Shown in pieces: positions 1 to 64,000 of a stretch of 64,000 nucleotides of DNA (position 1 is the first letter of the stretch; each line of letters opens with the position of its first letter). The position numbers were made by a program, and so were the translations under genes. This DNA is from Sphagnum magellanicum (taxonomy: Eukaryota > Streptophyta > Sphagnopsida > Sphagnales > Sphagnaceae): NCBI GenBank assembly GCA_021904315.1, contig CM038921.1:15784590-15848589 (forward strand), in the 5' to 3' direction. The notes under the pieces were generated by a model. That model did not search any database. It was given only the letters and a program-made list of their open reading frames with translations, and was not told the DNA's origin.

Positions 1-2635
1 TGGTTGAAAACACTCAACCAGACTATAAACTGCAAATGTGCAAAACACTTCAAATTTTACATTCAAACATAAATGACTATGGAGGAAATACAAAACCATG
101 AAGAGAAGTGCAGAGAAATACCACTTGAGACTGGTCATAGGTCTCCAGAACAGACATCTCATATTGATGATTGCAAAGATTGAAGTAGTGATACACAACC
201 CAATTCTTGCTCAGGACCTGCAACACCAAGACAGCTAACATCAATAAAAGACACAATGAGAAAATCAGTAACTGACAGAATCTTGGGTATCAGGAAGATG
301 CAAACCCAGAAGAACACAAAAACTAGGGAAAGTACCGCATGCACAGGGCCTTGCATGCTTGGATGTGTGATACGATGCAGAATTTGTCCTGTAACAGAGT
401 CAATCAAGTATGCCACCACAGTAGGGTCCTCTGGAGATGCAGCCCCTGACAAGCCTCCTGATTAGGGAGTCACAGTTGCCACAAAGATCATATTCTTGTT
501 GAGATACTTGAAGAGAACTTCTCGGTTCCCAAGTACTTCGGCTTGTGTGTGCACTACTTGCACAATTGGAAGAAAATTGTGAGAAAAGCATGAATCAAAA
601 TCAAGATAAACAAATCACTCACGCAAACAAGAACTTTCTTGGATGTACAAAATGCTTCTGGATTTGCTCAAAGTGCAACCAAGATAGTTTGACTCCTATT
701 CTTGATGAAAAAAATTTGAGTGGTTGTTACCTCATCTGGTCTCCTTGAAGCAACAGTAGCAATCAATTCTGTCTCCTCAGGAAAGACAACTGACCACAAC
801 TTCTCTGTCTCAAACAGATAGCCCTCCCTTGATGTTTGTCTGCTGGATTCTACCAGTCCCTTGATTCCATAACCTTCAATGATCCCCTTTGTTCTATCCA
901 CTTCATAAAAGTAAGCATTGTCCTTTTGTTTCAGAAAGAGATCTAAGCTTTCTTCACTGCCAGGAAGAAGATGTGCCTGTGCTTGATCGTCAACAAAGAG
1001 GTGGAGCTGTTGCTCTGAAGAATCCGTTAGTGGCAACCCAAATGCATGGGTTACAGGGTAGCTGAGCTTCATTGTGCAAAGCTCAATTCCGTTGTAGGCA
1101 TCCACCCATGAAAGAACTGCTGGGAAATCAGATGTTGAGCAAGACTTTCCCAAGACCAAGACCTCTGGCCTTCCCTCAGCATGCTGGTGAGGGACCTGCC
1201 ACAGCAGAAGCTTTTCTGGACAAACCTGAGGCCCACCATGAGGTGCACGGAACCCTGGAATAAGGAGGGACCAGACCATTCTGCCATCACCAGTGTGTAG
1301 GGCCAAGAGCTTCCCAGACTTTGTGAGCACAAGAAGAAGCTTATGAAATCCATTGTGATCACAAGTGAGCTTCGGCTTATCAGCCTGGTTCAGTCTTCTT
1401 GAACTGCAGCTATCTCATCTGCACTTACAAGAAATAGCGCTGCTTTCAATTTCAAAAAATGTCCCTGGAAAAACACAAGAGCCCACCAACCAAGAGAATG
1501 AATTGTTGATATTGTAAGAGTGATGAGTCTAGGACAATAATCTAGACAAGGAGAGATAGATTACCTTCAGCCACTCAGCCAGATCATGTTCCACTTCAGC
1601 CACAGAGACACCATCTTGTTCTAATGGAAGCTCTGCAGATTTTGCATCCACAATTGATGCCAGCTCATCTTCACGAGTCCACACAATTTCACCTTGCTGG
1701 AGCAGTAAAAGTGAGTCATCTTCCCCTACAACAAGTGCATGAAAGCCATGTGTTCGATCAGTGCGAAGATATGCATTCAGGAAAACCTTTTGCACTTGTC
1801 CTCTGTGTGAGGGTAGCTTGATTGTTTCCTTTTGCACCACTTCAGTCCAGTCTTCACCATGCACATGGAGGCCAAAAGTGTTTTGTAAAGGTCCTGCTTC
1901 CAAGAGCTGAATTATAGCTACTGAATGCTTGCTGTTTGCAACACTCAAGCTGTCACTCACAGCAACTGCTCCCACAAGTGTCTCCACCACATTAAGTTCA
2001 CCACTTGTAGGATTGACAGCAATGATTGCAGTTAGATCACCATCCAGCTTTATTGATAGAAGCTCAGGAAGACCAACAGCATTTGGAAACAAGCTTGACA
2101 AGGCAGTCTCCAAGACAGTCAGCCCATTGGCATTTATGGACACTGTTACCAAATGGGTACCCTTTGAATCAAGTACAACAGCAAATTGTTTTGAAACCAG
2201 CAGCTCAGCGACAGATAATGTCTGAGATGTCACAGCCGTCTTTCTGTCAGTTATTGTTCCTGTCTGAAGGTCTATTTCTATCATGGTGAATCCAGAGTCA
2301 CCCATAAACCCAATTCCATATGCCTTGAGCTCCTCAGTTGCGACAATCACATCTCGGATATCAGCATCCTTGCTGCATCAACAAAACAAAGGAATATTCT
2401 TATCATTGCCCTGGCCATCATTGACTTGTTGAACTAACACGAGTGATAAAAAATGCATCGAGCTTCAGGCAACATAAACTGCTCCAGAATCTTGTAGAAT
2501 TCAAAGAGCCCAGTGCAGTCCTTACCCAGAAATGTCAACTTTCCAGATGGTTGTGCCATCTTGACCTGACAATGCAGTCAAGACACTGCCACTTAGCACT
2601 AGAAGGTCATTGATTTTGTCATTGTCAACATCTAC
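1..2635 (-). pseudogene. EMC1: EMC1-like gene (ER membrane protein complex subunit 1), 5'-truncated and disabled
   Basis: EMC1 is the large beta-propeller subunit of the ER membrane protein complex, which inserts transmembrane proteins. Five exons read on the minus strand: 2635-2526, 2372-1565, 1464-731, 557-336 and 217 to about 121. The gene then leaves the window, so the C-terminal exons are not visible. Recognisable family segments include LLLLQQG.IVW, PLEQDGVSVA.VEH, LALHTGDGRMVWSLL, LLLWQVPHQHA, KLWSVVFPEE and YLIDSVTGQILHR. Exon phases agree between neighbours. Three lesions are visible: a one-base deletion at about 1392-1402 (the exon is 734 nt where 735 keeps phase); AA instead of AG at 559-558, at the acceptor before the VVHTQ exon; and an in-frame TAA at 464-462 where a Lys is expected from memory of the family. 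The N-terminal ~150 residues have no recognisable exon upstream. I read it as a pseudogene. A damaged allele or local assembly error is the alternative. Confidence 0.85.
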
Positions 2636-3239
2636 CTGCAAACCAGACACACATACTCACTCTGAGTGTGATATAGAAAGAGATGCTGGCTGAAGGTTAG
2701 AACAGTCCTCCTCAAACTTCTGTGATGTGAAGGTTCCACAGCAAAACAAACTCACAAGAACAAACCCTGATGAGATTTTTACAAGATCATAGAGGAAACA
2801 TTACTATTTATGGGGAAATTCGAGCAAAACCAAAACTAAATGAACAAGAATAAATGCAGACATAACCTTATAACAAACCCTATGATGGTTCAAAGCTTGT
2901 ATAACTTTTGAGACTTAGTGACACATGGACAAGAAGAGCTTGGTTAGACAAAAAATTGCATGTGTATTTTAGGTGTCTCTTCTATTTCATACTGAACTAC
3001 CATATTTGCAATCAAAGACCACGATTGCATCACAAGAACCAATTAAACAACCCAGCCTTCTATGCATCTAGAATCCTTTGAGGTATCTAGAACATGTAAG
3101 GCATGATGCAGTAAAGCGATAAAGTTTTCAAATGTGCCTGAATGCAGTCAAACTTGTGACATGAAAATATGCTTTAAAATGTCACATCTGAATTCTAAGA
3201 AACCTTTTAAACATTTCTGACAACGCCCTCAGACACATC
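2636..3239. other. Non-coding stretch upstream of the EMC1-like exons
   Basis: The missing EMC1 N-terminal exons should lie here on the minus strand. No frame gives a convincing match. A short WNL-containing stretch near 2730 on the minus strand has stops and is too weak to call. Confidence 0.4.
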
Positions 3240-3880
3240 CCTAATCTTCAATACCTTATTTGCTGGCTCTCGACCTTTATGTTTCTTTGACTTTCTTTCC
3301 CCTTCTGCACTTCATCAGCCAAGTCCACATCATCTACTGGTCCTCGAGCTCTTGTCTTTACCCCCTTCTCCTTTGACTCCGTTCTGGTCACAACTGCTTT
3401 GTCCATTGTGGACCCTTTTGTCTTGGATTTCCCACCAGACTTACTACGTTTAGCCCTTTTCACTATCTCCTATGCTTCAAGATCATTGACATTTTCCACC
3501 TTATCATCAACCTTTAGATTCACCTGGGTCTTTTCTGCACTCACATGCTGCTGGGTCTCAATAGGGTTCACATGGTCCTTTGGCTCCTGGCCACTTTGAA
3601 TGTTTTTTCCATGTTCTATAAAGGTCTAATCAGCACAATTGATCTTTTCCCATGGAGAGACTTCAGGTTTCCATCTGTCGCTAAGGTGCAGGCGCTTAAA
3701 GGACCAACAATTTCATGAGGTTCATGGTGATCACCTGAAGTTGGGACCACCAGAGCAGCTTCACCCCTTAGCTTTCCATTCCCTTCTTGCAACACATCCC
3801 CCCTGGAGCTTTCCTCCTAGCTCAGTCAGTAGCCGTCACTAATAAGTGTCAAAATTGCGTAGGCTGGTCTCTTTGCCATG
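3240..3880 (-). pseudogene. Remnant of a lysine-rich, highly charged protein
   Basis: Family not recognised. The minus strand reads as degraded coding sequence. The best part, 3463-3248, is a basic stretch rich in Lys, Ser, Arg and Glu (KRAKRSKSGGKSKTKG, then TESKEKGVKTRARG). Upstream, in pieces, are QEPKDHVNPIETQQHVSAEK and KVDDKVENVNDLEA, followed by a TAG. Stops and frame breaks separate the blocks. The low-complexity charge pattern suggests a nuclear or nucleolar protein tail, but that is inference only. It sits where EMC1 5' exons would be expected, so it may be an insertion that helped disrupt that gene. Confidence 0.4.
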
Positions 3881-4679
3881 ACCCCCTCTGAAATTTCCAA
3901 GATCATTCTACTTGACATTAATAATTGATAATCAAATTTTAATTCTCACAGTAATAACACCAACAAAATCAGTCCTTAACATGGACTTTCTTAATACAAA
4001 ATGTACACCCAATACCATACCAAAGATTGGACACTCAAGCGAACCAAGACCCACTAGTTAATCTCCAATTAACCTGTGGCTCTAGTTTTTTGAAATAAAA
4101 ATGGGAACCCAAATTCCAGGTCTGACCTTAAAAATTTCAGTTGAACCGCTTCTGGTTCCGAAACTGTGGGTCCAAAAATCAAACCTGATTCCAGTTTGGT
4201 TTAAACTTGATATGAAAGTCTAGAACTGGAACCTTCAAATCTAACTAACCAAATCAGGTAACCGCTGACCATTGGTACAAACCAAGTAAGTCTTCTTTGG
4301 GCACCATAAAATTTAAGACGCTTTCTTAGATGTAAGTACATTCAAATTTGACATAAATTCTCATCTTTGAAGTTACAACAATTAAGATTATAACCATGTA
4401 CATGTAGGCAAAAAACAAATTCAAATAATTTTATGATTGTTTGAACAAATTACATGATCAGTCCATTGACATGATTCATCATCATGATCTAAAACGCAAA
4501 ATTCCAAAATTCTTGACTAAACAAATTAATTAATTAAACCTCTTGCTCAACACTTGCAAGGTTGGTGTTGTAGAAATCTGTAAGGTCACACAGGCAACAA
4601 AATTGAAGTAGTAGAGATTACAGCCAGCTGACTCTTTCATGCACAGCTTGCAAGTAGACTCTAGTCCACAAATACCAAG

Positions 4680-5628
4680 TCACACGGAAGGAAGAGAGGC
4701 TTGGAGATATTTGAGCGCTTTGGCATTTATTCCCAGGGACGTCTCCAGCACTGCATCGGGGATGTTGCTCCCCAGCAACTGATTTGCTACAAACAATAAC
4801 TCCGGATTCTGCGAAGTCAGAGCGTTCAAGGAAGCGGCATGTCCAGTACCTACGTTGATTTGGAAATGGATTGTGCCTTTTGGGAAGACGTACATGTCTC
4901 CCACTTGCAGGGTTTCTGCGTACAGCACACCTTCGTAGCTCACAAATCCCGTGTAAATGGTGCCTTCCAGCACGTACAATGTCTCCGAACCCAAAGGATG
5001 GGTATGGGGAGGAATAACTCCCCCGGGACCGAAATCCAGTCGGACGTGGGAGATGCCGAGTGTGTTGAGAGCTGGGTACTCGAACACAGTTGCAAACGTT
5101 GCGGAGGCCTTTATACCGGTGGTAGAGACATTCGCTGTTCAATACATCACCAAATGGCCCAATTCAGCAAGATATGGGATATGAGTGTTAAATTTTCAGT
5201 CGCGTTAGAATGCGATCGGTACATCATGAGCTGGACTAGCATATAAGAAAAGCAATCATCTGTGACGTGCTGGCCAATTATATAAACATGTTTGTAATTG
5301 CAAAGTTGAAAGCTGTTATGTCGAATAGCGAATTACCAGCTGTACGGAGGCCCGTGAAGAGGAAGTCTTTGGAAGTAACATTTGCGCTGCGCTTGCAAGG
5401 AAAGCCATTGACTTTTACAGGATTGGCGGGGGACAGATCTGCCACGCAGAAATCCTGCAATTGATCTGGATCCGAGGCTTGCACCATGGTCGACGTCATT
5501 GCAGCCATGATGACTAGTAGTGCTAGGGCAGTGCACGCAAACACATGATGCACGAGATTTGCACCCCACAGTGAGCTCCAGGCCTGGCCGCTATAGGAGC
5601 GTGGATGCTCAGTACTGTAATTCTTCAT
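4680..5628 (-). CDS. Germin-like protein, left copy (exons 5628-5337 and 5134-4680)
   Basis: Secreted single-cupin protein of the germin-like family. These are apoplastic, hexameric, manganese-binding glycoproteins, some with oxalate oxidase or superoxide dismutase activity; the activity of this one cannot be read from sequence. The product is 248 residues, normal apart from a long N-terminus of about 27 residues before the hydrophobic signal core (28-44) and likely cleavage near VQA-S (50/51). Cys61 (DFCVADL) and Cys78 (GFPCK) are the conserved disulfide pair. Cupin box 1 has His141, His143 and Glu148 (PPHTHPLGSE). Box 2 has the PKGTIHF motif with His187. All four metal ligands are present. 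The 202-bp intron (GT at 5336, AG at 5135) sits at the family's usual place after FTGL. An N-glycosylation motif (NVT) lies at 83. It differs from the right copy by Thr6, Glu7 and Val71 only. Confidence 0.92.
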
Positions 5629-5889
5629 GGCTGCAGCTTACTGTGAAAGGTCAGTGACTTGTGGAAATCAGTTGTAACTCTAGATCTAGTGCAGCTGGGT
5701 TGGCAAACCTGAAGAGAGTATGTATGGTTACGTAACTGAGTGTATGAACTAGTACAAGCTGGAGGTCCTGGATAATTCCCTATGTGAGATGTGGGAAAGT
5801 GCTCAGATTATCCCTGTCAGAAGTCCGCTCTTAGAACTACACTGAATACTATGCCGGTGGTGTTTGATGTTATCTGACAATTCAGCATC

Positions 5890-5902
5890 CGTTTTATATA
5901 TA
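5890..5902 (-). promoter_or_regulatory. TATA box of the left germin-like gene
   Basis: The minus strand reads TATATATAAAACGG, about 265 bp upstream of the ATG, and is conserved at the same place in the right copy. It implies a leader of roughly 230 bases. Confidence 0.6.
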
Positions 5903-6030
5903 GTACTGCACACAAACGAAGCACACGCGTAATTATGTAACCAGAATGAAAATTCTCAATCTTCAATGTCAAGATGATGTCAAGTGTGATTGACTGTTGA
6001 AAGAGGACTGTGCAGGCTCGGGGCTATTGT

Positions 6031-8895
6031 GTTTAGGGGTTCCAAGCAACTGACCTGGAACTTTCAAGGAACCTACTTGGAACTGTGTTCAGGTTTGTAG
6101 AATTGGAACTAGAACTAAAACCAAAGTTAAACCAAACTGGACCTAGTTTACATGTTTTTTTAAAAGAAAATGTAAATCTAGAACCATGGCTAACGAACTA
6201 ATAACTAAAAGTTTTGGTATGGGCTACTTGAAATCGGATGATGTAATTTATTGGTAATGTATGGTAGTATAATCCATGTTTCAATTACCTTACCCTAGGG
6301 TCAATTTTTTAAATAAATAATCCTTAAAATAGTGAAATGAATTTTTATGAAAATATGAAGTTGAGTTGTGGGAAACCATCATAATTATCTCCAGCTAAAA
6401 TCTATATAATTTCACTCTTTGAACGACAAATTTGCAAAAACAAATTCATGTTTTGAAAATTAATAATAATTTGTTTTGTCAATGTGGAAATGGACCCTGG
6501 GATATGGTAATAACTTGATGGAGGGGGTGCCTCCCAAGTTCAATAAATATTCTTTTTTTTTGGGTTTTTGGTGTGATGAGCCAGTTTTGATTGGTGCATC
6601 ACCCAGAAAAATAAAGTTGAATTTATGGAGTCTCCCTAAAGTAGAAGGTTATATTTTGAAGTCTGGCTCAGTTCTTTCCCTTTGGTGCACCTAATAAGTG
6701 ATAGGAGGACAACATTTTCCAAAACATACATGGGATAAAAATGAGATACTATTGGGAACGTGTTCAGGCACCAATTGGAAACTTAGAGGACATGTTACGA
6801 ACGTGATAGGAACAAGGAAAAAATGAAAAATCCCTTCCAAAGTTCCCCAAACCTGAAAGGACAAAATCAGGGCCCCTTGAGTGCATGCGGAGTCTTTCCA
6901 TTGGCTGCATAAAAAGTTGATTTTTGAAATGGTTTGTCACCATTTTCAACCTAGCTACGCTAATGGAATGTTGGTGGAATATGAGTAAGTTTTGGGGTAC
7001 TTATTGTTGCTTGTATTCATTCCCCACAATTTTTTTTGCCTTGAAGGAGCCATTTGATTGGCCCATCACCAATATGTTTGAAACATGGGGAACTTCACAA
7101 CATAGAAACCTGAATATACTTCCCTTCTCAAAATAAATACATGCGTTGTCATGCTTCCCTTTGCCCTCTGTCACACACCCTTAACTCCTTTACAATCTCT
7201 CTCTCTCTATATATATATATATTGGGTTGAGTGATGGCTGAACAATATGGGATGAAAAATGAGATGCTAGATGTCTTAAGAAAGAAATTGTTAGCTTGGG
7301 AACACATTAAGAACAAAGCAAAAATGAAAAATCCCTCTACCCCACTCCCAAACCCAAAAGAAACAAAAACTTGCTCCCCAGACTGCATGCTGAGCCTTCA
7401 CATTGGCTCGCATGAAAGTTTTATTCTCAAAACTGTTGATCACCATTTACAACTTGGACTAATACCCATTATAAGTTTGGGGTATGTGCCATACTATATT
7501 GGCAACTTCGACACTAATTTTATGATTTCAGAAATGATGAATTTTTTAAAAATTATTCATTTAAAAGACCAAATGTTTTCCAAGGAACTTGAAGACTCAT
7601 CAGCAATATTCTATTTTTGAAAGGAAAACTCCAGAATTAATTAATTATTTGACAAATGTGTGTCAAAGTTGCCAAGGTATTATGGGTGATATTATGTAGG
7701 CCTTGCTGCTGCTGCTGCTGGACCACTAGTCTCATACTTTCTTGGGCTTTTTCAAAAACTTGCTTCACGTGTAAGAAAACCACATATTTTGTCCACACAG
7801 CCCATCAGCATGTAGCCAACAAGATGAGGACTATCGCTGAATAGTGAAAAATTGGTTAATGCGAATCAGAAAATTCAATCCTGACACCTGCTCATACATC
7901 AAATAAGACATTCCACGTAGCACCTTCAGATAGTAGATAAGTTTCTCTGTGAGGCCATGCTGGTGTGTCTCCTGGATAGTTCCTTGATTGGGCTCTAGCT
8001 AGTGACTCGGTTCTCGTTGAGCCTTCACTTGAATCTATCTGATAAAAGGAAATTAATACAGGAAGCGTCATGAGTCATGACCAGCCCTTTTTTTCTGGGG
8101 CTAAAAATCGCCAAAAGGCAACAGTGCCCAAATTCTCTATCGAAAATCTCTTTTATTCCTTGAAATCAATTCGCCAGACTGCGCTCCTTTCTGAGGAACG
8201 AGTCGCCACATGTATGCGTAGTGGCTACTCTTTTAATGTTCCTGGACAAAAGTATGGCCAGTTAGCAAATTATGACTGAGTCTCTTTGGGATACTCGCCA
8301 GTACTGCGAAACTTTAAAAATGAAAACAAAATGACGGGTCGTGATCAGCCGTTTCTTCTTTTGACAAATTGGTGCCAATTTCGCTCTCTCCAGTGGAGGC
8401 CCATCCGCCATAACAGGAGTTTTTAACTCCATTTCGCCATAAGTTGTTTTTTTTATCATATTTAGGGTGCCAGGTTGCAACCAGTCACAATCAACCCTTT
8501 ACTCTCTCTTTTGTTATGTAGCTGAAGTTGCCATCATCGATAGAACACTTTAGCCAGAATCTGCTACAAACTGCATATGAAAGTCAAAATATTTGCGGAT
8601 CCTTCACGTTTTTGGCTACATACTAAAACCCAATACGTAAATCTGGCTATTTTCAGGAAACAAATTTAGATTTTGTTGAAAATCTGGCTACACAAAACCC
8701 AAAAACCACACATTTTTAGCTAGTTTTGGGGGTTAAATGGGTTGTTACGGTTTTCACCGTGATCCTAATGTCGGTGTCAACTCGCCCTGGCCCTACTCCA
8801 CTGCAGATTTGAAGACAACAACACACTGGCCCTACTCATGAACATGTGCGTTCTAAATGCCAACGCGTGACGATGAATGCGATCCTGGTGCCAGA
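6031..8895. other. Spacer between the germin-like arms, AT-rich, no recognised gene
   Basis: The spacer is unique to the centre of the inverted duplication. It holds a diverged GAACC-rich stretch (about 6050-6165) like those flanking the arms, a CT/AT microsatellite (7195-7222) and several ORFs under 130 codons, none recognised. The largest (7231-7620, 129 codons, plus strand) begins just after the microsatellite and has low-complexity, Lys-rich composition. I do not call it a gene. Confidence 0.5.
7195..7222. repeat. CT/AT dinucleotide microsatellite
   Basis: A run of CT repeats followed by AT repeats lies in the spacer of the inverted duplication. Confidence 0.85.
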
Positions 8896-9056
8896 AGCAC
8901 CCAGCACAATATCCCCGAACCTGCACACACCATATCCCCGAACCTGCACAGTCCTCTTTCAACATTCAATCACACTTGACATCATCTTGACATTGAAGAT
9001 TGAGAATTTTCATTCTGGTCACATAGTTACGCGTGTGCTTCGTTTGTGTGTGCAGT

Positions 9057-9069
9057 ACTATATATAAAA
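9057..9069 (+). promoter_or_regulatory. TATA box of the right germin-like gene
   Basis: TATATATAAAACGG lies about 265 bp before the ATG, mirroring the left copy. Confidence 0.6.
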
Positions 9070-9332
9070 CGGATGCTGAATTGTCAGATAACATCAAACA
9101 CCACCGGCATAGTATTCAGTGTAGTTCTAAGAGGGGACTTCTGACAGGGATAATCTGAGCACTTTCCCACATCTCACACAGGAAATTATTCAGGACCTCC
9201 AGCTTGTACTAGTTCATACACTCAGTTACGTAACCATACATACTCTCGTCAGGTTTGCCAACCCAGCTGCACTAGATCTAGAGTTACAACTGATTTCCAC
9301 AAGTCACTGACCTTTCACAGTAAGCTGCAGCC

Positions 9333-10281
9333 ATGAAGAATTACAGTATTGATCATCCACGCTCCTATAGCGGCCAGGCCTGGAGCTCACTGTGGGGTGC
9401 AAATCTCGTGCATCATGTGTTTGCGTGCACTGCCCTAGCACTACTAGTCATCATGGCTGCAATGACGTCGACCATGGTGCAAGCCTCGGATCCAGATCAA
9501 TTGCAGGATTTCTGCGTGGCAGATCTGTCCCCCGCCAATCCTGCAAAAGTCAATGGCTTTCCTTGCAAGCGCAGCGCAAATGTTACTTCCAAAGACTTCC
9601 TCTTCACGGGCCTCCGTACAGCTGGTAATTCGCTATTCGACATAACAGCTTTCAACTTTGCAATTACAAACATGTTTATATAATTGGCCAGCACGTCACA
9701 GATGATTGCTTTTCTTAAATGCTAGTCCAGCTCAAAATGTACCGATCGCATTCTAACGCGACTGAAAATTTAACACTCATGTCGCATATCTTGCTGAATT
9801 GGGCCATTTGGTGATGTATTGAACAGCGAATGTCTCTACCACCGGTATAAAGGCCTCCGCAACGTTTGCAACTGTGTTCGAGTACCCAGCTCTCAACACA
9901 CTCGGCATCTCCCACGTCCGACTGGATTTCGGTCCCGGGGGAGTTATTCCTCCCCATACCCACCCTTTGGGTTCGGAGACATTGTACGTGCTGGAAGGCA
10001 CCATTTACACGGGATTTGTGAGCTACGAAGGTGTGCTGTACGCAGAAACCCTGCAAGTGGGAGACATGTACGTCTTCCCAAAAGGCACAATCCATTTCCA
10101 AATCAACGTAGGTACTGGACATGCCGCTTCCTTGAACGCTCTGACTTCGCAGAATCCTGAGTTATTGTTTGTAGCAAATCAGTTGCTGGGGAGCAACATC
10201 CCCGATGCAGTGCTGGAGACGTCCCTGGGAATAAATGCCAAAGCGCTCAAATATCTCCAAGCCTCTCTTCCTTCCGTGTGA
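9333..10281 (+). CDS. Germin-like protein, right copy (exons 9333-9624 and 9827-10281)
   Basis: Second intact member of the pair, 248 residues. It has the same signal peptide, disulfide cysteines (61, 78), cupin ligands (His141, His143, Glu148, His187) and 202-bp intron (9625-9826, GT-AG) as the left copy. It carries Ile6, Asp7 and Ala71 instead of Thr6, Glu7 and Val71; the first two lie before the signal core, so the secreted proteins differ at about one residue. The two genes are transcribed away from each other, with 3.7 kb between their ATGs and duplicated promoters facing each other. No lesion is seen in either copy, which suggests either very recent duplication or continuing gene conversion with selection on both. 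The start was chosen as the first Met giving a complete signal peptide. Confidence 0.92.
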
Positions 10282-10935
10282 CTTGGTATTTGTGGACTAG
10301 AGTCTACTTGCAAGCTGTGCATGAAAGAGTCAGCTGGCTGTAATCTCTACTACTTCAATTTTGTTGCCTGTGTGACCTTACAGATTTCTACAACACCAAC
10401 CTTGCAAGTGTTGAGCAAGAGGTTTAATTAATTTATTTATTTAGTCAAGAATTTTAGAATTTTGCGTTTTAGATCATGATGATGAATCATGTCAATGGAC
10501 TGATCATGTAATTTGTTCAAACAATCATAAAATTATTTGAATTTGTTTTTGCCTTACATGTACATGGTTATAATCTTAATTGTTGTAACTTCAAAGATGA
10601 GAATTTATGTCAAATTTGAATGTACTTACATCTAAGAAAGCGTCTTAAATTTGATGATGCCCAAAGAAGACTTACTTGGTTTGTATCCGTTTGTGGGGTT
10701 AGAATTGAAGGTTTGAGTTCGAAATATTAGTATAAAGTTTAAACCAAACTGGAACCGGATCTGATTTTTGGACCTACAATTTTGGAACCAGAAGCGGTTC
10801 ATTGGAATTTTATTAGAGCCAGTCTAGCTGGAATTTTGGGTTCCCACATTTACTTCCTTGTGGAATCAGAACTAGAACCGGACAAGTAGGTTGTTTAACG
10901 GAAAAGTTTTTGAAACAAAAAAAACTAGAGCCACC

Positions 10936-12285
10936 TAGGTCAGTTGGACGTTAACCAGTTGTACAAATAACCACTGGTTGTAATCTAGGTTACTCAAATT
11001 TACCCACAATCAAACCAAAACTAGGTTTGATTTTCAAAACCAGAATCAAAATTTAGTTAAAATTTCCAGATTCCAAATGATTCCATATAGAATTCATGGA
11101 ACCAAAAATTTCAAAATTGAATTTTTTTTAATTTTAATTTTTCAAAATCAAAACTAGAGGTTCATCATAAAAGTAAAGAACCACACGATATTGGTTTGTA
11201 CTTAGTCACATTTTGCTTGAAAATATTTCGTAAATTTAACTAGAAGAAAAATTGCATTTGGGCTCATTCAAGGTTGGGGTTCCATATTAAGGAATGTCTA
11301 GAATTAAAAAAGAATCTACAACGGATAATTATAATAGATTTTCATAATGTTTAATATATTCTAACTATGATTCACTGTTGTCCTCCCATAATTGGAATAT
11401 TGAGAAAACAAGCTTTTAAAAAATTCAATAATTATTGAATGTTGTACATATAATTTAAGTCCTTAAAAGGACACTAAATTGAGACCTTGACTGAGTTATG
11501 ATAATTTGTCCGTATTACGATTTTTAATGCAAAGTTCTTGGAATGCATAAAAATGATTTGCAATTGGTTTTTAAAAAACAGTTCATACCAGGAAAACATA
11601 CATTTCCCGTTATACAGCTACATGTTCGTTAGGTCAATAATTGAATGAAAAAAATCATATGAAAATGTTGCTTGTTTGTTGTTGGCTATGGAGCTGCAGC
11701 AGCTGTGATCATATAGCCTTACGCAATTTGATTTTGGATGCGCGTCATTCAAGAAGTTTTGATTCTCGGTGCAAAAAAATTTAGAAGTAGATTGTAAAAT
11801 TCGTTTGTTTATTTGTTTGTTTTTGTTTTTTGGGTTTGTTTTGTTCCATTGTCAAAAAAAAATTTGCAAATGTGCCTTGTTTCATGCACGATTCTCCTGT
11901 GGGATTTCCGATCATACTTTCGCTTACTGATTGATGAAATGACAATCTCTCAGCTGAATTGGGTGATGCCATCTGGGTTCCAGTCTTTGAGATTGTTTTG
12001 TGTATTTGCTCACATGGGTGAAGAATCAGTGGTTTTACAAAACAGGATTTGGAGGAAGATTTGTGTTTTTCCAGTGGTTTTTTCTGACCATCCTCGCTGC
12101 GCATACATTTGCATCATCACAGCCTGCGGTCGCGCATCATCTACAAAATTTATCCCTTGATCAAGTTCACCAGCTGGTTCACCCATTTGTGCTAAAGCTC
12201 CTGAGAAGCCAAGAAAATGCAAAGTTGGCCGCACTCGACAAGTACACCAGCTGCAGGATGTAAGCAACTACTGAGCCGCACATTG
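10936..12285. other. AT-rich intergenic stretch before the F-box pseudogene
   Basis: No gene is recognised. The first part (to about 11170) continues the GAACC/GGTTC-type diverged repeat found outside the germin arm. One open frame (12000-12263) overlaps the start of the F-box remnant in another frame and is not supported. Confidence 0.5.
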
Positions 12286-13463
12286 ATGGATGCATGTGTT
12301 TGGGGCAAGCTGCCAGAGATGGAATTGAAGCTGATATTTGCTCGATTACCACTGAAGGATATTGTGCGTCTGCAAGCCCTGAATACCCATTGGAAGTTGC
12401 TTATCCGCAGCTCTTCTTTCCAACAACACATGGAACAAGCTATTTTTCGGGGAGGTGCAAGGTTTGGACTCCTCACCCAAGTGATCAAAGGACCTCGTTC
12501 CCTTTGTTGGGATTTCCACATCTTTGATGCTCCAGCTTGTGAATGGAATCACTTCCCACTCTCAGGACCACCAGACACAATCTCAACAGCCATTTTCCCC
12601 ATTGCAGCAGCTGCAGGATTAGTATGCATGAGTAACGTGTACGGGGAGCCTTTGTGGTGAATCCTGTCACCAATGTTTGCAGAAAACTCCCACAAGATCG
12701 CATCTCTGGCAACATGAGTAGTTGGACCAAGTGCCAGTTCCTGGCCATGGCTTTGATGGAAATCATCCTTGACAATCATCAGCAGCAGCAGCACAAAACA
12801 AGAAGGCAAGTTTACACTCTTACAATTGTGCTAAGTCAGAAGCCATGCCCAGAAGGCTCCAACTTGAGTTCACTTCTCTGTGAGAAGCAGGTGAATGTGT
12901 CCCATTTCAGTTTTTCTGTTTATGATTCAGCAGCCGATCGCTGGAGCAAAAGAGACACCCTGAATGATCCTAATCTACTGAGGAACAAGGTCTTCAGACT
13001 CTTTCCTAGTGGAGCACCTGTAATGGCATCCACTGATGCTCTGGGGAATCAAGTGTTTCATCTCATTCCAAGGTCACTTGATGTCCTATAAAAACCTGAT
13101 TGGATGGAAGCTGCTTCAAATGACTCAAATTATGGGGCACTTGCTTATGGTGTCAGATTGAACTGGTTCCCACGATCGGTGGATGTATACAAGCTCCAAA
13201 GTGCGGGTAAGCTGGATCAGTGGAAGAAGGTAGCTTCTGTCCCAGCTCAATCCACCTCTCAGTTTCTGTGGGAATGTGTGTGTTTCATGGTCTGTAATGA
13301 CAAACAGCTGGTCCTTGTGAAATGTCATGCTAACAACCAAGACTTGCCTTCAATATTCCCCTCATCTGTAGGGACTGGTAGTGATTTGAAGACCAATAAA
13401 ATAAGCATGACGGGCTTGGTTGGATGCACATTTGAGATCAAGTTTGAGCAGTCCCGTGGCTAA
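12286..13463 (+). pseudogene. F-box protein pseudogene
   Basis: F-box proteins are substrate receptors of SCF ubiquitin ligases. The N-terminus (from 12286, MDACVWGKLPEMELKLIFA, then RLPLKDIVRLQALNTHWKLL) is a typical plant F-box with the LP..L..I..RLPL and final W pattern. An upstream in-frame ATG at 12217 adds 23 residues without similarity, so I prefer 12286. Reading stops at TGA 12658-12660 because one base is missing: EPL should continue into VVNPVTNVCRKLP, which is read one frame over from 12654. A second lesion is an in-frame TAA at 13089-13091, after which the same frame continues to 13463. Past the F-box it has the general character of the F-box/kelch class (about 390 residues in all), but no clear kelch repeats. 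Two independent lesions make it very probably non-functional. Confidence 0.75.
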
Positions 13464-14731
13464 TGTAAACAAAAAAAAACGACAGCAAGGAGAACCAGCA
13501 GAAGCTGCTGCTGCAGCCTTAGCGACTGCCTATCATGCGCCATGTCCGCTCTCCGCTCTCCTCTACCACTCCTACTTCCATTCCCTTACCCTGCCTTGCT
13601 GCATTCCCTTATCCACCATCGCCAAAGCTCTCAACGAGAGAGACGATGGAATTAGGGTTTCGTCCATCCACCGTTTGGTGAGAGATGATTGTGTTAGGGT
13701 TTCGTCCATCCACCATTCTGTGGGAGACGATGAATTAGGGTTTCAATTAGGGTTTCATCCTGTTCACGGTTTAGGGCGGCTTGGTGCTCACAGAGGAGGC
13801 AAGCTCTCCTGTGGAGGACTATAGCAAATTCAAGTTCGTTCTATAGAGTTTGAGCGTCTTGTGGTTGTTGGATTTATGAAATATTGTGTCTTTGGTAAAG
13901 AAGCTGCAATCCGCAGTGGAGTTGCGCGAGTGAATTTGTTCTTTTCAGTGCATGTTTCGGTATTGAAGGAGATTTCGCAATCAGAATAGAACTTTCGGTC
14001 TCTCGTGAGAACATTCACGACCCCCGCTCATGACGCTGGAGAATGCAAGTTTCATTATGAAGTGCGCGTCGGAGGTGTCGGCGTCTGATGAGGAGCAATG
14101 CGCAAATGAATACTCAAGAGCGTGCACATCGCTGGTTTCGAAAAAGCCGGAAGCTTCAATCTTCAAGTATGTGCTTATCGAACCTGCACAGCATCTTTTT
14201 TTCTTTCTTTTTTTTCACGATTTGCAGGGGCAGTTTTACTCTTGGAGATGCACAGGATTGATAAGCAGATCTGCAGATTTTGTTCACGATTTGCAGGCAG
14301 TGGCATTCTAATTGGAGAATCTCAGCTTGAAAACCTATTGATGAGCCATTCAAAGACCTCATTTACGACTGCACGCGATGTTGCCGTGCCTGTTCAAGGT
14401 TGCACATTTGCTGGCCAATGGGTACGCTGCCTCAACCAACTCATTATGTAACTTTTAGGGGACTTTGCAATTAGGGTTTAGGAGGGAGAAGAGATCTGCT
14501 CTGGGAGGAGCCTGTCTTGAATCCTTTGCCATGGTGGAACAACAGGTCAAAGAGGAAGGTGGGAGCTATGTGTCAATCATGAGAGAAGGAGATGTTTGAA
14601 CACATCAGGGGTACCAAGGAGATTCCTCGGGATGTGGCGTGCATCAACAACCCTGGTGTCGGCCAAAACAAAGCAATCTTTGATCAGGCTACGGGCTGCA
14701 CAGTTTACTGTGTCTCACACACAGGAAGACC
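13464..14731 (+). promoter_or_regulatory. Upstream/leader region of the PPR gene
   Basis: Between the F-box remnant and the PPR start, CT-rich sequence with AGGGTTT elements suggests a plant promoter/leader. AGGGTTT recurs at 13653, 13695, 13737, 13749 and about 14475. Several short open frames exist but none resembles a known protein. A 5' intron is possible but cannot be placed with confidence. Confidence 0.45.
13652..13770 (+). repeat. 42-bp minisatellite, each unit starting with a telo box
   Basis: Two successive 42-bp units (13652 and 13694) each begin TTAGGGTTTCGTCCATCC. A third partial unit at 13736 holds two further TTAGGGTTT copies. The telo box (AAACCCTA on the other strand) is a known promoter element of plant translation and organelle-related genes. 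Confidence 0.8.
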
Positions 14732-17700
14732 ATGAAGCAGCATGCCAAGACCAAAAGTGGTAACCATTCTTTCTTGACTCCTGAAGAGAGTCTCCTTTTG
14801 TTGAGGAATTGTGTGTCTGGTGCTTGCCTCAAGAGCATAGATATCATGCATCCATGTCATGTTGACATGGCTGTAATTCTGAAGGATTTTGAGAATATTA
14901 GCTCTTTGAGCTCATTATGTCTGATGATCTTGATCCAGTGCTTTTGTAACTGGCACATCATGTGTGGAATCAGGTTGCTTATCAGAAATAAGACTGGTGA
15001 CAGAAGTAGAACTACTGCCATCGATTCTCCAACTCTGGAAACAAGGTCACAAAACGAAGCTAAAAGGATTGCTGCTGACACCTGTGAGGACATAAGGACA
15101 CTGATCAAGATGGCACGACCAGTGAAGGTGCTGCACATTCTGGATCAACAAGGCATTCGTGTAGACTTCTTTATTTATGCAACTCTTCTGCGGAGGTGCA
15201 CTCAGATGAAAGATATGATGGAAGGGAAGCGGGTTCATGCACATATCATCAAAAGTGGAATGCAGCCAGACATCTACCTTGGCAACACCTTGTTGAATAT
15301 GTATGCCAATACTGGAAGTGTAATAGATACACACTGTGTATTTGACAAACTTCCCCAAAAAGATGTAGTATCATGGAATACTATGATTGTGGGATATGCT
15401 AAGCATGGTTATGGTGAAGAGGCTTTCAGATTATTCCACCAGATGCAACAAGAAGGCTTCAAACCTGACACTGTCACATGCACAAGCATTTTGAAAGCAT
15501 GCACAGGCCCAAGAGCCTTAGGATGGGGAAAACATGTACATTCCCACATCATGAAAGCAGGATACAATGTTGATGTGCGTGTGGTGACTGCCCTTATCAG
15601 CATGTATACAAAGTGTGGAAAGAACAAGGAGGCTTTTGAAGTTTTTTATAACATGCAAGAAGCTGGTGTGGAGCCTGACAATGTCACTTACACAAGCATC
15701 TTGAATGCATGTACTAGCCCAGCATCCCTGGAAGGAGGGAGGCAGGTTCATGCACAAATCCAGAAATCTAGATTTGATCCAGATGTACGTCTCTGGAATG
15801 CAATTATTGGCATGTATGTCAAGTGTGGAAGTATTAAGGAGGCTTTCAACATGTTTCATGAAATGCAACAAAAACATGTGGAACCAGACAGCATCACTTA
15901 CATGAGCATCTTAAATGCATGTGCCACACCTGCGACTTTGGAATGGGGGAAGAAGCTTCATGAAAATATCAGGAAATCTGGATTAGACTCTGATGTTCGT
16001 CTGGCAAATGCGCTCATTGGAATGTATGCAAAGTGTGGAGCAAGTAACGAAGCTTTTGATGTGTTTCACCAAATGCATCAAGAAGGAGCTGTGCTGGACA
16101 GAGTCACTTACATTTGCATTCTCAAGGCATGTGCCAGTCCAATGGCTTTGGAGTTGGGGAGGCAGGTCCATGCTCATATCAAGAAATCTGGATTTGACAG
16201 TGATGTTCGTGTGAGGACAGCACTTATTTGCATGTATGTTCAATGTGGGAGTGATCAGGAAGCCTTTGAAGTGTTTCACCATATGCAAGGAGAAGGTGTG
16301 GTCCCAGACAAAGTCACTTATATGAGCATCTTGAATGCATTTGCCTCTCCAGCAGCTTTGAATTCAGGAAAACAGGTCCATGTCCATGTCAGGAAATCTG
16401 GATTGGAACATGATTTGCGTCTTGCAACTGCTCTCATCAGCATGTATGCAAGGTGTGGTGGATATGAGGAGGCATTTGAAATGTACCATAATATGCAGCA
16501 ACAAGGCCTGGAGTTGGACAATGTTGCTTACATTAGCATCTTGAATGCATGTGCCAGCCCAGCAGCTTTGGAGGATGGGAAAGAGGTCCATTCCAATGTC
16601 AGTAGATCTGGATTCAACAATGATGTCTCTGTAGGGAATGCTCTTATGAGCATGTATTCTAGGTGTGGAGCAAGTGAGGAGGCTTTTAAAGTGTTTGATC
16701 AGATGCAACAAGATGGTGTGGAGATAGACATTATGTCTTACACCTGCATTCTCAAGGCATGTGCCAGTCTAGCAGCAATATCAGAGGGCAAGCAATTACA
16801 TGCCAATATCATTAAAGCTGGATTTGGGGCTGATATCCAGATCGGCAATGCTTTGATTGACATGTATGCAAAGTGTGGAAGCCTTGAGGCTGCACGCCAA
16901 GTATTTGATGTCATGCCTGAACGAGATGTGATTTCATGGACTGCCATGATTGTTGGGCTTGCTCAGCATGGGTGTGGTGAAGAGGCCCTTCAGGTCTTTG
17001 AACAGATGAGGGTTGAAGGAGTTGAGCCAAATGCAGTCACATTTGTTGGTGTTCTCTCTGCTTGCAGCCATGCAGGCCTAGTTGAAGAGGCCTATGGCTA
17101 CTTCAGCTCAATGTGTCATCAAAATGGCATCTCACCAGTAGGTGAGCATTATGGCTGCATGGTGGACCTTCTTGGCCGTGGAGGGCATCTAAATGAAGCA
17201 GAGGATCTTATCAAGAAAATGCCAGCAGAGGCAGATGCAGCAATCTGGGGATCCTTGCTTGGTGCTTGCAGAACTCATGGCAATGTTGAGCTAGCAGAAT
17301 GTGCAGCAGAAAACTGCCTCCAGTTGGAACCTAAGGATGCTGCAGTGTATGTGCTGCTTTCACACATCTATGCAGCTGCTGGCATGTGGGACAGTGTAAC
17401 AAAGGTGAGAAACACAATGAAGGAGAGAGGTATCCAAAAGGAGCCAGGTCGCTGCTGGATTGAGGTGGAAAATAAGATACATACTTTTGTGGCAGAAGAT
17501 AGAACACACCCACAAACAGAGGAGATCTATGCTGAGCTAGATAAATTGACTGGACAAATGAAGGAGGGAGGATATGTGGCTGATACCCGCTGTGTGATGC
17601 ATGATGTGGATGAAGGGGAGAGAGAACAGGCTATCTGCTACCACAGTGAGAGGCTTGCCATTGTTTATGGACTCATCAGTACTGAACCTGGGACACCCAT

Positions 17701-17851
17701 TCATATCTTCAAGAACCTTCGGGTTTGTTCTGACTGTCACACCGCAACTAAGATTATTTCCAAGATTGTCAGGCGAGAAATTGTAGCAAGGGATGCAAAT
17801 CGTTTTCATCACTTCAAGGACGGGTCATGCTCGTGTGGTGATTATTGGTGA
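14732..17851 (+). CDS. PLS-class pentatricopeptide repeat protein with complete DYW deaminase domain
   Basis: Organelle RNA-editing factor of the DYW class, 1039 residues in one exon. PPR motifs bind RNA one base per motif, and the DYW domain deaminates C to U. Visible order: N-terminal 145 residues without motifs (transit peptide presumed); first L motif 146-180, S motif 181-211, P motif 212-246; then an array in which 35-residue L motifs alternate with 35-residue hybrid motifs to residue 700; a standard S motif (701-731) and P motif (732-766); L2/S2 (to ~835); E1 (836-869) and E2 (870-903); then PG box (EPGRCWIEV, 904-912) and DYW domain. The DYW domain has the HSE catalytic triplet (971-973), CSDC (999-1002) and the terminal CSCGDYW, so the active site and zinc ligands are complete. 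The ATG at 14732 is the first in frame; the N-terminus is atypical, and translation from Met127 or an upstream spliced exon cannot be excluded. No lesion is seen. Confidence 0.95.
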   Translation: MKQHAKTKSGNHSFLTPEESLLLLRNCVSGACLKSIDIMHPCHVDMAVILKDFENISSLSSLCLMILIQCFCNWHIMCGIRLLIRNKTGDRSRTTAIDSPTLETRSQNEAKRIAADTCEDIRTLIKMARPVKVLHILDQQGIRVDFFIYATLLRRCTQMKDMMEGKRVHAHIIKSGMQPDIYLGNTLLNMYANTGSVIDTHCVFDKLPQKDVVSWNTMIVGYAKHGYGEEAFRLFHQMQQEGFKPDTVTCTSILKACTGPRALGWGKHVHSHIMKAGYNVDVRVVTALISMYTKCGKNKEAFEVFYNMQEAGVEPDNVTYTSILNACTSPASLEGGRQVHAQIQKSRFDPDVRLWNAIIGMYVKCGSIKEAFNMFHEMQQKHVEPDSITYMSILNACATPATLEWGKKLHENIRKSGLDSDVRLANALIGMYAKCGASNEAFDVFHQMHQEGAVLDRVTYICILKACASPMALELGRQVHAHIKKSGFDSDVRVRTALICMYVQCGSDQEAFEVFHHMQGEGVVPDKVTYMSILNAFASPAALNSGKQVHVHVRKSGLEHDLRLATALISMYARCGGYEEAFEMYHNMQQQGLELDNVAYISILNACASPAALEDGKEVHSNVSRSGFNNDVSVGNALMSMYSRCGASEEAFKVFDQMQQDGVEIDIMSYTCILKACASLAAISEGKQLHANIIKAGFGADIQIGNALIDMYAKCGSLEAARQVFDVMPERDVISWTAMIVGLAQHGCGEEALQVFEQMRVEGVEPNAVTFVGVLSACSHAGLVEEAYGYFSSMCHQNGISPVGEHYGCMVDLLGRGGHLNEAEDLIKKMPAEADAAIWGSLLGACRTHGNVELAECAAENCLQLEPKDAAVYVLLSHIYAAAGMWDSVTKVRNTMKERGIQKEPGRCWIEVENKIHTFVAEDRTHPQTEEIYAELDKLTGQMKEGGYVADTRCVMHDVDEGEREQAICYHSERLAIVYGLISTEPGTPIHIFKNLRVCSDCHTATKIISKIVRREIVARDANRFHHFKDGSCSCGDYW
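15422..16891 (+). repeat. Seven exact 210-bp tandem units inside the PPR gene
   Basis: Residues 231-720 form seven units of exactly 70 residues, starting at 231, 301, 371, 441, 511, 581 and 651, with no insertion or deletion between them. Each unit reads A-F-x-V/L-F-x-x-M-Q ... I-L-N/K-A-C-A-S-P ... H-x-x-I-x-K-S-G ... A-L-I-x-M-Y-x-K-C-G. Confidence 0.95.
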
Positions 17852-20800
17852 TGGTATGTGAAACTGTTACTGTGCCTGATCAGTTTGGAAGATTGTGCAT
17901 TTGCCTTAATGATTAGAGCTGTTGTGCCAGTTGGAAAATATATGTAAGCCTGAGCTTCCAGAATTGAGTTTTTTAATTTTCATTTTGGCTCATGTATGTA
18001 ACTTGCTCAAGTCCTCAGGGGGAGACATTGATGAATAATCTGCTGGGGAAGATTGGTTCCAACTTTACGAAGCATGGTTAGTTTGGAAAGTTAGTAGTGA
18101 TTACTGCAACATTCTTATGGGAAATTTCTTCCTTGATAATAGAAATCACCTAAGCACATCCCAGAAGGTGGCTATAAAAGAGTTTTAAAGTCTCACAGGG
18201 TCTTTGTGGGGTCTTAAATTCTGTTTCCTGTATACAGCTTAGTTAGTGGCAGGATACAGAACCCCTGCATTGTTTGGTGTTTCATAGTGTCCTTTGCAAT
18301 GCCTGCTTTTGTTGAAAGCAGCATTGGGAGCTTGCTACTAACACTGGAAATTTCCCAGAGCAACCAAGCCATACTAAAATTCTGGTTTGCTGTAGGTACA
18401 GGGTAAAAGGTACCAGAACAAGGACCAGTCACCTTGAGGTTTATAATGGTACTCACTGAAGGTTTGGTTGAGATAAAAAGACAATTGTATTGGCAGTTAA
18501 GGTCAAATACTGGCGCAAAATCTGCTGCAGCAGTTAATAAAGAATGGGAGTTGACATAGGCCTAAGTGTGTGCAGGACAGAGAAGATTGACAGCTCAGAA
18601 TCACCAAAAGGCCCAGAATTTGAAGTGTTGAGCACAAGGAGTTTATCACAGGTGTTTTGTCTGACTCAGCATCTTCAATGCTTTTCCATGAGTTGCTAGC
18701 CTACCCTGAATGCAGCCATCTCTCCCCCCCCCAACCCCCAACATTTAAAAGCCAAAAATGAGCAACAAACACTCTTGAGTGCAAGGCTTGGATGTTTACG
18801 GGGAATGTTGCTAAAACATACCTTGAGTCAATGTATTATGTGTCATGCAGGATATCCACTCTGGTTGATTTCTGTGGAGAAGGGTGAAGCTTCTTGGTTC
18901 ACATTTGTCTCTGTCCAGATGGGGCAGTTGAGGGTCCAGTAAGTACCTGACTGTTGAGAACATCTAGTATGGAAAAAATGATTTTCTTTGCCTTTGGTTC
19001 ATAGAAAGTGGTCGATTCTTTCTATACAGATGAATTTATGTGATGTCAAAAAGATGTGTGTTCTGGTTCTGAAATTTTGTTCATTTACACCATTGAGCTT
19101 GTAACCAATGAAAACTTTGTTGATACCATATCAGGAACTACTGGGTTACTGTTGATTACCTCAACATCCAGAACGTGTATTTGATGGAGATTATGAAGGC
19201 CTATTGAGAATTGCTCTCCTTCAGAAGAGGATTGAAGTTTGGAGTTACCACTGATAGTCTCTGCAGAAATGTTTAATTGCCTTACCTGCTAGATCTCTAG
19301 TGCTGTTAGATGTAGGTAACTGGAACTGACAAGCAATGCATTGAATGCTATTTCTTGTCTGCATCCCAAGACATAGTTTCATAGTCAATTTCTCTTGACA
19401 AAGCTTTCATTTCTTCTTGTATATGTAGCCAATGCTGCACATTAAAGTTTTAATTATGTCATTGGTCTTAAAAGATTTCTGACTTTGGTAACAGAAGTTT
19501 GGCAGGAGTCTGTTGAAAAGTGAGCTGCAAATTACTATATGTAACGTCACAGAATATCACAAGATGGAGGCATCAAGTTTTATCTTTGAAGGGTCCAGTA
19601 TTTGGACACAATCCAGTGTAAAGGGGAAGGAGGTTAGATTTTCATCCCATGTGTTTTCAATTGTATTGGTTTACAGAAAATAGGTTAAATAGTATACATA
19701 TTTGTTCAAGATGGGATTGATTATATTGGATTTGATACTGTTATGGAATTCACAGATTTATGAAATGTAGTCTTATGAGAAAAAGATCGTCTTGTCACTT
19801 TGTTCCTTCATGAAACATGGTTGTTCATGTTAGCCCCTAAAGGAGAGAAAAAAAACCTTGTTCATGGTTTTTGACAACAATAACTTGCGCCAAAAAAGCA
19901 TGTACATGAATCACCAGCCTCATTAAGGTGATAGTCCTCCTACACTAAGAGCCAAATTATGATTATTGCGACATTAAATATGACATTGGTTCCAAATATG
20001 ATGATGTCAGGAGGCTATGGTGAGATCAGTTGGTCAAAAACAAGTGCGCTCAGCTTTTAGTTGCTTGAATGTTATCCTCAAGTCCAACCAAATTACAACT
20101 CAAATCATCCATGAATCCCATTGATTTGTTTCAATCCTAGCAGTCATGCATAATGCCAAAAAACATAACAATGTTTACTAAATGGAATATGTACAAGGCC
20201 AGTCTTTTGTCAGCACCTCTTCAAATGGTGGTGAAAGATAATCTGTATTCTTCAAAACTTCAACCACACACCAACATGGTGATTACATTCTGTAACTATT
20301 CACATACCATGCATCTTAAACTCGTTGGCACTAGCTACTACCGAGGAAGGATCCACTTCACCATCCACATATGGAAGCATATGAAATCATATGTAATATG
20401 GAGCATAATTACACAAGTGGTCTTTCCACACTTGACCATTTCAAGACCATTTTTAGAAAGTAAAACCTTTTGGACAAGTACATTGAAGCATATTGACCAT
20501 CACATCTAATGTGATGGGTAGGGTTGCCAACCTGATGTCTCATAAAAGGTCCCAAGGACATTTTAGCCTAGGACATCAACTTGCCAAACACTTTGAATTT
20601 GGGCATCCTATAAACAATTTGGATCATAATGGGGTGTCATCATACCAAGGACATCTTGGTTCAATTTTGTTGATGGTAGGGAATGATGGGGGATAGTGGG
20701 GCAACAAGAAGGGACAATCGGGTAATGGCAAGGGATGAAAAGGGATAGCAAAGCCCAATCTCTATATGCATTTTTGCAACTCTACATTTTAAACCTACTT

Positions 20801-21649
20801 ATACCTTTCAAAATTTCTTACATGATTGCAATGAACTTGTGATTATCTGCACCCCGTATACATATGTAGGTTTAAATGTATATTGTTTTCTAGTATAATC
20901 TTTCATGGACCTACTTGCAATCTACTTTCTCCAAATAAACATTATTTAAAGTAAAATGCATGACCTTAAAACTATCCTTTTTATATCTGAATTTCTACTT
21001 TTAAATTTCAAAATGAGTAGGTAGGATACCTCATCACCAAACATCTAAACATTTGGATGAAATGACATTATGAAGATGTTTTGATTGTTTTTGAAGTCTA
21101 AAGCTATTTTCTCCAACTTTGAGTGCACCCATGGCATTTTAAATTGTAACATTCAATTAAGTATGCAACGAGTCATGCCTTCTTAAAGTTGGGGACCCCA
21201 ATAAGTTGGAAAAAATTCACATCAAACACATCCTACCCTATTCACTAAGCAATTTAAAACTTAAAATCAAACAACTTTTTGACAAATGGACAACATTTGA
21301 CCTTCAAGGAAATCAAATGAACCCAAATCCATTCCATTTTGAATGTGAAAATGTTCATATGAAATTGCCGACCTAAATCAAAAATCAGAAAAACATACCC
21401 ATCAATAGTGATGGGGCATGGATGCTTTTGCCAAACTTAAAATTTTAAACAATTGCTAATAGTGCCACTAGTCTAGGGTTTTAGGTTTCTTCTACATTAA
21501 AGTTCTAATGGGCTTTCCAAAATCTTGTGGTCTTGGTATGTCACCTTGCATTGCTACTCTTCATCATGTTTGGTGTGTGGTGCATGGAACAATAGTATGA
21601 GGGGAAATTGACTAAAGGAGTTCGTCATGAAATGCCCAAGTCACACTTT
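17852..21649. other. Gene-free stretch downstream of the PPR gene
   Basis: It contains the PPR 3' region and then AT-rich sequence. A C-rich tract lies near 18723-18742. No coding similarity is recognised. The 118-codon open frame at 20153-20509 has biased composition and no recognisable motif. Confidence 0.5.
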
Positions 21650-22560
21650 GTGATCTTTGTCATGATGTTTGTTGTGTTCATTATGGTCCTCTTCTTATAG
21701 CCATGAAATCCTCTCCCCCCACCCCCACTTTGCTTGCATTCTAATCCTCGTCTTGGTGTTCATCATGTTCATCTTGGTCCTCTTGCTACAACTCTTGATC
21801 CTTGTCATGATGGGCATCATGTTCATCATGGTCCTCTTGTTGAAGCCATGAAGCATGCTTTGCTTTTGCTTGGGTCATGATCCTCGTCTTGATGTTTTTC
21901 ATGTTCATCTTAGTTCACTTGTTATAACTCCTAATCCTATTCATGATGTTTTTCATGTGAATCATGGCCCTCTTGTTGTATTCATGAAATGTTGCCCCTT
22001 TTTACTTGGGTCCTTCAATCCTTGTCACAATGTTTGTCATGTTCATCTTGGTCATTTTGCTACAACTTTTGATCCTTGTTGTGATGTTCATTGTGTTTGT
22101 CATGCCTTCTTGTTGTGACCATGACACACTCCCCCCTTCTTGCTCAGGTTTTGATCCTCATTTTCATGTTTGTCATGGTCCTCTTTGTTGCATCCCTTGA
22201 CACTTGTTATGGTTTGTCCTAGTCTTCTTGTTACAACTATAAAATGCCCCCCCTTTTATTTAGGTCTTAATCCGCATTTTGATGTTGTCATGTCCATGTT
22301 CATCTTCTTGTTGTAATTATTGATCCTTGTTATGATGCTCATTGTGTTCATCTTCGTCCTCTTGTTGTAAACAAGAAATACCCCCCTCTTGTTTAGGTCT
22401 TAATCCTTGTTTTGATGTTCATCATGTTTGTTATGGTCCTCTTATTCCAATTCCTAATTCTTATTTTGATGTTCATCCAAATCTTGATCTTCATCATGTT
22501 GGTCATGTTTATCCTACCACTCCCCTCCTTCTATTGTTCTTGATTACTCTATGGTAGTTT
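21650..22560. repeat. Degenerate tandem repeat, about 135-bp period, six to seven units
   Basis: Each unit combines a C-run (CCCCCC after CATGAAAT-like sequence), a TTGGGTCTTGATCCT-like block and TCATCATG / GGTCCTCTTGTTGTAA blocks. Unit boundaries fall near 21699, 21845, 21982, 22118, 22234 and 22368. On the minus strand it reads as Asp/Glu/His/Gln-rich repeats (QQEDQDEHDEH-like) interrupted by stops. On the plus strand it gives hydrophobic open frames that I regard as accidental. Confidence 0.8.
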
Positions 22561-22929
22561 GTTGTAGCCTTGTTACGACATGTCCTTTTGCAAGTAATTG
22601 AGCCTTTTGCCTTTCCTTCACCTTGACTTGTGTAATTGTTGTAATGTTAAGGTTGACACATCTACACCCAAATGGGTTAGCTTTGAAATTAGCTCAAAAG
22701 TTGAAATGAATTTTTTACCTTGCTTCTTTCATTATTATAGATGAAGTTTTTTGGACATTATTTCTTACACATCTTTTAGTTTGTTTCTAAGTTGTTCATT
22801 CAACTACATTAAATGTTTTAGCTTTGTTCACTTTTTATCCTTGTCTTTTTTTTTTAGTTCCCTAAATTGTGTTTGCTTCCTCCTTTTCTTTGGCTTTTCT
22901 TTATAGGATTAAAAACATTCATTAGATGT

Positions 22930-24480
22930 TACCACATGGGACTTGTTGTAGTCGACCAATGGTTATATTCTTCGTGTTCTTCTTGTAAGAAGATGTGGCA
23001 ATGAGAACAAGTTTGCAAAAAGGGGACTTTTTGGAATGGAATTTTCAATTGCTATTAGAGTTGGAAAAGTAGGGCTATCTAGATGTACAAATAGCTCACT
23101 ATAACTATTGTAGATGTTGTGTTCTTTGTTGCAACAAGGTCCATACGTCAATCCACATTGCCTGTAGTGTTGGTTTCTCCAAGTCATGAGCAAGATTCAT
23201 AAGAATTTTCATTGTGTCATTATATTGATTATTTTTGCAACAATTCCATTATTTCCCCATTGTTAATTATCATCAAGTGCTTCATATAAATTCTCAACAT
23301 TGTTTTCATATAGAATGTTTATTGATGTTAATATATACACTTCATTAGGTTTGATCCTATTGTCCATGGCCATTGGATTAGTAGGCCAAATCCTTGTAGC
23401 CCTAAAATCACTTTGAATGTTTTGCATGGTAAATGTTTTTTCCATTGCCTTGTTACCCATCTAGCCAATGTAGCTTTGTTTAACTCACTATAATTGTTTA
23501 TAACTATAACATTTTTTTTTTTAGTGTTGTTTTGAAAAGTTTGAAATAATTCACATCTAAAGGTTGTAAGGTATGTGAGGTATTTGATGGTAAGGTTATC
23601 ATGTCTAACCCTAATTGTTGTGTTTGTTCTAATGTTTGTATGGTTACATGTGAACCATGTCCATCCAAAATTAAAAGATGTGGTTTGGTCTAAAAAATCC
23701 TACTTGGTACCAACCTCATGAAAAATGACAATGATTCCTTGAATATGAAACTTGTCATCCATGCCTTTTTATGCATTGCCATGTATATATGTCTTTGTTT
23801 TTCAATTTTTTATGCAATCATCTTTGATACATTCACCCTTGAATATGCAAAACTTGGTAGAACTGCTTTCACTACATTTATGGCACATTTGCAATTTATC
23901 ATTCCCGATTTGGTAACAATGGTGTAGATTTGTTGTGAACCTCTTTTTACAAAGACTTTTGCCTTTGATTGTTTCCTAACTTGGATGCATGTCTTGTCAC
24001 TATTTCAAATGTGATTTTATCTATAGGAATGTTGCATGTACACTGTTGTTACAAGCTTCTCTAATTAGTCCTTGTGTTTTAAAGATTTCAGCTCCTTCTA
24101 CAAATTTGATTATAAGCTTTAAATGCATTTATTTAAACCAATGCCACCAAGAGTGTCCAAGTATCCCATTAATGAATGGTCTACGGTAGGTTTGAATAAA
24201 CTTTGCAACCTTTAATTTTAATTGTTGCATTGTTATTGACAATCCATAATCTTACACAACAAGTATCTAAGCAACAACATATGTACTTTTGTTTTTGTTA
24301 ACACACATGGGAACCAATTTTCCAAGACTTGGTCTTGCCATGGAGGTGGTGAGATAATGATGTTTAGGGTATGTTCTAATGGTGATTAGCCTTCATTAAT
24401 GATGTGACCTTGTTTAATTTCATCCATAGCCTCTTCCAATGCCTATGTTGTCCACTTCCTTCTCACATTATTAACTAAAT
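22930..24480 (-). mobile_element. Dead pogo/CENP-B-like (DDE_1) DNA transposon transposase
   Basis: The minus strand holds the remains of a transposase with a helix-turn-helix N-terminus and a DDE_1 domain. In order: NVRRKWTTQALEEAMDEIK (near 24478), a PPWQDQVLENWFP-like CENP-B-type segment, DYGLSI..QQLKLKVAKFI (near 24250), then MAMHKKAWMTSF (near 23770), LLILDGHGSHVTIQTLEQ (near 23660, holding the second catalytic Asp) and LDMITLPSNTSHTLQPLDV (near 23590), ending in an RRTRRI segment near 22970. Many stops and frame breaks mean it cannot be active. No terminal inverted repeats were found. The acidic repeat at 21650-22560 lies just downstream in the same orientation and could be the decayed C-terminal tail or an independent repeat. 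Confidence 0.7.
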
Positions 24481-24954
24481 TTCTAATTGCTCTTTTGACT
24501 TTTGACTTTTGTGAACTATAGCACAACCTACAAGACATTCCTTTTGTTTACAACTAGTTGCTCCAACAATTTTTATTTTTTTTTGTGAGGCACATTCTAC
24601 ATCATGGTTGGTTTGATCCTCCTAACCTTAACCTCCTCCAACCTAAAGCTTCACATTCATGCCCAACAAGAAGTATGCCCTTGTTTTTCTTAAAATTAAA
24701 CCAAGAACATGTAGAAACTTAATCAAGTCAAGGTATGTTTCATGAACATGCCATTCTATTTTCCAAATTTTTGAAATAAGATGAAAGAAATGAGAAAAAT
24801 ATTCCCAAATTAAATTATCATATGTGATTGTTTTACAAGTTGTGATTGTGAATTTCAACCTACAATTTGCTTGAACATGTTGAAATTTGCAATTTCTGTT
24901 TGAACTTTTTTGTGTTTTTGGACCCATTAATAATATAAATATTTGTTAAAACTT

Positions 24955-25165
24955 TTTCTTATATTCTTTGTCTATGGTAACAATTTTGCACTTGTTACAG
25001 TCTAGCTCTACTTTCATTTCTATGCAAACATTGTCTATGGCAACAATTGTGGTTTCACTAGATTTTGATTCTACTTTCACAACCATGCTATCTTTGGTTA
25101 TGGCAACATGTTTTGTCTCACTAGGTTTTGGTTCTATTTTCATAGCTACACTCTTTAATGCTTTT
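24955..25165 (-). repeat. Three degenerate coding-like 22-residue repeats
   Basis: On the minus strand three successive segments share the pattern K(I/V)E..P/S-SET..VAI: KIEPKPSETKHVAI, KVESKSSETTIVAI and KVELDCNKCKIVTI. They sit in a 114-codon open frame (25290-24946) of unknown function. Confidence 0.55.
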
Positions 25166-26640
25166 GATATTAGGATTAGTACTTTAGTACATAAAAAGTT
25201 TAAGAACTTTTGGAGATTCTCTTGCAAACTTTTTCTAAACTTTGACATGTTTCTTCTTAAGTGAAAAGAAAACCCAAGTTGCAAAATCAAATCAAGTGAA
25301 TCAAATCATGTTGGAATTCATATTGTGATATTCTTGTTTTTTCAAGAAATATAGGTGGCATCTTTGCAATTTCTATTGTAAATCCTAGGCTACATTGCAA
25401 CAAGAAATCAAATACACAATAGGGTCCAAAGTGGGATCTTTTTGCCTTCAATGTACTTCCCCACCCCATTACTAAACATATTTGATCACATAATGAATTG
25501 CCCTAGATTTGCCAATATGCCCAAGATCACCCCTTTAACCAAACATTTAAAGTTGTACGCACATAGATTTGGACAAATTTTCCCATACCCTTGGTACACA
25601 AAAGGAACAATGATAGGCCTAAAACTAAACAATTTCCTTAAGCTTCATATCACAAGATGCCTAAGACTACCCTAGATAAATTCCATTACCAAACATTTGA
25701 AAGCCCATGCTAGTCACACACATGTATTTGTGAACATTTGTGTGTATTCAAATGTGTCAACTCCTTCCCTAGTGTTAATGCCCTTTTCTTATAAATGTAA
25801 TTTAAAAAAAACACATACACACACACCCATGATTGAAACCATCACCTATATTATCAGTTACAATAACCTTGAAAAGATTGAGTGCAAATTTTTCTCACCA
25901 AGTGTTTCGTTGTAAGATGAGACCTAAATAGTGGTAGGTAAATTGGTGTTTGGTCATCAACCTAATTGTGAACAAACCAAGCATTTGATGACAAGGGGAC
26001 ATTTGGTGATGGGGTATTCTATCCTATTTACATAATTAAGAATGAATGTTTAGAATTTAAAAATGTATACACTTTTTGATTCAATGAATTGACTTTTGCT
26101 GACCTAATTTTTTTTGTGTATTAAGTAAACTATTTTCTTTGTATATTATAAAATATTTTTACTCATTAACATTTTTTGTTTGTGACAATATTGTGCTCAT
26201 TGCATTTTACCCTTTTTTGGGTCCTTTGCTTCTAATTGCACCATGGTTCCCTAAACCTTATATCGTTAACTATTGATTTTCATTTAACATGATTAACTAA
26301 AAAATAAAAATCTAAATGAATCCTATAAGAATATTAGGAGCATAATCTTCAAGATGTCCTTCCATCATTTTTCCCAACTTTTTGTTTTTATCTTTTAATC
26401 TTGAATCTTTCAAGGGGAAAAAAAAAAATCATCATCCTTTGTTGGTCCTATTGGGTTGTGTATGATAGGCTTCATCTTGATTTGCAAAATGACATGGATT
26501 TAATAAATTGCATTTTCCTTGTTGGGTCAACACATTTTCATTCAAAGATTTAGGATATGAACCTTGCTTAGTTTGTTGATTCAATGGTTGATGATCATGA
26601 AGTACTCTTGTTGTCTTCCTTTTAGTTTTATCATTGGTGG
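25166..26640. other. AT-rich intergenic, nothing recognised
   Basis: Both strands contain only short open frames with biased composition. A short ACAC run lies at about 25809-25826. Confidence 0.5.
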
Positions 26641-26643
26641 GTC

Positions 26644-27112
26644 AACATTGTTTTGTCAGTTGATGACATTCACACATTAGCTGATGTTGTCATTGTTAAC
26701 CCCACTGGAGTAGACTTGATATCACGAGTGGTTCTTTCTCATGGGGTGGTTGTGTTTTTGACGGCTCAAATGAAGGAAAGACTTTATTACAACTGTTACC
26801 CAGTAGATGTGTTTTTCCCTCTTGCCATAGAGATTTTTGAGTGTCTTCATTAATAGGCCGACAACTTTTTTCATTGATGTGCTAACATGGCATGGACAGC
26901 AAAAGGCACCAAAGGCCCTCCTTTATCAATGTTGTGTTCATTTTATAAACAAAGAGTATCAATAGGATTATAGAGAGCCTATGCCATTGTTATCTCAAGA
27001 CATGTTGTCACTACAAGGGAGGGTTATTTTAGGATTGGAATTTTATTGGGTTTACCTCCCCTTTCTTTAGTTGATATGCTTCATGCAATTGGAGGAGGGT
27101 TTGGTTCTTAGT
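26644..27112 (+). mobile_element. Decayed retroelement-like coding fragment
   Basis: One frame reads HTLADVVIVNPTGVDLISR, VVLSHGVVVFLTAQMKERLY, FFPLAIEIFECLH, CANMAW, GPPLSMLCSFYKQRVS and GLPPLSLVDML. From memory this pattern occurs near the end of reverse-transcriptase-type element ORFs in plant genomes. I cannot verify the exact family, so the class is tentative. Frame is kept over about 155 codons but is broken by four internal stops (TAA, TAG, TGA, TAG). Each is one C-to-T step from CAA, CAG or CGA, which would restore the Gln, Gln, Arg and Gln I expect. Confidence 0.5.
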
Positions 27113-30029
27113 GGTTCCCTTTTGTCATGGTGGTCCACCTCTTTTGGGTTGTTTGTTTGCCTAGACTTTGGTCCTTGCCCCTTGTTTATTTTTCTTTCCC
27201 TTTTTCAAGTGCTTTCTTTTTATAAAGTTTGGTAGGGTTTCATCATGAAGACTCAATAACTTCCATCCTTCTTGTGAAGTAATGATACATTGTCGTCATA
27301 TTCACAATTATTATAATTCATTTATCCCAGTATCACCAAATGCCTCAAATATTGCCTCACCTATCCTCCCTCCCAATAACAAAGTCTACTTGGCATAGTT
27401 TGTTACAAGGGAAAAAAAACCTTAAATATCTACCTCATGCTCATGAACTATGCAACATGCTTACTCTCCTTTGTGCCATACAAAAATCCTAAAACTCACA
27501 TAAAAAATCCCACAACTTTTGTACTTGATGTTCTATTGGCCTCTTAATTGTCTTCACCTTCTCTTTGGTTTCTTTCCATCCCCTTTTTGCTTCAATGTGT
27601 TCCTTGTTCTAGACCTCAACATTGTAATCCCATCAACTCAATATGTAGGTGAAGGTTCTTGAATGTTTGACTTGCCTCAATTCACTTCCAAGTTTGCCAT
27701 AGAAAGTGTTGTTTGTGCACCATCTTCATCAACTTTCACCCAAAACTAGACCAATTAGCATAATTGTTACCTTTTTGCCCTTCAACATTGAATCCCATCA
27801 AATTACTTTACTCCATCCATGTAGCATGATGGATAGTTCATGCCAAAGGCAACTAAATTAAAACAAGAAACAAACTTGAAAGAAATGAAAACTTTACTCT
27901 CTTATTCCTTGGCTTTGTCATCTTGCACACAACTAACCACTATCAAAATGATCATGTCTCAACCTTGCAATAATCAAATCATGATCAAACACTCCATATC
28001 TGAGTGTTGCACTATGCCATACAAAACCATTTAGGCTCCAAACCTATTTTTCATAGATTTGTTCCAAGCAACATCTGATTTTCATTTCTTTGAAATCCTA
28101 GCCATGATTCCTAGATGGAAACTCCTTTCATACTGCATTTTGAGACTAGGAAACTTACATATCAGGAACAACACCACATTGCTGTCAGGAATCTGTTACA
28201 CTGAAATTCAGTGATCACAAGATGCAATGACAGCAGCAAGGTAATGAAACAGTTGACAGTTGTCCCTTCCCATCAGGCAAGGCCCACAGAACTTCATGAC
28301 ATCTACAAGGCTCTTTCTGAACCACCAAAACACATGTTTCTCGGTTAACTTCTTCACAACCAACTTAAGGTACTCAAAAACAATTTGCAACCCTTTTCAG
28401 TTGGATGTGAGAATGACAATAACATCACTGATGCCTTCAAAATTTTGGTTTCAGTGTGAGGGGGGACGGACATTGGAATTATTGATCTTCAACAAGGAAT
28501 TCACAATAAGCATGTGCAGTTACATCTCTTTCAATGACAGCTTCTTCAGAGTACATCTGTCAGAAACATTTTCCGTTGTTATGCAAGAACTGAGTGGCAG
28601 CTGAAGAAACCCCACATTGTGACTGTACTTATCAAGATGAAGCCACCTGTGACAGTCAACTCTGCAAAGGTTCAACCCAGCATGAATTCAGCAGCATGAC
28701 CCACAAACCCATCACTTGGAATATCACTGCTTACACAAGCCATAACAGATCAGCCTGACTTGCATGATAAAACAAGTAGTCTGTTTGGTTACGCAACTCT
28801 CATTACAGCTGATCTGCTCAAGAGCACCTGCACAATCAACTCTTGTCCATACTCAATTCACATGAAGTAGTTTTATGTTGAGATGGAAGAGACAGACCTG
28901 GTGTGCACATTGAGACCACTCCTTAAATAATTTCACTGTGTTAGCACATTCCAATGGATTCTGCAGAACCCAAGAAAACGACCAATAAAAACACTACATC
29001 CCTTGCTGAGATGTGCACAAAAAGCCCAATTCACTTGCAGAACAATCACAAGGGCGATTTCAAATCACACACACCAGTGTGTCACAACCCAACAAATTGA
29101 AAAATACAGGTCAGATGGTTGCATGCATCTTGCTGTTCTCATGATAGCACTGAATGCAGGCCTCCTCATTTGTACAAGGAACTGGCCGTGATGGTGGACA
29201 GTAGTTATTGCTCATCTGATCATGCTTTGTGGGTATATGTTGTGGATTGCAGAATCTGATGCACTGCAAATGTTTTGTGTGTCCTCCTGCACAGGAAGAA
29301 GAGAGCCAACCCTTACACAGGAACATGTTGCATCATGACATTGTTGGCATGTTCCTACATTTTTGATGTAATCTATGAAACCATCCAATGAGTACCTAAT
29401 AGTATTCCAAAGCTGGTAAAACAGAAGTGGAGGCTCTGTGAGATTCTGCTGCAACCTTCTGTTTAGACAGTGTCTGATTCCAATCACTTCTCATGTCAAG
29501 CTTCTACACATCTATGATGTGGTGGTGCTCAAATGGGTTTGGACTGAAAGTGTAGGGTAAAACCCACAGGGCGGGGCTTTATGGACTTCATAGGAATAAG
29601 GGCCTTGGCTCCACGAGGCAGACCAGAGCATGGGCCTGATTCCTGTAGATCATGAGGCAAAGGAGGCCGAGGTTCTTCCTTCTGTCTACTCAAAGAATGG
29701 GAGAGATCTTACACATATAAGTAGGCATAATTTTCCTCCCACTCATAAGGGTTAGGCGTAAGATCCTTCCTCTTTTCTAGAAGGCATGCATAGAGGGACA
29801 TATGCATGGATATAAGGTACCCACCCAAAGTATACTAGGAATTTTCTCAGAGTGCTTTACAGTGTAGGAATTAGTGAAGCAATGCTTGAGCTAATCATTA
29901 ACAAGCACTTTAGCTTGAGTTGATGTAGCTGGACTTTGATATTTTATGTTATATTTAGTGACAAAGTGGGGCGTGTATTTTGGTAAGAAAAAGGACAGAG
30001 TTAGTTTGGAACAAACATTGGGAAAAGGG
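27113..30029. other. Intergenic, low-copy-looking but unrecognised
   Basis: Base composition is more balanced from about 28050 to 29800 than in neighbouring AT-rich DNA. No protein family was recognised on either strand. A block at 29800-29870 resembles 38500-38570, suggesting a dispersed repeat. Confidence 0.4.
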
Positions 30030-30420
30030 ATGTCTACCAGTGTTGGTGAGTTATTGATTTTTGACGTGGTTAATAATACATTAATAATACCTACCCATCC
30101 GGTTATTGATTATTGATTATGACTTCACAAATTGGTACTGAATATTCAAAATCTAATCACTTACCCAGATTACCTGGTTATCATCCAGGTAGATTATCAG
30201 TCCTAAAACACTATATATATAGAAACCAATATAATATTAATAATAACAATAAATTATTTTGTTTTTACTTCTTAAAGAAACCTCTATAATATTTAACCAG
30301 TGCATAATTGGTAGGTTATTTGGAGGTTATCAACTGCCTATTAAAAACCCTACCCTTATGCACAACTATTGGTTATTAAAAAAATAATTGAAAACCTAAC
30401 TGGCACCCTAAAAAAATGAT
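30030..30420. repeat. GGTTAT/ATAACC-rich dispersed repeat, copy 1
   Basis: Many copies of GGTTAT, ATTGATTA and AACCTAAC-like words occur, ending near ACCCTTATGCACAACTATTG. A second region of the same character is at 51130-51800, which has ACCCTTATGCATAACT. Confidence 0.5.
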
Positions 30421-31091
30421 ATTGATATTGATAACATACTCCTGCAAGATTGGTTTAAAGTTCATGTTGAAGCAGCAAGTTCCCCAATACAAATTTTTTT
30501 TTACCAATGACAAGTATGAGTGAGTCCTGCCCATTACAATCCAATTACCATATCTACATTTTAACCATTTATTGCAAAATTCAAATAGACATACATATTA
30601 TGCACCACTATGTAGGCTACACAAAATACACAGTCATCATGAATACACTGCCTTTCCTGGAATTTAATGAAAACTGGGTATCCAGGAAACCCACTAATAA
30701 TACACTGGATTACTTGCAACACACTCAAAACATCCCAGGCTGGTAAAATAGCTAATACCAACCCAATGTTCAAATAGTTGAAAAGTATAATATCACACCT
30801 GTAGTTTCTGTCCACTTTCACCACCAGCAGAAAACCAATCCTGTTTGTGTTCGCCCACAACAATATACCATTGTCAAGATGTTCAATTCCAGCTCATGTC
30901 CAGTCAAGCACCAGTTGACTGGATTCCGGGTCATTTGAGATGTATACCTCATTAGGAAGCAGTCTTGCAAGGCTACAAAAGAATACTCAAGAAGGGCCAC
31001 AACAATTAGATTAGGGGTTGATTGTGATTCAACTAGGTTTGACCAATCCTGGATTAAGGAGGTCTGACTCTGGACAGAGTAAGAGTTGCTT
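30421..31091. other. 3' flank of the LEA-2/CC-like gene
   Basis: No gene is recognised. It probably contains the 3' UTR of the minus-strand gene that ends at 31092. Confidence 0.4.
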
Positions 31092-33061
31092 TTATGAGGT
31101 GTAATTGCAAGCTAATTGTTGCACCTTCCAATGGGCAGTTCCATTTGGACTGAAATTGAAGTTGCAGGTGAAACCGCTACTGAAATCGGATTTGATCATC
31201 TTTCCCACAACATAGGCATGTGATTGCACAGATCCAATTACTTGCAGTGGAACCCCTGTGGTCCCAGTAGCTTGGTACAATGTGGTGAAACTTGGGCCAG
31301 CACCATGTAGGTACTCTGTGGAAGCTGAAAGTTTCACCTGGTATTTTGTTGCCACTTGTTTTTGGAGGAAATTCAAACCAATCTGCATTCAACTCAAACA
31401 ACAGAGGACCACTCAACACATTTCTCGCTTCATGATTGCACCTAATGTAGTCAGTCCTATCTTATCCACTCTATTGCCTACAAGCTTCAGTTCAAAATGC
31501 ACATCCTGATTGATCACCCAACCAAACATTTCCCCAGCCTAAGGTACTTAAATGCAGAGTTCATACAGCATCTATGTCCATCTCAGTTCTATATCCATCT
31601 TGTAGTTTCACAACCATCAGCTGCAAAAAAGAGAGGATAACTTGCCTAAAAATGGTGTGCCTACATCCAGCAGGACCAACTATGCCTAGAAACACCACTT
31701 GCACATCAAACAGTCCTGAAACCTCACCAATTCCTAGAAATAGGAGCAATGGGAGAATTATATTCTCAACCCTGACATCAAAATATGGAGGAGTTAGATT
31801 ATTCAGCTGAAGCATAGGTAGGTATCACACCTGGCCAGTTCCCAAGGGCAGGTCAAGGTACATAAGGTTCACTTCAGAAGGCTCAACATGGTACCCAAAG
31901 GTACTGGAAGGATTATACAACTGTAGGTCAAGAGTAGCATTGAGTGAAACTGTCTTGGTAGGAACTCCTCCATTGTCAATCCCATCCTGCAAGTTGAAAT
32001 ACTGAAATCCAATACGCTGCACATGTTTAAATCCAGAACCAAAATCAGTCAAAAAAACCCACTACTTGAACAACAATATTTCCTGACTACAATATACCTC
32101 ATTTGTAAGCATGGAAAAATGATGCTGCTCCAATACACATTCAGGAATTTTATTTGATTTTTCCTTTCTGTGACCCTGAAAAGAAAGAAGCTACATAAAA
32201 GAACATATCAACATAAAAGAAGAGAAGAAGCTACAGGGAAGACAAATAAATGCATGAGAGAGAAATTGATAACAAAGAAAGAGACAGCCTTAAGGAAGAG
32301 ATCAATTCCACAAAAAACACTTGGAGAAAAGTGAAGGAAGAAACAAGGAAACACAAAGCACAAGGCAAGCAATAGAGACACACATGGGAGAGGAACTAAT
32401 GCACAAAAGCAGCTTCAAAACACAGGAACTTTTGAGATGGAAGGGAGATAATAAAGGGAGGCAAGAAAACTCTAGAAGTAGAAATGAGAGGCTACCAGAA
32501 TACTCTATAGAGAGAGTGGTGACAGAAAGGAAGAGGCACCTGCACTGTGACTTTTGGTTTGTGCGGCATGGTGACGAGCCAGAATACAAGAGCGCCAATG
32601 AAGAACACGGCAACGCTGAAGAGGACAGCAATCAAGAAAATGCAGCAGCGAGAGAGACTCTTCTTGGTCTCCACTTCAGGCCCTTCCTCTTCCAAGATAG
32701 TTCCCGGAGCCCAGGCTCTATTGTACCCTCCCTTCTTGTGGGCTGCACCAGCACCTCCAGCACCGGCGTGAGGAAGCACTCTTCGTGAGCCTGGCTTGGG
32801 AGCCGTGGCCATGTTGAAAGAAGTGGAACCAGAGCTGCCGTTCTTGAAGTGCTTGTGCATGGGAGATGCCATAGGACTCTCCCGAGGCGTGGCTCGAGAA
32901 AAGCTCTGCGACAGAGAATCTATATCATGCGTTGTGGATTCGCGAGAGGGAGATTGCACGAAGTACACTGGATGTCCGTGTCTGGAAGGCGACAATGGCG
33001 GCGATGGTACCAAGCTCGATTCCGAGTCGAACGAGGCCCTCATTCTTCCGTATCGCGACAT
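31092..33061 (-). CDS. LEA-2 family membrane protein resembling COMPANION OF CELLULOSE SYNTHASE (exons 33061-32540, 32016-31831, 31382-31092)
   Basis: A 332-residue type II membrane protein. Residues 1-137 are a Ser/Pro/Arg-rich cytosolic domain with HPVYFVQSPSRESTTHD (30-46), the signature shared with Arabidopsis CC1/CC2-type proteins. A transmembrane helix lies at 139-163, followed by PHKPKVTVQ. The outside part is an LEA-2 domain: RIGFQYFNLQDGIDNGGVPT, LDLQLYNPSSTFGYHV, YLHGAGPSF, SHAYVVGKM and the final LACNYTS. In Arabidopsis CC proteins accompany the cellulose synthase complex and bind microtubules through the N-terminal domain; that role here is inference from the N-terminal motif. Intron 1 (32539-32017) and intron 2 (31830-31383) have GT-AG ends, both in phase 0, and exon lengths of 522, 186 and 291 nt keep the frame. 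The plain LEA-2/NHL family is the alternative label. No lesion is seen. Confidence 0.88.
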
Positions 33062-35036
33062 CGTGCTCTGTCTCTGCTGCTATATGCAATGCTGGGGATG
33101 GTAACTGTGACAAACTCTACAAGAGCTACAACGCTGGACCAGCAACGAACCAAGCTTTTTCTGATCTTCTTGAATTTTGTATGTCACAGTAAGGAAGCCG
33201 TTCTTACAAGCATCTCAGTGGAAGAGAGACGGAAGACATGACAGTCAAACCTAGGCAAGGCAGACGCCGGCATTGCAGCTTCATCTACACAGAGCTTCGA
33301 TGAAAAACACTACGCCTCGTCCTCCAGTACACATGCAGAAACATCGGAGCTTCAGACGGCGGGATAATCACCTCGACTCCTGTTCCTCCACCTCCTAATT
33401 GTCTATAACTTCTTCAGTACTAATTTCGATTCTTCCGTTTCTCCAGAATAATAATGAAACCAATCTCTCTAAGCTTCTCTAAGTTCTGGAAACTGTCTTT
33501 TCCACTCTCTGACTCATGTTCAGTGTAGCATTGCTGCTGATGCCATTCACATAGGTACCACTGCAGAGGAGAAACTATCTCAAAAGCGCTCCACAAACGT
33601 CTTCCTCTGAGGGGAAAAAAACAAAAAACAGCTAAGCCTCAAAAGCTCCAGAATTCCCCCGAAGAGGCTCCAGCAAAGCTACAAACAGTTGGCGAAATCA
33701 GAAGCTCCCGCAGCACAAAACCACAAGCTGGAAACGCAGTCTTCTCGCTGCTTTTTGCCGCTGCCACCTTCCCTGTTTCTTCTTCCAGCACAACTGTGCA
33801 AACAAATCCACCGTTGCCGCTGCAAGGGCGCTGCAACGAACGAACGAACGACGAACGAACGACGAACGAGTCTGATTCCGCTGTCTTCGTTCTCATCCAC
33901 GCATCATTCCGTCGTCCTACTCGCGTCACATTGATGATGTAACCGAGAGACGACGTCGCTTTCCGTCCTAGTGCGTTCATTTTCTGTCGTCGTTCGTCTT
34001 CTTTTCGTCCACAAACCAAAGAACCTGCTGCTGCGCAAGCAGGAAGGAAACAGGGGATGTGCGATCTCCTCATATCACTGCTGCCATGCAACAAACAATA
34101 ATCACAAGATTTGGTAGGGCTTTGCTAGATATGAGAAATACAAGTTGATGTTGCAATTGATGTTGGGTCCAAGAGCAGCTTATGTTTTTTGTACCGATAC
34201 TTCACATCACTGTAATGTCTCTAGAGCTGATGGTCATTTGCATTGCTTCCCAACTGCAGTGGTGCACTCTTTTTCTATTGTGGTTTTGAGTGGATGCTCT
34301 CATGGAGCTGATTCTTCTCTCACAAAGTCATCAAGTCTGTACATTTTTAAATCTTCCTTTCATCATGACTATAGGAATACATGTGCAATGGGTTAAATAG
34401 AAATTCACCACTCAAATCTCTGCATAAACTAACATCTTCAACAATTAAAAAAAAAAGTGCTCTGGACAAAGCAACAACTTACTGCCGTGGCATTCTGGAC
34501 ATATTTTCATATTGGTCGGGCTTCAATTAAGGTACATTGCATAGATGCGCAGTTTTGGATCTTGAAGAGAGGACCATTTTGCTGTTTTATTGAAAATTGT
34601 CAGGTGATTAGATGTACATGCAACTTCAGTTTCTTTCAACTGCCAACCTCCTTAGTGTGCTTGTAATCCTGTTCTTCAATTGTTAAGAGTCATCACGTTT
34701 GCTCTGACATGCTTGAACCAGGGGTGGTTGTGATTTATGACTGAGTAACCTACTGTGTGTTGAAGGATCATTTAGGTTTAGGGTTTAGGTTTCGAGTTAG
34801 TATTACCTTAATGTCATAATCTGGACAAGATGTACCAAGCTTCATGGAAAGGCTTCATTGTCTTTTGTTGTGGTGGTGGATGGCAGTGATGTTGAACCTT
34901 ATCTGGAGGGTCTACCTATAGCAGATAATGAAAGCCAGGTTAGGCAATGTTGCTGAGATTGGATGGTCACCCACTAGGGGATGAACAAGAGGTACAGTGA
35001 TTATCTCTTCCAAGAATACTTCACTCATTGTCATGG
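33062..35036. other. Promoter side of the LEA-2/CC-like gene and intergenic
   Basis: The first kilobase has higher GC and is probably the promoter and leader of the minus-strand gene. Telo-box-like TTTAGGGTTTAGG lies near 34778. The open frame at 34094-33639 (151 codons, minus strand) is low complexity and shows no family signature, so it is not called. Confidence 0.45.
33836..33869. repeat. CGAA/CGA short tandem repeat
   Basis: Runs of CGAACGAACGA occur about 780 bp upstream of the LEA-2/CC-like ATG. Confidence 0.85.
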
Positions 35037-35262
35037 CTATGTATAGGCACCAGCTTATTTCTTCACATGACAAGGTCCTGCAGAGGTTGGTTTCACTCAA
35101 GGTATTGTCGGAAGACAGACCAGTGGTAAAATGATGAGTACCAGGGCTTGTTCAAGATAAATCTTATCAAGCTATGTATAGGCACTGGCTTATTTCTTCA
35201 GATGACAAGGTCCTGCAGATGTTGGTTTTACTCAAGGTATTATTGTAAGACAGACCAGTGGT
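35037..35262 (+). repeat. Tandem duplication, 134-bp spacing
   Basis: Two ~90-bp copies (35037-35125 and 35171-35262) share GCTATGTATAGGCAC, TTATTTCTTCA and ATGACAAGGTCCTGCAGA. Each reads as a short coding-like segment ending at CTCAAG followed by GTATT, a possible splice donor. Confidence 0.7.
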
Positions 35263-35492
35263 TCTGAGCACCCAATCCTTCTTGCAAGCTGTAACAATCA
35301 GATCTCCTCTCTGGATTCAGATGTAAATGCTACATGCACATTTGTGCTGACCAATGACATTGGAAAGTGAACAGAGGCCAATCTTTGTATAAAGTATATA
35401 AGTAGCAAACCATATGACTGCAAAAGTTCCTTGCATGACAGAGAGGTGCAAATGGAACAGAGTGAGAAAATCTGGCAGATCATGATCAGAAG

Positions 35493-36320
35493 ATGACTTA
35501 TTCAGGAAACCAATTGGACACCCTAGCTATCTTGTTTGTTATTGTCAAGATACTATACCAAGGTGGCACCCTCCAATGCACTAAGAGCCTGGTGGAGTCG
35601 GCAGTATTGACATCAATATTGCCCCTGCATCACACACTGGTGCAGAATGAAGCAGCATACTTTGGATGCATTCATCAGGTTTCTCTCAATCAACCTAGTG
35701 CACTTGGATCAATGCAGGGCTCTAGCAAGAATTGTCCTAAACTCTACAAAAATTGACTTTTCAGACCTCCAATGGTTGATATATCTGCCAAATACCACTA
35801 ACAAACGATTGGAAAAGCAGTTTCTTTATGTTCTTAGGTTGTAAAAATTGGTTTCCAAGTGGGTTTATTGACCTTGTTACGAACATCCCAGTTCTTTCTG
35901 TCCAAATTTTACGCGATCTTTTTCACAGTTAGCTAGGGGAAGGCATTCTGTGCAAGACGTCAAACACATTGGCATATCCATGGTTCAGATTCTGCAAGAT
36001 TATCGAATACCCCTGCCACCAGCTACCTCCTCCAGAGCAGCTAAGGCCCCTGTACTTGGCTGGAGATAGCCATTGCCTGTAAGCTGCATGGATGACAGTG
36101 CAGCTGAGGGAGGAAGCCTGCCTCCTAGTGCCATTACTAGTGACAGGCCTAAAAGTGTGGCATCTCAGGGAAGAAAGCTGATTTTACCACAAAGTCGCCT
36201 GCCAAACTGCCATGGAGAGCCTTCCCCAAGGATCTCAAGTTATTGTTGTTTGGTGAAATCAACTGCAGGGAGGGCATTCCTGTCTCTGTTGAAAAGTGCC
36301 ACTATAAGGTATGTGATGTC
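35493..36320 (+). pseudogene. Remnant of a plant TPR-associated protein with a GDSH (SGNH-like) domain
   Basis: Two exon-like blocks resemble a plant TPR protein whose C-terminal domain carries a GDSH motif; the family assignment is from memory. Block 1 (from 35493) reads NQLDTLAILFVIVKILYQGG and then HHTLVQNEAAYFGCIHQ, ending at CATCAG with GTTTCT following (35683). Block 2 (about 35942-36309) reads PPPEQLRPLYLAGDSHCL, a TAA, AAWMTVQL, LLVTGLKVWHLREES, a TGA, and SLPQGSQVIV. After a one-base insertion it continues LFGEINCREGIPVSVEKCHY and then K, with a GTATGTG donor following. Two stops plus a frameshift make it a pseudogene. Intron-like junctions suggest it was not copied from mRNA. Upstream TPR exons and the C-terminus are not identifiable. 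Confidence 0.5.
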
Positions 36321-39300
36321 AGTGCCATTCCAGTGGGATGTGACGCATGCAAACAAACCATGGTCAAGAATGTTACACCTCCCTGAGCCCTTCATTCCCA
36401 TGTCTTGAATAAGCACACTACTGCCTTATTTGTTAGCTATGCCTCTTAGAGTGCTAGGAGACATTATGACTCAGTCTTCCTGTTGCTTCTGGAAGTGTGA
36501 CAGATACTCAGGATGAAGATTTTTTGCATTTGTTGTGCAAAGCTTAACCAGTTCATTGCATACTTGTCTCCGTCCACTCTCTAGATCTGATAAGGGGCTG
36601 CGGAAAAACAGCTATTAGACATTGCCATTCATGATGAAGGCCATGATCTTATACTTTATGAGTGACTCACAAAGTATTGGCAAGAGTCATTTTGTGAATT
36701 TACATTTTTTTTTGCACGACATCAATGACTGAGTCTTCCCTTTGCTTCCAGAAATGTGACAGAGACACAGGATGCAGATTTTGTAGGATGGTTTGCCCAG
36801 ATTTAGAGCTGATTATTATACACCCTCTCTTGAGAGCTGATGAAGTCAGTGGGTAGTCATGGCAGCTTGTCACAGCTATTTGTGATATGGTGATGTTCTG
36901 ACACTTGTTGAAAGACTCTCGTAAGGTTAACACTGCATTCATTGTTGTGTCACATTCAAAATTATTGTTATGGAGAGTTCTCTGTAAGTTCATAGATATT
37001 TTGTTTTTGCCATCTAACCAACACAACATTTGTTTCATTAGCTCACATCTTTCTCTGGAGTTGCTCTCTGCAATCACATTGATATTTGTGCTAGGACCAT
37101 GTTCTAGAAACCAGCCTGTTTGTGACTAGGCAAATGTGATGGGAGAGTGGGTTTCATCAGCTCTGCTTTACTTTTGAATTAAGAATTCCCTTGGAACAGT
37201 GAGCCAAAATGTATTGAGCCGGTATTGCTCTTTTCTTGGGGGTTGTATTTACTGATCCTGACTGCTAGTAATCACCATTCCTTATTGTGGAGTTAACATC
37301 AAAATTGACCTTGTGGAAAGTTCGACTGCTACCTTACCTTGGTAGGCTAATCAATGCAGCTTGAATAAGGATATCGATATCCAGGGGTTTCCAGAATTTG
37401 TGAAGGATGAAGTGGAGGCGAGAGTGTACACATTTACATACAGCAACTACTGCGGCTCATCCAAGATCACAATTTTGAGATATTTGAGCATACCCAGTGT
37501 CCCCAATTTTTTCTGAGACCTGTGCTGTTGTGCACATCTTCAGTCATCTCCTTCAAGCACAGCTCCATGAAGCTCAGCAGACAAAGTCCTTGTGGAAATC
37601 GATTACATTGGCTGGACTTGTTTTCCCAATTTATTAATACCAGAAGATAGGGCTCTCTTTCACCAAATCTCTGAAATGTGAGTGCTGTATATACATGCAC
37701 AATGCAACTTGTGAGTGAATCCCCTAATGTTTGTACTTTGCCTGGTAGGGCCTTTCAGGTAGTATTGCTTGAACTCAAGCTTTTATTACAAAAAAATCAC
37801 TACATGACATAACATGGGTGTATTTCTAAAACTCTGAATTTCACTAAGATTGGAGTGAATCTAGAGGTTTTGCTACCTACCTCTTTAGCTATTAGCCAGA
37901 ACTGCAGATTTTTTTTTCAATTATTACTTAATATTTAATATGTTTAAATTCACGAGAATACTTGTGTTATGCTTTATGATGGGTTTAGGGTTTATGGTTC
38001 ATTCATGCAAACTTTGATTTATTTAAAAAATTCGTCATATGTTGGATATACTTACAAAAATATTGGATGTACATGTGGTACATGGTGGCATTAAATGCAT
38101 GGTTAGATGTTGCACATCCATGCCTATTCATGTTTTTCTGGTGTAGGGATATTGCATCATCTATTCCTCATCAAAAATACATGGTCCAAAGTATCCATCA
38201 AATAGAAAAAGCAAACCACATGGCACAATGTTAATGCATCTAGAGGACCAAGGATGACATTAAAATATTCACCAAGCCAATCACTTTCACTTATAAGGAA
38301 GGCAAAAGTTGTTAAGTGGATTTCTTGCAAAGGGTGGTTGTTTATACAAATGCGAAGATTTTGTGTTCACAAATTTCCTCATTAGAGACTTGAAATATTC
38401 AATATTTTTGTCACCTCCACTTGGGCATGTAAGAAAATTTCATTTCATGATTTTATGGATTATTTAATGATGAAACTAACCATAAGGCCCTATGGCATAA
38501 TATCCCTCCTTTTTTGGGGAGGGATAGTCATGAATATAAGGCGCCTTCCAAATAGACTAGGAATTTCTCCAAATGCTTTATCATGAATGCATGCAAGTCA
38601 AGTTCTATTGTTGTGATGATTTGTGAATTAAACAACAAATTGTGGTTTGTTCATTTTGTCATTAGGAGTATTGTGTGTGAATGCCTTAGCATGCCCACAC
38701 ATTGTAAAACACTATCCATAAGTTTTTATTGTAGATTCTAATGGGTTTAGAAACCAAAATTTCCTTTCAAGAAATGGGCTGGATGTTTTCTTCTTGGGCA
38801 GGGTATTTCATTTCGATGAGGGATTTTTAGAATTTCCCTTTTTATTAATTTTTTATAATAAAATCACTTTTGAAACTCAAAATTTTTCTACCACTCTATT
38901 TTAAATCATTAAATGATTAAGTTCATTACTTTGCTATCACTTGATTTTAAATTCAAAGAAATGAAATATTTAACAAACTTGAATTTACAAGAAGTTTTAT
39001 TTCTTTCATGAATTCAATATATGAATGTCTCACCTTTGGATACAAATGGATATCCAAATCTAATCTTAGAAGAACACAAAATCAAATTGGACAATGCACA
39101 ATGTAAAATCTCTTTTAAACATAGAATTTCATAAAATTACATCATCAATTTATCAAAACTTATAATTATGTTTATGTATGTTTTAAAGTACTTTGGAATG
39201 AAATGAAAAGTAATTTGCATGCACAAGAACAAAAATAATCTAAAAAAAGTGATCACTCCTTTGTATGGCCCTACATATTAGGTATGTAGCAAACGAGTAG

Positions 39301-41284
39301 CAAAATTTGGATCACAAATTAATAGAGTAATGTTCCAAGGACTCATTCATGGGTGGGGTTCCAAAAACTGGAATAGGGACTCTAGGATTTTGTTAGGGCT
39401 AATTTTTTCAAATATCATTTACATGAACCAAATTTGATGCGACAGTGTGATTTTTCACATGTGAGACCTAATTGTGCATTGACATTTTCATTTATGAATA
39501 AAAACACAATAAATGTCAAAATGAGTTTTTACGGGTAATCAAACATGTTTTTTTGCATGATTATTTCTTGCACGTGTGACATTTGCCTAGAGCTAGAAAT
39601 TCTAAACCTAGTGAACATTTTAAAAAGTGGTAAAAGAAATGAGTCCTTTCCTTTAAAGCCTTGTGGTCCAAAATTTCAAGCCTTTGAAATATTGATATAT
39701 ATTTTTTCATCAAGTTCACCCAATGAACATATATTTGCATAAAAGGATTCTTATATTTAAAATTTAATTATCTGAATTAAAATGATCAATTCATATTAAT
39801 ATTTAATTTATTCAGTGTAATGAATTAATTAATAGTAATATAATAAGTTAGATATTATTTAATATATAATGAATTAGTGATTAATAAAAAAATTATTAAA
39901 TATTAAATATGAATGTATCTAATTAGTGTTTTATTAAGTAAACATTAAACAATTTCTAATTAACTAACTATTACTACATATTTTTTATTAACTGTGACAT
40001 GTACTTTCTATACGTGCATTTCAAAAAAATGTACTTAAATGTATATTAAAACATGCATTTCTTCAATATTATGTAATAAAGTCAAAGAACTTATAATTGT
40101 TGATCATTAACTTAAATAATATTCATGGATTCAATATATTAAAAGTGAGTTTACGGATACTTTTCAAAAAACCAAATGGCTCTAGGTGGCATATTTTATC
40201 ATGCTTATGCCCCAATCAATTAATTAATGGTAACAATTCATCAATAATTATTAATTATTGTATCAATTTATGATTTAAATTTAATCAATGAATTTAAATA
40301 TTTGAAGTAGCTCACTAAATAATTAATTATTATATATTGGGTAGTATTAATTAAATTTTAATAAACTAATTAAGTAACATTAATTGTTTCATAGTTTATA
40401 TTGACTAATCAATTAGTTGATATTAATTATTCATCAATAATTAATATTTTTTTAATGCGATGGTTATATCATATTAATATGACCTAGCCACTATTGTTTA
40501 ATCATACTTTAAAAGACATGGTATATTTTTAAACAAACCATATGCCCATAATATGAGCAAATGTATGCCTAATATATTTTAAATATAAACTAAATACCTT
40601 AATATACCATGAATACAAGTTAAATTTGTTTAATATACCCTGAATACAAATTAAATATATCTAATTATGTTAAATATGTTTAGATATGTTTAATACATAT
40701 TGAATAAAAGCTAAATTTATTCATAATGTAATCCATAATACTTTAATGTATTTTTGATCTTGCGATATTTTGTAAGGGTAGTAAGAATAAACCATGATCA
40801 TGAAGGGGAGGAGGAGGAGGAGCAAAGGGGACAACAATAATCACCTTCATTGCACATCATTTTAATTAGAAATGCATTTAAAGGGCACATCACATCAAAT
40901 TAGTTTAGTCATGAAAAATAGACATGATCACTACAACTTATTTTGAACAACGATGTAATGACAGTAAAACATGTGATAAGTGGGTGGCACCTTAATTAAT
41001 GGTGACTGCAATGATGACATTCACTCCTAATGACGTATTTCAATTTATAGGTTTGTGATATTTGTGTATATATTGGAATATATTAGTAAGTTTATTTTGT
41101 ACATTGGCTTAGGTTTTCAACACACAAGTTTTGGTGAAATAATTTTGAATAAAAATGAAGCAAATCATAAATAATTTCGAGTGATATTATTTAAATGAAA
41201 TCATAATGATTTTAGAATGGGTGACATTATAGTGGTGACATATGTGTCACCACTCATTATTACATGTTTGGATGTGATGCATAT
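36321..41284. other. Gene-free stretch, increasingly AT-rich
   Basis: Two copies of a ~70-bp block (about 36466-36535 and 36726-36795) share CAGTCTTCC..TTGCTTC..GAA.TGTGACAGA. From 37740 onward AT content is very high, with TAATTAAT-type words at 39760-40700. A 9-bp-arm hairpin (GTGGTGACA TATG TGTCACCAC) lies at 41232-41253. No gene is recognised. Confidence 0.5.
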
Positions 41285-43641
41285 CACTAGAAGAAATTTG
41301 AAAATCAATGATTAAATTTGCAATTCATTTATAGCTGTAGTGGACACATGCGACTTAAAATAGCCTAGTTGCCTTGAACAAGTGCCATAAGACAATTAGT
41401 TGCAAAAGACATGACATGGCTATGAAGTTGAAAATGTAGTCACAAACCTTACAACTAGGCTAAAATTTCTCATCCAATTTGCGACTACATTTGGAACAAT
41501 TGCATGCTACCAAATGTGCCATTGAAGGTTGGTTAGGATTTAACCATGTGGTAATTTAAAAAACCAATGGCCATAAAATACATGGCAATTTTCCATTTGT
41601 TCAAAAAAGATATATTCTAATTACAATAATTAAATATTATAATTAGAGTAATTAAATTACAATTACAATAATTAATTATTAATATTAATTAATTATAATC
41701 TATCCCAAGCTAAACTATAATAAACAACTTATTCTAAGCTAGGCTAGCTAGCATAGGCTAAGTAAGTAGGTAGCATCCTATTTATTTTGTTGGGGACAAG
41801 CCTTTCGATTGGCTCATCCCAAATGGCACATGCACTATAGTGCATGTTAATAGTGCATAGATGAATCTAATCCATTCCTTCACCTACTTATATACTTTAC
41901 AAGTTTGAAGTTGTAGACAAAAGAGATATGGGACAATTTTAATGAAAGGGAAACATTATGACACTACAACATTATCACATCCTTTGTCCCATACAAAAAC
42001 ATTATCATATATTGACACAATAAAATATTCATTGTTTTCATTAACTATTTACTGCCTATCCTACTTACTACCTACTACCTACAAATTAACCTACCAAATT
42101 AATTAATCAATTAATATAAAAACATTATGACATATCCACACAATAAAATACCTACTACTTAACTTAACTACTTACTATTTACTATTTATCCTACTTATTA
42201 TCTACTACCTTGGCTACATATCTATTATCTATTACCTAACCTACATTTAATAAATTAATTACCTAACCTACCTACCTACCTAATTCATTAATTAATATTA
42301 TTACTATAAAATATTCATATATCCACATAATAAAATATTTACAATTTAACCTACCTATTACTTACTACCACCTATCCTACTTATCATATACTACCTAGGC
42401 TACAAACTTACTATCTACTACCTAGCCTACCTAATAAATTAATATCTTAACCTACATTTAGTAAATTAATTTTTTAACATAGCTAATCAATTAATCAATT
42501 AACACAAAAACACTACGACATATCCACAAAATAAAATAGCTTTTGCTTAATTTATAAGCTACCTACTTACTACCTATTAATAGTTATCCTACTTATTACA
42601 TATTATCTAGGTTACATACCTACTATCTATTACTTAGCCTACCTAATAAATTAATTACCTAGCCTACATTTAATAAATAAATTGTTTAACATAGCTAATT
42701 AATTAATCAATTAATACAAAAACATTATGACATATCCACAAAATAAAATACCTTTAACTTAGCTTACCTACCTACCTACTACCTACTAGTACCTATCCTA
42801 TTTATTACATACTACCTATCCTAACTAATTAGTTGATTAAGTACCTAACCTAATTAATTAATATGAAAACATGATCACATATTCATACAATAAACTAATA
42901 AACCTACCTATTATTTATATTCCTATTTACTACCTACTACCTAATTTACCAATTAATTAATGACCTAGCTTACCAACTACCTACCTGGCTTACTTAAACT
43001 AACTAGGTTTAACTTTCATAGTTTAGCCTATTAGCTACACCTAATAAATTAGCCTACTATTAATTATAGATAATTTAGGCCAATTAATTAAGTATGCAAG
43101 TTAAGCTAGGCTACCAATGTACATAGGCCTATTTAGTTTAACATAACCTATTAAGTTTAGTTAGTTTAGTTTAACAACTAGGTTATAATAGCTTGTTTTA
43201 GCAAACTATTAGCTATTATATATTATATCATGGAAGACCCATGGACATTGAAAGGACAATAGTCCAATTGAAATAACAAAGTTTGCCATATGTGGTCTAT
43301 GTTTCTTTGTTCATGTGATAGAATATACTATTGCAATTGAAAAACCTTTCATTTGTAATTACAAAAATAACTACGTTATCATCCATTGATGAATGCAATC
43401 AAAATTGGATGACATCATTCATTTTTCATCTACATTTTCAATGAAAATCATATTAGTCATAAGTTGTAGTCGCATCTATAACTAGAATTTGGTTCAACCC
43501 TTCATGTAGTTGCATATGTGATTACAACAAGTTGTAACTACATGGACACGTAGGACGAACACAGTAAAATCAATTGGTTTGGACATTAGTCACATAATAG
43601 TTGCAAAAATATGGTCAAAATGGACAACATTTCTTCTAGTG
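41285..43641. mobile_element. CACTA-type (En/Spm) transposon, non-autonomous, both ends present
   Basis: The left end is CACTAGAAGAAAT at 41285 and the right end ATTTCTTCTAGTG at 43629-43641, a perfect 13-bp terminal inverted repeat. The flanks carry the same 3-bp sequence TAT (41282-41284 and 43642-43644), the target-site length expected for CACTA elements. Both subterminal zones carry short words in both orientations (GTAGTCGCA, TGCGACTA, TTAGTTGCA, GTTGTAACTAC), also typical of this superfamily. No transposase is encoded in the 2357 bp. Much of the interior is the CCTA-rich satellite listed separately. Confidence 0.8.
41960..42990. repeat. CCTA-rich satellite array inside the CACTA element
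   Basis: Repeated units are marked by ATGACATATCCACA then AATAAAATA, followed by CCTACTACCTAC-type sequence and TAATAAATTAATTACCTA. Unit starts lie near 41996, 42130, 42318, 42520, 42733 and 42873, so the period varies from about 135 to 213 bp. The 42520 and 42733 units are the most alike. Confidence 0.8.
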
Positions 43642-43644
43642 TAT

Positions 43645-45359
43645 ATTAATTTGTATATGTACACTCTTATTTTGATATTTGTTGCTAGCCCACATAACAT
43701 GAAAAAACATGTACAAGAGAAAACCAAAGCTATAGTCTAAGACTAACAAACCTTAATGTTATATTGTGGATCATGTTATATGGGACAAGATGGAGGCCAA
43801 GGTTAAAGGGTTGATAACAAGCATGAATGAAATCAAAGAGTTACTCCTAATGACTAAAGGAGGCCTTGGTGGTAGTTTAGTTAGTAGAATGTTCATTGCC
43901 AACATGGAAGGGTCACAAATGGTGCCAAATCGGACTAATTCCTTAAAGGAGATAACCTTAATTTGAATGCTTAGGTTGGCTAACCTTATTCCCACTCCCA
44001 AAGCCTTGAAAATCTAATATAAAAGATAGTTTTCCCAATCATGTGTGAATGATGTGGCAAACAATGACACATTGGATGGACACATGTTCATTATACACAT
44101 CTATCCACAAAAATATTGTTGCTACAATTAACTATGTGGAGTTAAATTGGTGACCTTTCTATATAATGACATTTGTTCATTTAAAATGCCAATTATCTAG
44201 TGACACATTGTATTTTGAGGTCAATTTCATTATTCAATAATCATTAACAAGTGAAGTTAATCTTGGTTGTTCAAGTTTTTAACATTTGAATAGTTAGTAT
44301 GGTTATTGTACTTGTACATATTCTACATAACTAACAATACTAATATAATAATTGTTAATACAATTAATAATGTAAACTAGGCTTGACTTTTCTTTTCAAC
44401 TTAAGAAAAAATAAAGGAAAATGGTGAAGAAGTTTGAGTTGATAGGCATCATTGCCAAAAACATGTGTTTCTTTTCTTAAACTTGGAGTTCATAAGTAAT
44501 GTTTTCTATAGATAAAGCTAATGGATAACCATTAATCCTTCCATTATTTGAAAGGGATGTTTGATCATTATAGAAAATCAAAAGGGTTGTGACCCCACTT
44601 AAGTAATAATATAACTTTGCATGAATTGCCACCAATCACTAATGTTTGGAATGGAGTATGAATGTTCATGCATTGTGCTAGATGAAACACTAGATGATTT
44701 TGGACCAAGGTCAAAACCTACATCATTAGCAAGGGTTGAAAAAAGGGTGCAAAACTTTACCAAAGGATCATTGTCATAAAAATGGATTCGATATGGATTG
44801 CCAACTTTTTCAATCACCTTATATTCCAACCAACCATCTTCTCTAACCAAACCCTAAAATTAAAGTTATATTTATCATTATTATATTGCATTAAAAGGAT
44901 CCAAACCTTAAACCCTAAACCCAAATGTACTATAATTATTCATGTTTTACAATTCAAATTATTTTTTAAATTCATGCAACGATCCAAGAAATATTGAATT
45001 TTGATTCAATTTTTTAATTGTTAATTTATAATAATCAACAAAAATCAACTTATGTTTAGACTTAGGCCAAACAACATCTAGTTTAGGGTTAGGCCTAGGC
45101 CACCTAGGATAAGCTTAAACCTAGGCCAAGTGCCATTTAATTAATAAATTTTTTTTTCATTTTTGGTTTAGACTTTAAAGTCAAGCTTTTGTAATTGGCT
45201 CATCTCAAATGGTTATTCTAATTTAAAGTTTTTTTTCCAACATTTTAAATGCATTTTTTATATAATTTGAAAACTTGTGATGTAAGACAAATAATATGGG
45301 ATAAACATTTTCACTGCAACTTAGTTGTAACCTAATTAGGTGTAACCTTGTTGCAATTT
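43645..45359. other. AT-rich stretch with two unrecognised short ORFs
   Basis: An ORF at 43766-43966 (plus, 66 codons) reads KMEAKVKGLITSMNEIKELL, coiled-coil-like and reminiscent of a retroelement gag start, but no family can be named. An ORF at 44850-44599 (minus, 83 codons) contains REDGWLEYKVIEKVGNPYRI and is unlike low-complexity noise. Neither has supporting context. Confidence 0.3.
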
Positions 45360-46140
45360 AAGGTGAAATTACATTATGGTGACCCCTTTTGGGGTGTCAC
45401 ATTATATATATTATTTTCCAAAGGTGTGCATGTTTGAGTGTATCCCACTTCAAACTTTTGAAAAAATTTCATAACCTAGGCAAAATATTAAATTTTTTTA
45501 ATTTTATTTTTTATAAAGTGGGAGATTGCAGTATATTTATGGAAACAAATGTAGTGTACCTATGTACTTAAAAACACAAATATACTTCAAAAATAATTTA
45601 AATCACTTTTAATTTTTATGAAAGTTAAAGGTATATTGAACCATGTCATTTCACATAATTTGAACCATGTTTGGATACCATGTGACTAATTTGAAAATTT
45701 TCATTTCAAAAAATGTGTTTTTTTAAACAAATATGCGATAAGTGTGTGGTAAATTGAAAATTTGACAAATAATCGCATTCACATGGAAGATGACAAAACA
45801 TATTTGGATGGAATTTTTTAAAAAATTCATTAAAATCAATTAATTTAATGAGTAATGAAACCTTAAAACGAGTGCAATCAAAACGAGACAATGGCCATGT
45901 TATATTAATGTACATTATATATATACTCATGGATCCTTCAATATAGATAATGAAATTTATTGTTATTAAAATAATATTACATAACATTAGTTTTGTAAAA
46001 ATAAAAATTATAAGGCTCAAACACCAAAATCAATTCCCAAAATTAAATGTACCATATTTTTGAATTAATTATATTGTATGTACTATAATATTAGACCCAA
46101 AAATGCCCCAAAAGGGGTCATTGTAGTGTGCTTTCACCTT
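45360..46140. mobile_element. Small DNA transposon with ~35-bp terminal inverted repeats
   Basis: The left end (45360-45394) begins AAGGTGAAATTACATTATGG and ends GACCCCTTTTGGGG. The reverse complement of 46106-46140 begins AAGGTGAAAGCACACTACAA and ends TGACCCCTTTTGGGG. The two match over about 35 bp with a few changes. The interior is AT-rich without a coding frame. The target duplication is unclear, so the superfamily is left open. Confidence 0.6.
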
Positions 46141-47264
46141 TTAATCACAACTACCTACTAATTACACTACCTAGTAAACCTACTACCAATTAACCTAACT
46201 CAATATTCATTAGTTAACCTAACTTATTATCTATCATAACATATATGTGGCACCTAGGTTGTGCTAAAATTAGGTGGCATGTAGGCCGAGATCATTAAAA
46301 ACCTATCTATACCTATTTAATACCCATCATAAGTAGTTTAAAGGCTTTATAGTTATTAGTCATGTAACATATGTGCTACCTAGGTTGGGCCTAAAGTTAG
46401 AGAGGTCATGGCACCTAGGCCTAGACCACCTAATACCCATCCAATTATACATGACATATATAACTTATAACTAAATAGCTAAAAAATACATATTAGATAG
46501 GAACATCAATCTTTGATTAAAATGCTGAAAAACACATTAAAATTTTTGAAAAAGAAAAATGTTGGGAAAAAAATTCTTCAAAAAAATTGAAGTTCATTTC
46601 ACTAGAATTTGACTATTTAAAATTTGAAAAAATATTTTCCATAAAAAATGACAAAAGAAAGTAAAAACAAATATTCATTTAAAAAAAAATTGTTTGTAGC
46701 AAATTATTTGTGAAGTTCATTTTTTAGAACCCTACTTGAACATTTTTTGTAAACCTCTAATTGAAGTGAGGTCCAAAGCAAAGTTATATCCTTCGTCAAG
46801 AGCTTTCCAAATATATGTGGCTCGTCACCTACACACAAGTAACTGAAAGCAATTCCCGACTTTTAATGGTCGAGAGTCAAATTGACACTTTGATTCCCGG
46901 CCCTTTTTTCAACCATAACTTGTGTTTTAAATACCCAAATGAGATATGCGAGCCTATTTTAAACATCTACTTTCTAAGAGCTTTCCAATGATATAATGAA
47001 CTTTTCAATCCAATGAGTTTTGACCCTTGCAATTGTTCTATAAAAATTCGAGAGTCCCAATGGACTTTAGCTCCCAAAGTGGGAGCCCATTTGGGAGTGT
47101 GTGGTTCATTCCCTCACACCTTCATACACTCTTGGAAGCATGAAATATGACTCTTGGGCTTCACTTTTAGCTCGTACCTTTGCAAGCCCTTGTTTTGATC
47201 ATGAACCCAAGGTCAAAATCGTAACATATAACAAAAGGAACTTGATGAAGACATTGGTTTGTTA
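46141..47264. other. AT-rich, partly duplicated intergenic sequence
   Basis: Two imperfect copies of a ~130-bp block (from about 46232 and 46367) share ACCTAGGTTG and TTAATACCCATC / CTAATACCCATC words. CCTACTA words as in the CACTA satellite appear near 46150. No gene is recognised. Confidence 0.45.
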
Positions 47265-48865
47265 ATTGTAAAAAATAATTTACCAATTCAATTTGTTGAA
47301 AGTGTTTGGTTCAAAAGATTAAAATTACATTTGTGTCCAAGAATTAATTTTCCTTACCATAGGCAATTTTCATAAGAGATTTTGCCAAATTTGGTGGAGA
47401 AAACTAATCTATTATATGTTCTACTTAATTTTTCAAAATGTTATACAATAACATGTTTTGATTTATGGATGAGTAAAGGAGCACATGATATTTTAGCTTT
47501 AATTGTAAATGTTTTGGGATTTGATTGGTAACTTAAACATTTTATTATTGGGTTGTTTGAAGTTATAAAAAACTTCGAGACATGCGTTAGCTTGAAATTT
47601 GACAAATCCATTAAACAAATTTGGTTTAAAAAAAAATCATTACATATATGACAGATGAGGCCTTTAATGCAATGACTTTTGCTTTGAAATCTGTTGTTAG
47701 TTATGAAACATTGGGTTTACAAGAAAGCTTCAATAGTACTTATTTTGGGCATGTTATTTTCAAAGCATGACAATATGTTATAGCTATTGAAATTGTGTGC
47801 AAAATTTTAAAATATGTATCAATTAAAGCAAACTAAGCAGATTTGCAAAAGTGTATAACTTGGCCCAAAAAATCTAGGAAGGGTAGATTAGAGTGGACTA
47901 AAATTTGTGTTAATTCTAGAATACATCATAGGAAACTTAGTACCCTAATGAAAACAATGTGAGTTTTATATATTTTTATATTTAATGAAATTGGAAATTT
48001 TTGTCTAAGTTTTTTAATTTGTTTTGTGTGAATGAAATTGGTAATATATTTTGTTTAACTATTTTGTAGGTTTGTTAACAAGAGGCATTTCAAGAGGCAT
48101 TGTTGTTTTGAGATGTTATAATTTTTTGTTAAAGTAGACAAGTTATTATATGAAGTTGGTTAGTTGAATACCACCACCTCTTACATGCCACATTTGTTAG
48201 ATCACTGTTGATTACCCTTCCCCTATTGTGACTACCTGTGTTTTGAACTAATCCCATAATCATTGATTATTAAGTAATGTGTTGAATTTTGCAATATCCA
48301 TGATTTTAAAACTTAAAGATGTGCATGATGTTTTGTCATCTTTGTAAAACCTAATGGAAGAGGAATCAATTGCTGTTGATGAGTTAACTTTATTTGCTTC
48401 TAACATCAAAAAAGGAGTTTGTGTTGTGTTAGAATCTTTCCTTTCTTTTTTGAGGAAATTTGAAAAAAATAAAGTTCATAACATACTTTTTGTTGTTGTT
48501 AGATCCTAGGTTTATAAGCCAAGTTGTTGAATGTTTTCATTCGTTGGAAGGGAATAAGGTGTTGCTATTGTTTAGGAATATGATACAAATATTTGTATCC
48601 CATGTTATTGAAATGCCATCATCATTTGCATCCTTTGGTGAAAACTGAAAGTTATTTTGTTAACATTGGTGTTGATGAGGATTATAGTTTGGATATATTT
48701 GAATAGATTACCAAATAAAAATGAACCAACAAAAGAACTTGTGAATAAAGAGCTCTTCATTTTCAAACAGTACCAAGTGGATGTGAAGGAAATAAAATGC
48801 CCCTTGCAATGATGGAAGAAACATGAATCAATGTTTCCAATAGTGAGGCAATTATAATAGAAATT
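47265..48865 (+). mobile_element. Dead hAT-superfamily transposase, copy 1
   Basis: Coding remnants in order: NNLPIQFVESVWFKRLKLHL (47275), FDLWMSKGAHDILALIVNVL (47460), KHFIIGLFEV, SVVSYETLGLQESF (47690), ADLQKCITWPKKS (47840), SNIKKGVCVVLESFLSFL (48400), KVHNILFVVV, and near the end EPTKELVNKELFIFKQYQVD and HESMFPIVRQL (48725-48850). This is the usual order of a plant BED-finger hAT transposase from its middle to just before the dimerisation region. The N-terminal finger and C-terminal dimerisation block are absent, and stops and frame changes are frequent. Confidence 0.7.
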
Positions 48866-50618
48866 GGCCAAAATGATATTTGCGATTTAATACATGCGAC
48901 TATTAGTCATTTATGATTACTTTTGGACAATTTTGCAACTATTTCTTTTATTAGTCATATTTGCAACTACATTGTAATTAGTTTGTGACTATTTTGATTT
49001 TCATTCTTCCATGTGAACAACATTTAATTTGGTTTTCATCTGAGGAAAACTTATGTCCCATTAGTTGCAAACTTGATCAGTTTAGTTGCAACCCTATGAG
49101 TATACAAATGTGTATTTTGTTTATTTTAAGGGGTATAGTTGGGTATATTGAGACTTATGAATGTACATTTTGAATGTATATGGATGGCTTCGGTATTATG
49201 GTTACACCAAGTGTATTATTTGAGTATAAGAACATGTTTGTCTATAGAATAGAGTTCCATGAGCCATTAGCATGAATCCCTTCCAAGTGTTTAAAAGAAA
49301 ACTTGATATAAAAAATTTGACAAAATTTAACCATAAAAAGGCAAAATTAGTTAAATTTACATTAGACAAAAACATTCCAAAAAATTCCCAATTTCTTTGT
49401 CAAAATATGGCATAATTTCACTTAGAAAAAAACATTATTTCCTCCCCATTTCATAATTGTTAAGCTCATATGAGTGAAATGCCTCACCAAACAGGTCCGC
49501 CTTGTAAAAAAATGTTTCACTAAAATGCAATGCCCATCGATGAGGTCATTGTGACCTTCAAATTAATGGAGACCTTTGGGAACATGCTTTCCATCATACA
49601 TTTTTTTATCAAAATAAAATCTCTTGATTGTTCGTAATTGAATTAGTGTTGATTAAATAAGTTGGGAATCCCATGAAAATAATTAAGATGCCAATGATTA
49701 ACTAACCAAATGTTGAATTACCCAAGTCTTGCATGTTGGTTAGGGTGAAATAACACTTGAGTATATCTTAATTTAAGCTACCTAAATTAACATGACCGAA
49801 CTTCATTGAACTATATTAGTGTAACTTATCTACCTTAACCTTCTAACTATGTATATATGTTGCAAGCATAAGAAATTAAACCTCAAGCTTTCACAATGAT
49901 AAACCAAGTTTTTTACCATTGGATTACACCATTAAAGGATCTATTTAATTTTTGTTAAGTTTTTTATTTCACAAGTTTATTTCACATCACTAAACATAAT
50001 AATCAAACCTAAGCAACACCTAATGCTAAAAATTAGGTTAAATATAATGTTTAAATTAATCTAATGACTAAATCTATTGATTAAATATAATGATTAAACT
50101 TTGACTAAACATTGTTCTCAAATCAAATGATTAAATTAACGAATAAACATAATGATTAAACTCAAATTAAATTTGATGTCTAAATTTAATGATTAAATAT
50201 AGTAGTTAAACTTAAGCTTTATTTAATGTTTATACCTAATGTTTAAATTTGGGCTAAATTTAATGACCAAATCTAATGGCTCAATTTAAATTAAACCTAA
50301 TGGCCAAATCTAGTGGTTAAAAGTAATGGTTATACTTAATACTTATTGGCTAAATATAAGTTAAACCTAATGTTAAAATTTGGTTATTTAATGATTAATA
50401 TAATGATTAAACATAATGGTTAAACTTAAATAAATAAGTGAGTGAATAAATAAGTAGTATGTAAATGTGAGTAGGTAAGTAAGTAGGTAAGTAGATAATA
50501 AATAGGTGGGTGAATAATAGATAGATAAATAACTAGCTAGGTAAATAGGTGGATGAATAAGTAAGAGGTAGATACATAATTTAACAAATCATGTCACATT
50601 TAATTAAAAAACATTTGT
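48866..50618. other. AT-rich stretch with CACTA-like subterminal words and simple repeats
   Basis: From 48890 to 49100 words such as TGCGACTATTAGTC, TTTGCAACTACA and TTAGTTGCAA recur, like the subterminal zone of the CACTA element at 41285, but no TIR was found. From 49980 to 50420 the sequence is degenerate TAATGATTAAA-type repeats. From 50430 to 50570 it is GTAA/GTAG/GATA-rich, close to a complement of the CCTA satellite. Confidence 0.5.
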
Positions 50619-50708
50619 CATTTTGATTAAATGTTCCAATTGATTAAAAATTATTGACCATTTTGATTAAATGTTCCAATTGATTAAAAATTATTGACCA
50701 TTTTGATA
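50619..50708. repeat. 40-bp tandem repeat, 2.3 copies
   Basis: Two consecutive identical 40-bp units (50619-50658, 50659-50698), containing ATGTTCCAATTGATTAAAAA, are followed by a partial third. Confidence 0.9.
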
Positions 50709-51026
50709 AATATATAACTTAAGTAAATGTATAGAATCAAATAAATCACTATAGTAAAATTGAGCAAGCAAAAAATGCATATGTTATTGAAACCCTTAAT
50801 CTTTAATCAAAATATACATATCCATTAGTTTAAAAAAATAAATTAATCAACTTGAATCGAAAAAAATTTACGATTTGTCATAGTTTCATGTAACAACAAA
50901 ATAGCCTCTAATCATCTCAAAAGTTTTAATGGAGCAACACCTGACATCACACTTGGATAACCTTCCATTTGTCTATTGACAATTTTAAGGGGGGCAGCAC
51001 CCTAGTTGTTGCACTCCCAAATACAA

Positions 51027-51121
51027 CCCCAGGTCATCCCCTTGGCTCAAATAAGCTCTCGCTTATTTGCATTGGTTGACCCAGTGCCCTTATTGTCTGA
51101 GTGCTGCTTGATGACTTGGGG
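51027..51121. repeat. Short foldback sequence
   Basis: CCCCAGGTCATC (51027-51038) is nearly the inverse of GATGACTTGGGG (51110-51121). Between them lies a perfect hairpin AATAAGC TCTC GCTTATT (51050-51067). Confidence 0.5.
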
Positions 51122-51129
51122 AGTGGATG

Positions 51130-51800
51130 ACTTGGATAAGTGTTTAAAGATTGATAACATACTTGGATGATAATCAAGTCATCTATTAAGTAGGTTATTA
51201 GATTTTCAAAAATTCAATACCAGGTGGTTATCTATTCGACCAGTTATCTAAAAAATGAATAACTGGCTTGATAACTAGGTCTTGGTCCGATATCAACTTG
51301 ATCGTATCAACCCGGTTATTAATATCCTACTAGCTGGATACTGAGTTTTTAATAATCACTTAAATTGATAACTACCTTGTATAGAATTTTCAAAAATCTA
51401 ATAACCTAGTTGGATGACCCGAATATCATTTAGGTAGGTTATCAATATTTAAACACTAATAATTTTTTTTAAAAAACAGAAAAAAATGATTAATTAAAAA
51501 TTAAAAAACCTTATCACTGGGTAGTAACTGGCAAGATAATATGTGGTTTCAACTGGTTATTTGATAATGTACCCTTATGCATAACTGACAATTATGACTC
51601 AGATTTTTTTGATAACCTACTTGGCAATCAAATTTTTTGGGATATTGATAACCTTTGTGGTGCACCAAATGAAAAAAAAAAAAAAAAAAAAACCTACCCA
51701 GCGATTATTAAAAAAAGAAATAACTGGCCAACATTGGTATATACTGACTGACCTTTGTTGGGTACCTGTCCAACACTGGTTTCTTAACCATGATAACATG
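51130..51800. repeat. GGTTAT/ATAACC-rich dispersed repeat, copy 2
   Basis: Dense GGTTAT, GATAACCT and GTTATTAAT words, with ACCCTTATGCATAACT near the end, match the character of 30030-30420. A long poly-A run lies at about 51671-51690. Confidence 0.5.
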
Positions 51801-52019
51801 TGACATCATACCACTGCAGGTGCTGGTACACCCAAGGCGGAAAGAGGGAAAGAATTTTTAACACCTGGGTTAAAATTCTCATCTAGGTTATCTTTCAACC
51901 TATGCTAGGTAGAAAGTTAGAAAACCAGCCCCCTGTGACGCCCTGTCCCTGAGTTTGTGCATTTTCCCTTGACTTATTATTAATATACTAGGATGCAGGG
52001 CCCACGGAGGGGGGAGGGC

Positions 52020-52080
52020 TCCAGCCAATCACGAATTACCGAATCAAGCATGTGCGGACACCAATTATTTTATATAAGTA
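52020..52080 (+). promoter_or_regulatory. Promoter-like region with CCAAT and TATA boxes
   Basis: CCAAT at 52025-52029 is followed by TATATAAG at 52071-52078, at the start of a less AT-rich island. Transcription would begin near 52105, about 2.2 kb before the Dof ATG. It may serve the Dof gene through a long, possibly spliced leader, or an independent transcript. Confidence 0.5.
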
Positions 52081-54293
52081 GACAGGCCGGACTGATCCGG
52101 TCCCCGGTCAGTCTCTGGACTCTCGAGGCCGGCCTCTCATTAATGCGCAAGCGCTAGCCTTGTCCTATTCCCGCTGTAGTGAGAGACGGACACCACTTGA
52201 GCAGCGGTAATGAGAATGAAGTTAGCGAGGAGGAGGAGGAGGAGGAGGAGGAGATGATGATGAGTTTGATGCGCCTGGCAGGCATAAGTAGACGACTGGT
52301 GATGCATGATGAGTGGCTCGCTTGATGGTGCATGGTAACGGATGCCAATTAAATCTGTTCCAAAGTCTGCGAGGAAGGGAAGGGATTCAGGAAGCAGAGT
52401 CGTTGGGTGGGAGGGATGTCCTTATTATGAACGCCTAGCAATTAGTGCCTCGATTTGATGCCGCCTAACCTGATCTAGCTTCTTCACTTGAATGCTTGCC
52501 TGCCTCTTGTTTGTTTGCTAGCTAGTTCGCCTGATAGTTCGCCTGCTCTTCTGTCGTCTTTATTATAGTGAGCATCATTGGGCTAGCCTCTGCCGCCGTT
52601 GCATATGCATGGTATGTGCTGCTGCTTGTCATGCTCGGGAACCACTCACTCATTCATTACCCACCAGGGCCACAGTTACTTCCACCAGTACGAGGCTTGA
52701 AAACAGCATTTCGTCAGAAAGCGCATGTGCATGCGGTCCCTGAAGTTGTTCCTGACTGACTGAAAATGAGTTTGCAGCTCTCAAGCTCTTCTTCGGACTT
52801 CCTACGTACTGCGTAGCTAGCTCTCGTCAGCTGGAGTAGTACAGGAGCATAATAGATCATCATCATCATTATCATCATCATCTCCCGCTTGCAGCTCTCT
52901 GTCAATTGTAGACTAGCAACCATTAACTAGTAGTCCTTTGGTGGCAGCTCAGAGGATTCGTTTCTTTGCAGATTTGGAGGAAACTTCATTATATCAGCTG
53001 CTAGTGAAGCTGATCATCAGAAGTCGAGAACAACTAATTACTATCTCCTATAGAGGAAGAAGGTATGGAGAAAATAGTTTGCAGTACTCTAGGGTTGGGT
53101 ATGGAAATGTTGAGATTTAAGAAGATTTGAGGTTTAATCTTCATTAGCTTAAGGGAAAATTTCGGGTGATTACCAACCAAACCACGTCCTTGTTGCTCTC
53201 GATTACTTCACACCAGCAGCAATGATCTCCCAGCCCACACTTTTTTCCCATAAAGTGAGCTCTTTCCCAGTCACGTTCTCAACGTTTCATCTTTCAACGC
53301 ACCAAACTTCAATATCGCTTCCTTCCTGATCTGCTCCTCAAATTGCGTGAGTCTCGCTTTTATCGGGCGGTGTTTTGACTGAGTTTCTTGAAGCTTTCTG
53401 CAACGACTCCATCCTGATATAAAGTTAAAAGGGAGAGATCATGTGGGTAATACTAGAGTGTATCGTGAGCCAGTGGTTTTCGTTGCACCGTTTTATGTTC
53501 GCCAAGTAGACTGGCCGAGCCGACATCGCGTCTCTGCGTGCCTCTCAGAGCTTTGACACAAACGTTGTGATCGTTAATGCACACCTGTTCTAGACTGATC
53601 TTGAAGCCCCCGAAATCCTGCAGTTGATAGCATAGGTCTTCATGCTCCTGTACCATGTGCAGCCCTCTGCGCGCGGGAGTATTGAGGAACCCGGCCGGGC
53701 AAAGAGTTTGAAGAAGCTCTAAACTCGGATATAACCGACGGAAATCATTTCTTGAACTGTTGCAGCTTCCTCACAGTGTGCACATCTTGGCGGCACCCGC
53801 GTAACTAGTGTGCGGATGGGTTCAATTTGATCATGCGATTGGTAAGCTAGTCTCTTCACTTTCTCCTTTTGCTGTCTGTTTCAAACAAGTGCAACATATC
53901 GAAGAGAGCTACCTATCCCCTGCAGGTTGTCCTCTTGGCTCTGCACGCGCAAAAGACAAACGTCTACTCGTAATTGTCCTTGCAGCCGCACAATACGCTG
54001 CTAGCTGCAGCCTATCTGTACTCTAACTGAAAGCCGCCCATTTGCGCTGTTGTCCTTCCGAGCTTCCGTTTGGTTTATCATGCGCAGTTGAAGGCTAGTC
54101 ATGGCGCAACGTTTTGCGTACACACAATTTCGGAGTTAGTTACAATCTTGTACTAGCTAGTTTCTCTTTTTCAAGCTTTCTTATCGGTTGGATTGCATGC
54201 AGGGACTTGGGTTGAGGACAGAACAAGTGATGAGAAGAAGACTATCCGGATGAGATTGGTGAAGATCAGATAGCAAGCTGTAATAGGTGATAT
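52081..54293 (+). other. Probable leader/upstream region of the Dof gene
   Basis: A CT-rich, less AT-rich stretch containing a (GAG)n run (52227-52253), an ATC-rich run (52857-52882) and several short upstream open frames. A good 3' splice site (TTGCATGCAG at about 54194-54203) lies 90 bp before the Dof ATG, suggesting a spliced 5' leader. No other protein is recognised. Confidence 0.45.
52227..52253. repeat. GAG trinucleotide microsatellite
   Basis: About nine GAG units precede ATGATGATGAG. Confidence 0.9.
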
Positions 54294-55220
54294 ATGGGAA
54301 TCATGCATTTGATGATGAGCCACTGCGAAGAAGAGGTTCTGGACCATGATCATCTAACGCACCAAGGGTCCGGAGACTCGGCATCGGCAGGGGAGCTGCA
54401 ATCGCCTGCAGGTCCGGCGACAGGCGGGAGTGGGGTGTGCAGCGTGCGCGACAGGCCTGTGACTAGGGTCACGCTCCCGTGCCCTCGTTGCCAGTCCATG
54501 AACACCAAATTTTGCTACTACAACAACTACAGCGTGAACCAGCCGCGACACTTCTGCCGCAACTGTCAGCGCTACTGGACTGTAGGAGGCACGCTTCGCA
54601 ACGTTCCCGTCGGTGGTGGTTGTCGTAAGAGAGTGCGCACGCGGCTACAGCGCAGCAGCTGTGATGACCCAAGAGCAGGCCTATTGGGCGCCGGTGGGCT
54701 TGTGAACATGACACTTCAGACCAACATTTTGCTTCCCAACACAATACAAATGCAACAGACGACCCAACAGCACCTGTCCTTGTTATCGCAAGTGACAGGA
54801 GGTTGCAAATTAGGCTCCTACAGCAGCCAGGCGCTGCTGCAATCAGGATTGATCGAACGTCTTCCTCCCAATACGAATTTGCCGACTTTTCTGCAGTTTT
54901 CAAACTTGGAGCACGGTGGCCAGAATCATGGATTTAATGCTGGCACTGGTGATCTCAACAGAATCCCTACTAGTGCGGGTCTAATTGGTTTCCAGGATCA
55001 TCATCAGCTGCACTCAACTTTACATTCCGCCACATACGAGCTTCCGTCGAGTACCCTGCAGCCGAGTGCAAACATTCAACTGCTGGCCGGAGGTAATAAT
55101 AATTACGCGGGATTCTCAAACCTGCAAGGGGGGTATTATCATACTCCTCAGAAATCGGAGGGCAATCACATCGAGTTTTTGAGCTCCATGGTGCACAAGC
55201 CTGGTTACTGGGGAGCTTAG
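54294..55220 (+). CDS. Dof-type zinc-finger transcription factor
   Basis: Plant-specific nuclear DNA-binding protein of 308 residues. The Dof domain (61-117) has the full CX2CX21CX2C finger: Cys63, Cys66, Cys88 and Cys91, within [19 protein letters not shown] and [14 protein letters not shown], followed by [12 protein letters not shown] and a basic RKRVRTR tail that can serve for nuclear import. Dof proteins bind AAAG cores. Residues 1-60 are acidic and Gly/Ser-rich. Residues 120-308 are Gln/Asn/Leu/Ser-rich, typical of activation regions, ending in a KPGYWGA motif; a Trp-containing C-terminal motif is common in the family. The coding region is a single exon; Dof genes often have one intron upstream of or near the finger, and a splice-acceptor-like site lies 90 bp upstream. 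The ATG at 54294 is the first in frame; Met4, Met7 and Met8 are near alternatives. The subgroup and target genes cannot be read from sequence. No lesion is seen. Confidence 0.95.
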
Positions 55221-55885
55221 ATTAGACCGCGAAATATTAGAAATACTGCAATATTAGAAGCCCGAACCTGCAGCGCATTCTTATGTATAGTCTGCACTCT
55301 CTTGAGCAATGTGCAAACTGCAGTTGGTGGAAGCCACGAGTAACTTCTTAGCCCTGTATGTACATCGCAGCTACATATCATTCGTCAATCCTAGTAGTTC
55401 ATTCTAGAGGGATCATAGCTCTAGGTCCAGAATGAAGCTTACGACTTCAATCTGGACGAGAGGCAGGGAAGTTGCTCAAGGTAATTATTTAACCACTGAA
55501 ATTTATATAGAAATGATCCTTGATGTTTAGTTAGCTAGAGTATTTAGATGTAACAAATCCGAGCCTAGTTTGATGAAGTGAAGCCTCTTAGCGGCCTGAG
55601 CGCGAGGATAGCAAAAGACTTGATGCCACCGGGGGAGACAGTACTGGAAGCTGCTGATGATACAAGCTGCACACATCGGCCGCTGGCTATATCACTACTA
55701 GTGCGTGGATCCATGATCTTCTTCCTGCGTCCTTGACGCGAATCGCTCTAGCGATCAAAACTAGATCTCGACACATAGTTTGTTCAAACTAGCTTTGTAT
55801 TAAAAGTTGCAATCACGATTTGCGCAGTTGGTGCCTTAAGATCTGGAAATCACAGTCCACCACTAATGCAGTGTCCTACTATAAA
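55221..55885. other. 3' region of the Dof gene
   Basis: No further gene is recognised. This is probably 3' UTR and flank. Confidence 0.4.
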
Positions 55886-56090
55886 TAGCTCATTACTGAT
55901 CTTGATTAAGCTAGCTTAATGATAACTAAGTATTTAAACTACTTTACTAATTAATGCAGCTCATCGTTGATCTTTCATTAAGCCAGCTTGATTAAACTAA
56001 GTTGATTATGCTACATGAGTGCAGCTCATCCTGATCTTGACTATCGAGTTGGTTCTGCCGCATTGTGCAGTTCATCATTGATTTGGATTT
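55886..56090. repeat. Degenerate minisatellite, unit 45-72 bp, four units
   Basis: Units begin AGCTCATTACTGATCTTG (55886), AGCTCATCGTTGATCTTT (55958), AGCTCATCCTGATCTTG (56023) and AGTTCATCATTGATTTGG (56068). The first two continue with an AAGC.AGCTT block and AACTAAGT. Confidence 0.75.
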
Positions 56091-56300
56091 CACCTGAGAT
56101 TAGAGAAATGAGTAATTAATGCAGTTAACCTCTTGTAAACCTGATCAACCCAATCCTGCAATTGCCTGAGTAGGAAGTTCATTTTTCTGCAAAACTTTAG
56201 GGTGCACTCATCAACGGTATACAGGCAGTTTCTTCTCTTGGATAAAACGAAGATCCCTCTGATTTTCATTGCAAGAAATCAGAAACAAAGAATAGATTAA

Positions 56301-56662
56301 GGCCCACTTGTACACTAGAGTCAAGGCCAATGCTCAACTCAAATCAAGCATTCCTATTGGTGCAAAAGTTGGGCTTCACACTAGGAGTTAAGGCTGAAAT
56401 AGAAAAAAAAAATTTCAATCCGTCACATGTTACTAATGTATGTTGAACTTCATGGCTTTGTATTGGCCCCAAGGCTGAAACAAGAACCCATCTAATTTGG
56501 GAAGCCAATTTGCAACCCTTGAGGCCAATGTTCCAGGATTTACTAATATGGTGACATCAATGTTCTAGCATTTATTAATAGCTTGGGGCAAAACAACAAA
56601 CCAAAAATGCTCAAAGTTGGCCCTAAGTTTTTTCAGCCCTGACTCCCAGTGTAAAGCCGGCC
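56301..56662. mobile_element. Tourist-like (PIF/Harbinger) MITE, 362 bp
   Basis: The left terminus GGCCCACTTGTACACTAG (56301) matches the reverse complement of the right terminus, GGCCGGCTTTACACTGG, and the match continues through GAGTCA to about 28 bp with several differences. The element is bounded by TAA on both sides (56298-56300 and 56663-56665), the 3-bp target duplication expected for PIF/Harbinger elements. There is no coding capacity. Confidence 0.75.
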
Positions 56663-58689
56663 TAATTTGTGTTTAAATCAAACTTCACGAATCTGAACAC
56701 ATCCTTAAGTTATCTCAAGTTCTTAGCAATAAATTGTAGATCATGTGTGCATATAATTTTATCCACAAACGAGTCCCTTCTCTGACTAGGTATAAAGTAG
56801 CCATCCAGACTAGGTATCATGCCGAGCCATTGGGAACGCAATGAACCAAAAAGACTCTTGGGGGACCGGATCGGATCCGATGAGAATCTTCATCGGGTGC
56901 AGATGAATGGAACTCCCAATATGGGTGTTGATTAGCCCCAGGCCTGCAGTCGTCCATAGGGCTCTAATTGTTGTAATTGTAGGGCAATAGAATCTCTAGA
57001 AACAGTTCAACAATAATCGTAAGGTACTTTTTGGGGAAGATCTTTAATTTGTCTTGATCTCCTTAGCAAATCATTTAATGTGGAGGGTGGGAATGAATTC
57101 GAGTACATAGAGGAACTCTTCTATTTTTTGGGTTTGCAAATTGGGAGTTAAGAATGAAGGTTTTTGTTTTCAATTTTGTGAGGTAGGTGGACTAGCAATC
57201 ATCCACAAGAGGACTTAGCCAAATCTGCATAGGGGTCACATACAAAAGTAGATTTTTTTCAAACTCCACTATCTACTGATGATGTACAAGAACTGTGAAA
57301 TGAATCGTTGCAATATTCTAATTCATCAGCGATACCACCAGCAGTGATTTTTTGGGTGGCAAAGGAATATTTAGTCACAATGTTTGAAAAAAAATTGCAA
57401 CAAAAAAATATAAAGATATTCAAAAAAATTCTCAACTGCCTACAACATGAAAAAGTCTTTAACATTTTTCTACTTTCATATTTTGGATATTGCCAAATTT
57501 GGCTAAATATTCTTATGGATCATCACCACTTGAGCAACATCACAAAATTGAAAAATCAAAATATTGCACTCGCATGCATAGCCTGCAGTGTTTGTTTGTC
57601 AATTTTGTGATGTAGCCAAAGTGGCCATCATCTTCAAACCCCGTAAAAAAGAGAAATTTGGTGATATACCAGATTTGAAAGTTAAAAGAAATGGATCCTT
57701 CTATATTCTTGGCCATCTACTGGAACTTATCATAATAATCTAGCCATATGGAAGAAAAAAAATTTGGTCTAAATCAGGCCTATGTAGGCCAGTGTTTCCA
57801 TGAAAAATTCTTTGTATAGGTCCAAGTCATATTTTACTAGTTGAAATTTGGCGAAAACTCGCCAGTAAAAAAATCACTTGTAATCGGTGGTTTTTTTGGG
57901 TGAAAAATCATCAAATTTCTCCAAATAATTCAGACCAGCCACCTGTACGCTCAGATTTTCATGGTGAAATTCGGGTCTTTTCGCCTTAAAACACTGCCAA
58001 GCCCTAAAAGGTCGCCTGAAAACATCATGACTTTGTAATCTAGTCACCTTTCTAACAATAGATTGTCGTTGGCATTCGCTAGAACACCCCAAGTAAAACT
58101 CTAAGTCACCTACTTTGTGATGTTAGCCATTGGATAGTCGTCACCTTTTATTGAACAAATCTGGGCGCTCGTCAAACCCTTCCTTTCCTGCTCAAAACAT
58201 TTCACTATCCCTCTTCTTCTTTCATGAAGTCCATCATCATTCTATTACCCTAGGCTCAAACTTTGTTATTACAAAAGCTTACCAAAACGATTTAAGGTTT
58301 AAACATTCAAGAACTTTAGCTACAGTTTGCCAAGCTCTTGTGGCCATCTAAGTCATGGATGTTACAAGTTCTTTGTTTTAGTTTCTTAAGGCTCACAAGA
58401 TTTACAAATCGCGATTCTTAATGCTAAAATTTGAAAGCCTCAATGTTTGTAGGTTGTAGTTCAATGGCTCATTGATTTGTTTTGCCCATTGAAGAAATTT
58501 CATCATTGAGCAATGACCTGCAATTGCTAGTGTACACAATGCACATGGATGAGGGGATTCTGGGAATTGGGATTTGGCATTCATTGTATTACTTCAATTG
58601 TTATTGGTCGAATATGAGATGCACTAGGATTTTGGGTTTAGGAAACTATTCTAAGATTTGTTTAAGTTATAGGTATGTGAGTACCTTTC
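56663..58689. other. Intergenic, one dispersed-repeat block
   Basis: No gene is recognised. 57178-57235 (GTGAGGTAGGTGGACTAGCA and on) matches 62919-62976. Confidence 0.45.
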
Positions 58690-59085
58690 TAAATTTTATA
58701 TGGTTCAATTACATGGGTTCACACATTCTATAAAGTCCAAATTGTTTGTGTTAATTAGTGTTTGGCTTTGTGTTGTTTGCTTTTTTGGTTCATGCATTTT
58801 TATTTGGGTTCATCGATTTTGGCTTCATGTTGTTTGGTTTAGTGGGTTTGCACACTTTGTAGATTGTTTGGGTTCATTCATTTTTGCTTCGCGTTGTTCG
58901 ATTTCATGGGTTTGCACATTTTGCAGATCATTTGGGTTTGTTGACTTTTAGCTTCACATTGTTCGATTTTGTGGGTTTATGCATTCTTTAGGTTGTCAAG
59001 GTTTGTCGATTTTTGTTTTCATGTTGTTCGGTTCATGGGTTCGCACATTTTCCAAAGTGTTTGGGTTTGTTGGTTTTTTTTTCGT
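58690..59085. repeat. 64-bp minisatellite, five to six units
   Basis: Units start TTTGGGTT(C/T) at 58803, 58867, 58931 and 59060, with a variant at 58996 and a shorter upstream unit. Each contains GCTTC, TGTTGTTCG/TTGG and TGGGTTTGCACA. Open frames across it reflect the repeat rather than a gene. Confidence 0.85.
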
Positions 59086-59555
59086 ATTAATTTTGTGAGT
59101 TTTTGGATTCACATTTTGTTGAAGGTTTTTGACTTTATGGGTTTTTGAGGTTTTTTTCTTGTTTTATTAGTGGTTGTGGGTGTTAGCGATAATTGCATGG
59201 TGCATTTGCATCATCTTCCATTGTTTTTGTGTGTTCGAATTGGTGGTGGGTGCTGGTGGTTCATGGTTTGTGTAATCAAATTCAATGTTTCCACTAAAGC
59301 CCTTGAACTTTAAGTTCAAATATTTCTATAGCTCACGAAACTGTAATGATAACATTTCTTTACTTACATTTGATATGGCTTCCAACAACAAAGGTGGGGT
59401 TGAGTTTGTGCATCAACTTGCTACTTTAAAAGGTAAGCAACTTGCCATTTCCATTGAAATTCTTGTGATTTGTTTGAATCCTTTGAATGCATCTCCAACA
59501 TAATTTCCTAGTGTTGATTCAATAGAAGAGGTGGTGGAAGTTTTGGATCAAAAAT
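59086..59555. other. Short unrecognised stretch before the hAT remnant
   Basis: A 72-codon open frame (59285-59503) shows no recognisable domain. It may be the 5' part of the adjoining element. Confidence 0.35.
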
Positions 59556-61872
59556 TTGTCACCACCAAAAATCAATACAACTTGGGCTTATGAATCAAAA
59601 AAAATGTTTAAGGTTTCTTGGGTAGCCAAGTTACCTTGGGTTGAGTTGCAAGTGGGGTTTGATGGTTTTTTGCACACTATGAAGTGCAAAATTTGCTCAA
59701 AGATTGAGCATAAAAACAAACTTCTAGCACCAAAATGGGATTCGTTACATAAACATGCAAGTCAAAGGAAAACTGATAATCTTATGAGAGGGGTGAAAAA
59801 AGGGGAATGGTATATTAGCAATGATTGTAAACATAACAAAAATCAGGTTGCATATGCTTATAAAGGGAAATAATTTATTTAAATAATTTATTTTGCAAGA
59901 AATTTTTAATTGGTTGGTTGGTGAAAAACGTAGGAAACTAATCCAATTTGTTACATTATTTCACACTTACAAACATGGTAGACCAATGCTTGAGTATGAG
60001 GCTCACAAAGACTTATTTGATTTCTTGAATTTTAAGGAGAATCCCAAAATGCATTGGATAGACAACTTTGGTTGGGCTATGACTCAACATATGCATGGCA
60101 TTATCTTGAAGGCCACAAAATCTATTGTTGGAACAACCCAATATTTATCATTTATTTGTGATGAGGTAAGTACAATTGACAACCAAAGTTGATCATGAGT
60201 TCATGGCTATGTGGTTCAAAGTTGGTAAAAACTACCAATTATCTTGTCCTTTGATCATGTGGTGGTTGGATTAAGTGTTGATAATCTTACTCAAGTCCTT
60301 ATGCAAGCTTTGATGCATTAAGGGGGTCTCACAAAACATTTGATTGGTATTAAACTTATGACATTTGGAACTGATGGGGTTTTAGTTTTTCAAGGGACTA
60401 AGTCAAGTGTTACTTGGCAAATTTTTGATGCTTGGGCTCCACATTCCATAGGAGTTCATTGTATGGCCCATAGAACCAATTTGGCAGTTCAGATTCTATC
60501 ACACTTACAAATGGTTAATAGATTTGAGGGTTTGTTTCACACCTTCTAAAATTATTTTTCCTAGAGCCTTAAGAGGCATTTGGAATTCATAAAACTTGTT
60601 AAGATTTTGAAAAATGTAAAAACCCATTGGATTTCTATGTTGTCTCTTATTCAATGTGTTATGGTAGAGTATAAAATTTTGCTGATTAATATGACCCTTG
60701 ATGCTCCTACTAATGACACGAGAAAGACAAACTTTGACCTTTTTTGTGATGTGTAGGGATTGTTGCCATTATGCTGTTGCTGTAATTAGTCCATAACTTG
60801 ATCAAGTTTGGCCAGTTGTAAGATGTTTTCATTTATGATTTTGTGGTAGCAATTAAAGTGTGTCAATAGGAGATTTATGAGTTGTACATAGACTTGAACA
60901 CAAGGTTCAAATTTGATGCTTTTGAAGGTTATAAAACTTTTGTTGAATGTTAAGCATGATTCCATAATCATGCGATGGATGACAAATTTGAACACGAGCA
61001 TAAAACATTTGGCATTTGATGTGAACCAATAACACATTTGGGCCACTATTTTGAATATGCAGACTGGTGAAGTTTTTAATGTCATAAGAAGGTTTATGCT
61101 ATAGTCATCACATAAGTGGAAGCAAAATGCAAAGGTAAAGTATCCCCCTTATCATTTTGTTTATTTCAATTGTCCATTGAATAATTTGAATTTTGGAATC
61201 AATTTTGTTGCATTGAATTGAATGTGGCAACTTGGGTTTGTAGGGGCAACCTATTGATTTCCTTGTTGCAGAATTGCAAGGGAGATTCCTTGCTCATGGA
61301 ATCATGGACAATCTAGGTGTGGTATACCCATAACAATGTTGTAGTCTAATGCAAAAAAAAGTTTCAGGAAGCACTTGGATGTGATTAAGGTAGCTTTCTG
61401 CCACCGCAAGAAACTGGTTGATAGTGATACTTGGGTGCCCAAGAAACTGATTGATAGTGATACTTGGGTGACTAAAATTCTATCAGTAGTGTCCTTTGAC
61501 ATGCAACAATCCATGTTCAAGTTAGCCATGAAATCAAATGCTTGTGCAACCATGGTTAAGTTGCTTGATGTGAATCCTTTGACACAACTTTGGCACATTC
61601 TTTTAGCATTTAGAATACTTGCTTATGCATTTCCAGAGTATTTCAAGTTGGTTGCAATTGCCATGGAACAAGTGTTTGGTAGTGTAAAGGATGAACACTG
61701 TTTTAGTTCTTTGGCATTTTGCAAATCCAAATTACGCAATAGACTCCCTACCAACCTAGGTTCAGTGGTCATAATGTTTTCTCAAAAGTTTTATACTCTT
61801 CATAATTTTTTGTGTGTTTCTACATATGAGGAATGGCACGTAGAATGTCCTCAATATGGTGTGGGAGCTTAG
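59556..61872 (+). mobile_element. Dead hAT-superfamily transposase with zinc-finger N-terminus, copy 2
   Basis: The order of motifs follows a hAT transposase with an N-terminal CxxC...H finger. Near 59640-59760: AKLPWVELQVGFDGFLHTMK, CKICSKIEH and APKWDSLHKHASQRK. Near 59920-60180: RRKLIQFVTLFHTYKHGRPM, LEYEAHKDLFDFLNF and FICDEVSTIDNQS. Near 60360-60500: MTFGTDGVLVFQGTKSSVTW and GVHCMAHRTNLAVQ. The C-terminal dimerisation region near 61600-61790 reads FRILAYAFPEYFKLVAIAME, FGSVKDEHCFSSLAF and LRNRLPTNLGSVV. Between these are frameshifts and many stops, especially 60550-61300, so it is inactive. A 33-bp tandem duplication (about 61408-61473) repeats an 11-residue block containing DSDTWV. It belongs to a different hAT lineage from the 47-kb copy. 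Terminal repeats were not found. Confidence 0.75.
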
Positions 61873-64000
61873 ATTTAAAGCTTTTGATTCGTGAGTTTTG
61901 AACAATCTTAATCCACTAGATTTTTGATTGGTTGGTTTTTTGGTTTTTTGGGTAAGTGAAGTTGGTGATCCCAAATGGGTACCACTTCTTATTCAACCTC
62001 TTTTGTTGCTTTTCAATTGTAATTTGTGACTTGATGGTGGTTTTGTATTGAACTAATTTTTTTTTTTTGTAGGTAGGACACTTGTGCTGCAATTTAAAGG
62101 GCTCCGTCCCCTCACAATTGATTAGAGTCTCCATGGTTTAATGAAAGGTAGCCTAGATTTCCCTTGTGAAAATTCTCAGTAGCCAAAACTCTTACAACAA
62201 TCTGATAGCTGGAGCCTTTTCTCTTACCACCATCTAACACTTGTAGTCAGAATTAGCCACCTTTAAAAAAACTAAATGCCTAATGAAACTCCATCCCCCT
62301 TTAATTTGTAGCCAAAAAATCCCTTCAATTTTCTGTTTTTACCCTGTTGGACTACAACTCATTCCAACCAGTGGCCAGCCTAGCAACAGAAGGCTTGAAA
62401 GAGTAGCCATAATGTCATATTTTTCCCAAAAAGAAAAAAAAAGACACTGCTTGTAGTAGAGGAAGTTGAAAGGAAGACGTTTAACTAGAGAGACCCAAAC
62501 ATAAGTAATAAATATCACTTACAAATTACAACACCCTTTGTCGTCTTCAGTATTTCTACAACAGCAATAACTCAGAGGAATGGTGTACAATCTCTTTATG
62601 GCTGTTGATGGCTTGCAATACAGACAAGAATTTGAAAAATGGCAAATGGAGATCTAAACCTACATGAATTCCATAGTCAGAATTTTGTTGACTATTAACA
62701 GCCATTGCTGTACAGATTTTGGTGATATTCATATTTGAGATAGACTTCTAAGTTCCAACTGACATTCTAAGACTTTCCTTTCTGCTTCAAGAAATATCTG
62801 TCAATTAGAGTTTAAGGATTTAGAGCTTATTGGCAAATCCTAGTCGATAGGATAATAACTACGGTTAGGATTATCTTCCAAGATGCCATGTTCAGGGTTT
62901 TTCCTCAAATACAATTTGTGAGGTAAGTGGGCTGGCAATCATTCACAACTAGTGGGCTTAGCCAAATTTGGGAATCTCCCTATTTTGGGAATGCTCGCAA
63001 AATAGACCCACATGTCCAAATATGGCGATTTCACAACTTTTTGCCTCCAAATCTGGCTAATTTGGGCAAAGTTTTCCAAAAAAGAATCTGTGAGGCATTT
63101 CATTGTTTTTTATTTTTTGCAAAGTGGCAAAAAATCACTGAAAAAAAAACAAACACTAGCCACATTAGGTTGGAACTGTTTTCAAAAAATTGATTCACAC
63201 TTATTAATAATTCAGATGAGTGCAAGAGGGTGTTGAAATTCAGGACAGGATAGAAGATGGCACACATCTCGGAGCATTGTTAGCTAATGAGAATGATTTA
63301 AAACCATACTTATTTTTAATTTTCACAACCTTGGATTAAGAAGAACGAAAACTTACCCATGGTTTTTGAACTCAACAAACTAGCATAAATCTAAATGGGA
63401 AAGGTGTCCCTAGTTCATTCCATAGATGTTTAATCTTTGGAGGTATTCTTATGTACTCCCATAAATTCTAATTCCTTAATGTTAAGACATAACATCTCTC
63501 TATTTGCATTGTGTTTCCATGTGAGCATACACATCTCCCAATGAATGTTTTTCACCAATAAACAATATTTTTTCTTGAACCACATAGTGTTCAGTAAGAT
63601 ATGTGTTAGGGCAAGCAAATAAGCTTCCAAAAGCTATATCAGTGTCAACCTACTTGGTAGTCATTTTACATTATGATTTCTGGAATAATTTGTGCATAAT
63701 TTCTCTTGTTCACGTAAGCACGAGCAATTGTATGCATTAATCTGTTAATACACATATTTAGTGAATTAGATATCAAATAGTTGATGGTTTGGGACACATC
63801 CATCCATACTTGGTAAATTTCATGTAAGAAATGATATACATATTAGTTATGACTTACATTACTTTAACTGGCTATGTACCCTAACAATAAGCTGATGATA
63901 TATAACTTTTCGATGAAACTTAAAATTTTGACCACTTAGTTACACATCCTAGGTATTGGAATGGATGATCAAATAATATATTTGCATATTTGCAACCATA
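61873..64000. other. Intergenic to window end
   Basis: No gene is recognised. A block at 62919-62976 repeats 57178-57235. The rest is AT-rich with short accidental open frames. Confidence 0.45.

Follow-up and report, generated by a model that had tools for sequence, protein, structure and literature searches.

The DYW PLS-class proteins of Physcomitrium patens (PpPPR_43, 45, 56, 65, 71, 77, 78, 79, 91, and 98) all end in S1-P2-L2-S2-E1-E2-DYW, and eight of the ten also have L1-S1-P1 near their start (PMC9459714 Table 1). The same table lists all ten as P1-L1-S1 triplets, including PpPPR_91, in which the triplets have two irregular spots. Natural arrays without triplets are described for editing factors of Selaginella; according to PMC8809517, their arrays upstream of P2-L2-S2 are monotypic and generally consist of 31-residue S motifs only, with no L. 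Two synthetic references are the solved PPR-DYW protein 9kfx, whose array repeats at 101 residues, and the designed P-L-S triplet 5izw/5iww.

Here, we describe a PPR-DYW reading frame in a stretch of 64,000 nucleotides of Sphagnum magellanicum (GCA_021904315.1, contig CM038921.1, positions 15,784,590 to 15,848,589; hereafter, the window). The end of its array is as in the P. patens proteins, and the start is as in eight of the ten; between them, however, the protein has dyads of an L motif and an S/P hybrid motif instead of triplets, and these dyads repeat at 70 residues. As in Selaginella, a natural non-triplet array thus lies upstream of P2-L2-S2; in contrast to the Selaginella arrays, L is kept and the other motif has 35 residues. 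The architecture, the seam within the hybrids, and selection on the reading frame are established. We consider it probable that the protein is a plant organellar DYW-type C-to-U editing factor in which the middle of the solenoid is made of L + hybrid dyads rather than P-L-S triplets.

The PPR-DYW reading frame and its surroundings

The reading frame (14732..17851; all coordinates are window positions on the + strand unless stated otherwise) is a single intact and uninterrupted ORF of 1039 aa, of which the 5' end is the ORF boundary. Based on Pfam, it contains PPR repeats (PPR_2, E 2.1e-117), an E motif (aa 849-911) and an E+ motif (aa 916-941) at 17276..17554 (PF20431 and PF20430), and a DYW deaminase domain (aa 947-1039; 17570..17848; PF14432, E 3.6e-42), all above the curated cut-offs. 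The DYW domain has HSE at aa 971, CSDCH at aa 999, and the terminal DYW, and a PG-type box at aa 905 lies upstream of it. The protein combines tandem PPR motifs with C-terminal E, E+, and DYW regions carrying HxE and CxxC, and P2-L2-S2 lies ahead of the E region as judged from register and motif lengths, with an alignment to 9kfx covering this region. 9kfx is also the best PDB sequence match of the ORF and is 68% identical in an alignment with the last 373 residues of the ORF product. Altogether, the sequence suggests that the ORF product is likely a DYW-type factor for C-to-U RNA editing in an organelle.

The motif register was placed by eye from known motif lengths, and the motifs abut without gaps. 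The array opens with a canonical L1-S1-P1 (15167..15469) consisting of L1 (aa 146-180; 15167-15271), an S1 of 31 aa (aa 181-211; 15272-15364), and a P1 of 35 aa (aa 212-246; 15365-15469). It closes with a canonical S1-P2-L2-S2 (16835..17236) consisting of an S1 of 31 aa (aa 702-732; 16835-16927), P2 (aa 733-767; 16928-17032), an L2 of 36 aa (aa 768-803; 17033-17140), and an S2 of 32 aa (aa 804-835; 17141-17236).

No other PPR gene was seen in the window, where tblastn outside the gene gave four matches (best E 0.71), and no Rfam family reached its gathering score. Among eight other ORFs of the window scanned against Pfam, a single match identified a Dof zinc finger gene at 54294-55220 (PF02701, E 4.5e-32); such genes are plant specific. 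TRF reported a 42-bp repeat of 2.6 copies roughly 1 kb 5' of the PPR frame (13638-13744), a 136-bp tandem repeat at 21743-22067 (2.4 copies, 74% matches), and a ~64-bp array, alternatively 129 bp, at 58803-59078 (4.3 copies, 71% matches). A 212-bp tandem repeat at 42349-42818 (2.2 copies, 82% matches) is built of CTACCTA-like words and lies in an AT-rich stretch, where the GC skew is strongly negative (-0.299 at 42001-44000). The G+C content falls sharply to 27-30% across the 14 kb at 38001-52000, compared with 33-48% in the other 2-kb steps.

A 70-residue array of L motifs and S/P hybrids

The dyad array (15470..16834), defined by register, profiles, and TRF, consists of seven L motifs of 35 aa, starting at aa 247, 317, 387, 457, 527, 597, and 667, that alternate with six hybrids of 35 aa. 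The hybrids are located at 15575..15679 (hybrid 1; aa 282-316), 15785..15889 (hybrid 2; aa 352-386), 15995..16099 (hybrid 3; aa 422-456), 16205..16309 (hybrid 4; aa 492-526), 16415..16519 (hybrid 5; aa 562-596), and 16625..16729 (hybrid 6; aa 632-666). The original prediction of seven units of exactly 70 aa at 15422-16891 (residues 231-720) is borne out, and there are no indels among them. This framing cuts across motifs, in that the first unit begins within the true P1 and the seventh ends within the true S1; counted as motifs, the proposed alternation of L and hybrid stands, with six rather than seven hybrids.

The 70-residue period is strong. Self-identity of residues 181-766 is 0.467 at lag 70, compared with a mean of 0.058 (sd 0.010, maximum 0.097) in 1000 shuffles, and remains at 0.457 and 0.460 at lags 140 and 210. 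By contrast, it is only 0.128 at the canonical lag of 101, at which the canonical control 9kfx peaks (0.762). Independently, TRF found a 210-bp period at 15600-16721 with 5.3 copies and 70% matches. Pairwise identity of the units ranges, over all 21 pairs, from 45% to 60% at the protein level and from 61% to 71% at the DNA level. On the - strand, open frames of 101-119 aa that look similar by eye face the dyad array at 15518-15877, 15983-16288, and 16364-16711; they most likely result from the 210-bp periodicity itself.

To describe the motifs between the L motifs, we scored them with BLOSUM62 against S1 and P motifs taken from 9kfx, from the ORF itself, or pooled from both. All six are S1-like first and P-like after a switch point, as originally proposed. 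The boundary, however, lies at position 16 or 17 in every hybrid with own or pooled references (14, 17, 16, 16, 18, and 25 for hybrids 1-6 with the 9kfx references alone) and not at about 20. As controls against 9kfx, both S1 motifs of the ORF score as S in each half (totals +59.7 and +84.3), and its P1 and P2 score as P in each half (totals -75.3 and -71.7). The hybrid totals are close to zero (-2.7 to +16.0) because the S-like and P-like halves cancel. With four reference classes, positions 1-16 of the hybrids score 44-52 as S1, 18-31 as P1, 5-19 as P-class, and below zero as L1, and positions 17-31 score 33-47 as P1 and 12-32 as S1, with P-class between or near these (21-35). The second half of hybrid 6 has the highest S1 score of the six.

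Small S1, P1, and L1 profiles were built from three motifs each of 9kfx, the third "P1" being its last P. The L1 profile matches at all seven array L positions (21.2-40.9 bits), and each hybrid is matched by both the S1 profile (15.5-31.4 bits) and the P1 profile (20.7-26.6 bits), while true motifs reach 61.4 (last S1), 63.2 (P1), and 52.2 bits (P2). The first S1, which is degenerate, reaches no more than 23.6 bits and so falls inside the hybrid range; the S1 score alone therefore cannot separate it from the hybrids. A profile of the S1+P junction is matched near full length at aa 181-246 (90.7 bits) and aa 704-767 (108.7 bits) and nowhere else, nine further matches above zero having 0.2-29.9 bits. 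This agrees with the earlier proposal that the S-to-P segment, and with it an intact S/P pair, is kept only at the two array ends, except that the second pair occupies residues 702-767 rather than 701-766. With the three small profiles, no ordinary P-L-S triplet was found in residues 231-720. Likewise, a canonical (P1-L1-S1)n array of 35, 35, and 31 aa does not describe aa 247-701, which are seven L motifs and six 35-aa hybrids; an array of 35-aa P motifs only, as in the P class, does not agree with L1 matches at all seven L positions, and a monotypic array of ~31-aa S motifs, as in Selaginella, does not agree with 35-aa motifs alternating with L.

Over the 21 unit pairs, the mean pS is 0.57 and the mean pN is 0.27. 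Two pairs are saturated; the other 19, for which dS is finite, have dN/dS values of 0.22-0.57. When the units are read in either wrong frame, with stop codons excluded, pS (0.32 and 0.28) is not above pN (0.32 and 0.33). The units are old, and their protein sequence has been kept. We regard it as very unlikely that this gene copy is decaying or non-functional or that the array is an assembly artefact, given 1039 open codons, an intact DYW domain, a mean pS between units twice the mean pN, and units that differ by 29-39% in DNA, which would be too much for repeat collapse.

In AlphaFold models, in which the local fold of the dyad array is predicted confidently, the seam falls just past the turn that links helix A to helix B. 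In these models, hybrid-L-hybrid superposes on the designed triplet 5izw over 101 residues at 1.7-2.1 A; the third motif of 5izw is a short S, whereas the third motif here is a 35-aa hybrid.

Origin of the hybrid motifs

A hybrid is 31 aa shorter than S1+P1 (66 aa), which is one motif length. We suggest that each hybrid comprises an S1-type helix A and turn joined to a P1-type helix B. Such a joint would leave each L with its native neighbours, i.e., a P helix B before it and an S helix A after it, and would remove one 31-aa motif length per triplet. The hybrids then likely originated when S1 and P1 fused within an array of triplets, after which the L-hybrid unit spread.

The original prediction was one deletion followed by tandem amplification, and one fusion followed by amplification is plausible and the simplest account. 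A single fusion that was then propagated through unequal exchange or gene conversion is, in our view, evenly balanced against repeated independent fusions in an existing triplet array. In favor of a single event, all six hybrids share the seam with own or pooled references, and the unit length is constant without indels. In addition, L motifs 1-6 form a group in the protein tree that excludes L7 and the first L1 (support 81/83). This support, however, is under the tool's own threshold, and the DNA trees have bootstraps of 9-45 throughout and place L4 with L7, so the unit and motif trees give no order of events. Moreover, the dS between units ranges from 0.56 to saturation, and the history of the units is therefore largely erased. 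The helix boundary could also itself impose a fixed seam. At the seam (positions 15-20), S1 and P agree in 8-9 of 18 nt, about the same as elsewhere (28-37 of 75); homology-driven recombination is thus unsupported by the surviving sequence.

The architecture might be a variant that is already classified, for instance within the "LL" or "SS" motif classes of Gutmann et al. 2020, which we consider unlikely, though this is the more credible of the remaining alternatives. "SS" and "LL" variants are reported from land plants, among them hornworts, lycophytes, and ferns, in PMC10482289 with reference to Gutmann 2020. However, S-type arrays as portrayed in PMC8809517 do not fit, being monotypic with motifs generally of 31 aa. 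Also, in PMC9459714 Table 1, read by eye, L stands directly before P in none of the 10 DYW and none of the 6 PLS entries of P. patens. It does so in two of the other 91 entries, PpPPR_101 and PpPPR_103, neither of which alternates. Searching the text of papers for alternating L-P pattern strings yielded no PPR paper, whereas PMC9459714 and PMC9750133 were retrieved with the control string S1-P1-L1. Among viral contigs and prokaryotic genome contigs, collections that are uninformative for plants, we found no relatives when searching with the whole protein or with its last 373 residues aligned to 9kfx. The dyad array is apparently an undescribed variant of the PLS architecture, unless it is already contained in published motif classifications.

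Somewhat less likely still, the hybrids would be normal P motifs of 35 aa in an L-P array, with an S-like helix A that arose by convergence, through core packing against the preceding L, rather than by fusion. The 35-aa length and the P-like second half of all six hybrids, as well as their matches to the P1 profile, agree with this idea, and the S-like signal comes largely from a few positions, chiefly 3, 10, and 14. Against it, positions 1-16 score far higher as S1 than as P1 or P-class in every hybrid, and the P1 and P2 of the protein itself are P-like at these positions. We therefore favor fusion of S1 and P1 as the source of the hybrids.

RNA recognition and implications

In all six hybrids, position 5 is N or T and the last position is D, giving the code pair T/D in hybrids 1, 4, and 5 and N/D in hybrids 2, 3, and 6. 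Position 5 of the seven array L motifs is T, T, M, I, M, I, and T, and three of the seven carry T/D. In the moss protein PPR56, L motifs are reported as mainly spacers (PMC7190159), whereas some effects of L motifs were found in other work (PMC10482289), and according to both sources the role of L motifs in editing factors is still open. For target prediction, we used the PPR code TD=G, TN=A, and ND=U as given in PMC9508816, aligned S2 opposite -4 relative to the edited C as stated in PMC10482289, and left S2 uncoded (its pair is G/D). We infer that each motif would occupy one nucleotide, with hybrids as the coding motifs and L as spacers. The predicted coded contacts are at -22, -21, -19, -17, -15, -13, -11, -9, -7, and -6, and the target would read roughly 5'-YY-n-G-n-Y-n-Y-n-G-n-G-n-Y-n-YA-(5 n)-C-3' from -22 to the edited C. 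The contacts would fall on alternate bases because hybrids code and L motifs space at one nucleotide per motif.

In the dyad array, 6 of 13 motifs would be coding motifs, compared with 2 of 3 in triplets. The idea that a changed motif spacing alters recognition thus needs rewording: every motif still has a PPR length, and the spacing per motif is the same. What differs is the order in which coding motifs and spacers follow one another (one coding motif in two rather than two in three), and the consequence for recognition is inferred from this order. Because only one coding motif lies between L motifs, the dyad array may read every second RNA base. We tentatively propose, as a possibility somewhat short of even, that the protein represents a natural L + S/P-hybrid dyad chassis that reads alternate nucleotides, with a footprint period of two bases, and that arose via the loss of one motif per triplet at the turn joining the two helices, each L retaining its native neighbours.

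A natural array in which L is kept with a single coding motif in between is a ready-made test of L as a spacer, and the dyad offers designed editors a simpler chassis of two motifs. Should the architecture recur in relatives, this would show how triplet arrays can be rebuilt via fusion at a helix boundary.
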